A stretch of DNA of 64,000 nt from Halichondria panicea (lineage: Eukaryota > Porifera > Demospongiae > Suberitida > Halichondriidae). The stretch's first letter is position 1, and the number at the start of each line of letters is the position of its first letter. Positions 1-64,000 of this stretch are shown here, piece by piece. Below the pieces are notes generated by a model. It did not search any database, was not told where the DNA came from, and saw only the letters and a list, made by a program, of their open reading frames with translations. A program made the position numbers and the translations under genes. Where the stretch lies: contig NC_087387.1 of NCBI RefSeq assembly GCF_963675165.1, forward strand, positions 1,612,501 through 1,676,500, given 5' to 3'.

Positions 1-42
1 ATATTGTTTGGTTCAACATTTCTCTTTCTCTCTACTTAACAG

Positions 43-3000
43 AACCCACTACTCCAGCTACCACTGCACTCCCTGTGATTAATTGTACTACCTGTACCGT
101 CACCAGCATTGTCATAACAATCATTCTATTTATCGTTCTCCTGCTGATCTTAATCTTCTGTCTGTATAAACTGCGACGTAAGATCCAAATTCCGACAGCG
201 ATTCGATCTCAACAAACCAGTTTTATCAACCCAGTCAACCAGCACTCGTGGCAGCTGCTAGAAAGCATCGGACATGGTCGCTACGGTTTCGTATATCGTG
301 CCAAATATCGCGGGGAAATTGTTGCCGTGAAGATATACACATCGCAAGGACGGTCAGCTTTTGAGACCGAGCAAAATCTCTACTCAATGGAATCTACCTT
401 TCACTGCAATATACTCGAGTACATCGGCTGTGAGATGAGGGGATCAGGAATTACCACCGAGCGTGCGTTATTGACACGCTACTATCAACTTGGCTCGCTG
501 GATAATTATCTCCGTTCTCGTGTGTTGAGTTGGCAACAGGCGTGTGTAATGATCCATACTATGGCCGAGGGACTCACTCACTTGCACTCCGAGTACTACC
601 GCAACTCGGCTGGGATTATGGCCGAGAAGTACCCCGTGGCACACAGGTGGGTGGGTGGGTGGGTGTGGTCTGTTACCATAGTGCACGCTTATATATAATA
701 TGCAAATCGTGTACCCTGATTTTATAGTTATAACCTGTTTGTATCTAGGTATTTCCTGAGCAGGATATATTGTGTATGTAGTTGAAATCTGATCAGGAGC
801 CAGTTTGCCTTTTGGTTTATTGTACATTAATGCAGTGATATTGTCTGGGTGGTGTCTTTGTTTGGCTGTGTCTGCATCAATTAACATACCATTGCCCATA
901 TACGTACATGCCATGGTGTTAACTCAATAAGTGTGGAGACACACTAGACACGGCTCGCCTTATAGTGCTGCCTAGCAACTCGATGAGCTCATAACCCTCT
1001 GTGATTATAGTGTGTGGGAGTTTACAATTCACTTGAAACAGGAACTGTAGTTTTTAATTAATTATCTCTGCCAGAAAATGTTTTCTTATTTGTCTATAAT
1101 TATATAGATCTTTTCGTTTGTACATGCATGCCATATAAAGTACGTATAACTTGAATGTTTGTTCTGCAATGAACCTGTTTTCAGAGCTAACTTTGAGAGA
1201 CCATAACTTGAGTTAGGAACAGTCAATTTTACAACTATAAATTGCATAATTTGTCCATTTTCTGATAATTTTATTAAAATGTTTGCTGGGCCATAATTAT
1301 TATTAAAGGTCTATCTCATGGCAGATTTTTCTGATTAGTGGTCCATGCCTGCAGCAGTTTCTGTCTCAATATTTTTGAACCACCCCCCCACACACACACA
1401 GGGATGTGAAATCGGCCAACGTGCTTGTGAGGAGTGACAGCGGGGACTGTGTGATCAGTGACCTTGGCTTTGCTCTGATTCTGGACGGAAAACAAACCAC
1501 GAACACTGTACAGGTAATCACATGACAGTCACATGTGTATACAGTTACAAATCTCATCATAATTTATTATTAGTTCGAAGTCCTAACATACACTGAATGT
1601 CACATGTGTATCACATGTGTATAGCCAGTCTGTTTGTAACCCCCCCACCCTACACACACTCACACTTATTGGCTGTATCGAGTAACGTTAGCTCTTATAT
1701 GTACGTACTTCCCCCCACACCCACACACACACCCACATCCAGGCTGGGACGTATCGCTACATGGCCCCTGAGGCACTGGATGCACGAGTGAACTTGCATG
1801 ACTTGCAGTCGTTTAAACAGATTGATGTGTACTCCCTCGCCCTGGTCATGTGGGAGGTCATGTCACGCACCTGCGTCCTCACGGGTCAGTAAACACACCT
1901 TAGTACAAGTGCACACATGGTCCTAAGAGTCTACCCAGAGGAGGTCCGACAGGCGCGGTGCAGCTCAAGTAATTAGCCTCTGATTACTCTCAGCAAAAAC
2001 ATACGACGTGGGCGGATAATTATTGTTCAATCAAAGGCTAATTGCCTGAGCTGCACCGCACCTGTCGTACCTCCTCTGGAGTCTACCCATGCACCTACCA
2101 CACGGGGGTGTGGCCTCCCACAACGGGCACGCCCTCTCACGGGTGGTGTCTTAACAGCCTTGTATTTGGGCCTAAATTATCGGTTTAATGCTGTCAGTGT
2201 TCTTCTCTTTGCCCAGTGGTCTGATATCAATCATAATTTTGAGGAAAGCATGGAACCATCTTAGACTCACTCTCACTTTTCCCACAGAGGAGGAAGTCCC
2301 CGGTTATCAACTACCGTACAAGGAGGAGGCGGGGCCTAACCCCTCCCTCGAGCGACTCAAGGACATCGTAGTCACTCGGAAACTTCGCCCATCTCTGCCC
2401 GCCATTTGGGGAAACCACGAGGTGAGCTGTGTTGCTGCAATGTCAGCTGTGTTTCTATAAACTGAAAATATCCCCTCATGCCCATGTACTATCTATAACT
2501 TAGAATACCCTTAGTTCAATGTACTGTCATAAGTAGCTTGTAGACCCCTCAGGGCGTTTGTACGTCCTTTGATACTTCAACAACAGTGTTCTTATCACTT
2601 GTAGTTTAGAAAAACCAGTAGTATTGTTTATGATACTGTGTTTTAATCCCAAAAGAGATAAAAAGTCATGTTGTATCTCTTAGTGGTCAGACTAGTATAT
2701 AGACTGCAAGTTAGCTACAGTCTAGCCTTAAAAAGGAATTGTTTTTACTTCTGTAGCCTGGTAGCTAGAGTGCTATTGCTATGTGTGCTCAGAGCTAATT
2801 GCTTTGAAAGAGATGATGTCTACTAACATTAGTATCTACAATGGATCTCTCGAGTTTCCGCTATGGAAACCACTAGTGTCAATCATAGCCGCGAAGAGAT
2901 CACACTAGTGCATCAACATGTCTGTCTGTCTGTTTGTCTGTCATGGACCGGCACAGTAATATAATAATATAATGTTATATAATAATTAGGAGCATGTTTG

Positions 3001-6000
3001 GGGCTAGCCTCCTTCACAGGCCTTGGAAGGGTACAGAGGGAAATCGTATCTACATCAGACTATTCAGTCCACAATCATTTGATTTAATTCGATTCATCAA
3101 TATCAATATAAGATACCACGTTTAAATTTAGTTCATCACTGTGTACTACTATCTTTAACAAATACACAATTCGCTCGCTTGCCTCAAACTAGCCTCGATC
3201 CCAGGCCGCCCTTCCAAGGCCTGTGAAGGAGGCTAGCCCCAAACTAGCCTCGATCCCAGGCCGCCCTTCCAAGGCCTGTGAAGGAGGCTAGCCCCAAACA
3301 TGCTCCTAGTTATCATATCCATCAGATGTTGTTGTTCAAGTGTATCTCAACGTACCATGCACGTGGGTGACCATAGTCTTGTCTTTGATAGTGTACCTAG
3401 TACTACCTACTGTAATTGAGAGTTTGGAATCGTTACTTCCCCAAGTTCTAGTGGGTACGGATCTAATTGATTGTGTCGTTACCTATGCAGTACTTGATTT
3501 ACTCTGGTACATGTACCTATTGGTACTAGCTGTGTTTCTGTAAACTAAAAATACCACCTTAGGGCGTTCATTGTGTGTACGTGCTGATCCGTACGGTTAG
3601 TTTAACAACGGTGTTATCACTCGATCAGTATCACTTGTAGTTTAGAAAGCCAGTCGTATTGTTTATGTATTGGAAGTTATAGGTTTCTCTTTAATTGTTA
3701 TGTTTAATCCCAAGAGGTAAAAACCATATCTTAGTTTAGATCAGGTCAGGCTAGTCCACTACCAAGTTAGCTATATACAGTCCATTAGTTATAGCCTTAA
3801 AAGAGAACAATAATTATATAGCTGCTCTATTCACTGCTGGTAGCCTGGTATATATAGCTAGAGTCCATTGCTAATTAGTCTATGTGTCCAAGAGTTGCTT
3901 TGAATGATGATGTCTGCTAACATGAGTCTCTACAATGGCTCTCTCGAGTTTCCGCTATGGAGACCATTAGTGTCTTTTAACTTGTCTCTATTTGTCGGAG
4001 TGTTGTTACCTACAACTCTCTTTATGAACATTTCCGTGTTTGTGGCTTTACTAAAGAGTAAAATCAATCATAAGCCATTGCTTGTCTTGTATGGATCTCT
4101 GTTGCTAGGGGTTTGTGTGGACAAGATTCTGATTTGCGTTGATCAAATTGTCAACTCTCCAAGTTATATGCGTTATTGCGAATGCATGAACTTCACTCTT
4201 GTGACTCTGGCTATGCCGAGAATTTTCTTTATAGTGTACTTTATTGTCGTGGTCACTTGTCAGAGCGTACTTCAGTTGTTGGTAATGAAAGGAAATCAAG
4301 AAGTGCAGAATAGCTACAAGAAAAGTGTGGGCTGTCTGTTGCTCTCGACTGTTGTAGCAGTTTTTTGGACTGTTTTGTTCTCTGCCAGTAGCTTTCTCAG
4401 CGAGTTTCCACTGCATTGTCACTCGTTTTGCATCGATTCACCCGATAACAGTGCTTTTGTGAGCACCACAGATTGGAGCTTATTCGTCGTTGTTGCCTTT
4501 ATTGCCTTCACTCTACTACCTTGCGTCGTAGTCACTTTGTCGGTGTCAATTTGGGCGTTTTACATATTCAAGAAAAAGTTTATAGTCCGAAACAATCCCA
4601 AGGATGCTAGTTTTAGTCGACGCATTCTCCTGTTGCCCGTATTGATGGTATCGCTGCTGTTTTGCACTAGTCTGTTGAGCTATCTGGCTACTATAGTAAC
4701 GGGTGAGATTTTGGAGAAGGATCATTTGGAACCATTTTTTGGAAACTTGGCAAATTTTATGTCTGATTTTGAGTATTTTGTGCTGGATTTGTTGCATGCC
4801 CTCTCCTGTCCTCTTGTCATTCTGTATCTTTATACTCGAGTTAAGTCAACTTGGAGGAGAATGCTGTCTTGTAAGAAAAGCGACACAATTAACAGTACTC
4901 CCGATCATTTCCACAAGAGTGACTTGTCACACACTGGAGAGTTGACCCCCACGAACTCTGTTAGCTTGTAACTATATAGAGATGACTACAATGTGCTGTG
5001 TGTACATTCTTGTGACAGTTTGTTTGTATCATGTGATATGTTTATTGTGGTACTTGTCTTTGATGGTGTTACTGTGTGTACATCAAGTTCTAGTGGGTAG
5101 GATCTAATTGATTGTCTGTCTTCCCAGTACTTGTCCTTTACCAGTACATGTACTTGTCTTTTACCAGTACATGATGTATTATTCTTCAACTCTGGTACAT
5201 GTACCTACTATTACTATATGTAATATGTTCGTGAGCTATTTCCCTGTCCTAACCCCCTCACTCACACACACACACACACCCATCCACCACACACCTACAC
5301 ACACACACACACACATACACATATACACACACACACACACAGACGCTCAACTCCCTGCAAGAGACTCTGTACGAGTGTTGGGATGACGACGCCGAGGCCC
5401 GACTGTCAGCTGCCAATGTTTCGTTACGTATGAAACAACTCATTGCGACAAACATAAACGATATTGCTCGTCAAGATAGCACCCAGACAACAGCTGTGCC
5501 AACAACCTCTATAATACCAGCTGAGGCTGTGGCTATGAACAGACCAACAGAGCATTCCCAATCCAGCCCACCCCCATACTACAGTCCAACTGATCCTATT
5601 CCATTCCAACAACAATCTGATATTTCTAGGCAAGAAAGTACTTCTGCCATTACTACACTACAATCTGATACCGTGGAAACCGACGAGCAGGCAGAACATT
5701 CTCAATCTGGACCTCCTCCTTATTATGGACCAACAGCTGAAGACTATCTTTTATTCCAGCAAACCACATTCCCGTTCAATCGAGGTCCCATTCGGGCCCA
5801 ACAGAGGCACCAAGTTTCGATGCCGCATATATGCAGTGACACTGAACATTCTCGAACCCCCCGAGGGCATATGGCTGCCCGCTGCACACACAGCCTGAGG
5901 AGCAGCTACCACTACGAGCAAGAAATGAGACAGCTGAACAATTTCAATAAGAGTGAGTCACTCTCGTTAAGGAACATGGCAACTGCTCAAGAATCTGTTG

Positions 6001-6386
6001 GCGAGATGGAGGAGGAGATTAGAGAGCTGAGTAAATCACCCTTAGGCACTACGTTGGAGGAAAGAATAGACGACATGATGAGTGAGGCAGCGACTCGCGA
6101 GGATGACAATATGGCATCACCAGATAGACAGCAGCTCGATATTTCCGATTTTACCCTAAACTTGAATTCTGATTCCGGTATTCTCAATGCACATTCTGAC
6201 CTGTCCCATTCTGATACCACTGGCCTTGTCCCTGCGGAGTCTGATACGGACGCTCTTACAAGTTCCGTGGATAGCGGAGTGCTGTCAATCGATCAAGACA
6301 AGATGGTGGAAGGAGCTACAAACTTTAGATGTCTTCCTCATACTGAGAACAATAAAAACAGTGCGTCCACTGTCACTAGTGTGTAG
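43..6386 (+). CDS. TGF-beta superfamily type II receptor kinase, unit 1 copy (5' exons outside window)
   Basis: Membrane serine/threonine kinase that should bind a TGF-beta-type ligand with a type I partner. Exons by GT-AG junctions with matching phase: 43-646, 1402-1513, 1743-1884, 2288-2421, 5343-6386. The first visible exon gives a transmembrane helix and then the kinase start with glycine loop GHGRYGFV and the VAVK lysine. Later exons give [13 protein letters not shown] (for DFG), YRYMAPEAL and [16 protein letters not shown], closest in my memory to vertebrate TGFBR2. No GS box precedes the kinase, which indicates type II. The last exon ends the kinase ([10 protein letters not shown]) and adds a tail of about 320 residues with two PPPYY motifs (5568-5582, 5712-5726). 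A polyA signal AATAAA is at 6593. The last intron holds a complete 7TM gene. Compared with unit 2 there are four extra juxtamembrane residues and a few substitutions. The ectodomain exons lie left of the window. Confidence 0.93.
1936..2078. mobile_element. MITE with CAGAGGAGGT termini, 9-bp target duplication
   Basis: A 143-bp element with inverted ends (CAGAGGAGGTCCGACAGG and its complement, extending about 45 bases through GTGCAGCTCAA). It is flanked by the 9-bp direct repeat GAGTCTACC at 1927-1935 and 2079-2087. It sits in the receptor intron after exon 1743-1884. Related elements lie at 7103, 37,045, 43,654 and 49,028. Nine-base duplications are typical of Mutator-like transposases; no transposase is encoded here. 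Confidence 0.88.
2813..2908 (+). pseudogene. Truncated duplicate of the nested 7TM gene start
   Basis: A 31-codon reading frame beginning [18 protein letters not shown] closely matches the first residues of the 7TM gene at 3904, then diverges and stops at TAG. About 350 bases upstream of each copy also match (roughly 2460-2880 against 3535-3975), so a segment with the putative promoter and first codons was duplicated inside the receptor intron. It is probably non-functional, although a short peptide cannot be excluded. Confidence 0.75.
2930..3310. repeat. Short tandem/inverted array of a 55-bp unit
   Basis: Two direct copies of a unit beginning TAGCCTCGATCCCAGGCC and ending GGAGGCTAGCCCCAAAC lie at about 3189-3300, with one inverted partial copy at about 2998-3030. 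The spacer between can fold. Unit 2 has an expanded version (44,713-45,240). The same TAGCCTCG / CGAGGCTA word recurs at 9740, 9895, 10,115, 30,424 and 39,003, so it is probably a mobile-element terminus. Confidence 0.85.
3904..4971 (+). CDS. Orphan seven-transmembrane receptor nested in receptor-kinase intron (unit 1)
   Basis: Intronless 355-residue reading frame lying wholly inside the last intron (2422-5342) of the receptor kinase gene, same strand. Seven hydrophobic segments fall at roughly residues 28-52, 60-82, 100-128, 141-165, 190-222, 240-265 and 288-318. The short N-terminus has two glycosylation sequons (NMS, NGS). Cysteines in the first and second extracellular loops (YCECMN, HCHSFC) could form the usual disulfide. 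TM3 ends in a variant without DRY, and TM7 has CPLVILYLY rather than NPxxY, then a basic K/R-rich start to a Ser/Thr-rich tail. This layout is that of a G-protein-coupled receptor, but I cannot place it in a known class; a lineage-specific receptor is likely. Ligand unknown. The unit 2 copy carries a 7-bp deletion. Confidence 0.85.
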   Translation: MMMSANMSLYNGSLEFPLWRPLVSFNLSLFVGVLLPTTLFMNISVFVALLKSKINHKPLLVLYGSLLLGVCVDKILICVDQIVNSPSYMRYCECMNFTLVTLAMPRIFFIVYFIVVVTCQSVLQLLVMKGNQEVQNSYKKSVGCLLLSTVVAVFWTVLFSASSFLSEFPLHCHSFCIDSPDNSAFVSTTDWSLFVVVAFIAFTLLPCVVVTLSVSIWAFYIFKKKFIVRNNPKDASFSRRILLLPVLMVSLLFCTSLLSYLATIVTGEILEKDHLEPFFGNLANFMSDFEYFVLDLLHALSCPLVILYLYTRVKSTWRRMLSCKKSDTINSTPDHFHKSDLSHTGELTPTNSVSL

Positions 6387-6592
6387 TAAGAAACTAAAAT
6401 AAGTTCACCTTTTTAAAATTTCACATCAATCATTTAATCATCACTCAACAACTATTTTTGTATGGCTGTGCGTAATGTTTGCATATACATGTATGTACAT
6501 GTTTGACAGAATTAATCGAACAAAAATGATAAGTAAAATAATAGCACGCAGGTAAAGGACGTACAGATAATAATTAGATAATTATACTCTCT

Positions 6593-6598
6593 AATAAA
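6593..6598 (+). promoter_or_regulatory. Polyadenylation signal of receptor gene (unit 1)
   Basis: AATAAA 207 bases after the receptor stop codon, in AT-rich sequence. The same hexamer is at 48,525 in unit 2. No better candidate lies between the stop and the next feature. Confidence 0.55.
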
Positions 6599-6639
6599 GG
6601 TTTAATTTTAATTGTTGCTATATACTATATTCATGGTTG

Positions 6640-6789
6640 CTAGTCATGATGTTCCTTGTACCACCCAGCAGCCATGTCCTTGATGGCACCCTCTTTCGGA
6701 AGGTTGGCTTTTTCTCGTGCCTTCAAAAACTCGTCCATCACATAGTTGGAGGGCATGTCTGGTATGTCGGGAAGATCGTCGGTAGTGGC
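6640..6789 (-). CDS. Candidate terminal exon of an unidentified minus-strand gene (unit 1)
   Basis: On the minus strand a CAG acceptor is followed by 49 codons and a TAG stop. The peptide is charged and looks like real coding sequence (for example DLPDIPDMPSNYVMDEF and AAGWYKEH). It is identical in unit 2 while flanking bases differ slightly. I do not recognise the family. No confident upstream exon could be joined in frame: a nearby open stretch at about 6850-6900 on the same strand does not join in phase. It is convergent with the receptor 3' end. It may be the 3' end of a nested or broken gene. Confidence 0.5.
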   Translation of the reverse strand, partial: ATTDDLPDIPDMPSNYVMDEFLKAREKANLPKEGAIKDMAAGWYKEHHD

Positions 6790-6947
6790 CTGCACATGTG
6801 TACAAAATGTATAGTATAACGTACCGTTTCACTGTATTACGTACTACATGTACTAAGCGATTCTGTGTCCTTGAATTTTCCCAGTATCTCCTCCAAAGCT
6901 ATATATTAGACAACTTTATTTTTTGTTTTCTAGTCCTTTGGTTATAG

Positions 6948-9900
6948 TTGCTATACCGACACACCACACCCACTAGCCTCCTACACCATGGTGCTCAGCC
7001 CTCCAGTGAGGGACGGTCCTTTGAGACTGTCACTATTTCCTTCATCACTGAGACAGCTGTCGTAGGGGGAATCACCAGGTGAGTTCAATTGTATTGCAGG
7101 ACCAGAGGAGGTCCGACATGCGTGCACGAATCACTACAAGTTCAGTGCATTGTGGCCAGGCATTATCACGTGACACCGCAATGACATCAATGCACTGAAC
7201 TTGTAGTGATTCGTGCACGCATGTCGCAGGACTACTGAATATTGTCCCATCCATCCATACACTTATAAGCATTGAGAACTATACGTACACGCATGCATGT
7301 AATTATCTGCTGAATTTTGTCTATCTAATGCTTGCAGCCAATACAATCACTGTCAGTGTGTATGTACGTGTATTTTGCACTGTGAACAACAACAACTGTG
7401 TACGTACACACAATGCACGTGTATCTGATTGTGCAAAAGAACAATTGAATTTTAGCTTAAAATGGCTGACTGCCAAAAAATTGTTTCAGTGCTCAATTGC
7501 CGTATTAACAATTGATCCTTTCCACAGTTTGGTGAATGTGAGTGGTGGGCTGGTGGTTGCCACGGGTTACGGGATGCTACACAGAGTCAGCTGGGACGGG
7601 AGGTTCGATGGCTCCCTCCAGATCAACCTCAGTCTAGTGCCCTTCACCACAGACCTTCTGCCAGAGACCAGAGGTAGGTGGGCCATTGGCGGGTTGAATT
7701 AAGCAACAGCGTACTGCTTACATTGCATGTACTATGGTATATGCAATAGTACATACATTTAGTAAGTGTATCGTTAGAGGGCTATTAACTGTAGGTGTGC
7801 TGGTTACCGTGTAGCAAGTTGCAGTAGCCCACAGTACTGTAGGAGGAGGGGGGGGGGGGGGATCTTTCCGGTATCTCTTTCCTTGGCAATCTGTTGTAGA
7901 AATTACAACAATGGGTAAGGAATCGTTATGATGAATTAGATGAAGTTGTATGTGAGCTCCTCCCTGACAAACAAACTGTAGTCTAGGTAACCGCCTTATC
8001 AGTCAAGTAGGCTAAAAATCTGTGTCCTTTGATGTAAGCTTTGATGTCTCTTTGTGCATATGTAGTTATAAAAAAAAAAAAAAAAAAAAAAAGAAACCTT
8101 TGACTAGCTAGGAAGAGTAGCAGCAGTAGGCAGCAGTAGTAGTAGCAGTGCAAGCAGGACTAGACTAGATTAAAAAGTTGGTGGAAAGAATAACTGACCG
8201 TTTGGACGTCACCTGGCTGCCAGACTTTCATCTGGACTCTTCCCCCTGAGTAGCTGGCCTTTCTCTAAGCCACAAAACTGAGCAAGAAGCTGAAGAAGCA
8301 GCTAGACAGAGACATGTACCTAGCCTTGAGAATTGGGAGGCGTGGCTCAACTAGTTAGCCCAGCCCAGAGGAATTGTTACCGTGGGTACTGAACAACCGT
8401 AGAAGTAGGGCTACCCCTGGCTTTACTGAATTAACTAGCTGTGTCTGCTGTCTAGTTGGACCAGATTTAGCTAGATAATGGGGTAGAGAATAGTTGAGCG
8501 GTGCTGTGTGTAGCTTGAACTGTACTGGCTGGCAAGAATCTAGTAAGCACCCTATGCACTGATAACTCGTCAGAATGGAGGGTATGTTCTAGGGATCTGG
8601 ACAGCTGTACATCCAAAGGAGCCAGGGAGTGCCAATCATCTTCTCCCAGTCTCTGACACGCTAAACAAAAGGAGCTAGAACTGGGAGTCCCAGCTAGAAT
8701 TGCTAGCCGGATCTAGACTAATAGAATGACTTGGAGGCGTGGTGAGGCGGGATCCACACTAATTGATCGACCTAAAGACGCTCCTGTTCCAGATTTCACG
8801 AATGGCAAGGAAAGGGGTATAGGCCTATTAACTGTAGGTGTGCTGGTTACCGTGTAGCAAGTTGCAGTAGCAAGTTGCAGTAGCCTTAATGTTTCTTGTT
8901 GGTAGTGTCTTAATAACCAATTTTAACAGTATTGTATGTTACTGACCAACAACTTTTGGAAGCATCTTCGAAGAGACTCAGATTCTCAGATTTGCTCTGA
9001 TTCTTTGTCTAGTTTGGTATAAATTATTTAGAGTATTGTTAGTTTTAAGGTAAGTAGTATATATAAGGTTAGATTTGTGAGAAAGTTCTTTTAAGCCGTA
9101 CAGTATAATTATTGATGTGCAGTAGTAACTAGTAACTCCAATAGAAGTTACCAGGAGTGCATGTCACTGCATTCATATCGTTTGCAGAGGATGATGATCA
9201 AAGGTTTTAGTAAATAATCTGCTATCCGTAATTTATCAATCATCTAACTTTCCTTTGGTATCTCCATCCACGTGGTTCGTTTGCAGTATTAAAACATGGT
9301 CAGTATAATACACAAAGACCATTTCTACCCAGAGTCAGAGCTGTTCCTAACAGAGTTAGCATGCTCAGGACATTCAGCCACTCTGCTGGAGGTGAGCTGG
9401 CTGAATACATAAATTGGAGATACCAAAGGAAGAGTAGATGTGCTTGAAGTGCAATTTTAAGTCTTTGTTCTCTAGTTATGGCTAATTTTACTTACAGTGA
9501 ATGCTGTTGCAGTGTCTTCAGAATCTTTCGTAGCATCATCTGACAGTTCACGCAAAGTTTCTATTCGAGTTAGCCTTGCACTAAAGTGCTAGCTTTCTGT
9601 TAGCTACAAGAGTCAGAAAAGAGTTGCAAAACTGTACCGTACTGTTAGAATGCAGTAGCCATTGCGAACTTTAACCTAGGCTATTAGACACACCCCTTTT
9701 TCTGCGAACGTTCACCTAACCGTTATAAAAGCGAAAACTTGGCCTGGGATCGAGGCTAGGTCATAATTATGAGTAAGCACTGTGCAAGATCTAGTCAGCA
9801 TCCAGAGCATGAGGCTACAAGCATAGATACCATAAATCACTATCTACACTGCAAGTTATAAGTGGGGGCGGCCCCATATCGCTGGAGGGGCCTAGCCTCG

Positions 9901-12900
9901 AGACCAGGCCATTCATTGTCTGAAAGAATGCCTGGTCAAGTTCCACGTTTAGTTGAGTCAGCGAGTGGTTAGGCATGAGTAGTTGTGAACATGATTGTGA
10001 ACTGCAAACACAACAATACTATCTAGCTGTAGTATCATAATGAGGTGAGTATGGTTGTTGCGGGCAATTATCACATTCCTGGACCAGTTTTACATTGGAA
10101 CTTGCCTGGTCTCGAGGCTAGGAGGGGCCTCAAAGCAGAGGAGGCATGACACACATCTCGTGATCTCTCTTTTAATTGCATTCCAATCTTTTTGACATCA
10201 GTTTTCAATGTAGTGTATTCCTCATAATAACTCTGTTATTCTGTGACTGAGGTTTTTCAAAGTCAAAGATAGACCCAGATCAAACTGTTTCCATTGCTGA
10301 ACCACAATGAACCCTTATTCAGATATGCTTGCTACAATGTTGAGAGCACTGCACCCTTCATAAATATATTGACGAGTTCTAGCCAGGACTCAGCTGGAGA
10401 AACACTATAATTATAGCTAGCCTTGAGAAACACATAGAGCTAGCTAGACAGTCAGTTACAAACTTTCTACAAGCCTAGCTAGGTCGCGGTAAACTGCCAG
10501 CTAAGCAAACGTCATCGCAATAGAATTCAATTATGTACCTCCAAGTGCTAGTGAAATAGGTCTGTGGGTTTCCTGGCATTGAAACGTGAGTTCAAAAATT
10601 TCTGCTGAGGGTTCTGGAGCCAAATAGCAAAAATTTGCAGCAAACATATCTTGCTATAATTCTGGTACTATAATTATATGAAGTGAAGCAGCATTTGCAA
10701 ACCAGGAGTGGAGAGATGCAGTGGTGTTAATTGTTTCTGGCTATTTTTGTTTGCAGTCCACTAGTTGTAGCCCTGCATCAAATATAATTATAAAGGCATT
10801 GTATACACACATTATTGTGTGGATGGAGAAGTTGTATAGTAAGTTTCAATGTCTGTTTCCGAATAGGTCTACATATATATATTCACAGCCTTGTCTCCCA
10901 CACATGCAGTAGTTCAATGGTAATGAATCTAGTTTTTATAGCAAACATGTGATCCTGTGACTGCAATTAGGTAGTGCAAAGATACTGTAAAGCAGTATTT
11001 GTATAGCAGGAGTGAAAAGATGCAGTGCATTGTTATATTACTGGCTATTTTGTTTGCGAGCAGTGGAGTAGCAGTGCCTATCAGCTATGCAGCAGTGCCT
11101 ATCAGCTCTGCAGTAGTGCCTATCAGCTCTGCAGCAGTGCCTGTCAGCTCTGCAGCAGAGCCTATCAGCGACTGTATCAATAGCAGCGACTACCTGAGAA
11201 TTGAAAGTTCCCTTCTGAGCAGGCCCCAAAACTTGGTAAATTTGTATCAAGCTTTCTTTCCCACGAATAGACAAGCAAGTATTTCAGTTCAAGTCACCTA
11301 TCACTTTACTGGCAACCCTACTGATATACAGTGATCTATCGATGGCTTGGCTCCTCTGTCTTGATGCTGATTCGTAGCGACTTGCTTCATTATCTCTCTC
11401 TATTCACGTACAATGTCAAGACAAATCACGCAAATATCACCCTTGACCCGATTTGTGGGTTTCCAAGTGATGACAATGTAAATACCTCAGATCCAGTACC
11501 AAGTGACTATTGCAAAGTGGCTAACAGCGCTGGTCATCATCTACTCAACAGTCTGACAGCTAATGTAAGTGCTGCAAATATAGATGTCGTAGTCTGTAGA
11601 TTAGATAACTATCGGGCTGGTTAATTAACAGGAGAGAGCTGATCAAACAGTTTTAGTATCTACAATCAGGCTCGTTTGACAAACAATTAACTGTAGGCCT
11701 CTACACTGTGCATTGGCCTCTACACTGTGCATTGTATATATATATATATACTGAGCTTTTATCTCGTATGCATACTGCAGCTTTTCTCTTATGCTGTGCA
11801 TCGGAATTCAGTGATGCACAATGGAATTGACTCGTCAATTGAAAATGGATTCTCCGTGTACGTTTTTAATACCGAAAACCTCGGTGACTATTGTATCTTT
11901 GATGAATTTAACAACTTTTTGCATTTAAGGACACTGTTGTTTGTTGCCTTTGGATTCTTGGAGCTAACGAGTGTGTTTTCCATTCCTCTGCTATTGGGTA
12001 GTATTTATGGCGAGTTTAAAAAGAAAATGAGTAGTACCGATAAAAATGGCAACGAAAATAAACTTAGATACTTTGTTTGGGCAACTCTTGTATTGATTGT
12101 ACTGATTATTCCATTGCTCTTTTGCTGTAATTTCTATGCGATTTGCAATGGCTTGAGCTCACCACGAACAAAATATAAAGACATCTTTGCAGGCTTTATA
12201 GTAATGGCTGTTTTTATGGTTGTTCTCCCTTTGGTGGACATACTAACAGCAATCGGTGTTGTGGTGATTCTTTACTGTATTGTTGGAAAAAACAACAACC
12301 CCGGGATAATGAAGATAAGCATGAGATAAACTGCTTTGGCTTTCCGGATTTTGCGAATACTGAACATAGATGCATACGTCTAAAGATTTTCGTTCATGGT
12401 GTTGCCATTTTTGTTGTAACGTGGTTCACTCAACTTGCACTTTTCAATTCTATTTATGTGTTCATTGGAGCAATAGCTGCCCCTGTGGAAACTGGCTCAC
12501 TTCTTCTCTTGTACATTACAAGCCTCTTTGCACTGATATCATTCTTCGCTGTGATCCTTAAAGTTATCCACAAAATACTACCGGTAGTAGTTGCACAACT
12601 GGCAGTAGCTGCACAACCGGCAGTAGCTGCACAACCGGCAGTAGCTACACAACCGGCAGTAGCTACACAACCGGAAGAAGATACACAACAGGGAGTAGAT
12701 ACACAACCGGCAGTAGCTACACAACCGGCAGTAGCTACACAACCGGCAGTAGCTACACAACAGGGAGTAGATACACAACAGGGAGTAGATACACAACCAA
12801 GAGGAGCACCTCCGCCAGTAACAATTACTCGTTGTCAAGGTTGTTCGGGTTTCGCCTGCTTTATACCTTTTCTACTTTTGGTTTTAGTACTGGGCTCTGG

Positions 12901-15900
12901 TATCGGTGTTTTTTTGTTTCATTCATGTACATCTATATAACATTGAACCAGGAGTACCGAAACAATCGCGGCATACTGACCTTCCTTGGGGCTCTCCTCC
13001 CCTCCCTCCTTGCATCAACCTCGGGGTATTTCTGGACGAGGATTATGCCATGCATTGGAAATAGGAACAGAGAACCACTAAGTGATATAGAAATAAGGGA
13101 ATCAATGGAGTCTCTACTAAGGATTGCCAAAAGGATAAATCCAAATTAAGACAAAACTGGTCAAGATACTACACTTAAAATGTCAGAAAATGATGGAGCT
13201 AATGGAAGTGACTTTTAAATTATTGTACCCTATACTATATTTTTCACGAGTACGTCTTCTTACTGTGTGTGTATAATTAATTCTGAATTTTGTAGATTGT
13301 ACAATAACTAGTACCAAACTGACTAACACTCTGCATTGCTATAATGGAGTATATTCTTATTCACTGCATGCATGTGTTCTATTCATTGTGTTCTTTGGCA
13401 ACTCGATTATGTGACAACACCTGTTCTGTTCTATATTTGTAGCTGGTGACTAGAATGGAATTTAATAAAAACAGTCACATGTTTTAGCCTCAAGTCTGTG
13501 AATATGTTTCATTATGCCTCGAGGCGTAGCCACATGAGGGATACGGTAAAGCTGACTGTGTGTGTGTGTGTGTGTGTGTCTGTTCCAGCTGTAACTGCTC
13601 AATGGTTGCAATGCGACGAAAACTAACAGCTTCTATAGGCTTCTAGCTACTTTCTCTTGGATTTTGATTCGTGGATTAGCAAACTAAAGCTTCTTTCTCC
13701 AGTTATGGCTACTTTGGCTCATATTGAAGGCTGTTAATTGCAGTCTCTTCAGAATATTTCGTAGCATCATTTGTTTGCACAAAGTTTCTATGAGTTAGCC
13801 TTGCACTATAAAGGTGATTATATCACAGAAAGTGACCCGGCCCTAACTAATGCAATCACTGCCCCCTTCAGTTTCCCCCCTAGCTCCCTTCAATGACCCC
13901 CTATACACTGTACTTACTTCCCTCCTATCCCCTAGTTCATGCACACTCTACCCCCTGCAGGGACCCCCCTGGGAGACAGCAGTCTCCATGCCACCCAGCT
14001 GGCCTACTCCCTGGACATGCATGGTCTCTCATTGGTCCTCTCTGATGGGAGGGGCGTGTTCCTCACCTCACGCTCCTCTCGTCTGGAGCCTCAGGAAGTG
14101 GCAGCTGTTTCCATCCCTGGCCTGACTGGAGCCACCTGTTCCGCTCTTAATGGACGCTACAGACTGGTTGCTTTCGGAAAAGAAGAGTGAGTTAAGCATG
14201 CAATTATCATTTTGAAGGTTGTATGATATCTAGTGGAGGTAGCTATCAAAGGTAACTTGTTACAAGTATTAGAATATTTTGCCTGTGAACAACTTTTACG
14301 AATGAGCCAAATCAGCAGGAATTTGACCCTTTGCGATCTAACTATTGCGTTCTGGTGTGTCGTTACCAGTACTAATTTAGGTTTTGCTAGTTGTATTTTT
14401 TGCAAGTGATCAATGCGAGCAAAGTTTAATGGTCGCAAAACATTCTAGTAACAGGATTTATGGAAGTTTGAAATGCAAAATTGGCTGCTAACAGTATTCT
14501 CCCTCCAGTGGTTCAGTGGATGTGTACTCACTGGATGATAGCAATGGCAGCTGGAGCATCTCCCACTCACTCAAGTTCTCCAGAAGTCAGTTCCCAGGTA
14601 CTGACACTCCTCCACCACAGTACTTATGTTAGACCTAGAGCACTGATTGAGCAGTGGTGTACCCATGCAAGTAGTGCCTATAGTTTTCAATCATTCTCAA
14701 TTCACACACAAAAATGTGGCCTCTTTTATAGCTGGTAAACTACCTATAGGTCTAAGATGATCATTTTTAATGTATATACATGTACGTAGGTAGGTGGTTA
14801 GTACACCACCACCGACCAGTGTGGGGCACATCCTGCTTGTAACTGCAGTGTGTAGTGGGGTACATAATTATTATAAGTGGCTATTTAGATTGCTGGCTAG
14901 CTAGGTATTGCCTGAGCAAGCAGGCAGTGCCTATTTATAATAAAAATCTCACAGCCTCATATAAAGTCACACATAAAGTCACATATGTGGTACATGTACA
15001 TGTATAATTATACATTTCTTCTTGCCCACGACAGAGACGGGACTCCAGCTGGGGAGTGTGGTGTGTGTGGAGTGGAGTGTGGGAGATGGGATGGTGGTGG
15101 GCGTGGCCTGGAGCAACGGAGGCCTCTCACTATGGACGGTGTTCGGATCTCTACTCCTTTGTTCCCATGGCGACCAGCCCGGCACACCCTCCCCGCTTAA
15201 CCCCCACTGCACTGTATTACAAAGCATTGTGAGTACTGTACATAGCAGTCAGTTAGTACATTGATTACCGTCAAGTGTCCAATACGTAGTTAATCGAATG
15301 CGAAAGACATTAATTTTACAAGCCTGATCACGTTTTTAACTATTGCGAATTGCATGCGATTGTGTGTTCTCTCCTTTGCGAGCTTTGTTTGCCACCAATG
15401 CGAAAACTTGCAATTCTCAATCAAAAGAGTCCAGTATATGGTATTGCCCTCTGTTTTGTAGTATACTTCTGAACAGACTATAATTATGTACATGTAGGTA
15501 TCATTTGAGTATGCGTGTACTACAACCTGTGTGCATGCCTAGCACATTTAGCAACTGCTACAAAACCATCCTACATGTGTATATACATGTATAGAGGTAG
15601 AGGTAGAGTATATAATACATAACACAAAGATAGTTTTAAAATTATTGTATTTGTAACACCACCACCTTTCTTTGTTCAGTGTTGGTCCTCTGACATGTAT
15701 CACTTGTGGATGCTGGCCAAGACTGCCACTGAACACACCTCTAGCGAGAAACCGACCAATCAGAGTGGAGTATCCAATAGCAACGGTGGTCAAGTGATTG
15801 TCATGGGGTTCATGAAAAACGCTATAGTCAACAACCCTATCAGTGTAAGTACAGAGTACACTTCACAGTGTCTAGTTTAGTGTCAGTGGTGTGGTGTGCA

Positions 15901-18900
15901 GAAATTAGCTTGGATCAATTCCACAACAAAAACCCCATTCTGTAGCTTAAAAAAGGGCATATCACATGACGTATTTAGATCAGAAAGTGTAGTGTGTAGT
16001 GCCCCTTTCAAACATAACTAAAATCTGGTAAAATCCATCGATTTTGAAACAAAGGCTTATTGTCAGGCGTTTTTCTCTCAAAAGTGTTATCCAGTTTTGA
16101 AGATACACACTATTATTCACTTATATGCCTTCTGTAGCTATGGTGTACTTACTATAAACCGCGTTTTAGAATTTTGACTGTACATGTATGTGTGCTACAA
16201 AATCCTCAAGCCAGGACCCCCCCCCCCCTCTATCACCTGCAGGTTAACCACAGTCACCTGTTCCTCCTCGGCTCTGATAGACTATGCCTGAATCTGTGTA
16301 AGGTGACCACACCCACTCAGACTACAGGCGAGGCCACACCTGCTGGGACCAGTGCAGTGTCCTCTCCGCAATGGAGGGTGGTCCAGTACCCCTCCAGCTA
16401 CATGGCTCTCAACTGGCCAGTCAAGGTGGGTCTAGCATGTGACACAGCACACTGTTACTGTAGTGTGTAGTCACACTAAAGTCTATTTGCATTGAGTTCA
16501 ACCCCGAAAGTTATGTGGTCAATTATGGCTTTATTTATGCTTTATGTGGTGGACAAGTATGCTTGGGACTTCTACATGGAAAATGCTAACTTTTAGCTGG
16601 TTGGAGCTTACCAGCTCTACAGCATATAGATAGAAGCGCTTTTTAACAAGGAATCCAATGGTATATGAAACTTTGAATTTCAGTAAAGTATGACAAAGTT
16701 ATGACAACTTTATGAAGGTCAAACTCAACACAAATAGACTTTAGTGTGGTAAGTCTATTAGCATGACACAGTTAGTGTGGTGTAGTCACTGAAGGGAGTT
16801 GCATTTCCATACAGTGTACATTGCTTGCTATACTGTATAGCTGGTAATTTTCGTGGGGCAAAATACTCGTGGTTTTCATGGTTGGAGCTCAGACCACGAA
16901 TAAAGCGACCTTGCCTACCTTTACCTGCAGTGCAAGCAGCAACCACGAAAATTAATATCCACGAAGTGGCTAAATATTGCTCAACCACGAATGTTTTGCC
17001 CCTTGAAATTACCCAGTATATCATTGTGGAAGCCAATATTACATGTACATAAAAGTGAAGCTACTTGTGTTTACTGTAGCAGTGTCTAGTTATACATTGC
17101 TCTTATCTTATAAGTGTACATGCACATGCACTTGTGTTTACTGTAGCAGTGTCTAGTATACATTGCTCTTATCTTATAAGTGTACATGCACATGCACTTG
17201 TGTTTACTGTAGCAGTGTCTAGTTATACATTGCTCTTATCTTATAAGTGTACATGCACATGCACTTGTGTTTACTGTAGCAGTGTCTAGTATACATTGCT
17301 CTTATAAGTGTACATGCACTTGTCCAAGCTGTACATTGTTTGTTTCAAAACGTACGTTCTATTGTCTTGCTTGCATTTTGTTTTCACTTCCCACATGTTA
17401 TATTACAGTATGCAGCTGTGAATGCTGCTGGCAGTAACCTGGTGATAGCGGGGAGAGCAGGGTTTGCTCTCTACTCTGGATCACGGCGTAAATGGAAGTT
17501 ATTTGGTAACGAGGTTCAAGAACAGAGTCTCGTGTGTCGAGGGGGCGTGCTGTGGTACCAGGACATTGTGGTGTTCCCGTGCCGAGTACAGGAGCACAGC
17601 GAGGAGGTGTGAGGGTGTGTGTGTGTGTGGGGGTGGAGGGGGCGTATGATATACTGTATAAATTATTAACAGAGTGCATACATGTATAAAGTTTTAATAA
17701 GCTAGCTAAGCAGGCTAGTATCATTCTTTGTGATTCTGTCAGAAGTGTAATTGTGGCATGCAGTACGGACGTACACGCGTATATAATTATAGCTCAGTAC
17801 TATTTGCATGCCATCACCATTAGATTTTCGTTCGTGTGGTCATCATTCACATAATTATATCCATGCACACATTGCCTCAGGTTCGCTTCTACTCTCTCCA
17901 TTCTAACCTGGACAACTCCCAACTAATGCACTCCCTCAAATCAACCTCTCCCACTGTCAAAATCAATCTCCACGGCGACTGTCTCCTCTTGGCATCACGT
18001 GACTGTCACATGACCATCATGGGTCTCAGCTTGACCACGGTTCCCACTCAAGGTGTGGTTTTCTCATCGTACAAATGTGCATGCTTACTTGTCCGGTTGT
18101 TGTCATTCTTGCTAAAATTTGTGTTATACCGTATAGCGGGTAACTTTCGTTGGTGTAAATTTTGTATAAACTAATTTAAATATTCGTACAGCTCAGGATA
18201 GTGACGTTGAACCTATTGCAGTAGACAGTTTAATTTTCTATGATGCTCTATAATACGTGCATATGTCCGTACGAAAATAACCCGTTATACCGTACTACAG
18301 TTGTATACACAGTACTGTGCACGGTGAATGTGTACGGCAATGCAATGTCCTTTGATCTATAATTATGATCAAGTTTTGCTCTCTCTTTATTTCCCCTCTC
18401 CCCCTACTACAGGACTGGTTCTTAACGTGACCAAGCTGCGTGAGGTGTCTCTGGCTAAGTCCCTCCCCATACCCTGGGCCACCACCCTCGTCTCCATGAC
18501 ACTCTCCAACATCCGCACTGATCCCTCCACACCCTCACACCCTCACACAGGCATACCCTCTGGTGCAACTCAGAACTCAAAAATAGGTACAGTACATGTT
18601 TTGTATCAAGTGTCTACTACTTCACTTATTGCTAGTCACTATGGCTACCTGTCAAAGCTTTGTTTTGACAATGTATATATAGGCCTCAAAATGTCGTTGT
18701 TATGGGACAGTAAGTATGTTTGTGTATATCAATTTACCACAAATCGAGAAGCCTGCTGTTCAATGTAAAAATTCCTCTGTGCAGTATATGTACTACAGTG
18801 CGTTGTGCCCTCACACACTCACACACAGACACAGGTGCACACCTCCACACACACACACACTCCACACCTCACACACAGGCACAGGTGCACACCCTCAGGG

Positions 18901-21900
18901 CGTAGTCGGCTCAGTACTCTTCAACGTGAGTGGCAGGCTGCTGATGACTCAGCAGGAGACCCCCAGTGTGATTACCAAAGAGAACAGCCCTGATCAGATT
19001 GTGGTGAGCTGTACATGTACATGTAATCTATGCATATACGTGGCTGGCTGGGTCAGTTAGTCTCTGAGCAAGAGAAGCTTTACAGTTACTGCTAGGAACA
19101 TGCCCCTAGGCCGTACTGTACTGTACTCACACAAGGGGGCAATGCTTAGCCGACCTATTACAGTACAAATGTAACTGGCTTGTACACACAAGAAAATTAT
19201 GAATAGTTTGGTTAACGATGCCAGGTCCAATACCAAAGGCCTTGCGTTTTTCCCGTGATTTTGGAGCAACCGTTTGAGAGTGGTTTATTTGGCTGTACAT
19301 GTACAACTTGTGCACAACAGCCTCTGCATGCTTTACTGCACACATCCCCTCTCTCCTCTTTTTCAGGAGAATCGTGTCACATTCTCGTCCCCCGTGTGTC
19401 TGGCTGGCTCGGTGGAGGCCGTGTGGACTCCGCCCTACCACGCCCCCTCACACACACACCACCTCATGGAGTCACTCTGGCTCGCCTGTGGAGCTGCTGG
19501 GATTAAGGTAAATCCAGGTTTCCATACGAGTAAGTTCTTGATTCCATTCTCAATACATTTTGGGTTCCATACGTGTACATGTATTAAATTTTGTAAGTGC
19601 AGACACACGTGTATACCGTATTACTAGAATACTTTGCGAATGAGCCAAATCAGCAGAAAAATTGACCCTTTGCGATCTAACTATTGCGTTCTGGCAAGGA
19701 TCGTGTGTGTTTACTAGTACTAATTTAGGTTTTGCGATTTATTATTGCGAATTGATTAACTCTCGGCAAAGTTCGCATGCTTTGATGCTCGCAAAACATT
19801 CTAGTAATACAGTACATGTAGTACTAGTGTACATACTAATCCACTCTTGCCAGAAACCTAAATGGTTTTGTCAGTAGCTGCATGCTTACAAATACTCGTT
19901 GGCCTTGCAATAACCATAATTTATGCAAATATGCAAATTCACTCCCCACTACTTACATGTTGTGTAGGTGTGGCTTCCCCTGTACCCACGAGACGAGGGT
20001 CACCCGACGTTCCTGTCCAAGAGGATCATGCTCACACTCCCCATCACTGTCTACCCTCAAGGTGACTGACCACCTGTACAGTGTATCTGTGTGTCCGTGT
20101 GCGTACATGGGGGACCACCTGTACAGTGTATCTGTGTGTGTATACATGTACATGGACATGTTATCTCTGTGTGTGTGTGTATGTACAACTGTACATGGGT
20201 AAGCCTTTGATTTGGTTTGAAAGATTATACTCATGTCGCATCAACCACTGAAAATTAATACTGCTGCATTTTTGTTATCTTGTTACCATGGATATTTGTG
20301 ATGTTGTCTCCTGTTTCTCCAGTTGTCCTGTTCTCTGATGCTATCATGTTTGGGCTCTCCCACGAGACTGCCTTCACTGACTCCGCCCACCCCAGCAGAC
20401 ACGCCTTCCCCTTCGCCACCATCGAGAGAACAGTGAGACCATTGTCACCTAGCTGCTACATGTTCCTACTGCACTTGTGTATGTATGTACAGTATGTTTA
20501 TGTATCTCTCTCTCCTAGACTCATGTGTTCCTGCATCATATTCTAAGGCAACTTCTGAGGAGAAAGTAAGTGTTATAGTGTATTGCTAGGAGTGCCGACT
20601 GTACACTATACAAAAAGCATTTTAACTACACTTGGCTAAATCCTATCTAAGGAAGCTAGCACCTCTATTCTTACTCCCTGCCCCCTCCAGTCTTGGTAGC
20701 CACGCCCTCCAGATGGCTCGGAGCTCCTCCCACCTACCCTACTTCCGTCACGTCCTGGAGCTCATGCTGCATGAGATACTCGAGGAGGAGGCACCTCGCT
20801 CAAGATCCATGCCTGTACCAGGTATGTGGTATGTGGTATGTGGTATGTGGTATGAATCTTTTAGCAGCTGTACAGGAGAGTGGGGGAGAGAGTCGGGGGT
20901 AGGGATAGTGGGATGTACATGTAGCAGCAGCTGTAACATATTGACCTAGGTGTGCTGCTTTGCTCAAATATCGCTGCCAATTTTCAATAGATGTCTTTGA
21001 CTGTACGTAACTTTAGTTTGGAGTGTACAATATTTCATTCTTTCGTTCTGGAAGGAGCTCCATCATTTGGATAAATATTTGACAGGCCATTTTCATTCTT
21101 CAAACCAATGGCTGAATAGCACTGTAGCCTTGTCCCAACGCCTACTTCTACTTATTATTAATTGCTTGGGTCTGTGTCGGAGGTTGTGTGTCCACTAGAC
21201 ATATTTACGTTGAGCTAGAAACATGCAATTCCAAAATGGTGTCAGTGGTGTTTGTATTGAACCCCTCCCCCCCCACATAGACGCCCTCCTGCCGTGTGGG
21301 GTGGAGTTTATCAAGCAGTTCCCTGAATTCCTAGAGACGGTGGGTCACTGTGCCCGCAAGACTGAGATAGCCCTCTGGCAATATCTCTTTGCAGCTATCG
21401 GCAGCCCCAGGGATCTCTTTGAGGTGTGTCCTTAGTTACAGCTAGCATACATATTAGCATACATATTAGCTAGCATACATATTATCAAGAGTAGATAAGA
21501 GTAAGAGTGTTGACTCATATTAATTGAATAGTGACGACAGTGATGACGAAACTTAAGGCAAATGCGGTTTCACGTTTACTACAGTACACTCTTACTCTTG
21601 ATATTACATACATTTATTATTTATAGCTAGTTGGCGTGTGATTCTTATAAAGTGTGATCATGTTTTACTCTATTGTTGACTGCAGCTGTGTATGAGTGAT
21701 GGACGACTGAGCACTGCGGCCACTTACCTCATCATTATTCAGAACCTCGAGGCAGCAGCTGTCAGTAGACAAGTGAGTGCCCCCCCATTGCCCACAATAC
21801 TGCCCTAGGTAATGGGGGGAAATGTTGTTGCTACATTTTACATTGTAGGACTCCACATGTGCTTTTCTGGTACAATTGGTTTTACAGCTATAGCCACAGC

Positions 21901-24876
21901 TATTTTGTGTGTGCTCGCTGTAATTATAGTGTACCAAGGTGGTATAAAGAGAAGAGGGCATGCAACTCACTATATACGCAATGTACTAGGCAACATTCAC
22001 AGAAATATGGTATATACATATACGTGAATAGATAGAATCCAGTGTATTCAGAAGTCAACGGTTCCGTATCTAAAATAGTTTTAAATTGGCAGAAATTTTA
22101 ATGATTTTGCCATGCCTTTGGTCGATACACTGTGGTTGATAGTACAGTACAGTAGTGTAATGGTACCTTATCATGATCAGCTCCTCATCTTTACAGCTGG
22201 CTACAAAGTTGTTGGACGCCTCACTGGACGCTAATCAGTGGGAGGTAAGTGACGATGGTTGGTGGGCATGAACGTCACTACTTATCACACTCTCTCTCCC
22301 TTGCAGCTGTGCACTGATCTAGTACGCTTCCTCAAGACGATAGGTACGATATGTTGTCGCATGACTGTTGTTTGGGTACAACGTACATTGAGGTATTTAT
22401 TATTGACATTTTTTAGCGTGCTTGTATGCAGGAACTGGTGACACACTAGACAGCCCACTGATGACCATGGCAACCACCCCTCGGAAGACCCCTACCCCCA
22501 CCCCCACACGTGTCACACTCCCCCCACTCTCCACTGAGGGTGGACCCACGCCCACCTCGGCCGGACCAGACCTGGACCGCTCGGCTATGTCACTGACGAG
22601 GGATCACCTGACCAGTGGGGGTGTGGCCAACATGGTCAGTCTGAGCGGAGAGTATAAGGACGCCTCAGGGAAGGTCATACGAAGGTTAGTCCGGGGGAGG
22701 GGGAGGGGGAGAGGTGGGTAGTACAGTTTGGGCTATGTATTCTTGTGTGTGTTTTATCTGTAGGTTATATCCTGCATATTGTGCATATACACATGTACGT
22801 GTATGGAATTCAACCTTGAATAGTGTTTCTGTGATTAAAGTATACATGTAAATGTGTAGCTATACTTCATGATGGGTTACCATTTGTTAATTGTCTAATA
22901 GATATGCTTAGTACTCAAATATTTGCACTTGTTGATCATTTGAACATGTTGCCCTATACAGATAAAACATAATGATTGTGTTCCTCTAGACCTCAGTTTG
23001 TGATGGATGTGGATTCTAAAGAGGACTTTTTTATAGAGCTCATCTTGTGTCGCCATGCCCGCAAGCTGCTCACCTCGACCAGTCTCAGGGACCTGGGCAA
23101 GTTCACGGCACAGCTGGACTTCAACTTGAGTACCTGGCTGGCTAAAGAGAGGTGAGTGTTGTCTCCTTATTTGTTGGCATATAAATTACCGAGAGAAAAT
23201 AATTATTCCGAGGATTCTAGTTAGAGTTATGGCTGTTCCAGTCTCTTGAGAATCGCGGGTATAGCATCATCTGTTTGCACAAACAAGTTACATGTACAGT
23301 AGTCTAATACGTTTGTGCTGTGTGTGTATGACTATACAGTGAAACCAGTCATTGTTCAAATCATGAGCTTATCTCGCTAAAAGTTAGTACTAGCACACAA
23401 ATATAATTCAAACATTTTCTAATAATTATCTGTGATTATAATTATTAGCCACTGTATGCTATTGATATTTGATGTGACAGTTAAGAGATAGATGTTATAC
23501 TGTTGTTTCATGAGCTGACAGCTCTGTAGAGTTTTCCTCATCTATCTTCTGTGCAGAGGAAATACGAGTACTAAATGAATGTGATCACGCATGCATACAT
23601 TAATCAGTATACCCCAGTAATGATACACACATGTATACGCACATTAAATTTAAGCCCTACCCATCAACAGTACATGTATGTTTAATGTGTACAGTGAGTA
23701 TAAAGTACAGTATATATATACGTACCTTAAATTTTGCTGTGTTTTTTCGCTTACAAACACAGATCACAATTATGAGACTAAAAACCGTTCCAGGTAAAAT
23801 AACAGAGATCAAAACAGAGATAGTTAAATTCCTTGCACAGTCTTCCCCGGGTACTCCTGTGATGGATTGTGTCTTATTCTGTGTCCGTATAGTATTAAGC
23901 TGTACTACTTACCTGAGTCTGTATTGCTGTTATTTAAATTGCTCTGAATAGTTTGTGTTGGTTCATCTGAGAAGAAAAATACACTTGTATAAGTCCCTTA
24001 CATATTTTATACTAGCTACCATCTCCCAGGACACATTATTATACTAACCTGTTGTACTGGTCAGATCAAGTTGGGTACAATCATTTTTAGTGTCGTTCCC
24101 GTCTCCATGTAGTACACACACTGATACATTGGCCTCTTTTAGTTCTTTTCCTAACTCAACGCGGAGTCTGTTACATCTCTTAGTACATGAATCAACAGAG
24201 TTAATGTGTATACATTTCTTTCCTTTAGACAGTCGAACATAATCGACTAACTGTTGTGTTAAGTTCTGATGCTGTCCACCGCCCACTGTTACGTGTATAA
24301 TAATCGGGACTTTAAATTGTACAGCCTCGCATACGTATATGAAATCACCCTGTATCGTATAGCCATGTATAACACATATGGGCTTCTGATGATCTTGAGT
24401 TGATTCTGCATAGAATAAAAGCAATGGCTTAACTGGTTTGTCTGTAAGCAAATAAGGTGCGTAACAAGGTCAGACTAAATTGTTTCACTGATTTTTAGTG
24501 AAATTTTGGACCCAGTAGGCAAGTAATACGAGTTATTAAGTGTAAGCCTCGATTTGAGACCGCAGGTGGGCGTGAATTCGAGTGAAAACTCACCGCTCGC
24601 GATTAAACGCCCAGTATCCTATTAAGCCTATAAACGTCTTGCAGAAAAGGGTGGGCGTATTTTTTGCGAAGGTACAGTAATTATACAACCCCCAGGACTT
24701 CCCCAAATTAGTTTATCAACACTGTCACAACTTGACACAAGAACAGATTCTCAAATTCAATTAGCTACTCAAACAGGGCGGGCGCTCTGTTCTTTAACGT
24801 GTAGGGGAAACACTGCTCATACTACTGCATTTATTATGCCTCGAGGCGTAGCCGCACGAGGGATACAATAAAGCAG

Positions 24877-24928
<52 letters not shown>

Positions 24929-27900
24929 CCAACTGTAACTGCTCAACGGTTGCAATGCGACGAAAACTAACAGCTTCTAGCCATGTTCTCTTGAATTTAA
25001 TTCATGGATTAACACACTAAAGCTTCTTTCTCGAGTTATGGCTAGTTTGATTCACATTGTGAAGGCTGTTGCAGTCTCTTCAGAATCTTTCGTAGCATCA
25101 TATGTTTGCACAAAGTTTATATTTGAGTTAGCCTTGCACTAAATCACTAGCATCTTGTTTTTAGCAGTTGAACAGTATCAATTCTGAAAGCAATGATTGT
25201 GTTCCGACACTGACAGTAATAATAAACACTATGAGAATCACTAACAGTTACATAGACACATAATTTTTGAGAATAAGACTTAAACTTATTGTTTGCTAGA
25301 TTGATTAACTCTGTCACTCCAGTCTTTAAGACTTCCTTTAGCTGTCCAGGTGTTCTAGCTCCAATTCGAGCTATAGTTTAGACTCTTAACATAACATGCT
25401 CTACAGTACGTGCCTCTGCATACCGTAGATCTTGGAGCTCAGTCTTGAGATAGGCGTGACCATCCTACACGCCCATCTAATCAGCAGATGCACGTGATGC
25501 TGAGTTAACACAACTGCCCACCATGCGGGAGGGCGTGGCTAGACTACCAGATCCTGGCAGAATCAATTTTCATCTTTCTTGAGGTCCATGGTAAGCCACA
25601 AAACAAATGACACCATATACAATAGATGCATGTACACAAGTCTTTCTTTTCTTCAGATATAAATGGCTGACAGAGCAAAATGGCTGACAGAGCCAAGGAA
25701 AACAGTCTCTTGTGAGCTTTTAGTAGCCTTTTTTCAAAATATCTCTTCATGGGGCCCTGCATATAGTAGGCTGCCCCTAAGCTATCCATTAAAAGTGTCT
25801 ATTCGAGCCATGCTGGACTTCCAGCTCATTCTAGCTACTCAAGATCATCAAATCTAGCTCATGAATAAGTAATGACAAGGGCGTATACAGAGAAGAGAGC
25901 ATGCAACTCGCCCTATTCTCAGAATCATCCGACTTCGTATTGAGCTATTTTTAGAACTGCCCACAAAAACACACACGCGTAACCTTTGACCGCACAAGGT
26001 AAATCAAAGTCTTTTTTATATCTGAGCTAGCTCGATTGCAGCATAGTAAAACTAGTTCTCAGCAGCAGTATGGCTCGTACTAGCAGTGTCAAAGGCAAAG
26101 GCAAACCATCCAACAGTTGCAACTCCAAGAAGAAGAAACCTAGGTACAATAAACCTGTCTTCCTTAGTCTCTGGTACTTCTTAACAATACGCCCAGCACT
26201 TAACTTCCCGCTCAAAGGGGTTGTCTTGGACCTGGATGGACTAGGACTGGTCATGACACTTCTCTAAAATAATACTGCACTGTTAGCTAGCTAGCTAAAC
26301 AAAGGCAGCTCTGATCTGATGTACACGCCCATAATTATAACTCCGTAAACAACACCGCCCACTTGTTCACGTCCGTATACTGGATTCTATTTTTACGGTC
26401 TCTGATACGAAGTCGGATGAGTACGTAGGGTACATAGTGAGTTGCATGCCCTCTTCTCTGTATATGCCCTTGGTAATGAGCAAACGGTTAACACAATCGA
26501 TCCTAATTATGGTCATACACATAATAACAGATATTATAGGTGAATATGAATAGAGTTATTAATGCATACTAGTATAGTCAATCAGTAAAAGCCTTTTCAA
26601 AACAAGAGCTGGCTATTATACTTTGCTGCTCTTCACTATATATACTGTACTCCATTCATTTTCTTACCTTGTGCTAGTCCAATTGCAATCAGTCCACACA
26701 CTAGGAAAACAGTTAAGAGTGACCTTGTCGACATCATTTTAGAGCCAGTACTGTAACAGTTAGTATGTAGCACACTGAGGCCTTGTGAAGGAGGTTACAC
26801 ACATACATTCATGCAGGTGATTTCCCTGGGCTTGCCCCTTCAGTCCTATTAACTACTTCTATAGCTTCTGTAGCAGTATTATAACAGTTAGTATGTAGCA
26901 CACTGAGGCCTTGTGAAGGAGGTTACACACATACATGCACATAACTTAGTGAATAGGGGAAGTCCCAGGTGATTTCCCTGTGGCTTGCCCAGGAGTGTAC
27001 ATTGATGATATCAATTACATGAAGTCTACCAAGGACACAATTCGAGTAATTACTGTTTTGTCACGAGTCGACTTCCAGTCTGCCCTAAGACCCCCAAGTT
27101 TTCAGTATGCAAGACAAAACAGGAATACATACCACAAGTATTTTAATGGTTTCATAAGGATGACATCACAAAACATTGTTTTATCATAATTGAGATTCAT
27201 AATAACGACACCCAAAAACTCTACCAGATTGTAGTGAAGGGTGATTTTTTCTGAATTTCCAAAGCTCATAACACAGACCATTTACTGAACTAGAACTTGT
27301 TACTAGGAGATAAATTAGTTCAATATGGAATGTATTAACTCAGCAAGTTTGGACTAGATTGAGATAGTGTGAACAGCTTGCGCAAACCGTCGAAGTTAGC
27401 TCATTCTGAATAATCTCTGTGGTTGGTGGAACTCATGGCTGCATATCTCCAGATGTGAAAGGAACCAGTGACTGCCTAAAGTATCAACTAGTGCATCTGA
27501 TGCATGTGCATGCTTAGCAGCAAGCTAGAAGGCTTGAAGTCATTCATGAAGTGTTCTATGCTATTGCCAAGTTGTGTATTTATTTCAAAGTTTGTGTAAC
27601 TGCTTTGCAAACACCATTCATTTGTATGGCATTTACCTTGAATATGTTGTTATTTAGATCCTTTTGATTTGATCAACCAAGTTTTAGCTTGCTACGTTGA
27701 TGGTGAACAGCTTGCTCAAAAACTCGAACTTTCCGCAATCATTTTACACAACTTAATGCCAGTTTGACCCACATTCATATTTTAAAGTGTTTATCGTATG
27801 TTAAACTGTCTTCTTATTACATATTTCAACTTAGATAGCTCTAAAAACCTTCAGAAAAACTGTTCTCATTAATATATTCATGAGGCAACTTGTAGCACTT

Positions 27901-30813
27901 CCTGTCTTACAATATTTGGGGTCTTAGGGCAGACTGTTCTATATCAGATTCATCTTCACACATCTCCTGTACGGGGGAAATGAGAGTACTGAATGTAATC
28001 ATGCATGCATACGTCATTAATCAGATTGTAATACCCAGTAGTGTGTATATACACACATGCATGAGTCTATAGCGGTCATCCCTTGGACAGACTGTAATAA
28101 AGAGATGGCCTACTAAGTAGCACAGGTGGAAATTAACACACACGCTATAATTAATATGGGGGCCCATTAAAATGAGCAGACTACACTTGTACCTTGGAAA
28201 CTGAATGATTCTACAGTCAGCTATACAGTACACCAACAGTGCTATTGCACTAGCTAGTGTACAGTGGTGTATATTGTAGCCACTCTATAATCAGGTCATC
28301 CGATTGGTACTTGATATAAGACTCACGAATGTCCTCTATAATGCAATGCCAGTGGGTGGGAATTGCTGTACAACTGTGTACAGTACATTGTGCTAGTAGC
28401 CACTAACATTAATGTTAGGATGTGATCTCACACCCTCATAATTCAATTGATACACAAGACATATAATTTGGGCCAATATTTAACTTGTGGGGGTTGCGTA
28501 TTCACTGTTACAATAGTAAACAATTCGTTCAACTCGAAAACGATGATTTTTGTGACTAAAAATTTGTTTGAATTCATACGTTTTGGTACGCCACGCCTAC
28601 GTTTTCGTGGAAATTTACCGGCTATGCGGTAGTGTATTTGTATTTGTGAGTAGTGTCTACTGTATATGTAGTCACACCTCTTCTCCCTGTAGATTACGTG
28701 CGGCCAGGATCGATGATTTTGTGACCACTCTGAGAGATGTCCACAAAGAATTCCTATGGCCACTCCCTCCCTTTGATGACACGCACACGTTTTCACCTGC
28801 CTCAACAATTAGGGGTCAAAGTTCACCGCCAAGCAGCTCGGCTCCAGACACGCCCACCAAGTCAAATGACGTCACCCTGGGGAATCACGAAGGGGAAGTC
28901 CCTCCTGCTGAATCAACAATAGATAGCGAGGGCTTAGCATCGTCACTAAAACGTGCCAATCGTCCTCCTGACCTAGACCTCACCCCGGCTCACGCCATTG
29001 CTATCCTCAGAACTGCCTCTCAAGGACAATCAACTATAGACTCTCTGAGGGGGAATTCCCTTATTCAAGGGGCGGACCGATCGGACTTTGACCCCACTCG
29101 AAGCTCCACACCCTCGAAGCGATCCGGAAGCTTCCAGTCTGAACGTGTGTCTCTCATTATGAAACCTAACTCTTGTAAGTACTAATAGATTACTAATAAG
29201 TTTTTGTCCCCTTAGAAGTAAGCAGATAACTCTTAATGTTTGTGTTTAAAGGTATACTCAGGTGAGAACTAGAGGGGGCTTTTTGCTGTTTTCGACCCAA
29301 CCGTGCTAATGATATCTGCTGTTGATAAATTTTACAGTCTGAAGTCTCAGTTCCTACAGTACCAACTTTAAGCAGCTTATATATAGCTACCCATTTTCCA
29401 GAATTCCGATTGTCCAAGCCCATATGCATCCTAGCTTTCTCGTGGCTCTCTCAGACGTTGTATAGCGTGTATATTTCGATAGTATCAATGTTTGCGGTTT
29501 TCGTTGATTAAGCCACAAATTTAATATTGCATGCGCATGCTGCAAAAAGGCTGCTATTCAACGAAAACCTTTCTAACGGTCTTTCCGCTAACGTTTATAC
29601 CCTTGAAATATACCCTCTATACGATATCCCTGGTTACTCAAAGCGTGGGGTAGTTCTATGATAACCTCTTAACCCCCCTCTCCCTCGGTGCAGCGTCAGC
29701 AGATCTCAATACGGGGGCGGAGAACAGCTCTTTGGGTGACATCATGGAGGAGTCAGACTGGGAGCTCAATTCAGTGGTGGCCATGGCAACCGGTGAGAAC
29801 AGGCCGCCTGTGAAAGGATCATCACAAGCTGAAAAGGAAATCAGGTATTGTTTTGTAAGCTGCAGTGTTGTCGAAATGCCGATAATTCAATTAAAGTCTA
29901 TGCTGTTAGTGTACATGTACATGTGCGTACTAAGTACAGTACAGTTGTTTGTAAGACAAAACTGATGTCTAATAATTATGTTTTACTAGCTGTTAGTTTC
30001 TGCATGTACATGTAGTATGCTGCAATATACATATACGTACTACAGCTCTAAATCTCTGAGCACTCAATTTGAACAATGGTTGAAATTGTATTTTCCATCA
30101 GATATTTTGCTGACGTGATGCTGAGTGCGTGCTGTGTAGAGTGGGGCCTGGTGCTCGCTGTACTGCTATTGGACGCCTCCCTCGTCAACAGGGTGGTCCA
30201 GGAGGTCAAAGTTCACCCGAGCGTGGATGCAGCTGTCCTGTCCAGAGTGACTCAAGGCTACGAGGAGCTGTGTGACTGGGCTGATAATGAGTGGTGGGTG
30301 TGGCTGCATGAGACTATTGCAAGGATTGTAGTGTACTCTAGCAGCTTTAAATTTGTGTGTGTGTGTGTGTGCTAGCAACTATACAGTGTATATCAGCATT
30401 ATTGTATTGCAACGGTATATATAGCCTCGATTCCAGGCCGCAGGGAAAGGCGGGGCTGGAGTCGAGGCTATGGTATATATAGTATCAAGAGTAGATAAGA
30501 GTATATCCTCTTATCTACTCTTGACAGTATCTATAATTATACAGTACATCTACTACAAATACATGTATGAGAATGTCAATGGCAGCTAAAAGAGTCCTTC
30601 CTTCCCGAACCATTTATTAAACAGGGGGGGGTTGAACATTTTTCAACAGCCATAACCTAAATTAGTACCGTTGATCCAATGTCAATGATTTTCTGAAAGC
30701 TTTAAAGAAATTTTGTGTCCCATTAAAAGTGTTTTCTATCAGTTCCCGTACTCATTACCCCCCCCCCCCCCACACACATACACACATATCCCCCTACACA
30801 CTCACACACACAC

Positions 30814-30875
<62 letters not shown>

Positions 30876-31116
30876 CCCTGGCTACTCTCAGTTTCTATTG
30901 TCCCTGAGCCCTCATTTTGAGCAGCTGTCGCTGTTGGCACGGCAACACGACACCCTCTCATCAACCACCTCCGATCATAATACACCTTTGAACTCTTTGA
31001 CCTTTAACGAGGACTCTTCCCTACCCCCCACAGAGATCCCCCACGAACAGATAGACGGACTATTACGGACCCCCCAATCTAGCACTACTACAGAGTCTAA
31101 TTGTGTTCTATCATGA
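6948..31116 (+). CDS. RIC1: RIC1 homologue, Rab6 GEF complex subunit (unit 1; N-terminal exons not found)
   Basis: RIC1 with RGP1 activates Rab6 at the Golgi for retrograde transport. Exons joined in phase by GT-AG sites: 6948-7078, 7528-7673, 13961-14186, 14509-14597, 15035-15228, 15680-15844, 16243-16425, 17409-17606, 17881-18052, 18413-18586, 18879-19003, 19367-19507, 19968-20061, 20323-20432, 20519-20565, 20691-20821, 21281-21423, 21686-21772, 22197-22244, 22307-22343, 22432-22684, 22990-23151, 28693-29174, 29694-29844, 30102-30293, 30876-31116. Diagnostic matches to vertebrate RIC1 include [36 protein letters not shown]-like, [46 protein letters not shown] and KEFLWPLP. The first ~100 residues (MYF..GWP region) are missing between the receptor gene and 6948, so they may lie left of the window. 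The first exon's acceptor is weak. Introns 7674-13960 and 23152-28692 contain other genes. Confidence 0.9.
7103..7208. mobile_element. CAGAGGAGGT-type MITE, right end deleted (unit 1)
   Basis: Long perfect-looking hairpin: the arm CATGCGTGCACGAATCACTA and its continuation recur inverted about 75 bases later. The left duplication TTGCAGGAC is at 7094-7102. Compared with unit 2 (49,028-49,162) a 14-bp deletion has removed the right terminus and the start of the right duplication. Lies in the RIC1 intron after exon 6948-7078. Confidence 0.85.
7779..8880. repeat. Direct repeat pair around an inserted element
   Basis: The about 50-bp sequence CTATTAACTGTAGGTGTGCT and onward through GTAGCAAGTTGCAGTAG occurs at about 7783-7832 and again at about 8825-8885. 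In unit 2 the same pair is at about 49,727 and 49,822, only 95 bases apart, because the 941-bp element is absent there. A G-run of 12 or more lies between them. Confidence 0.85.
7875..8815. mobile_element. 941-bp inserted element with 5-bp target duplication (unit 1 only)
   Basis: Unit 2 reads straight through this point (GATCTTTCCGGTATAGGCC), so unit 2 shows the empty site. Ends are imperfect inverted repeats of about 14 bases (CTCTTTCCTTGGCAA against CCTTTCCTTGCCAT). The flanking GGTAT occurs at 7870-7874 and 8816-8820. A 23-base A-run is at about 8069. No open frame of note, so it is non-autonomous. Superfamily not assigned. Confidence 0.85.
9011..9270. repeat. Dispersed repeat, about 245 bp
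   Basis: Sequence starting TTTAGAGTATTGTTAGTTTT matches 34,513-34,745 and 50,836-51,066 at high identity. In the spacer copy it interrupts the sequence after the THAP gene; in unit 2 it is separated from its left flank by a Helitron-like insertion. No coding potential seen. Confidence 0.85.
9890..10125. repeat. Fold-back element with CCTAGCCTCGAGACCAGGC ends
   Basis: Left end CCTAGCCTCGAGACCAGGCC and right end GCCTGGTCTCGAGGCTAGG are inverted repeats about 230 bp apart, with a shorter inner repeat (GCCTGGTCAAGTTCC / GGAACTTGCCTGG). Present in both units (unit 2 about 51,698-51,930), so older than the duplication. Confidence 0.7.
10688..10757 (+). pseudogene. Decayed duplicate of gene B first exon (unit 1)
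   Basis: The stretch from AGCAGCATTTGCAAACCAGG through ATGCAG and a TTTTGTTTGCAG tail is clearly related to the start of gene B 330 bases downstream (AGCAGTATTTGTATAGCAGG ... ATGCAGTGCATTG ... TTTTGTTTGCGAG). In this copy the ATG is followed after three codons by TAA. It marks an old local duplication of the promoter and signal-peptide region. Confidence 0.65.
11020..13149 (+). pseudogene. Gene B, orphan multi-pass membrane protein, frameshifted copy (unit 1)
   Basis: Nested in the RIC1 intron 7674-13960, same strand. Two exons, 11020-11564 and 11781-13149, joined by GTAAGT/CTGCAG. Compared with the open unit 2 copy it has a 2-bp insertion at about 11325, an A-run one base shorter at 12287-12292 and a T-run two bases longer at 12909-12915, which break the frame three times. 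It otherwise keeps the signal peptide, glycosylated ectodomain, hydrophobic segments and the PAVATQ repeat loop. Two of the three differences are homopolymer-length changes and the third is in an AT dinucleotide run, so sequencing or assembly error is possible. A polyA signal AATAAA is at 13,464. It keeps the uninterrupted sequence where unit 2 has an inserted intron-like segment. Confidence 0.75.
13464..13469 (+). promoter_or_regulatory. Polyadenylation signal of gene B (unit 1)
   Basis: AATAAA 315 bases past the gene B stop, also at 57,184 in unit 2. Confidence 0.5.
13512..13812. mobile_element. Helitron-like family member, truncated (unit 1)
   Basis: Begins TTATGCCTCGAGGCGTAGCC after an A, then a TG microsatellite and the family body (GCAATGCGACGAAAACTAAC, TTCTTTCTCCAGTTATGGCT, AGAATATTTCGTAGCATCA). 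It diverges after GTTAGCCTTGCACTA, earlier than the full-length 808-821 bp copies in unit 2. Both units carry it, so it predates the duplication. Confidence 0.75.
14265..14455. mobile_element. MITE with TTACTAGAAT-type ends, TTTGCGA words
   Basis: Inverted ends ATTAGAATATTTTGC and GCAAAACATTCTAGTAA frame about 190 bp containing GAGCCAAATCAGCAG and TTTGCGATCTAACTATTGCG. Relatives: 19,618-19,808 here, 61,392-61,604 (reverse, unit 2 only) and 63,094-63,285. Ends next to TA suggest a Tc1/mariner-type insertion. Confidence 0.75.
16829..17025. mobile_element. MITE present only in unit 1, ATACTGTATAGCTGGTAATT ends
   Basis: Unit 2 (60,470-60,500) lacks this segment. Ends ACTGTATAGCTGGTAATTTTC and the near-complement at about 17,005-17,025 (GAAATTACCCAGTATATCA) enclose CACGA/TCGTGG inverted motifs. 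Similar termini occur at 18,126 and 28,600. Lies in the RIC1 intron before exon 17409-17606. Confidence 0.78.
17063..17325. repeat. Minisatellite, four copies of a 66-68 bp unit (unit 1)
   Basis: The unit starts CTTGTGTTTACTGTAGCAGT and ends TACATGCACATGCA. Copies 1 and 3 have GTTATAC and copies 2 and 4 GTATAC, so the array grew as a dimer. Unit 2 has a single copy (60,527-60,595). Intronic in RIC1. Confidence 0.9.
19618..19808. mobile_element. MITE, TTACTAGAATACTTTGCGAA ends
   Basis: Inverted termini TTACTAGAATACTTTGCGA and TCGCAAAACATTCTAGTAA. The unit 2 copy (63,094-63,285) has lost the left terminus. Intron of RIC1 between exons 19367-19507 and 19968-20061. Confidence 0.8.
21430..21612. 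repeat. Fold-back element with ATCAAGAGTAGATAAGAG ends
   Basis: TATTATCAAGAGTAGATAAG near 21,481 and TACTCTTGATATT near 21,600 are inverted. A very tight version of the same arm forms a hairpin at 30,483-30,527 (AGAGTAGATAAGAG, six-base loop, complement). Both are intronic in RIC1. Confidence 0.65.
23495..26737 (-). CDS. Novel type I membrane protein, five exons, nested antisense in RIC1 intron
   Basis: Minus-strand gene wholly inside RIC1 intron 23152-28692. Coding exons in transcription order: 26737-26668, 24441-24049, 23966-23913, 23856-23726, 23548-23495. Every junction is GT-AG and phases agree (1,1,1,0), giving 233 residues. Exon 1 is a clean signal peptide ([20 protein letters not shown]). 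Exon 2 encodes an ectodomain of about 130 residues with seven cysteines and motifs [24 protein letters not shown] and CVLHGDG. Exon 3 is an Asn/Thr-rich stalk with NNS. Exon 4 holds the membrane helix ([18 protein letters not shown]) followed by CKRKN. Exon 5 is a short acidic tail ending HETTV, which resembles a PDZ-binding C-terminus (T-T-V). I know no family with this ectodomain. Function and ligand unknown. A 600-bp fold-back element sits in its first intron. Confidence 0.82.
24834..25150. mobile_element. Helitron-like family member with long TG microsatellite
   Basis: Starts TTATGCCTCGAGGCGTAGCC after an A and carries about 23 TG units followed by the family body. A CTAG occurs at about 25,148. 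Sequence resembling the 3' half of the full-length copies (CAGATCCTGGCAGAATCAAT) reappears at 25,548, so the element may be longer and interrupted. It lies in the first intron of the minus-strand nested gene. Confidence 0.65.
25872..26478. mobile_element. Fold-back element, about 600 bp
   Basis: Left arm AAGGGCGTATACAGAGAAGA ... CATCCGACTTCGTAT and right arm ATACGAAGTCGGATG ... TCTTCTCTGTATATGCCCTT are inverted over about 70 bases with TTACTAAT-like flanks. The interior has no convincing coding frame. A related arm (GAGAAGAGGGCATGCAACTC) lies at about 21,947. Confidence 0.8.
26752..26945. repeat. Direct repeat upstream of the nested minus-strand gene
   Basis: About 70 bases (ACAGTTAGTATGTAGCACAC through GGTTACACACATACAT) occur at about 26,755-26,815 and again at about 26,882-26,940. 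They start 18 bases upstream of the initiation codon of the minus-strand gene, so the duplication covers its promoter region. Confidence 0.8.
27907..27966 (-). pseudogene. Isolated terminal-exon relic of a paralogue of the nested minus-strand gene
   Basis: Minus strand: an acceptor GTACAG followed by 19 codons ([13 protein letters not shown] ...) and TAA. The bases upstream of the acceptor resemble those before exon 5 of the 23,495 gene (both have an ATGCATG/ATCATGCATGC and ATTACATTC-AGTACT run). No matching upstream exons were found to the right before the RIC1 exon at 28,693, so it looks like a remnant of a duplicated neighbour. Confidence 0.45.
30770..30875. repeat. CA microsatellite that ends in a splice acceptor
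   Basis: A C-run, then a CA-rich tract of about 95 bases that runs directly into the CAG acceptor of the last RIC1 exon at 30,876. The relic copy at 40,100-40,155 has a shorter CA tract at the same place. Confidence 0.95.
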
Positions 31117-31345
31117 CTGTACAATTTATTGTGTGTATTTTGATGTGTTGAATGGATTACGTTATATGTATTATAACCAATATTTTTTTTATTGACAGAT
31201 TTCCTTTTTCTATGGAATGCATGCTGGGGGGTATAATTCATGGTAAAAGAGCAGAATTATAATTACGTGGATACACCGCTATGGTAAGGAGCGCCTCAGT
31301 AATAAGTTAGATTCATACACTGCTGCCTTTGTCCATACAAAACAC

Positions 31346-31510
31346 TATCAAGAAGTGATATGGGAATGTACTGGATACTAAGTGAAGTTGTGACCAATAG
31401 ATGTACTTTTACAAACGAGGATCCTTTTTGAATTGTGTTGATGGAGTTAGCAGTGAGAATGGCTCTAACTCGGAGGTGGTTGAATATCAACTTACCTTTG
31501 CCAACAGAAC
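31346..31510 (+). pseudogene. Relic of the receptor ectodomain exons
   Basis: TCAAGAAGTGATATGGGAAT matches the first coding exon of the unit 2 receptor (40,687), then jumps into the second half of its ectodomain exon (GAAGTTGTGACCAATAGATG through TTGCCAACAGAAC at the old donor). The initiator ATG is changed, the middle is deleted and a TGA lies at 31,429 where the intact copy has TTT. Upstream flank 31,200-31,340 matches 40,470-40,680. It follows a RIC1 3' end just as the intact receptor does. Confidence 0.88.
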
Positions 31511-31652
31511 GTGAGGGAGAGAGTATTGAAACCTCTCTATTAATAGTCACCTTATGAACAGTTCACCCTCACAATACAGCCATTAATTTATTGAATGCGT
31601 GCACCTGTATCAAACCATTGACACCACCAATGAATTGTTTGTATTTGTGTAG

Positions 31653-31836
31653 ATGGATTCAAACTGTTTTGCAAGGACAGTGCAGTATCTGTTCAAAATG
31701 AAACCTCTAGCCTGGCTCATCATATTTGGAGATGCTATCCACAACTTTGCTGATGGTGGGGGCAGCCATTGCTCAGAGCCTCTCGGAGTCAGCACTATGA
31801 TCGCTCTCATCTTCCACGAGATACCTCACGAACTAG
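31653..31836 (+). pseudogene. Stray exon of a ZIP-family (SLC39) zinc transporter
   Basis: Bounded by TGTGTAG acceptor and a GTGAGT donor. The frame encodes IIFGDAIHNFADG and later GVSTMIALIFHEIPHELG, the metal-binding TM4 (HNFxDG) and TM5 (HExPHE) signatures of ZIP transporters. Between them the reading frame gives GGSHCSEPL, but the adjacent frame reads GAAIAQSLSES, which is what the family has there. Two compensating indels have therefore shifted the middle of the exon. No other ZIP exon is nearby. Probably a captured or decayed exon. Confidence 0.75.
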
Positions 31837-31859
31837 GTGAGTGCTTATGATAATTATAG

Positions 31860-33050
31860 TGTTGTGATGTTAAGTTACGTGTACAGTTAGACGTGGGTAG
31901 TTACTAATTTATGTAGCTACATACTGCCGATAGATGCGTGGGTGTGGTAGGTAGATAATGATAGCATGGTTTATGTATAATTATAGCTTCACTTTGACGA
32001 AATATTTTAGTTATGGAGTATTCTGCACTTTAGAGCTAGAGTAATTATAGTTAATCATATACAGAACACTTTTCTAAACATCGAGCTCTTAACAATTTTC
32101 TTTCCTGCTGAAATGTGAAAGTGGTTATGTAATAATTAATGACATACGTAGCTCATAATTTACAAACATTCTGTACCTTACCAATGACAGTCTCTTCCAT
32201 GATGTATACCAACATCCATCAAAGATCTAGCTATTCATTTTAGCTCGTTCTGGCTCAACCTAGCTCTCCTGCTGCTGCTGCACTACATACAAAATCCGTT
32301 TATACAGTTAGATGCTCCTTCTGTAATGTACTCCTGGTTGTACATAGGATTGACAGGGCTATTGTGTGTGTTTTCAATTATGTACATGTAGCTAGACCAC
32401 TGTGTAAAGAACTCACTGCAGAATCACTTCAATGTGCTGACCTCATTGCTAACGTCTAATTGCATTGAGAATAGCCCTCTTAATGTGTTGCCATAACTTT
32501 GTCAGAGTTTATTCAATATCAAAAATTTTTCATTTTTGGATTTCCTTATTAGAAAAAGCGTCTGTCTATATGTTTAGGAGGTGATAAGTTTCTACAGCTA
32601 GAAGTTAGGCATTTCCATGTAGAAATCTATGTATCAGGAGTGTCTTCTGTACTCTAGATATTATAGATAAGAGCACAAAGAGTACTTACTCTTGCAAGAA
32701 GCCACATTGACCATAGAACTTCCGGGGGGGGGGGGGGGGGGGGGTCAATGCATACAGACTTTAAACAGGTTTGTCGGTTTTAAATACAAGCATCTGGAGT
32801 TTTTTTGCAGTGAAGAGCCTGCTATAATTTGCATGCACATGTACATGTAGGCCTAAATCATTAGCTACCATGATATGCCGTATGCTCATGTACATTTGTA
32901 CTTAGCCTTGTTCCCAGAACCAATTTTTCTTTATGGAAAGGCTAAATGTGTACTATATATTCAGCTGTATAGGAAATACTGCTATACCTTAATATTTAAG
33001 GACTCTTACGTGCAGGTTTGTCTTTCAAGCCATTTAAGAATCTTACATAA
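31860..33050. other. Non-coding spacer
   Basis: AT-rich sequence without a supportable gene. At 32,455-32,650 it holds an inverted copy of a dispersed repeat also present at about 16,490-16,710 and 60,140-60,380 (CATAACTTTGTCA and TCCATGTAGAA words shared). A run of about 20 G follows CTTCC at 32,725. Sequence from about 32,800 is related to 34,870 and belongs to the 5' region of the small proline-rich gene duplicates. Confidence 0.6.
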
Positions 33051-33052
33051 TC

Positions 33053-33256
33053 ATGAGCAGCTCAACTTCAAAAAGCCAGTCATCCGATCATGGCCAGTCA
33101 CCAGTACGTATAATAACTGGAGGTGCTGAAGATCGAAACTGTCATACCAGGGAACACGCAATGACGTCAAGCAAACCCTCTGGCCCAGCACCTCCTCCAC
33201 AGAACCCTCCAGCTACTCAGAAGTTCTACTCGCCCACTCAAACTCCTCCAAATTAG
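33053..33256 (+). CDS. Small proline-rich protein, paralogue 1
   Basis: A 67-residue frame starting MSSSTSKSQSSDHGQ and ending PPPQNPPATQKFYSPTQTPP plus N. An acceptor (ACGTGCAG) lies 38 bases before the ATG, so a 5' untranslated exon is likely. The C-terminal half matches paralogues at 35,872 and 37,761, and so do parts of the flanking non-coding sequence (for example CAAGAACAAGAA after the stop). No hydrophobic segment. PxxP stretches could bind SH3 domains; that is inference. Family not recognised. Confidence 0.65.
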   Translation: MSSSTSKSQSSDHGQSPVRIITGGAEDRNCHTREHAMTSSKPSGPAPPPQNPPATQKFYSPTQTPPN

Positions 33257-33824
33257 TCTCGTCAAGAACAAGAAAGAAAAAAAATTGTTTAGAGTAGCTT
33301 AGTTTATGCTAAAAATATGTCGATTGTAAACTGTGATAGTTGTTCTGTTTAGCTTTAAACCTTGTGTAACGTAGTACACTGTAGTATGATAAGAGTTTAG
33401 GAACATAATGCGTTCACTTTGTTACCTTGATTATCTATCAGGCAGCATGTTTGTACTACCTTATGGTGACATCATTTCACGGGTATTAATGTTTGCAAGA
33501 ATGTTTTTGTCCAAGGAAAATGCAATGAAACCACTTTCGAGTAACTATAATTATACATACGTTAATCAGTTCACAACTTAAAGGGAGGGTGACACGAAAA
33601 AATCAACTTTTTAATTTTTGCGTGTTCTAATTGGGACCCAGATGCATGTTATAAAGATTGAAATATTTTAATTAATTATTCATGAAGTTACAGAAGGTTT
33701 ATTGAGGCAGATTTAGCATCCTGTCTAATTATGGACTTCCTGTTGTGGTTGAATGTGGGCGTGGCTACTACGTGATGTCATAGAAGGAACATGCAAAACT
33801 GAATGCAACTCAACTGTAGCTACT

Positions 33825-34121
33825 ATGGTCAACAGATGTGTAGCTGCTGGGTGCTCAAACACTCCTAGTAAAAAAGTAAGCTTGTTTAAGTTTCCCAAAG
33901 ATGCTGGATTAAGAAAAAAGTGGGGAAAGCAAGTTCAACGAACAAGAGCTCAATGGAAGGCCACTGATCACTCCTTCGTTTGTAGTGAACATTTTACTGA
34001 TGACAGCTTTGAAATTGACTCAGCTCTTGCTTCTCAATTTGGCCTGAAGAAAAGAAGGCGGCTGAAACCTGAAAGTGTCCCAACAATGATCACCCCAAAC
34101 AGATCACGAAATTGGTCATAA
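33825..34121 (+). CDS. THAP-domain protein, 3' part possibly broken
   Basis: The frame gives a complete THAP zinc-binding DNA-binding domain: MVNRCVAAGC, then FKFPKD, a tryptophan-containing segment, FVCSEHF and the closing VPT motif (SVPTMI). The C2CH ligands C5, C10, C and H are all present, and length (about 90 residues) is normal. The frame stops at 34,119 soon after the domain. Another frame continues across about 34,220-34,410 with plausible coding sequence (SHLPTVSEASAEVESDDEP, QRNVCTQVLPKTSTKG), so either an intron is missed or a frameshift has cut the protein. THAP domains are often transposase derived (P-element type) or host transcription factors. A dispersed repeat begins at 34,513. 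Confidence 0.72.
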   Translation: MVNRCVAAGCSNTPSKKVSLFKFPKDAGLRKKWGKQVQRTRAQWKATDHSFVCSEHFTDDSFEIDSALASQFGLKKRRRLKPESVPTMITPNRSRNWS

Positions 34122-34224
34122 GAGAAGAGCAGAAGGGAGTGGCATCGGAAGAAAAGGAGTTGTAAGAAAAGGCAACGGCATGAGGTAAAGGTGCTGTTAA
34201 TCCTTGCATTCTGTAAGCTTAACC

Positions 34225-34412
34225 AGTACAGATTGTCAATCAAATTATTGCTGGACCCTCACACCTTCCAACTGTCAGTGAGGCTTCTGCTGAAGTCGAA
34301 TCAGATGATGAACCTAGTCCTAAATACAACCATGTATCAGTGCAAGCCTGTGTTCAAGTTAGCCAAAGAAATGTGTGTACTCAAGTATTGCCAAAAACAA
34401 GCACTAAAGGTA
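34225..34412 (+). pseudogene. Probable continuation exon of the THAP gene
   Basis: Open in a different frame from the THAP domain and ending near AAAGGTAAGAG, a good donor. It starts after CAG at about 34,228. The acidic stretch VESDDEPSP and Gln/Val-rich region are typical of linkers after THAP domains. No in-phase junction to the THAP exon could be established. Confidence 0.4.
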
Positions 34413-34512
34413 AGAGATTCTATGGCCGATAACAATTATACAGTGAAGTGTTTCTATTACTCTAGAAATACAAGTCAAGGTCACACCACTATTTCAAGAT
34501 GCTGAAGTGCAA

Positions 34513-34745
34513 TGTTTGGAGTATTGTTAGTTTTAAGGTAAGTAGTATGATGTACTGGTTAGATTTGTGAGAAAGTTCTTTTTAATTAGCCGTACAGTAT
34601 AATTATTGATGTGCAGTAGTAACTAGTAACTCCAATAGAAGTTACCAGGAGTGCATGTCACTGCATTCACACCATTTGCAGAGGAGGATGATCAAAGGTT
34701 TTTAGTAAATAATTTGCTACCCAGAAGACTTAATCATCTAACTTT
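34513..34745. repeat. Dispersed repeat copy
   Basis: Same family as 9011-9270 and 50,836-51,066. It is the only copy outside the duplicated units and has several small indels. Confidence 0.85.
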
Positions 34746-35104
34746 CCTTTGATATCGAGTTCTATCGTATAAGAAAACTGCATCACGTGATCGTATCGAA
34801 CCTCCTCTGCATTCCTATGTGGACAAACAAAACATTGACAGAAGGCCATAGAATATAGACAGGTTTACAAGCATCGGAAGTTCTCTTGCAGTGAAGAGCG
34901 ATATAGTGTCATCAATTATTGAACAAGTGAGTGCTGTACATGTACTGGACACGTAGGCCTAAATTGTTAGCTATGATAATTATAATTAATTACAGAAGAT
35001 TTCAAGCTGGCCGTGGATATGCTACATTAATTGTGTACAATATGAAGTTGAAGTGCATTCAACCATGTGATGACTTGCTAATCAGTAAACGTAATGAACG
35101 TTAA

Positions 35105-35605
35105 ATCTGCCAAAATTGTTGTAAAGCAAAAATTCCTTATAAAATTGAGTTTTTAATCGATTTGCTATTGATTTGCTAAACAATACTGAAAAATTGAATA
35201 ACTCACCCACATCGTGGATTTGTTACGCCTACCACGGAAATCAATGCCAATACTGGGTGTGGCTACTTTGGGTTTAATGTATCACGTGAGCTTGACGGTT
35301 GTAATGCTTTACTCTCCATACGTATGTACAGGCTTGTGAGGCATGGAAGCATTCTCAGTGCATGCACTGCTTTAATACGATACTTGACCAGTAATATGTG
35401 TACGTATGGAGAGTTGTAGTTCCTTCAAGTTCACATGATACGTTAAATCTGAAATAGCCTCACTCAGTTTAGGTTTCATTTCCGTGGTAGGTGTGACAAA
35501 CCGTAATGTGGGTGAGTTATTCAATTTCAGCATCGTTTAGCAAATCAAATAGCAACTCGATTTCATAAGGGATTTTTGCTCAACATATAATTAGTGGATT
35601 TGGCC
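35105..35605. mobile_element. Large fold-back element in spacer
   Basis: Left arm from about 35,105 (GCCAAAATTGTTGTAAAGCA ... GAATAACTCACCCACAT ... CCTACCACGGAAAT ... ACTCTCCATACGTA) recurs inverted to about 35,605 (GTTTGCTAAA-type core, ATGTGGGTGAGTTATTC, ATTTCCGTGGTAGG). Each arm is about 230 bases with some divergence. No coding content. Confidence 0.82.
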
Positions 35606-35871
35606 TTCTATAAACGAAGGAGATGCTTATAGTTGGCTGCACTTCAATTTTAAGTAGCATAATCAACCAACTTGAAATCTTCCGTATATATATTTTAGTA
35701 TACCATAATTATGCTCACGTACATGTGTACTACGTAACTATACTACTGACTACTAACAGTAGTACCAAGAGTTTATTAGGACTAATAGTTGTGTCGGAAG
35801 TATTGCTGCACCTTAATCAAAGAACTCTTATGTGCAGGTTGTCTTTCAAGCCATCTTGATATATATAAATC

Positions 35872-36087
35872 ATGAGCAATTCGACTTCAAAAAGCCGTTC
35901 AGCTGATCATGTCCAGTGGTACACTCCACCAGAACGTATTTCATTTACTGGAGGTAGTAATCCTCGAAACTCTAATACCAAAGAAAAAGCAATGACGCCA
36001 AAGAAACCCACTGGCCCACCCCCTCTTCAACAGTACCCTCCACCCACTCACAAGTTCTACACGCCCACTCAAACTCCTCCAAATTAA
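35872..36087 (+). CDS. Small proline-rich protein, paralogue 2
   Basis: A 71-residue frame starting MSNSTSKSRSADHVQWY and ending in PPPTHKFYTPTQTPP plus N, clearly homologous to the 33,053 frame along its length. The acceptor ATGTGCAG lies at about 35,837 and the bases between it and the ATG match paralogue 1 (GTCTTTCAAGCCAT), which supports a shared intron in the 5' UTR. No membrane segment. Function unknown. Confidence 0.65.
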   Translation: MSNSTSKSRSADHVQWYTPPERISFTGGSNPRNSNTKEKAMTPKKPTGPPPLQQYPPPTHKFYTPTQTPPN

Positions 36088-36239
36088 TCTCATCAAGAAC
36101 AAGAAGGAGATATTGTTAACTGTACAACGTCCACCTACTTAATTGATAAACATGCAGTAGCAATCTTGTGTATAGAAGTCCTTCTCAAAGTAATCACATA
36201 CATGCAGCTGCAAATTTCCTAATTGCCATTAGCATTTCT

Positions 36240-37040
36240 ATTACATCACCATTCATTTTTTACCTGGGGCTATAGTTTTTGCTCTTATTATATCCTATTG
36301 ACCAATGAGATTGCTGCATGGGTGATAGTGCAGCAGTGCAAAGTAGGGCATGAATATACATGTACCTACGTATGATGAATATATACCTATCTCCATAGTA
36401 ACTTGCGATGTGCTATTGGTGCCTGTGCACTTAATGGACGTATTAGACCCTGCCTGTTGTAGAGAAATTTTTCCAACCGAATAATTGAGTACCATATTAG
36501 ACACTAGTTGATAAGATCTACATGGGAAGTACATGAGAAGTACATGGGAAAAGTGCCTCAGAGTAGGTATACTATGGGACTTAGTGTACCTGCAAATTTA
36601 CTTAGTATACCTAGTAGTCCATTGTCAAGTAATTGCTCAATCTACTTACATTCTTTTCGACCAAGCATTCAATTAGAGAAAAGTCGAGCCGGAAACAAGG
36701 CTAGGTATAGATGTATAGACAATACTGGTAACTACAGCACTGTCTTACATCAGATACCTACGTGGATAATACTTATAGCATGCTAGAAGTTAGTATTTCC
36801 AAAGAACTAAGAAGCCAGCGCTTCTGGTCTTGTGCACTTACATACAGTATACTTTACTGGATATTGTCAACTTTAATTTCTGGGCAAATTAGTTCTGTAT
36901 CCCAACTTTGCTGTGGTCAGCTCATGATTAGTATACAGCGACTCTGGAACCTGGCTTGAAATCAAGAATCTGTGTATGGATGCTATAGTTTCTGACATCG
37001 CAGAAACCGTAATTAAGTTTACAGAGCATTACTGTAGTAT
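36240..37040. other. Spacer without a supportable gene
   Basis: Mixed sequence with short chance frames only. I see no domain, splice-consistent exon or clear repeat, apart from a short GAAGTACATG duplication at about 36,528-36,545. Confidence 0.5.
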
Positions 37041-37044
37041 TTAC

Positions 37045-37184
37045 CAGAGGAGGTACGACAGGAGACAGGTGCAGTGCAGCTCAAATAATTAGCTTCTGAC
37101 ACTCAGCAATAACACACGACGTGGGCGGATAATTAGTGTTCAATCAGAAATTAATTGCTAGAGCTGCACCGTGCCTGTCCTCTG
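37045..37184. mobile_element. CAGAGGAGGT-type MITE in spacer
   Basis: Inverted ends CAGAGGAGGTACGACAGG and CCTGTCCTCTG with the family interior (GCAGCTCAAATAATTAGC, ACACACGACGTGGGCGGATA). Flanks AGTATTTAC and AGTATAAAC are a decayed 9-bp duplication. Confidence 0.8.
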
Positions 37185-37490
37185 AGTATAAACACTAGTG
37201 AACAAACCACACACACATAACCATAAAGAAATTCTACTAACTATATCGCACATGCAGCCACTTGAAGCCAAATTTGGAGTCTTAGTGTAAACTGTGTTGT
37301 AAAGAATTTCCCCCAGCCGAATAATAAAAGTCATGACCACCTTAATGCTATTCATGCGATAATTAAGAGACCCACCTGCAGGTTTCTTAAGTAAAAAGAG
37401 CTAAAATTTAGAGGTCTCTATCCTATAGCCAGGTTTGAATTCAAGTTCTGTATAAAGATCTTGCCCAAAAGAGGTGAGTACTCTCTTAGT

Positions 37491-37640
37491 CACACAGGGT
37501 TTCTTTCAGGATTGCACACTTAGTGGGGGTTCCAAATATTAAGCAGGTGATCGACAAGGTGCAGGTAGGAAATTTAGTGGGTGGCAAAATATTTCAAGCG
37601 GATGAAATTAATCTACTAACCCACACTGAAATAAACCCTG
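37491..37640. mobile_element. Short fold-back element, ACAGGGTTTCTTTCAG ends
   Basis: CACACAGGGTTTCTTTCAGG at the left and CACTGAAATAAACCCTGT at the right are inverted over about 18 bases, 150 bp apart. Interior non-coding. Confidence 0.65.
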
Positions 37641-37760
37641 TCTATATGTACTATATAATTATAGTGATCTTCGATGTTGTATGCGGTAAATCTACGTGAT
37701 ATTTTTTTTTACTCAAGCTTTTATTTTATATGTTGTCTATCACAGAAATCGTATATAGTC

Positions 37761-38036
37761 ATGGGATCATGTGAGTCTAAGCAAAGGCGACATTACCAGA
37801 GTTGCTTGTGTCGCGGATGCCTAAGAGCTCTACTTAGTTGTTGTGGATATAGATATGCTCAAAAATCACAGAGAAATGCTCCCTGTTCGACTCGTGTCAG
37901 TATTTGTGTTGATTCTGAAGAGAGAGCTTTGATACCCGAGCAACCCACTGGCCCACCCCCTCCCCCACACAATCCCCCACCCACTCAGAAGTTTTTCACG
38001 CCTACTCCTCCAGTTCCTCCAGCTCCTCCAAATTAG
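37761..38036 (+). CDS. Small proline-rich protein, paralogue 3, with N-terminal acylation signature
   Basis: A 91-residue protein. It begins MGSCESKQ: glycine at 2, serine at 6 and lysine at 7 fit an N-myristoylation site, and C4 plus the cluster CLCRGC and SCC are candidates for palmitoylation. The rest is basic, then ends with PTGPPPPPHNPPPTQKFFTP and a closing PPN as in the two upstream paralogues. The acceptor TATCACAG is 15 bases before the ATG. 3' sequence (GAGTTTAGGAACACAATGC, ACCTTGATTATC) matches that after paralogue 1. A polyA signal is at 38,368. Likely a lipid-anchored peripheral membrane protein; its role is unknown. Confidence 0.75.
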   Translation: MGSCESKQRRHYQSCLCRGCLRALLSCCGYRYAQKSQRNAPCSTRVSICVDSEERALIPEQPTGPPPPPHNPPPTQKFFTPTPPVPPAPPN

Positions 38037-38367
38037 CCTCACAAGAAAAGACGAGAAAACTGCTTAGAATAGCATAGTTATGATACATGCACACTGTAAG
38101 CTTTGGTAGTGGATACTGTTATGTTTTTGTGCTTTAGAGGCCCTCTTAATGTTTGTAACTAATGTTTGTCTCATCAAGAACAAGGAATTAATTTATGCCA
38201 CAAAAATTAATGTAAACTTTGCTGGAGGAGATATAATTTGCTGTTATTTTTTGTTTTGTATCACTGTGCAGTTTTTATTATAGTGTGTATATAGTATGGG
38301 AGTTTAGGAACACAATGCTTTCACTTGTTACCTTGATTATCAAGGCAGCATGTTTGTACTTAGTAAT

Positions 38368-38373
38368 AATAAA
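38368..38373 (+). promoter_or_regulatory. Polyadenylation signal of proline-rich paralogue 3
   Basis: AATAAA about 330 bases after the stop codon, within a 3' region shared with paralogue 1. Confidence 0.45.
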
Positions 38374-38501
38374 ATTATAGCAGGAGTCATGAACTCCTGG
38401 TAATAGTATAATACTGCTACATTAATTACTATAGTACGATTTATTACGTACAGGCCTGGTTATTTCATACGTACATTGCCTAGCTCACTAACTACCCCTT
38501 G

Positions 38502-40103
38502 CAGGGACCTCCCTAGTCATGCACTCACTCCCCCTCCCTTTCTGTGACCCCCTTAGTTCATGCACACTGTATCCCCTTCAGTGACGCCCTAGTTCATGCA
38601 CTCACTCCCCCTGCACCCGAGCGTGGATGCAGTTGTCCTGTCCAGAGTGACTCAAGGCTACGAGGCCGAGGAGCTATGTGACTGGGCTGATAATTATGGA
38701 ACGCCGTTTGCGACAAAATTCAGGCAGAATCTGATAGGCGTGTGCATCCAATATAAAATCGATTTTTGAAGATCGATTTTTAATAATCGATTTTTTACAG
38801 TTGATTTTCGATTTACACGTGAACGATCTTTGACAATCGATCTGATAATCGATTTTTGAAATTCAATTTTTAATAATCGATTTTTGAAATTCGATTTTTG
38901 ATAATCTTTGATAATCGATTTTTAAAAATGGATTTTTGAAATTCGATTTTTGATAATCGATTTTTAAAAATGGATTACAAAAATCACAATTGATTGATAT
39001 ACTAGCCTCGAATCCAGGCCGATTAAAATGGATTCAAGGCTACAGTTAGACTGGAAACCACGCCCCTTCTTTGTAGGGAAAGAGGGCGTGGTTTCAGTCT
39101 AGGCTACAGTTAGGCCGCCCTTGAAACTCAGAACATGCACAAACTCCTTCTCCGCGGCCTGGAATCAAAGCTTGGCTTGGTTAGCTATCTCACATGATAG
39201 ACTATAACGCAAAAGCGAAACATTATTGTTTTTTGGAACCATTAAAAAGGAGGGCCATAAGTCACAGTAAAAATCATTAATTTTAGAACTGCTCAGTTGG
39301 TGCTATCTTATTTAGTTTTTTCATGCACCCATTTTTGTATGCTTTCTCGCCAGCACTGTTTTATTTGGCCATCTTGTGTGTGCTTAGAGAAAGAGCTGAG
39401 AAAGAGTTTGGTGATTCCAGATAGAATAGAAGTCATGAATAGTGGCTTCTTCAATGGATAGTATCACGTGATACAGCTTTAGACAGGGGCCCCCCCCAGC
39501 CCACCTTCAGAGCAGTTCTAAAATCGATTATCAAAAATCGAATTTCAATAATGATTATCAAAAATCAAAAATCGAATTTCAAAAATCAGATCGATTGTCA
39601 AAGATCGTTCACGTGTAAATCAACTGTAAAAAATCGATTATTAAAAATCTATCTTCAAAAATCGATTTTATATTGGATGCACACGCCTATCACATTCTGC
39701 CTGAATTTTGTCGCAAACGGCGTTCCATAGATAATGAGTGGTGGGTGTGGCTGCATGAGACTATTGCAAGGATTGTAGTGTACTCCAGCAGCTTTAAATT
39801 TGTGTGTGTGTAACTATCAGCATTAATTTTATTGCAACGGTATATACATGTATGAATGTCGATGGCATTTATGGGTGTACTGTAATTAAGAAATTAGATC
39901 CACAGAATTGAATTTAAGGCAACTAAAGGAATCCCCGAACCATTGATTAAACGGGGGGAGTTGAACATTTCAACAGCCATAACTTTAGTACCGTTGCTTC
40001 AATGTTTATAATTTTCTGAAAGCTTATAAGGAACATTTTCAAATGATGTGTCCCATTAAAATGTGTTTTCTATCAATCAGTTCAAGTACTCATTACCCCC
40101 CCC

Positions 40104-40146
<43 letters not shown>

Positions 40147-40396
40147 TTCCAGCCCTGGATACTCTCAGTTTTCCTGGCGTCCCTGAGCCCTCACTTTGAG
40201 CAGTTGTCGCTGTTGGCACGGCAACACGACAACACCCTCTCATCAACCACCTCCGATCATAATACACCTTTGAACTCTTTAACCTTTAACGAGGACTCTT
40301 CCCTACCCCCCACGAACAGATAGACGGACTATTACGGACCCCCCAATCTAGCACTACTACAGAGTCTAATTGTGTTCTATCATGACTGTACAATTT
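38502..40396 (+). pseudogene. RIC1: Internally deleted relic of a further RIC1 copy
   Basis: Positions 38,502-38,611 resemble the intron just before RIC1 exon 13961-14186 (TTGCAGGGACC, TTAGTTCATGCACACT), then jump directly into exon 30102-30293 (CACCCGAGCGTGGATGC). That exon is split by a 1,035-bp transposon at 38,695-39,729, then resumes and runs through the last intron to the last exon (about 40,154-40,386). That exon has a 2-bp insertion near its start and a 13-bp loss near its end, so it cannot be translated. Everything between the early intron and the penultimate exon is deleted. It lies immediately upstream of the intact receptor gene. Confidence 0.88.
38695..39729. mobile_element. 1,035-bp terminal-inverted-repeat transposon in RIC1 relic exon
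   Basis: Left end TATGGAACGCCGTTTGCGAC and right end GTCGCAAACGGCGTTCCATA are perfect inverted repeats; the arms extend about 230 bases with few mismatches. The 6-bp duplication GATAAT lies at 38,689-38,694 and 39,730-39,735, and the unit 1 exon shows the unoccupied sequence GCTGATAATGAGTGG. The inner part of each arm is a decayed array of the word AATCGATTTTT. The core (38,990-39,500) carries fragments of TAGCCTCG-type elements and encodes no transposase. Confidence 0.93.
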
Positions 40397-40683
40397 ATTG
40401 TGTGTATTTTGATGTGTTGAATGGATTACGTATTATAACTAACTTATTTATTGACAGATTTCCTTTAATATATACATGTAGTTTTTCTCATGCTGGGGGG
40501 GTCTTACTGTGATATGGTAAAGAGCATAATTATAATAAAACGTGGATACACTGTTTTGGTAAGGAGCACCTCAGTAATAAGTTAGATTCATACAACAAAA
40601 CAATGCTTTGTACAAAACACACACGTATAAAGAAGGGAACAGACCACTATGACTATAGCTAGCTAGATCTCATCATCAAGGAC

Positions 40684-43600
40684 ATGTCAAGAAGCGATAT
40701 GAGAATGTACTGGATCAGAGGAGGGGCCAGTACCACACTAGGTAAGTGTACATAATTAATTATAAGCTCTATAGGTACCATAAATCCAGTTACCCAAACA
40801 CATATATAATTATACACACACACAGCTCAGGTTAGCTTGTTGATGTTGATGCTACTTGCCACCCAAACTATCTCCAAAGCAACCACCTCTACCCAAAAAG
40901 CTTGTCGAACCTGTAGCTCATCAGTACCGGCCAACTGCACCATTGATATTAACAACAACATTAACACAGTAGTAAACTGTCACGTCAACTTCAGCAGCTG
41001 TCCAATTGAAAATTGTACAAATGAAAAATTCTGTGCGTACCGTTTTGATGGCTTCTCAAAAAGCACAATACTTGATTTGACAATATTTAAGTGGGATTTT
41101 AAATCCGATTGTACTACAACTGAAGTTGTGCCCAATAGATGTACTTTTACCGACAAGGATCCTTTTTTTAATTGTGTTGATGGAGTTAGCAGTGAGAACG
41201 GCTCTAACCCTGAGGTGGTTGAATATCAAACGAAATTTAACTTACCTTTGCCAACAGAACGTGAGTAAGAGTGCATTGATACCTGTCTATGGTCACCCTA
41301 TGAGCAGTTCACCCTCTCATTGTATACAATACAGCCATTAATTATTGGGCCAACAGCCTCCATTGCACCTGGTATTTAGCAGGCCACCTCTTTATTAGCT
41401 GTTGGTCTGCCCAAGGGTGACCCTTATAGAAAGGTTTCATATTGTACACACACACACACACAAACACAATTATGCCCTTACATGTATATACTGTAACTGT
41501 TGCTATAGCTACGCACTCTATGAACTTTGTGATATTATCCATACCATTGCCAACACTATCGATAGAGTTAACTCACTTAATCAAATAGTTTATTTCCGAG
41601 GATTGTTCACAAACATATAATTGTGGCACAGATTGTCTGCATCATCCTACGCACTGTCACAACTATCGTATATAGTTTTGGGCTGTTGGCTGATAATGAT
41701 ATTGTTTGGTTCAACATTTCTCTTTCTCTCTACTTAACAGAACCCACTACTCCACTCCCTGTGATTAATTGTACTACCTGTACCGTCACCAGCATTGTCA
41801 TAACAATCATTCTATTTATCGTTCTCCTGCTGATCTTAATCTTCTGTCTGTATAAACTGCGACGTAAGATCCAAATTCCGACAGCGATTCGATCTCAACA
41901 AACCAGTTTTATCAACCCAGTCAACCAGCACTCGTGGCAGCTGCTAGAAAGCATCGGACATGGTCGCTACGGTTTCGTATATCGTGCCAAATATCGCGGG
42001 GAAATTGTTGCCGTGAAGATATACACATCGCAAGGACGGTCAGCTTTTGAGACCGAGCAAAATCTCTACTCAATGGAATCTACCTTTCACTGCAATATAC
42101 TCGAGTACATCGGCTGTGAGATGAGGGGATCAGGAATTACCACCGAGCGTGCGTTATTGACACGCTACTATCAACTTGGCTCGCTGGATAATTATCTCCG
42201 TTCTCGTGTGTTGAGTTGGCAACAGGCGTGTGTAATGATCCATACTGTGGCCGAGGGACTCACTCACTTGCACTCCGAGTACTACCGCAACTCGGCTGGG
42301 ATTATGGCCGAGAAGTACCCCGTGGCACACAGGTGGGTGGGTGGGTGTGGTCTGTTACCATAGTGCACGCTTATATATAATATGCAAATCGTGTACCCTG
42401 ATTTTATAGTTATAACCTGTTTGTATCTAGGTATTTCCTGAGCAGGAAATATTGTGTATGTAGTTGAAATCTGATCAGGAGCCAGTTTGCCTTTTGTACA
42501 TAGTACATTAATGCAGTGATTGTCTGGGTGGTGTCTTTGTTTGGCTGTGTCTGTATCAATTAACATACCATTGCCCATATACTTACATGCCATGGTGTTA
42601 ACTCAATAAGTGTGGAGACACACTAGACACGTCTCGCCTTATAGTGCTGCCTAGCAACTCGATGAGCTCGTAACCCTCTGTGATTATAGTGTGTGGGAGT
42701 TTACAATTCACTTGAAACAGGAACTGTAGTTTTTAATTAATTATCTCTGTCGAAAATGTTTTCTTATTTGACATAATAATGATTACATCACTGCAATGAG
42801 TCTATATATAGATCTTTTCGTTTGTACATGCATGCCATATAAAGTACGTATAACTTGGATGTTTGTTCTGCAATGAACCTGTTTTCAGAGCTAACTTTGA
42901 GAGACCATAACTTGAGTTAGGAACAGTCAATTTTACAACTAAAAATTGCATAATTTGTCCATTTTCTGATAATTTTATTAAAATGTTTGCTGAGCCATAA
43001 TTATTATTAAAGGTCTATCTCATGGCAGATTTTTCTGATTAGTGGTCCATGCCTGCAGCAGTTTCTGTCTCAATATTTTTGAACCACGTATCCCCCCACA
43101 CACACAGGGATGTGAAGTCGGCCAACGTGCTTGTGAGGAGTGACAGCGGGGACTGTGTGATCAGTGACCTCGGCTTTGCTCTGATTCTGGACGGAAAACA
43201 AACCACAAACACTGTACAGGTAATCACATGACAGTCACATGTGTATACAGTTACGAATCTCATCATAATTTATTATTAGTTCGAAGTCCTAACATACACT
43301 GAATGTCACATGTGTATCACATGTGTATAGCCAGTCTGTTTGTAACCGCCCCCCCACCCTACACACACTCACACTTATTGGCTGTATCGAGTAACGTTAG
43401 CTCTTATATATATACATTGTACGTACTTCCCCCCACACCCACACACCCACCCACGTCCAGGCTGGGACGTATCGCTACATGGCCCCTGAGGCACTGGATG
43501 CACGAGTGAACTTGCATGACTTGCAGTCGTTTAAACAGATTGATGTGTACTCCCTCGCCCTGGTCATGTGGGAGGTCATGTCACGCACCTGCGTCCTCAC

Positions 43601-46600
43601 GGGTCAGTAAACACACCTTAGTACAAGTGCACACATGGTCCTAAGAGTCTACCCAGAGGAGGTCCGACAGGCGCGGTGCAGCTCAAGTAATTAGCCTCTG
43701 ATTACTCTCAGTAAAAACATACGACGTGGGCGATGCGTGGGCAGATAATTAATGTTCAATCACAGGCTAATTGCCTGAGCTGCACCGCGCCTGTCGTACC
43801 TCCTCTAGAGTCTACCCATCCACCTACCACACGGGAGTATGGCCTCCCACAACGGGCACGCCCTCTCACGGGGTGTCTTAACAGCCTTGTATTTGGGCCT
43901 AAATTATCGGTTTAATGCTGTCAGTGTTCTTCTCTTTGCCCAGTGGTCTGATATCAATCATAATTTTGAGGAAAGCATGGAACCATCTTAGACTCACTCT
44001 CACTTTTCCCACAGAGGAGGAAGTCCCCGGTTATCAACTACCGTACAAGGAGGAGGCGGGGCCTAACCCCTCCCTCGAGCGACTCAAGGACATCGTAGTC
44101 ACTCGGAAACTTCGCCCATCTCTGCCTGCCATTTGGGGAAACCACGAGGTGAGCTGTGTTGCTGCAATGTCAGCTGTGTTTCTATAAACTGAAAATATCC
44201 CCTCATGCCCATGTACTATCTATAACTTAGAATACCCTTAGTTCAATGTACTGTCATAAGTAGCTTGTAGACCCCTCAGGGCGTTTGTACGTCCTTTGAT
44301 ACTTCAACAACAGTGTTCCTATCACTTGTAGTTCAGTAGTATTGTTTATGATACTGTGTTTTAATCCCAAAAGAGGTAAAAAGTCATTTTGTATCTTAGT
44401 GGTCAGACTAGTATATAGACTGCAAGTTAGCTACAGTCTAGCCTTAAAAAGGAATTGTTTTTACTTCTGGTAGCCTGGTAGCTAGAGTGCTATTGCTATG
44501 TGTGCTCAGAGCTAATTGCTTTGAAAGAGATGATGTCTACTAACATTAGTATCTACAATGGATCTCTCGAGTTTCCGCTATGGAAACCACTAGTGTCAAT
44601 CATAGCCGCGAAGAGATCACACTAGTGCATCAACATGTCTGTCTGTCTGTTTGTCTGTCATGGACCGGCACAATGATATAATTATTATTATTATATAATG
44701 TTACATAATAACTAGGAGCATGTTTGGGGCTAGCCTCCTTCACAGGCCTTGGAAGGGCGGCCTGGGATCGAGGCTAGTTTGGGGCTAGCCTCCTTCACAG
44801 GCCTTGGAAGGGTACAGAGGGAAATCGTATCTACATCAGACTACTCAGTCCACAATCATTTGATTTAATCAATATCAATATAAGATACCACGTTTAAATT
44901 AATTAGTTCATCACTGTGTACTACTATCTTCAACAAATACACAATTCACTCGCTTGCCTCAAACTAGCCTCGATCCCAGGCTGCCCTTCCAAGGCCTGTG
45001 AAGGAGGCTAGCCTCAAACTAGCCTCGATCCCAGGCCGCCCTTCCAAGGCCTGTGAAGGAGGCTAGCCCCAAACTAGCTTCGATCCCAGGCCGCCCTTCC
45101 AAGGCCTGTGAAGGAGGCTAGCCCCAAACTAGCCTCGATCCCAGGCCGCCTTCCAAGGCCCGTGAAGGAGGCTAGCCCCAAACTAGCCTCGATCCCAGGC
45201 CGCCTTCCAAGGCCCGTGAAGGAGGCTAGCCCCAAACATGCTCCTAGCTATCATATCCATCAGATGTTGTTGTTCAAGTGTATCTCAACGTACCATGCAC
45301 GTGGGTGACCATAGTCTTGTCTTTGATAGTGTACCTAGTACTACCTACTGTAATTGAGAGTTTGGAATCGTTACTTCCCCAAGTTCTAGTGGGTACGGAC
45401 CTAATTGATTGTGTCGTTACCTATGCAGTACTTGATTTACTCTGGTACATGTACCTATTGGTACTAGCTGTGTTTCTGTAAACTAAAAATACCACCTTAG
45501 GGCGTTCATTGTGTGTACGTGCTGATCCGTACGGTTAGTTTAACAACGGTGTTATCACTCGATCAGTATCACTTGTAGTTTAGAAAGCTAGTACAGTGTT
45601 TATGTATTGGAAGTTATAGGTTTCTCTTTAATTGTTGTGTATCCCAAGAGATAAAAAACCATATCTTAGTTCAGATCAGGTCAGGCTAGTCCACTACCAA
45701 GTTAGCTATATACAGTCCATTAGTTCTAGCCTTAAAAAAGAACAATAATTTATAATTATAGCTGCTCTTTTCACTGCTGGTAGCCTGATAGCTAGAGTCC
45801 TATTGCTAGTTAGTCTATATGTGTCCAAGAGTTGCTTTGAATGATGATGTCTGCTAACATGAGTCTCTACAATGGCTCTCTCGAGTTTCCGCTATGGAGA
45901 CCATTAGTGTCTTTTAACTTGTCTCTATTTGTCGGAGTGTTCTACAACTCTCTTTATGAACATTTCCGTGTTTGTGGCTTTACTAAAGAGTAAAATCAAT
46001 CATAAGCCATTGCTTGTCTTGTATGGATCTCTGTTGCTAGGGGTTTGTGTGGACAAGATTCTGATTTGCGTTGATCAAATTGTCAACTCTCCAAGTTATA
46101 TGCGTTATTGCGAATGCATGAACTTCACTCTTGTGACTCTGGCTATGCCGAGAATTTTCTTTATAGTGTACTTTATTGTCGTGGTCACTTGTCAGAGCGT
46201 ACTTCAGTTGTTGGTAATGAAAGGAAATCAAGAAGTGCAGAATAGCTACAAGAAAAGTGTGGGCTGTCTGTTGCTCTCGACTGTTGTAGCAGTTTTTTGG
46301 ACTGTTTTGTTCTCTGCCAGTAGCTTTCTCAGCGAGTTTCCACTGCATTGTCACTCGTTTTGCATCGATTCACCCGATAACAGTGCTTTTGTGAGCACCA
46401 CAGATTGGAGCTTATTCGTCGTTGTTGCCTTTATTGCCTTCACTCTACTACCTTGCGTCGTAGTCACTTTGTCGGTGTCAATTTGGGCGTTTTACATATT
46501 CAAGAAAAAGTTTATAGTCCGAAACAATCCCAAGGATGCTAGTTTTAGTCGACGCATTCTCCTGTTGCCCGTATTGATGGTATCGCTGCTGTTTTGCACT

Positions 46601-48318
46601 AGTCTGTTGAGCTATCTGGCTACTATAGTAACGGGTGAGATTTTGGAGAAGGATCATTTGGAACCATTTTTTGGAAACTTGGCAAATTTTATGTCTGATT
46701 TTGAGTATTTTGTGCTGGATTTGTTGCATGCCCTCTCCTGTCCTCTTGTCATTCTGTATCTTTATACTCGAGTTAAGTCAACTTGGAGGAGAATGCTGTC
46801 TTGTAAGAAAAGCGACACAATTAACAGTACTCCCGATCATTTCCACAAGAGTGACTTGTCACACACTGGAGAGTTGACCCCCACGAACTCTGTTAGCTTG
46901 TAACTATATAGAAATGACTACAATGTGCTGTGTGTACATTCTTGTGACAGTTTGTTTGTATCATGTGATATGTTTATTGTGGTACTTGTCTTTGATGGTG
47001 TTACTGTGTGTACATCAAGTTCTAGTGGGTAGGATCTAATTGATTGTCTGTCTTCCCAGTACTTGTCCTTTACCAGTACATGTACTTGTCTTTTACCAGT
47101 ACATGATGTATTATTCTTCAACTCTGGTACATGTACCTACTATTACTATATGTAATATGTTCGTGAGCTATTTCCCTGTCCTAACCCCCTCACTCACACA
47201 CACACACACACCCATCCACCACACACCTACACACACACACACACACATACACATATACACACACACACACACAGACGCTCAACTCCCTGCAAGAGACTCT
47301 GTACGAGTGTTGGGATGACGACGCCGAGGCCCGACTGTCAGCTGCCAATGTTTCGTTACGTATGAAACAACTCATTGCGACAAACATAAACGATATTGCT
47401 CGTCAAGATAGCACCCAGACAACAGCTGTGCCAACAACCTCTATAATACCAGCTGAGGCTGTGGCTATGAACAGACCAACAGAGCATTCCCAATCCAGCC
47501 CACCCCCATACTACAGTCCAACTGATCCTATTCCATTCCAACAACAATCTGATATTTCTAGGCAAGAAAGTACTTCTGCCATTACTACACTACAATCTGA
47601 TACCGTGGAAACCGACGAGCAGGCAGAACATTCTCAATCTGGACCTCCTCCTTATTATGGACCAACAGCTGAAGACTATCTTTTATTCCAGCAAACCACA
47701 TTCCCGTTCAATCGAGGTCCCATTCGGGCCCAACAGAGGCACCAAGTTTCGATGCCGCATATATGCAGTGACACTGAACATTCTCGAACCCCCCGAGGGC
47801 ATATGGCTGCCCGCTGCACACACAGCCTGAGGAGCAGCTACCACTACGAGCAAGAAATGAGACAGCTGAACAATTTCAATAAGAGTGAGTCACTCTCGTT
47901 AAGGAACATGGCAACTGCTCAAGAATCTGTTGGCGAGATGGAGGAGGAGATTAGAGAGCTGAGTCAATCACCCTTAGGCACTACGTTGGAGGAAAGAATA
48001 GACGACATGATGAGTGAGGCAGCGACTCGCGAGGATGACAATATGGCATCACCAGATAGACAGCAGCTCGATATTTCCGATTTTACCCTAAACTTGAATT
48101 CTGATTCCGGTATTCTCAATGCACATTCTGACCTGTCCCATTCTGATACCACTGGCCTTGTCCCTGCGGAGTCTGATACGGACGCTCTTACAAGTTCCGT
48201 GGATAGCGGAGTGCTGTCAATCGATCAAGACAAGATGGTGGAAGGAGCTACAAACTTTAGATGTCTTCCTCATACTGAGAACAATGAAAACAGTGCGTCC
48301 ACTGTCACTAGTGTGTAG
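40684..48318 (+). CDS. TGF-beta superfamily type II receptor kinase, complete copy (unit 2)
   Basis: Seven exons in phase: 40684-40741, 40826-41260, 41741-42332, 43108-43219, 43461-43602, 44015-44148, 47275-48318, giving 838 residues. Start [10 protein letters not shown] (a second in-frame ATG is at 40,699) followed by a signal-like stretch ([13 protein letters not shown]) split over exons 1 and 2. The ectodomain has ten cysteines and at least four N-glycosylation sequons, the compact three-finger type of this family, but no clear CCx(4-5)CN box at its end. One transmembrane helix, no GS box, then a kinase with all catalytic residues ([28 protein letters not shown]). A tail of about 320 residues carries two PPPY motifs (47,500-47,511 and 47,644-47,655) and Ser-rich acidic stretches. 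Type II receptors phosphorylate type I partners that activate Smads. The sixth intron contains the 7TM gene. It lacks a 12-bp juxtamembrane segment present in unit 1. Confidence 0.94.
41346..41414. repeat. Short hairpin element in receptor intron
   Basis: TTGGGCCAACAGC and GCTGTTGGTCTGCCCAA are near-perfect inverted repeats 70 bases apart. Not visible in unit 1 because that part lies left of the window. Confidence 0.6.
43654..43807. mobile_element. CAGAGGAGGT-type MITE (unit 2)
   Basis: Counterpart of 1936-2078, with a small insertion (GATGCGTGGGC) in the middle. The 9-bp duplication GAGTCTACC is at 43,645-43,653 and 43,808-43,816. Confidence 0.88.
44530..44625 (+). pseudogene. Truncated duplicate of the nested 7TM gene start (unit 2)
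   Basis: Same 31-codon relic as at 2813 in unit 1 ([15 protein letters not shown]), stopping at TAG. Its presence in both units shows that the local duplication is older than the segmental one. Confidence 0.75.
44713..45240. repeat. Expanded 55-bp array (unit 2)
   Basis: Two inverted partial copies at 44,720-44,815 and five direct copies at about 44,965-45,238 of the unit TAGCCTCGATCCCAGGCCGC ... GGCTAGCCCCAAAC. Unit 1 has one and two respectively. The inverted blocks could pair. Confidence 0.9.
45841..46903 (+). pseudogene. Nested orphan 7TM gene with 7-bp deletion (unit 2)
   Basis: Identical in layout to 3904-4971, inside receptor intron 44149-47274. A 7-bp deletion after GTCGGAGTGTT (about 45,941) shifts the frame within TM1, so translation from the normal ATG ends soon afterwards. 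The remaining frame is fully open to 46,903 and could be entered only from a downstream ATG (45,956, [10 protein letters not shown]), which would lose the glycosylated N-terminus and half of TM1. The rest is essentially identical to unit 1, so the damage is recent. Confidence 0.8.
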
Positions 48319-48524
48319 TAAGAAACTAAAATAAGTTCACCTTTTTAAAATTTCACATCAATCATTTAATCATCACTCAACAACTATTTTTGTATGGCTG
48401 TGCGTAATGTTTGCATATACATGTATGTACATGTTTGACAGAATTAATCGAACAAAAATGATAAGTAAAATAATAGCACGCAGGTAAAGGACGTACAGAT
48501 AATAATTAGATAATTATACTCTCT

Positions 48525-48530
48525 AATAAA
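48525..48530 (+). promoter_or_regulatory. Polyadenylation signal of receptor gene (unit 2)
   Basis: AATAAA 207 bases after the stop, same position as in unit 1. Confidence 0.55.
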
Positions 48531-48571
48531 GGTTTAATTTTAATTGTTGCTATATACTATATTCATGGTTG

Positions 48572-48721
48572 CTAGTCATGATGTTCCTTGTACCACCCAG
48601 CAGCCATGTCCTTGATGGCACCCTCTTTCGGAAGGTTGGCTTTTTCTCGTGCCTTCAAAAACTCGTCCATCACATAGTTGGAGGGCATGTCTGGTATGTC
48701 GGGAAGATCGTCGGTAGTGGC
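48572..48721 (-). CDS. Candidate terminal exon of an unidentified minus-strand gene (unit 2)
   Basis: Same 49-codon exon with CAG acceptor and TAG stop as at 6640-6789 in unit 1, with no change in the peptide. No upstream exon identified. Unrecognised. Confidence 0.48.
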   Translation of the reverse strand, partial: ATTDDLPDIPDMPSNYVMDEFLKAREKANLPKEGAIKDMAAGWYKEHHD

Positions 48722-49027
48722 CTGCACATGTGTACAAAATGTATAGTATAACGTACCATTTCACTGTATTACGTACTACATGTACTAAGCGATTCTGTGT
48801 CCTTGAATTTTCCCAGTATCTCCTCCAAAGCTATATATTAGACAACTTTATTTTTTGTTTTCTAGTCCTTTGGTTATAGTTGCTATACCGACACACCACA
48901 CCCACTAGCCTCCTACACCATGGTGCTCAGCCCTCCAGTGAGGGACGGTCCTTTGAGACTGTCACTATTTCCTTCATCACTGAGTCGTAGGGGGAATCAC
49001 CAGGTGAGTTCAATTGTATTGCAGGAC

Positions 49028-49162
49028 CAGAGGAGGTCCGACATGCGTGCACGAATCACTACAAGTTCAGTGCATTGTGGCCAGGCATTATCACGTGACA
49101 CCGCAATGACATCAATGCACTGAACTTGTAGTGATTCGTGCACGCATGTCGGACCTCTTCTG
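49028..49162. mobile_element. CAGAGGAGGT-type MITE, intact (unit 2)
   Basis: 135-bp near-perfect hairpin flanked by exact 9-bp duplications TTGCAGGAC at 49,019-49,027 and 49,163-49,171. It is the clearest member of the family and fixes the duplication length at nine. Confidence 0.92.
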
Positions 49163-50027
49163 TTGCAGGACTACTGAATATTGTCCCATCCATCCATACA
49201 CTTATAAGCATTGAGAACTATACGTACACGCATGCATGTAATTATCTGCTGAATTTTGTCTATCTAATGCTTGCAGCCAATACAATCACTGTCAGTGACG
49301 TGTGTATGTACGTGTATTTTGCACTGTGAACAACAACAACTGTGTACGTACACACAATGCACGTGTATCTGATTGTGCAAAAGAACAATTGAATTTTAGC
49401 TTAAAATGGCTGACTGCCAAAAAATTGTTTCAGTGCTCAATTGCCGTATTAACAATTGATCCTTTCCACAGTTTGGTGAATGTGAGTGGTGGGCTGGTGG
49501 TTGCCACGGGTTACGGGATGCTACACAGAGTCAGCTGGGACAGGAGGTTCGATGGCTCCCTCCAGATCAACCTCAGTCTAGTGCCCTTCACCACAGACCT
49601 TCTGCCAGAGACCAGAGGTAGGTGGGCCATTGCCGGGTTGAATTGAGCAACAGTGTACTGCTTACATTGCATGTACTATGGTACATGCAGTAGTACATAC
49701 ATTTAGTAAGTGTATCGTTAGAGGGCTATTAACTGTAGGTGTGCTGGTTACCGTGTAGCAAGTTGCAGTAGCCCACAGTACTGTAGGAGGAGGGGGGGGG
49801 GGGGGGGGATCTTTCCGGTATAGGCCTATTAACTGTAGGTGTGCTGGTTACCGTGTAGCAAGTTGCAGTAGCAAGTTGCAGTAGCCTTAATGTTTCTTGT
49901 TGGTAGTGTCTTAATAACCAATTTTAACAGTATTGTATGTTACTGACCAACAACTTTTGGAAGCATCTTCGAAGAGACTCAGATTCTCAGATTTGCTCTG
50001 ATTCTTTGTCTAGTTTGGTATAAATTA

Positions 50028-50835
50028 TTATGCCTCGAGGCGTAGCCGCACGAGGGATACGGTAAAGCTGACTGTGTGTGTGTCTGTCTGTGTGTGTGTG
50101 TGTGTATTCCAGCTATAACTGCTCAACGGTTGCAATGTAACGAAAACTAACAGCTTCTATAGGCTTCTAGCCACGTTCTCTTGGATTTTGATTCGTGGAT
50201 TAGCAAACTAAAGCTTCTTTCTCGAGTTATGGCTAGTTTGACTCACATTGAAGGCTGTTGCAGTCTCTTCAGAATCTTTCATAGCATCATCTGTCCGCAC
50301 AAACTTTCTATTCAACATATGAGTTAGCCTTGCACTAAAGCGCTAGCTTTTTGTTAGCTACAATACTCAGAAAATATCTTTTAAAACAGCTCGCTAGCAG
50401 TAGCCATTTGTGAAATTGATCTCTTTGGACACACCCTTTAATTATTCCTGTGGATGTAATGCGCATGCGCGCTCATTCCCCAAAAATAATATCCCAAGAT
50501 CCTCCTGGCAGAATCATCTTTGTCTTGAGGGCCTGGTATATAAGCCACAAAACACTACCATATAACAATATAGATAACAATATGCATGTACACAGGTCTT
50601 TTCTTCTTAGATATTATATACACTGAACTACAGATCCTGGAAGAATCAATTTTCTTCTTTCTTGAGATCCTGGTAAGCCACATAATACAACAATAGATGC
50701 ATGAAAATAAGTCTTTTCTTCTCAGTGACTTTATATAGATAAGCTAACTTTAATACTAATATAACACTCTAATACTTTTAAGCGAAAGCAAAAACATGGC
50801 GAGAGGCATTAGCACAGCGCCAGCTTGAACACTAG
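50028..50835. mobile_element. Helitron-like element, full length, 808 bp (unit 2 only)
   Basis: Unit 1 reads AAATTATTTAGAG without it. The element begins TTATGCCTCGAGGCGTAGCC and ends AGCTTGAACACTAG, inserted between A and T with no target duplication. A short stem (TGGCG/CGCCA) lies about 15 bases before the 3' end and a GCCTCGAGGC palindrome at the 5' end. Non-autonomous; includes a TG microsatellite. Confidence 0.85.
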
Positions 50836-51066
50836 TTTAGAGTATTGTTAGTTTTAAGGTAAGTAGTATATATAAGGTTAGATTTGTGAGAAAGTTCTTT
50901 TAAGCCGTACAGTATAATTATTGATGTGCAGTAGTAACTAGTAACTCCAATAGAAGTTACCAGGAGTGCACACTGTATTCATATCGTTTGCAGAGGAGGA
51001 TGATCAAAGGTTTTAGTAAATAATCTGCTATCCGTAATTTATCAATCATCTAACTTTCCTTTGGTA
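50836..51066. repeat. Dispersed repeat copy (unit 2)
   Basis: Counterpart of 9011-9270; starts TTTAGAGTATTGTTAG immediately after the Helitron-like insertion. Confidence 0.85.
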
Positions 51067-51697
51067 TCTCTATCCACGTGGTTCGTTTGCAGTATCAAAA
51101 CATGGTCAGTATAATACACAAAGACCATTTCTACCCAGAGTCAGAGCTGTTCCTAACAGAGTTAGCATGCTCAGGACATTCAGCCACTCTGCTGGAGGTG
51201 AGCTGGCTGAATACATAAATTGGAGATACCAAAGGAAGAGTAGATGTGCTTGAAGTGCAATTTTAAGTCTTTGTTCTCTAGTTATGGCTAATTTTACTTA
51301 CAGTGAATGCTGTTGCAGTGTCTTCAGAATCTTTCGTAGCATCATCTGACAGTTCACGCAAAGTTTCTATTCGAGTTAGCCTTGCACTAAAGTGCTAGCT
51401 TTCTGTTAGCTACAAGAGTCAGAAAAGAGTTGCAAAACTGTACCGTACTGTTAGAATGCAGTAGCCATTGCGAACTTTAACCTAGGCTATTAGACACACC
51501 CCTTTTTCTGCGAACGTTCACCTAACCGTTATAAAAGCGAAAACTTGGCCTGGGATCGAGGCTAGGTCATAATTATGAGTAAGCACTGTGCAAGATCTAG
51601 TCAGCATCCAGAGCATGAGGCTACAAGCATAGATACCATAAATCACTATCTACACTGCAAGTTATAAGTGGGGGCGGCCCCATATCGCTGGAGGGGC

Positions 51698-51930
51698 CTA
51701 GCCTCGAGACCAGGCCATTCATTGTCTGAAAGAATGCCTGGTCAAGTTCCACGTTTAGCTGAGTCAGTGAGTGGTTAGGCTTGAGTAGTTGTGAACATGA
51801 TTGTGAACTGCAAACACAACAATACTATCTAGCTGTAGTATCATAATGAGGTGAGTATGGTTGTTGCGGGCAATTATCACATTCCTGGACCAGTTTTACA
51901 TTGGAACTTGCCTGGTCTCGAGGCTAGGAG
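51698..51930. repeat. Fold-back element, unit 2 copy
   Basis: Counterpart of 9890-10125 with the same CCTAGCCTCGAGACCAGGCC inverted ends. Confidence 0.7.
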
Positions 51931-52493
51931 GGGCCTCAAAGCAGAGGAGGCATGACACACATCTCGTGATCTCTCTTTTAATTGCATTCCAATCTTTTTG
52001 ACATCAGTTTTCAATGTAGTGTATTCCTCATAATAACTCTGTTATTCTGTGACTGAGGTTTTTCAAAGTCAAAGATAGACCCAGATCAAACTGTTTCCAT
52101 TGCTGAACCACAATGAACCCTTATTCAGATATGCTTGCTACAATGTTGAGAGCACTGCACCCTTCATAAATATATTGACGAGTTCTAGCCAGGACTCAGC
52201 TGGAGAAACACTATAATTATAGCTAGCCTTGAGAAACACATAGAGCTAGCTAGACAGTCAGTTACAAACTTTCTACAAGCCTAGCTAGGTCGCGGTAAAC
52301 TGCCAGCTAAGCAAACGTCATCGCAATAGAATTCAATTATGTACCTCCAAGTGCTAGTGAAATAGGTCTGTGGGTTTCCTGGCATTGAAACGTGAGTTCA
52401 AAAATTTCTGCTGAGGGTTCTGGAGCCAAATAGCAAAAATTTGCAGCAAACATATCTTGCTATAATTCTGGTACTATAATTATATGAAGTGAA

Positions 52494-52562
52494 GCAGCAT
52501 TTGCAAACCAGGAGTGGAGAGATGCAGTGGTGTTAATTGTTTCTGGCTATTTTTGTTTGCAG
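52494..52562 (+). pseudogene. Decayed duplicate of gene B first exon (unit 2)
   Basis: Counterpart of 10,688-10,757: recognisable ATGCAG followed by an early TAA. In this unit two transposons now separate it from gene B. Confidence 0.62.
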
Positions 52563-52702
52563 TCCACTAGTTGTAGCCCTGCATCAAATATAATTATAAA
52601 GGCATTGTATACACACATTATTGTGTGGATGGAGAAGTTGTATAGTAAGTTTCAATGTCTGTTTCCGAATAGGTCTACATATATATATTCACAGCCTTGT
52701 CT

Positions 52703-53465
52703 TAGCCTCGTTCCCAGGCCTTACTTTTTCTTGCTGTTGTCACTGTTCATCCATAAACATAAGAAAGACATAGTGAGGCAGCAAAGAAAGAAATGGGCGT
52801 ACAGTTAAGAAAACGTAAGGCCTGGTTTGGGAAATCGCGTGATCCACAAGGATTTTTATGAACGTGGGCGATATGTAGCCCACAATCGTGACGTAAGGTA
52901 TTCTCCCACGCATTCCGAGTAAGACTGTACTGTACTGCACTGAGACAACCACCAAGCTGTGCTGCAAGTCAGATCAGAGAACCAGCGTGGCCAGCTCTGG
53001 TGGCAGTAGCTACCTGCTATATGATAATGATGACTAAGCTATTCTACTATAGCATGTAGAAAGACACAAGAAAAGGTAATAGTGATAGAATCTAAACACA
53101 CAATCTAGACTAGTAGATCATCTAGCTAAGCCTAAGGTATAGCTAGCTATAGTGCTTGCAAACTTCCAGTTCCAAGTCCATGTCCAGCTTGCTGCAGGCA
53201 AAGTTTTACTAGTCGTAGACCTCTGTGTGGGCAGTCCAACATCTCTAGCTCAGTATGCCCACGCTCATTTTCACCCTTCTACCACCCTTCTACCCTCACG
53301 CGACTTCCCGATACAGGCTCTCCTTTTTCCTAACTTTACGTCTATTTCTTTCTTTATTCCTCCAATTAATACCGTATTTTATCTCATTGAACGAATAATA
53401 CAGTATTTTATCTTATTGAACGATTGTGATAAAGAACAGAAAAAGGAGAGCCTGTGTAGAGGCTA
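52703..53465. mobile_element. 763-bp element with 9-bp target duplication (unit 2 only)
   Basis: Ends TAGCCTCGTTCCCAGGC and GCCTGTGTAGAGGCTA are imperfect inverted repeats. The 9-bp sequence GCCTTGTCT flanks it at 52,694-52,702 and 53,466-53,474; unit 1 has it once. Interior arms (GGAAATCGCGTG / CACGCGACTTCCC, GAGCCTGT / ACAGGCTC) pair as well. No transposase frame. The terminus links the widespread TAGCCTCG repeats to a mobile element. Confidence 0.88.
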
Positions 53466-53499
53466 GCCTTGTCTCCCACACACAGTAGTTCAATGGTAA

Positions 53500-54320
53500 T
53501 TATGCCTCGAGGCGTAGCCGCACGAGGGATACGGTAAAGCTGACTGTGTTGTGTGTGTCTGTGTGTGTGTGTATTCCAGCAGTAACTGCTCAACGGTTGC
53601 AATGCGACGAAAACTAACAGCTTCTATAGGCTCTAGCCACGTTCTCTTGGATTTTGATTCGTGGATTAGCAAACTAAAGCTTCTTTCTCTAGTTATGGCT
53701 AGTTTGACTCACATTAAAGGCTGTTGCAGTCTCTTCAGAATCTTTCATAGCATCATCTGCTCGCACAAACTTTCTATTCAACATATGAGTTAGCCTTGAA
53801 CTAAAGCGCTAGCTTTTTGTTAGCTACAAGACTCAGAAAATATCTGTTAAAACAGCTAGCTAGCAGTAGCCATTTGTGAAAATTGATCTCTTTGGACACA
53901 CCCTTTAATTATTGCTGTGGATGTAATGCGCATGCGCGCTCATTCCCCATGTGTGAGAAAATAATATCCAAGATCCAGATCCAGATCCTCCTGGCAGAAT
54001 CATCTTTGTCTTGAGGACTAGGGCCTGGTAAGCCATAAAACACTACCATATAACAATATTAATATAGATAACAATATGCATGTACAGGTCTTTTCTTCTT
54101 AGATATTATATACACTGAACTACAGATCCTGGAAGAATCAATTATCTTCTTTCTTGAGGTCCTGGTAAGCCACATAATACAACAATAGATGCATGTAAAT
54201 AAGTGTTTTCTTCTCAGTGACTTTATATAGATAAGCTAACTTTAGATAACATTCTAATACTTTTGAGCGAAAGCAAAAACATGGCGAGAGGCATTAGCAC
54301 AGCGCCAGCTTGAACACTAG
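53500..54320. mobile_element. Helitron-like element, full length, 821 bp (unit 2 only)
   Basis: Same ends as 50,028-50,835 (TTATGCCTCGAGG ... GAACACTAG), again between A and T without duplication: unit 1 reads GGTAATGAATCTAG. Lies 96 bases upstream of the gene B initiation codon, so it has replaced or separated the upstream promoter sequence of that copy. Confidence 0.85.
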
Positions 54321-54416
54321 TGAATCTAGTTTTTATAGCAAACATGTGATCCTGTGACTGCAATTAGGTAGTGCAAAGATACTGTAAAGCAGTATTTGTA
54401 TAGCAGGAGTGAAAAG

Positions 54417-56869
54417 ATGCAGTGCATTGTTATATTACTGGCTATTTTGTTTGCGAGCAGTGGAGTAGCAGTGCCTATCAGCTATGCAGCAGTGCCTATC
54501 AGCTCTGCAGTAGTGCCTATCAGCTCTGCAGCAGTGCCTGTCAGCTCTGCAGCAGAGCCTATCAGCGACTGTATCAATAGCAGCGACTACCTGAGAATTG
54601 AAAGTTCCCTTCTGAGCAGGCCCCAAAACTTGGTAAATTTGTATCAAGCTTTCTTTCCCACGAATAGACAAGCAAGTATTTCAGTTCAAGTCACCTATCA
54701 CTTTACTGGCAACCCTACTGATACAGTGATCTATCGATGGCTTGGCTCCTCTGTCTTGATGCTGATTCGTAGCGACTTGCTTCATTATCTCTCTCTATTC
54801 ACGTACAATGTCAAGACAAATCACGCAAATATCACCCTTGACCCGATTTGTGGGTTTCCAAGTGATGACAATGTAAATACCTCAGATCCAGTACCAAGTG
54901 ACTATTGCAAAGTGGCTAACAGCGCTGGTCATCATCTACTCAACAGTCTGACAGCTAATGTAAGTGCTGCAAATATAGATGTCGTAGTCTGTAGATTAGA
55001 TAACTATCGGGCTGGTTAATTAACAGGAGAGAGCTGATCAAACAGTTTTAGTATCTACAATCAGGCTCGTTTGACAAACAATTAACTGTAGGCCTCTACA
55101 CTGTGCATTGGCCTCTACACTGTGCATTGTATATATATATATATACTGAGCTTTTATCTCGTATATGCATACTGCAGCTTTTCTCTTATGCTGTGCATCG
55201 GAATTCAGTGATGCACAATGGAATTGACTCGTCAATTGAAAATGGATTCTCCGTGTACGTTTTTAATACCGAAAACCTCGGTGACTATTGTATCTTTGAT
55301 GAATTTAACAACTTTTTGCATTTAAGGACACTGTTGTTTGTTGCCTTTGGATTCTTGGAGCTAACGAGTGTGTTTTCCATTCCTCTGCTATTGGGTAGTA
55401 TTTATGGCGAGTTTAAAAAGAAAATGAGTAGTACCGATAAAAATGGCAACGAAAATAAACTTAGATACTTTGTTTGGGCAACTCTTGTATTGATTGTACT
55501 GATTATTCCATTGCTCTTTTGCTGTAATTTCTATGCGATTTGCAATGGCTTGAGCTCACCACGAACAAAATATAAAGACATCTGTAATGACTTTGCTAGT
55601 TAGTTATTCACTTAGTCATTTCCTGTTCTTAATGTTTCCTGTGTTGTAATGTTTACTGTTTAATTGTACATGCGCATGAGTTCTTATTACTAGTTAACAC
55701 TTCTTTTGTATATTGCTTTGTGCTCTAGCCCGGCGGCCTGCTCCTAGCGGCGCCCTTTGTGTATGGGAGCCTCTGCTCCACTGTCTTTGTTGTCTTAGTA
55801 TTTACCGTCCATGTTTTGTGCATACAGTTAGTTGATCCATGGTTGAATGTTTTAAATCTTATCTTGAACTGCCGCACGCTGCTCGGTGCACGAACTCAAC
55901 AACATCTTTGCAGGCTTTATAGTAATGGCTGTTTTTATGGTTGTTCTCCCTTTGGTGGACATACTAACAGCAATCGGTGTTGTGGGGATTCTTTACTGTA
56001 TTGTCGGAAAAAAACAACAACCCCGGGATAATGAAGATAAGCATGAGATAAACTGCTTTGGCTTTCCGGATTTTGCGAATACTGAACGTAGATGCATACG
56101 TCTAAAGATTTTCGTTCATGGTGTTGCCATTTTTGTTGTAACGTGGTTCACTCAACTTGCACTTTTCAATTCTATTTATGTGTTCATTGGAGCAATAGCT
56201 GCCCCTGTGGAAACTGGCTCACTTCTTCTCTTGTACATTACAAGCCTCTTTGCACTGATATTATTCTTCGCTGTGATCCTTAAAGTTATCCACAAAATAC
56301 TACCGGTAGTAGTTGCACAACTGGCAGTAGCTGCACAACCGGCAGTAGCTACACAACCGGCAGTAGCTACACAACCGGCAGTAGCTACACAACCGGAAGA
56401 AGATACACAACAGGGAGTAGATACACAACCGGCAGTAGCTACACAACCGGCAGTAGCTACACAACCGGCAGTAGCTACACAACAGGGAGTAGATACACAA
56501 CAGGGAGTAGATACACAACCAAGAGGAGCACCTCCGCCAGTAACAATTACTCGTTGTCAAGGTTGTTCGGGTTTCGCCTGCTTTATACCTTTTCTACTTT
56601 TGGTTTTAGTACTGGGCTCTGGTATCGGTGTTTTTGTTTCATTCATGTACATCTATATAACATTGAACCAGGAGTACCGAAACAATCGCGGCATACTGAC
56701 CTTCCTTGGGGCTCTCCTCCCCTCCCTCCTTGCATCAACCTCGGGGTATTTCTGGACGAGGATTATGCCATGCATTGGAAATAGGAACAGAGAACCACTA
56801 AGCGATATAGAAATAAGGGAATCAATGGAGTCTCTACTAAGGATTGCCAAAAGGATAAATCCAAATTAA
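54417..56869 (+). CDS. Gene B, orphan multi-pass membrane protein, open copy (unit 2)
   Basis: Nested in RIC1 intron 49618-57680. Proposed exons 54417-54959, 55178-55583, 55914-56869 give 634 residues in one frame. The ATG at 54,417 opens a signal peptide ([16 protein letters not shown]), then four imperfect VPISSA-type repeats and an ectodomain with several sequons. Seven hydrophobic segments follow; between the fifth and sixth lies a loop of about 13 six-residue repeats (PAVATQ, QQGVDT, 18-bp DNA repeats at 56,310-56,520). Intron 1 has GTAAGT/CTGCAG. Intron 2 is a 324-bp insertion absent from unit 1; if it is not spliced, the frame ends at about 55,600. The C-terminus is RIAKRINPN. No known family recognised; the 7-segment count is by eye and a channel, receptor or adhesion role cannot be told apart. 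Confidence 0.75.
55584..55907. mobile_element. 324-bp insertion that appears to form a new intron (unit 2 only)
   Basis: Unit 1 reads AAAGACATCTTTGCAGGC continuously; here ACATCT is duplicated (55,578-55,583 and 55,902-55,907) around the insert. The insert begins with GTAATG, usable as a donor, and the pre-existing host CATCTTTGCAG after the second duplication gives an acceptor. Removal of 55,584-55,913 keeps the frame (KDIC-FIVM in place of [10 protein letters not shown]). Unspliced, it brings an in-frame TAG. No clear inverted termini seen. Confidence 0.8.
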
Positions 56870-57183
56870 GACAAAACTGGTCAAGATACTACACTTAAAA
56901 TGTCAGAAAATGATGGAGCTAATGGAAGTGACTTTTAAATTATTGTACCCTATACTATATTTTTCACGAGTACGTCTTCTTACTGTGTGTGTATAATTAA
57001 TTCTGAATTTTGTAGATTGTACAATAACTAGTACCAAACTGACTAACACTCTGCATTGCTATAATGGAGTATATTCTTATTCACTGCATGCATGTGTTCT
57101 ATTCATTGTGTTCTTTGGCAACTCGATTATGTGACAACACCTGTTCTGTTCTATATTTGTAGCTGGTGACTAGAATGGAATTT

Positions 57184-57189
57184 AATAAA
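57184..57189 (+). promoter_or_regulatory. Polyadenylation signal of gene B (unit 2)
   Basis: AATAAA 315 bases after the stop, as in unit 1. Confidence 0.5.
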
Positions 57190-57231
57190 AACAGTCACAT
57201 GTTTTAGCCTCAAGTCTGTGAATATGTTTCA

Positions 57232-57532
57232 TTATGCCTCGAGGCGTAGCCACATGAGGGATACGGTAAAGCTGACTGTGTGTGTGTGTGTGTGTGTGTC
57301 TGTTCCAGCTGTAACTGCTCAATGGTTGCAATGCGACGAAAACTAACAGCTTCTATAGGCTTCTAGCTACTTTCTCTTGGATTTTGATTCGTGGATTAGC
57401 AAACTAAAGCTTCTTTCTCCAGTTATGGCTACTTTGGCTCATATTGAAGGCTGTTAATTGCAGTCTCTTCAGAATATTTCGTAGCATCATTTGTTTGCAC
57501 AAAGTTTCTATGAGTTAGCCTTGCACTATAAA
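57232..57532. mobile_element. Helitron-like family member, truncated (unit 2)
   Basis: Counterpart of 13,512-13,812 in unit 1; shares the TTATGCCTCGAGGCGTAGCC start and the same truncation. Confidence 0.75.
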
Positions 57533-60500
57533 GGTGATTATATCACAGAAAGTGACCCGGCCCTAACTAATGCAATCACTGCCCCCTTCAGTTTCCCCCC
57601 TAGCTCCCTTCAATGACCCCCTATACACTGTACTTACTTCCCTCCTATCCCCTAGTTCATGCACACTCTACCCCCTGCAGGGACCCCCCTGGGAGACAGC
57701 AGTCTCCATGCCACCCAGCTGGCCTGCTCCCTGGACATGCATGGTCTCTCATTGGTCCTCTCTGATGGGAGGGGCGTGTTCCTCACCTCACGCTCCTCTC
57801 GTCTGGAGCCTCAGGAAGTGGCAGCTGTTTCCATCCCTGGCCTGACTGGAGCCACCTGTTCCGCTCTTAATGGACGCTACAGACTGGTTGCTTTCGGAAA
57901 AGAAGAGTGAGTTAAGCATGCGATTATCATTTTGAAGGTTGTATGATATCTAGTGGAGGTAGCTATCAAAGGTAACTTGTTACAAGTATTAGAATATTTT
58001 GCCTGTGAACAACTTTTACGAATGAGCCAAATCAGCAGGAATTTGACCCTTTGCGATCTAACTATTGCGTTCTGGTGTGTCGTTACCAGTACTAATTTAG
58101 GTTTTGCTAGTTGTATTTTTTGCAAGTGATCAATGCGAGCAAAGTTTAATGGTCGCAAAACATTCTAGTAACAGGATTTATGGAAGTTTGAAATGCAAAA
58201 TTGGCTGCTAACAGTATTCTCCCTCCAGTGGTTCAGTGGATGTGTACTCACTGGATGATAGCAATGGCAGCTGGAGCATCTCCCACTCACTCAAGTTCTC
58301 CAGAAGTCAGTTCCCAGGTACTGACACTCCTCCACCACAGTACTTATGTTAGACCTAGAGCACTGATTGAGCAGTGGTGTACCCATGCAAGTAGTGCCTA
58401 TAGTTTTCAATCATTCTCAATTCACACACAAAAATGTGGCCTCTTTTATAGCTGGTAAACTACCTATAGGTCTAAGATGATCATTTTTAATGTATATACA
58501 TGTACGTAGGTAGGTGGTTAGTACACCACCACCGACCAGTGTGGGGCACATCCTGCTTGTAACTGCAGTGTGTAGTGGGGTACATAATTATTATAAGTGG
58601 CTATTTAGATTGCTGGCTAGCTAGGTATTGCCTGAGCAAGCAGGCAGTGCCTATTTATAATAAAAATCTCACAGCCTCATATAAAGTCACACATAAAGTC
58701 ACATATGTGGTACATGTACATGTATAATTATACATTTCTTCTTGCCCACGACAGAGACGGGACTCCAGCTGGGGAGTGTGGTGTGTGTGGAGTGGAGTGT
58801 GGGAGATGGGATGGTGGTGGGCGTGGCCTGGAGCAACGGAGGCCTCTCACTATGGACGGTGTTCGGGTCTCTACTCCTTTGTTCCCATGGCGACCAGCCC
58901 GGCACACCCTCCCCGCTTAACCCCCACTGCACTGTATTACAAAGCATTGTGAGTACTGTACATAGCAGTCAGTTAGTACATTGATTACCGTCAAGTGTCC
59001 AATACGTAGTTAATCGAATGCGAAAGACATTAATTTTACAAGCCTGATCATGTTTTTAACTATTGCGAATTGCATGCGATTGTGTGTTCTCTCCTTTGCG
59101 AGTCTTTTGTTCGCCACCAATGCGAAAACTTGCAATTCTCAATCAAAAGAGTCACATATCGAAACCCAGTATATGGTATTGCCCTCTGTTTTGTAGTATA
59201 CTTCTGAACAGACTATAATTATGTACATGTAGGTATCATTTGAGTATGCGTGTACTACAGCCTGTGTGCATGCCTAGTACATTTAGCAACTGCTACAAAA
59301 CCATCCTACATGTGTATATACATGTATAGAGGTAGAGGTAGAGTATATAATACATAACACAAAGATAGTTTTAAAATTATTGTATTTGTAACACCATGGC
59401 ACCTCTCTTTGTTCAGTGTTGGTCCTCTGACACGTATCACTTGTGGATGCTGGCCAAGACTGCCACTGAACACACCTCTAGCGAGAAACCGACCAATCAG
59501 AGTGGAGTATCCAATAGCAACGGTGGTCAAGTGATTGTCATGGGGTTCATGAAAAACGCTATAGTCAACAACCCTATCAGTGTAAGTACAGAGTACAGTT
59601 CTCAGTGTCCAGTTTAGTGTCTAGTTTACAGTGGTGTGGTCGTGTAGCCACTTTAATGAATAACCAAAATCTGGGACAAAGTCCATCGATTTTGTCCGAA
59701 ACAAAGGCTATTGTCGGGCGTTTTTTTCTCAAAAGTTTTGAAGATACACACCATTATTCACTTATATGCCTTCTGTAGTTATAGTGTACTTACATGTACT
59801 ATAAGTAGAATTTTGAATGTACATGTGTGTGTACGTACATGTATGTGTACCACGAAATCCTTTCAAGCCAGGACCCCCCCCTCTATCACCTGCAGGTTAA
59901 CCATAGTCATCTGTTCCTTCTCGGCTCTGACAGACTCTGCCTGAATCTGTGTAAGGTGACCACACCCACTCGGACTACAGGCGAGGCTAAAGGTCAGGCC
60001 ACACCCGCTGGGACCAGTGCAGTGTCCTCTCCGCAATGGAGGGTGGTCCAGTACCCCTCCAGCTACATGGCTCTCAACTGGCCAGTCAAGGTGGGTCTAG
60101 CATGACACAGCACACTGTTACTGTAGTGTTTAGTCACACTAATTTCTATTTGAATTGAGTTCAAACCCGAAAGTTATGTGGTCAATTATGGTATGCTTTA
60201 TGTGGTGGACAAGTATGCTTGGGACTTCTACATGGAAAATGCTAACTTTTAACTGGTTGGAGCTTACCAGCTCTACAGCATATAGATAGAAGTGCTTTTT
60301 AACAAGGAATCCAATAGTATATGAATTTCAGTGAAGTATAACAAAGTTATGACAACTTTATGAAGGTCAAACTCAACACAAATAGACTTTAGTGTGGTAG
60401 GTCTATTAGCATGACACAGTTAGTGTGGTGAGGTCACTGAAGGGAGTTGCATTTCCATACAGTGTACATTGCTTGCTATAATTATCTTTGTGGAAGCCAA

Positions 60501-61391
60501 TATTACATGTACATGAAAGTGAAGCTACTTGTGTTTACTGTAGCAGTGTCTAGTATACATTGCTCTTATAAGTGTACATGCGCATGCACTTGTCCAAGCT
60601 GTACATTGTTTGTACAAGTTTCAAAACGTACGTTCTATTGTCTTGCTTACTTCACTTTGCACATGTTATATTACAGTATGCAGCTGTGAATGCTGCTGGC
60701 AGTAACCTGGTGATAGCGGGGAGGGCGGGGTTTGCTCTCTACTCTGGATCACGGCGTAAATGGAAGTTATTTGGTAACGAGGTCCAAGAACAGAGTCTCG
60801 TGTGTCGAGGGGGCGTACTGTGGTACCAGGACATTGTGGTGTTCCCGTGCCGAGTACAGGAGCACAGCGAGGAGGTGTGAGGGTGTGTGTGTGTGGGGGT
60901 GGAGGGGCGTATGATATACTGTATCAGAGTGCATACATGTATAAAGTGTATAAAGTTTTAATAAGCTAGCTAAGCAGGCTAGTAACATTCTTCGTGATTC
61001 TGTCAGAAGTGTAATTGTGGCATGCAATATGGACGTACACGCGTATATAATTATAGCTCAGTACTATTTGCATGCCATCATCATTAGATTTTCGTTCGTG
61101 TGGTCATCATTCACATAATTATATCCACACACTGTTTCAGGTTCGCTTCTACTCCCTCCATTCTAACCTGGACAACTCCCAACTATTGCACTCCCTCAAA
61201 TCAACCTCTCCCACTGTCAAAATCAATCTCCACGGCGACTGTCTCCTCTTGGCATCACGTGACTGTTACATGACCATTATGGGTCTCAGCTTGACCACGG
61301 TTCCCACTCAAGGTGCGATTTTCTTATCGTACAAATGTGCTTACTTGTCTGGTTGTTGTCATTCTTACTAAAATTTGTGTTATACCGTATA

Positions 61392-61604
61392 CCGTGTTAC
61401 TAGAATGTTTTGCGAATATCAAACATTTGCGAACTTTGCGATGGTAGATCAATTCGCAACAATAAAATCCGCAAAACCTACTAGTATTTACACAGGATCC
61501 TTGCCAGAACACAATAGTTAGATCGCAAAGGGTCAAATTTTCTGCTGATTTGGCTCATTCGCAAAGGTTTTTCACTAGCAAAAAACATTCTAATAATACG
61601 GTAG
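61392..61604. mobile_element. TTACTAGAAT-type MITE, unit 2 only
   Basis: Ends GTTACTAGAATGTTTTGCGA and ACATTCTAATAATACGG are inverted. The interior is the reverse complement of the 19,618 family body (CGCAATAGTTAGATCGCAAA-type words). Unit 1 (18,126-18,140) lacks it and reads TATACCGTATAGCGGGTAAC. RIC1 intron. Confidence 0.8.
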
Positions 61605-64000
61605 CAGGTAATTTTTGTTGGTGCAAATGTTTGTATAAACTACCCATTTGAATATTTCGTATTTATATATTCATACAGCTCAGGATAGTGACGTTGAACC
61701 TATTGCAGTAGATAGTTTAATTTTCTATGATGCTCTATAATACGTGCATATGTCCGTACGAAAATAACCCGCTATACGGTACTACAGTTGTATAGTGCAC
61801 AATCATAGTGAATTTGCACGGCAATGCAATGTCCTTTGATCTATAATTATGATCAAGTTTTCCTCTCTCTTTATTTCCCCTCTCCCCCTACTACAGGGCT
61901 GGTTCTTAACGTGACCAAGCTGCGTGAGGTGTCTCTGGCTAAGTCCCTCCCCATACCCTGGGCCACCACCCTCGTCTCCATGACACTCTCCAACATCCGC
62001 ACTGATCCCTCCACACCCTCACACCCTCACACACCCTCTGGTGCAACTCAGAACTCAAAAATAGGTACAGTACATGTTTTGTATCAAGTGTCTACTACTT
62101 CACTTATTGCTAGTCACTATGGCTACCTGTCAAAGCTTTGTTTTGACAATGTATATATAGGCCTCAAAATGTCGTTGTTATGGGACAGTAAGTATGTTTG
62201 TGTATATCAATTTACCACAAATCGAGAAGCCTGCTGTTCAATGTAAAAATTCCTCTGTGCAGTATATGTACTACAGTGCGTTGTGCCCTCACACACTCAC
62301 ACACAGACACAGGTGCACACCTCCACACACACACACACTCCACACCTCATACACAGGCACAGGTGCACACCCTCAGGGCGTAGTCGGCTCAGTACTCTTC
62401 AACGTGAGTGGCAGGCTGCTGATGACTCAGCAGGAGACCTCCAGTGTGATTACCAAAGAGAACAGCCCTGATCAGATTGTGGTGAGCTGTACATGTACAT
62501 GTAATCTATGCATATACGTGGCTGGCTGGGTCAGTTAGTCTCTGAGCAAGAGAAGCTTTACAGTTACTGCTAGGAACATGCCCCTAGGCCGTACTGTACT
62601 GTACTCACACAAGGGGGCAATGCTTAGCCGACCCATTACAGTACAAATGTAACTGGCTTATAGGCACAAGAAATTATGAATGGTTAGGTTAACGATGCCA
62701 TATCAAAAATTGACAAAAACAAAGGCCTTGCGTTTTCCCGTGATTTTGGAGCAACCGTTTGAGGGTGGTTCATTTGGCTGTACATGTACAACTTGTGCAC
62801 AGCCTCTGCATGCATTACTGCACACACCATCTCTCTCCTCTTCTTCAGGAGAATCGTGTCACGTTCTCGTCCCCCGTGTGTCTGGCTGGCTCGGTGGAGG
62901 CTGTGTGGACTCCGCCCTACCACGCCCCCTCACACACACACCACCTTATGGAGTCACTCTGGCTCGCCTGTGGAGCTGCTGGGATTAAGGTAAATCCAGG
63001 TTTCCATACGAGTAAGTTCTTGATTCCAATACATTTTGGATTCCATAGGTGTACATGTATTAAATTTTGTAAGTGCAGACACACGTGTATACCATGAGCC
63101 AAATCAGCAGAAAAATTGACCCTTTGCGATCTAACTATTGCGTTCTGGCAAGGATCGTGTGTAAATACTAGTACTAATTTATGTTTTGCGATTTATGTTT
63201 TGCGATTTATTATTGCGAATTGATTAACCCTCGGCAAAGTTCGCATGCTTTGATGCTCGCAAAACATTCTAGTAATACAGTAGTACTAGTGTACATACTA
63301 ATCCACTCTTGCCAGAAACCTGAATGGTTTTGTCAGTAGCTGCATGCTTACAAATACTCGTTGGCCTTGCAATAACCATAATTTTCACTCCCCACTACTT
63401 ACGTGTTGTGTAGGTGTGGCTTCCCCTGTACCCACGAGACGAGGGTCACCCGACGTTCCTGTCCAAGAGGATCATGCTCACACTCCCCATCACTGTCTAC
63501 CCTCAAGGTGACTGACCACCTGTACAGTGTATCTGTGTGTCCGTGTGCGTACATGGGGGACCACCTGTACAGTGTATCTGTGTGTCCGTGTGCGTACATG
63601 GGGGACCACCTGTACAGTGTATCTGTGTGTGTATACATGTACATGGACATGTTATCTCTGTGTGTGTGTGTATGTACAACTGTACATGGGTAAGCCTTTG
63701 ATTTGGTTTGAAAGATTATACTCATGTCGCATCAACCACTGAAAATTAATACTGCTGCATTTTTGTTATCTTGTTACCATGGATATTTGTGATGTTGTCT
63801 CCTGTTTCTCCAGTTGTCCTGTTCTCTGATGCTATCATGTTTGGGCTCTCCCACGAGACTGCCTTCACTGACTCCGCCCACCCCAGCAGACACGCCTTCC
63901 CCTTCGCCACCATCGAGAGAACAGTGAGACCATTGTCACCTAGCTGCTACATGTTCCTACTGCACTTGTGTATGTATGTACAGTATGTTTATGTATCTCT

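Follow-up and report, generated by a model that had tools for sequence, protein, structure and literature searches.

In the window, i.e., the whole 64,000-nucleotide stretch of sponge DNA analysed here, a gene is present in two nearly identical copies, and a 319-bp insert breaks into the coding sequence of one of them. From its ends, its target duplication and its full-length relative elsewhere in the genome, the insert is identified as a solo LTR of a Ty3/gypsy-like retrotransposon. This LTR integrated after the two units had duplicated and probably disabled the gene copy in unit 2, a reading to which we give a probability of about 0.87. A complete Ty3/gypsy-like element would have entered the large coding exon of unit 2, making the 5-bp ACATC duplication, and recombination between its LTRs would then presumably have removed the inside of the element and left one LTR. 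The case is a clean and young one of a known kind of event, and as such not surprising. It is useful as an insertion marker and also carries a warning: an LTR beginning with TGT always puts GT at its left edge, and GT at an insertion point alone is not a splice donor.

Two paralogous units and the empty target site

The stretches from roughly 1 to 20500 (unit 1) and from 41700 to 64000 (unit 2) of the window are copies of each other. Alignment of the blocks on the two sides of the insertion point gave matches of 99.6% (10921-12186 in unit 1 with 54318-55583 in unit 2) and 98.7% (12181-15895 with 55902-59640), with 1 substitution in 1264 positions and 20 in 3707, respectively. Exactly at the insertion point unit 2 has 324 extra bases relative to unit 1, which confirmed the claim of the preliminary description that a real insertion in unit 2 faces an uninterrupted unit 1; its claim that the ancestral empty site is preserved 43 kb away was likewise borne out (Table 1). 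Since unit 1 has the empty site, the insertion is later than the unit duplication; it is also recent.

Table 1 Features of the insertion site in units 1 and 2 (window positions)
Feature	Positions	Strand	Basis or remark
Unoccupied target site ACATC, paralogous unit 1	12181..12185	+	Alignment to unit 2
Unit 1 stretch with frame shifted relative to unit 2	12286..12910	+	Two homopolymer differences
Interrupted host exon, 5' part, up to KDI	55175..55582	+	Start placed where the family alignment begins; exact exon start presumed
Target site duplication ACATC, left copy	55578..55582	.	Equals the empty site 12181-12185 in unit 1
Solo LTR, 319 bp, TGTAATGA...ACTCAACA	55583..55901	+	Ends common to other copies, target duplication, full-length relative L010
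Weak cryptic donor CTA/GTTAGT inside the LTR	55599..55604	+	In frame with the acceptor at 55913
Target site duplication ACATC, right copy	55902..55906	.	Letters
TTTGCAG, host sequence proposed as 3' acceptor	55907..55913	+	Coding sequence in uninterrupted unit 1
Interrupted host exon, 3' part, open to its stop	55907..56869	+	S-to-L at 56262

The coding sequence of unit 1 had been described as uninterrupted through KDIFAGF; it is open that far, but two frameshifts follow further on, unit 1 having one A fewer than unit 2 near 12286 and an extra TT at 12909-12910. These frameshifts lie in homopolymers and could be either real decay or sequencing or assembly errors. Other sites at which the two units differ are 55986, 56005, 56088 and 56262. 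At 56262 unit 2 encodes leucine, where unit 1 and seven relatives encode serine. Taken with the frameshifts of unit 1, this substitution suggests that both gene copies may be decaying or released from constraint, although differences in homopolymers may stem from sequencing errors and a single residue carries little weight. Comparison of unit 2 with L046-L048 gave dN/dS ratios of 0.50-0.77 over the 5' part and 0.66-1.54 over the 3' part; nothing was drawn from the latter because an 18-bp coding repeat spoils the alignment there. This tandem repeat lies inside the host coding frame at 12580-12798 and 56302-56520 and encodes ATQPAV-like hexapeptides that vary among the paralogues.

A search with a 184-aa query from unit 1 found matches at eight further loci. 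Seven of these eight paralogues are open over 439-530 aa across the site and have no insert, the other (L052) being a truncated frame of 156 aa and uninformative. Three of these paralogues match the empty-site DNA over the whole 661 bases at 74-88%. That unit 1 had lost an ancestral intron was rejected on the evidence of the seven paralogues open across the site, the alignment there being loose for the more distant of them. No Pfam model scored above its cut-off for L046, for the host 3' part or for the upstream ORF at 54396-55016, and Rfam and tRNA scans of the window gave no hits.

The two units also differ by other inserts. Unit 1 has one of about 940 bp at 7870-8815 that unit 2 lacks; its ends are inverted (CTCTTTCCTTGGC / GGCAAGGAAAGG), GGTAT flanks it on either side, and it resembles a terminal-inverted-repeat DNA transposon. 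Unit 2 has two further inserts missing from unit 1, at 50030-50835 and 52703-54317; the stretches 50027-50836 and 53499-54321 resemble each other at 91%, and fragments of this repeat occur also at 13511, 24831 and 57231.

The inserted element and its relatives in the genome

The element runs from TGTAATGA to ACTCAACA, i.e., it starts with TG and ends with CA, and it is oriented in the sense of the host reading frame. Its letters permit two readings, either 318 bases within ACATCT repeats or 319 bases within ACATC repeats. The preliminary description had adopted the former, with a 6-bp duplication, GT following its first copy and TTTGCAG its second; all these letters are in place, but the 5-bp reading is preferred because exact 5-bp duplications flank identical ends in 11 of 14 places where both ends of the LTR were found, the window's included. 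The sixth "duplicated" base is thus the LTR's own first T, and the GT at the start of the insert corresponds to bases 2-3 of the TGT terminus.

The LTR was searched for in the genome (39 contigs, 131 Mb), with scores computed for 40 of 97 first-look candidates, and at least 42 matches were found including that of the window, some of them pieces of one copy. The insert is therefore multi-copy, as a check proposed beforehand had asked, and a single-copy insert was rejected. The other 41 matches were taken as 35 regions (L009-L043) whose ends were inspected, and 13 of these, picked by hand, form with the window's copy the 14 two-ended places; the set excludes matches that stop short of an end, including the near-complete L019, L022, L028, L030, L033, L037, L039 and L040. 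All 14 places start with TGTAATGA and 13 end with ACTCAACA, L017 ending with ACTTAACA. The 5-bp target duplication has one mismatch in L011 and is absent from L014 and L021; in L021 the left LTR is followed by inner letters identical to those of L010 and L015.

L010 is a full-length relative: two LTRs (2000-2318 and 7274-7592) bound an element of 5593 bp with CTTAC on both sides. Its two ORFs lie on the strand of the LTR, and Pfam domains were matched with the ORFs as they stand: aspartyl protease (RVP), RVT_1 and RNase H models in the first (3643-6162, 839 aa) and integrase models in the second (6214-7239, 341 aa). An integrase placed after the reverse transcriptase and RNase H is also found in retroviruses and BEL/Pao elements. 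The best match of the first ORF among solved structures was Ty3 gag-pol (7q5b, E = 3.9e-75), followed by 4ol8; the superfamily was called from this best of 12 matches at E <= 1e-10. Over its 319 positions the window's LTR shows 1 difference from that of L009 and 2 from either LTR of L010, as many as separate the two L010 LTRs. The claim that a mobile element had inserted therefore held, the element being, by these features, a solo LTR that arrived after the unit duplication. An introner or a DNA transposon was rejected on the LTR-like ends and the full-length relative coding for gag-pol type proteins.

Some other copies have structures of their own. Later insertions have broken up the LTRs of L017 (2000-3728) and L020 (2001-4186), and 7 bp of the LTR are repeated wherever it is broken. 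L028, L037, L039 and L040, near 2000-2340, are diverged LTRs on contig C6 with common left-flanking letters (gtagattcagtt), as if one insertion had been copied together with its surroundings. An uninterrupted ORF of 614 aa (L010, 75-1919), which stops about 80 bp short of the full-length retrotransposon, encodes what we take, from its motifs, to be a RING/B-box (TRIM-like) protein.

Consequences for the host gene and splice-site tests

Read through from the 5' part of the exon, the frame of unit 2 runs into a stop at the seventh codon after KDI (KDICNDFAS, then the stop), and for this reason the gene copy is most likely disabled; productive splicing is presumably absent. A point against this reading is that unit 2, with the LTR and one duplication removed, is open over 497 codons, as a spliced gene would be; with so young an insertion, however, decay would not be expected yet.

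Compatible with a disabling insertion is the action of the LTR as a promoter or a 3' end: transcripts from upstream would terminate within it, or a new one would start there and yield the protein's 3' part (ORF 55886-56869). The sense orientation of the LTR and the opening of this 327-aa ORF at the LTR edge speak for such an effect, as do the starts and ends of transcripts that PMC12112155, in the part drawn on here, reports from within ONSEN insertions, in some cases from the LTR. AATAAA, ATTAAA and TATAAA are, however, all absent from the LTR, and we consider the effect unlikely.

If, on the other hand, the solo LTR were spliced out in frame in at least part of the transcripts, from GTTAGT at 55599 or GTAATG at 55584, it would be a very young intron, and the locus would show a solo LTR giving birth to an intron while the empty paralogue is still available. 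This is quite improbable. Donors were scored with a vertebrate-type matrix, and the yardstick was a set of introns modelled in five chaperonin-family (PF00118) genes, i.e., one protein family and only five of the chaperonin-like genes matched. These genes are split into exons, and junctions were placed by profile position, by reading frame and by the lack of stops; two matched rows (one each in the L056 and L058 genes) were unused and four gaps that lacked profile positions were passed over. A candidate intron was found at 21 of the 23 junctions tried and none at the other 2; the introns measured 55-1189 nt and their donors scored from -1.35 to 7.5. For 12 of the 21 introns there were several candidates, chosen partly with the donor matrix itself, and therefore the nine single-candidate junctions are the fairer sample: all nine have G at -1 and score at least 1.8.

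The cryptic donor inside the LTR, CTA/GTTAGT, scored -1.31, above the donor proposed at the LTR edge and at the bottom of the host range. Joined to the acceptor ending at 55913 in at least some transcripts, it would give KDICNDFASF through an in-frame, stop-free junction, i.e., a partial and accidental intron. GTTAGA donors occur in two of the single-candidate host introns, and, in the consulted part of PMC12112155, a full-length LTR element in an exon is described as spliced out in Arabidopsis. The same part of that source ascribes the exonic case to a unique context and has intronic insertions spliced out more often; moreover, the cryptic donor lacks the G at -1 of all nine single-candidate host donors, and 60% of the 15 bases before the acceptor AG are pyrimidines. 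Splicing at this site is accordingly rated very unlikely.

The preliminary description had placed the donor at the start of the insert, TCT/GTAATG (55584, LTR bases 2-7), and the end of the acceptor at 55913. That splicing would keep the exact frame and turn KDIFAGF into KDICF, three residues into one, was confirmed from the letters; GT and AG are both present, the acceptor is of acceptable form, and a length of 330 nt is within the range of the modelled host introns. The GT, however, is the usual end of such an LTR and scores like a random GT: it reached -4.57 of a possible 8.53, and 44% of the 8736 GTs of the window score as high by the same vertebrate-type matrix. There is no consensus base at -3 to -1, the base at -1 being T, and none at +5, whereas each of the 21 chosen host donors scored above -4.57 and had G at -1, at +5 or at both. 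Frame restoration is weak evidence, being expected by chance about once in 3 where a YAG is near: for 695 of 1229 hypothetical insertion points in the host exon a YAG lay no more than 40 nt away, and for 240 of the 695 the first such YAG kept the frame, or about 1 in 5 points overall (240/1229).

Nor does any other two-ended copy interrupt a recognisable host coding frame. None of at least 90 aa was found across the empty site in the 13 other two-ended places, a length below which exons escape; the longest frames were those of L015 (296 aa), L009 (188 aa) and L020 (132 aa), the rest being under 90 aa. The frames of L015 and L009 presumably have reverse-transcriptase or RNase H-like motifs.

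The intron-gain reading thus has two supports, a GT found at the edge of every such LTR and a nearby in-frame YAG. The proposal that the insert creates a spliceosomal intron in the manner of introners was not supported, splicing from the LTR edge being extremely unlikely, and the alternative offered with it, a disabling insertion, fits better.

Comparison with known insertions

Introners, in the portion of PMC9860276 used here, are treated as derived from DNA transposons and as forming introns in many genes; some families carry a 5' splice site and co-opt the 3' site, which would favour splicing from the LTR edge. The window's insert resembles introners so described in being multi-copy, with a target duplication, GT near the 5' edge and a host AG at the 3' edge. 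It differs from them in being an LTR, in having no other copy in a recognisable host frame and in its non-consensus donor.

The intronization of ONSEN in Arabidopsis concerns, as far as the cited part of PMC12112155 goes, full-length ATCOPIA78 (Copia) elements with cDNA evidence, including one exonic case spliced out. The two systems share an LTR retrotransposon landing in a gene, but the insertion described here is a solo LTR and belongs to another superfamily.

The SMART/FRetro129 elements of grasses are likewise short insertions of LTR type, some of them solo LTRs with 5-bp duplications, and lie in and near genes. Unlike the window's insert, however, these elements often sit within introns and seldom in exons (3 of 262 in rice), according to the passages of PMC3281118 considered; they changed the structure of 11 genes, for three of which full-length cDNA is described.

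With the solo LTRs of Ty3/gypsy elements (Metaviridae) the insert shares the TG..CA ends, the 5-bp duplication, the LTR size and the multi-copy state, together with a full-length genomic relative that encodes protease, reverse transcriptase, RNase H and integrase and whose reverse transcriptase is, among solved structures, most like that of Ty3. No difference from them was found in the features tested; the window's copy happens to sit in a coding exon.
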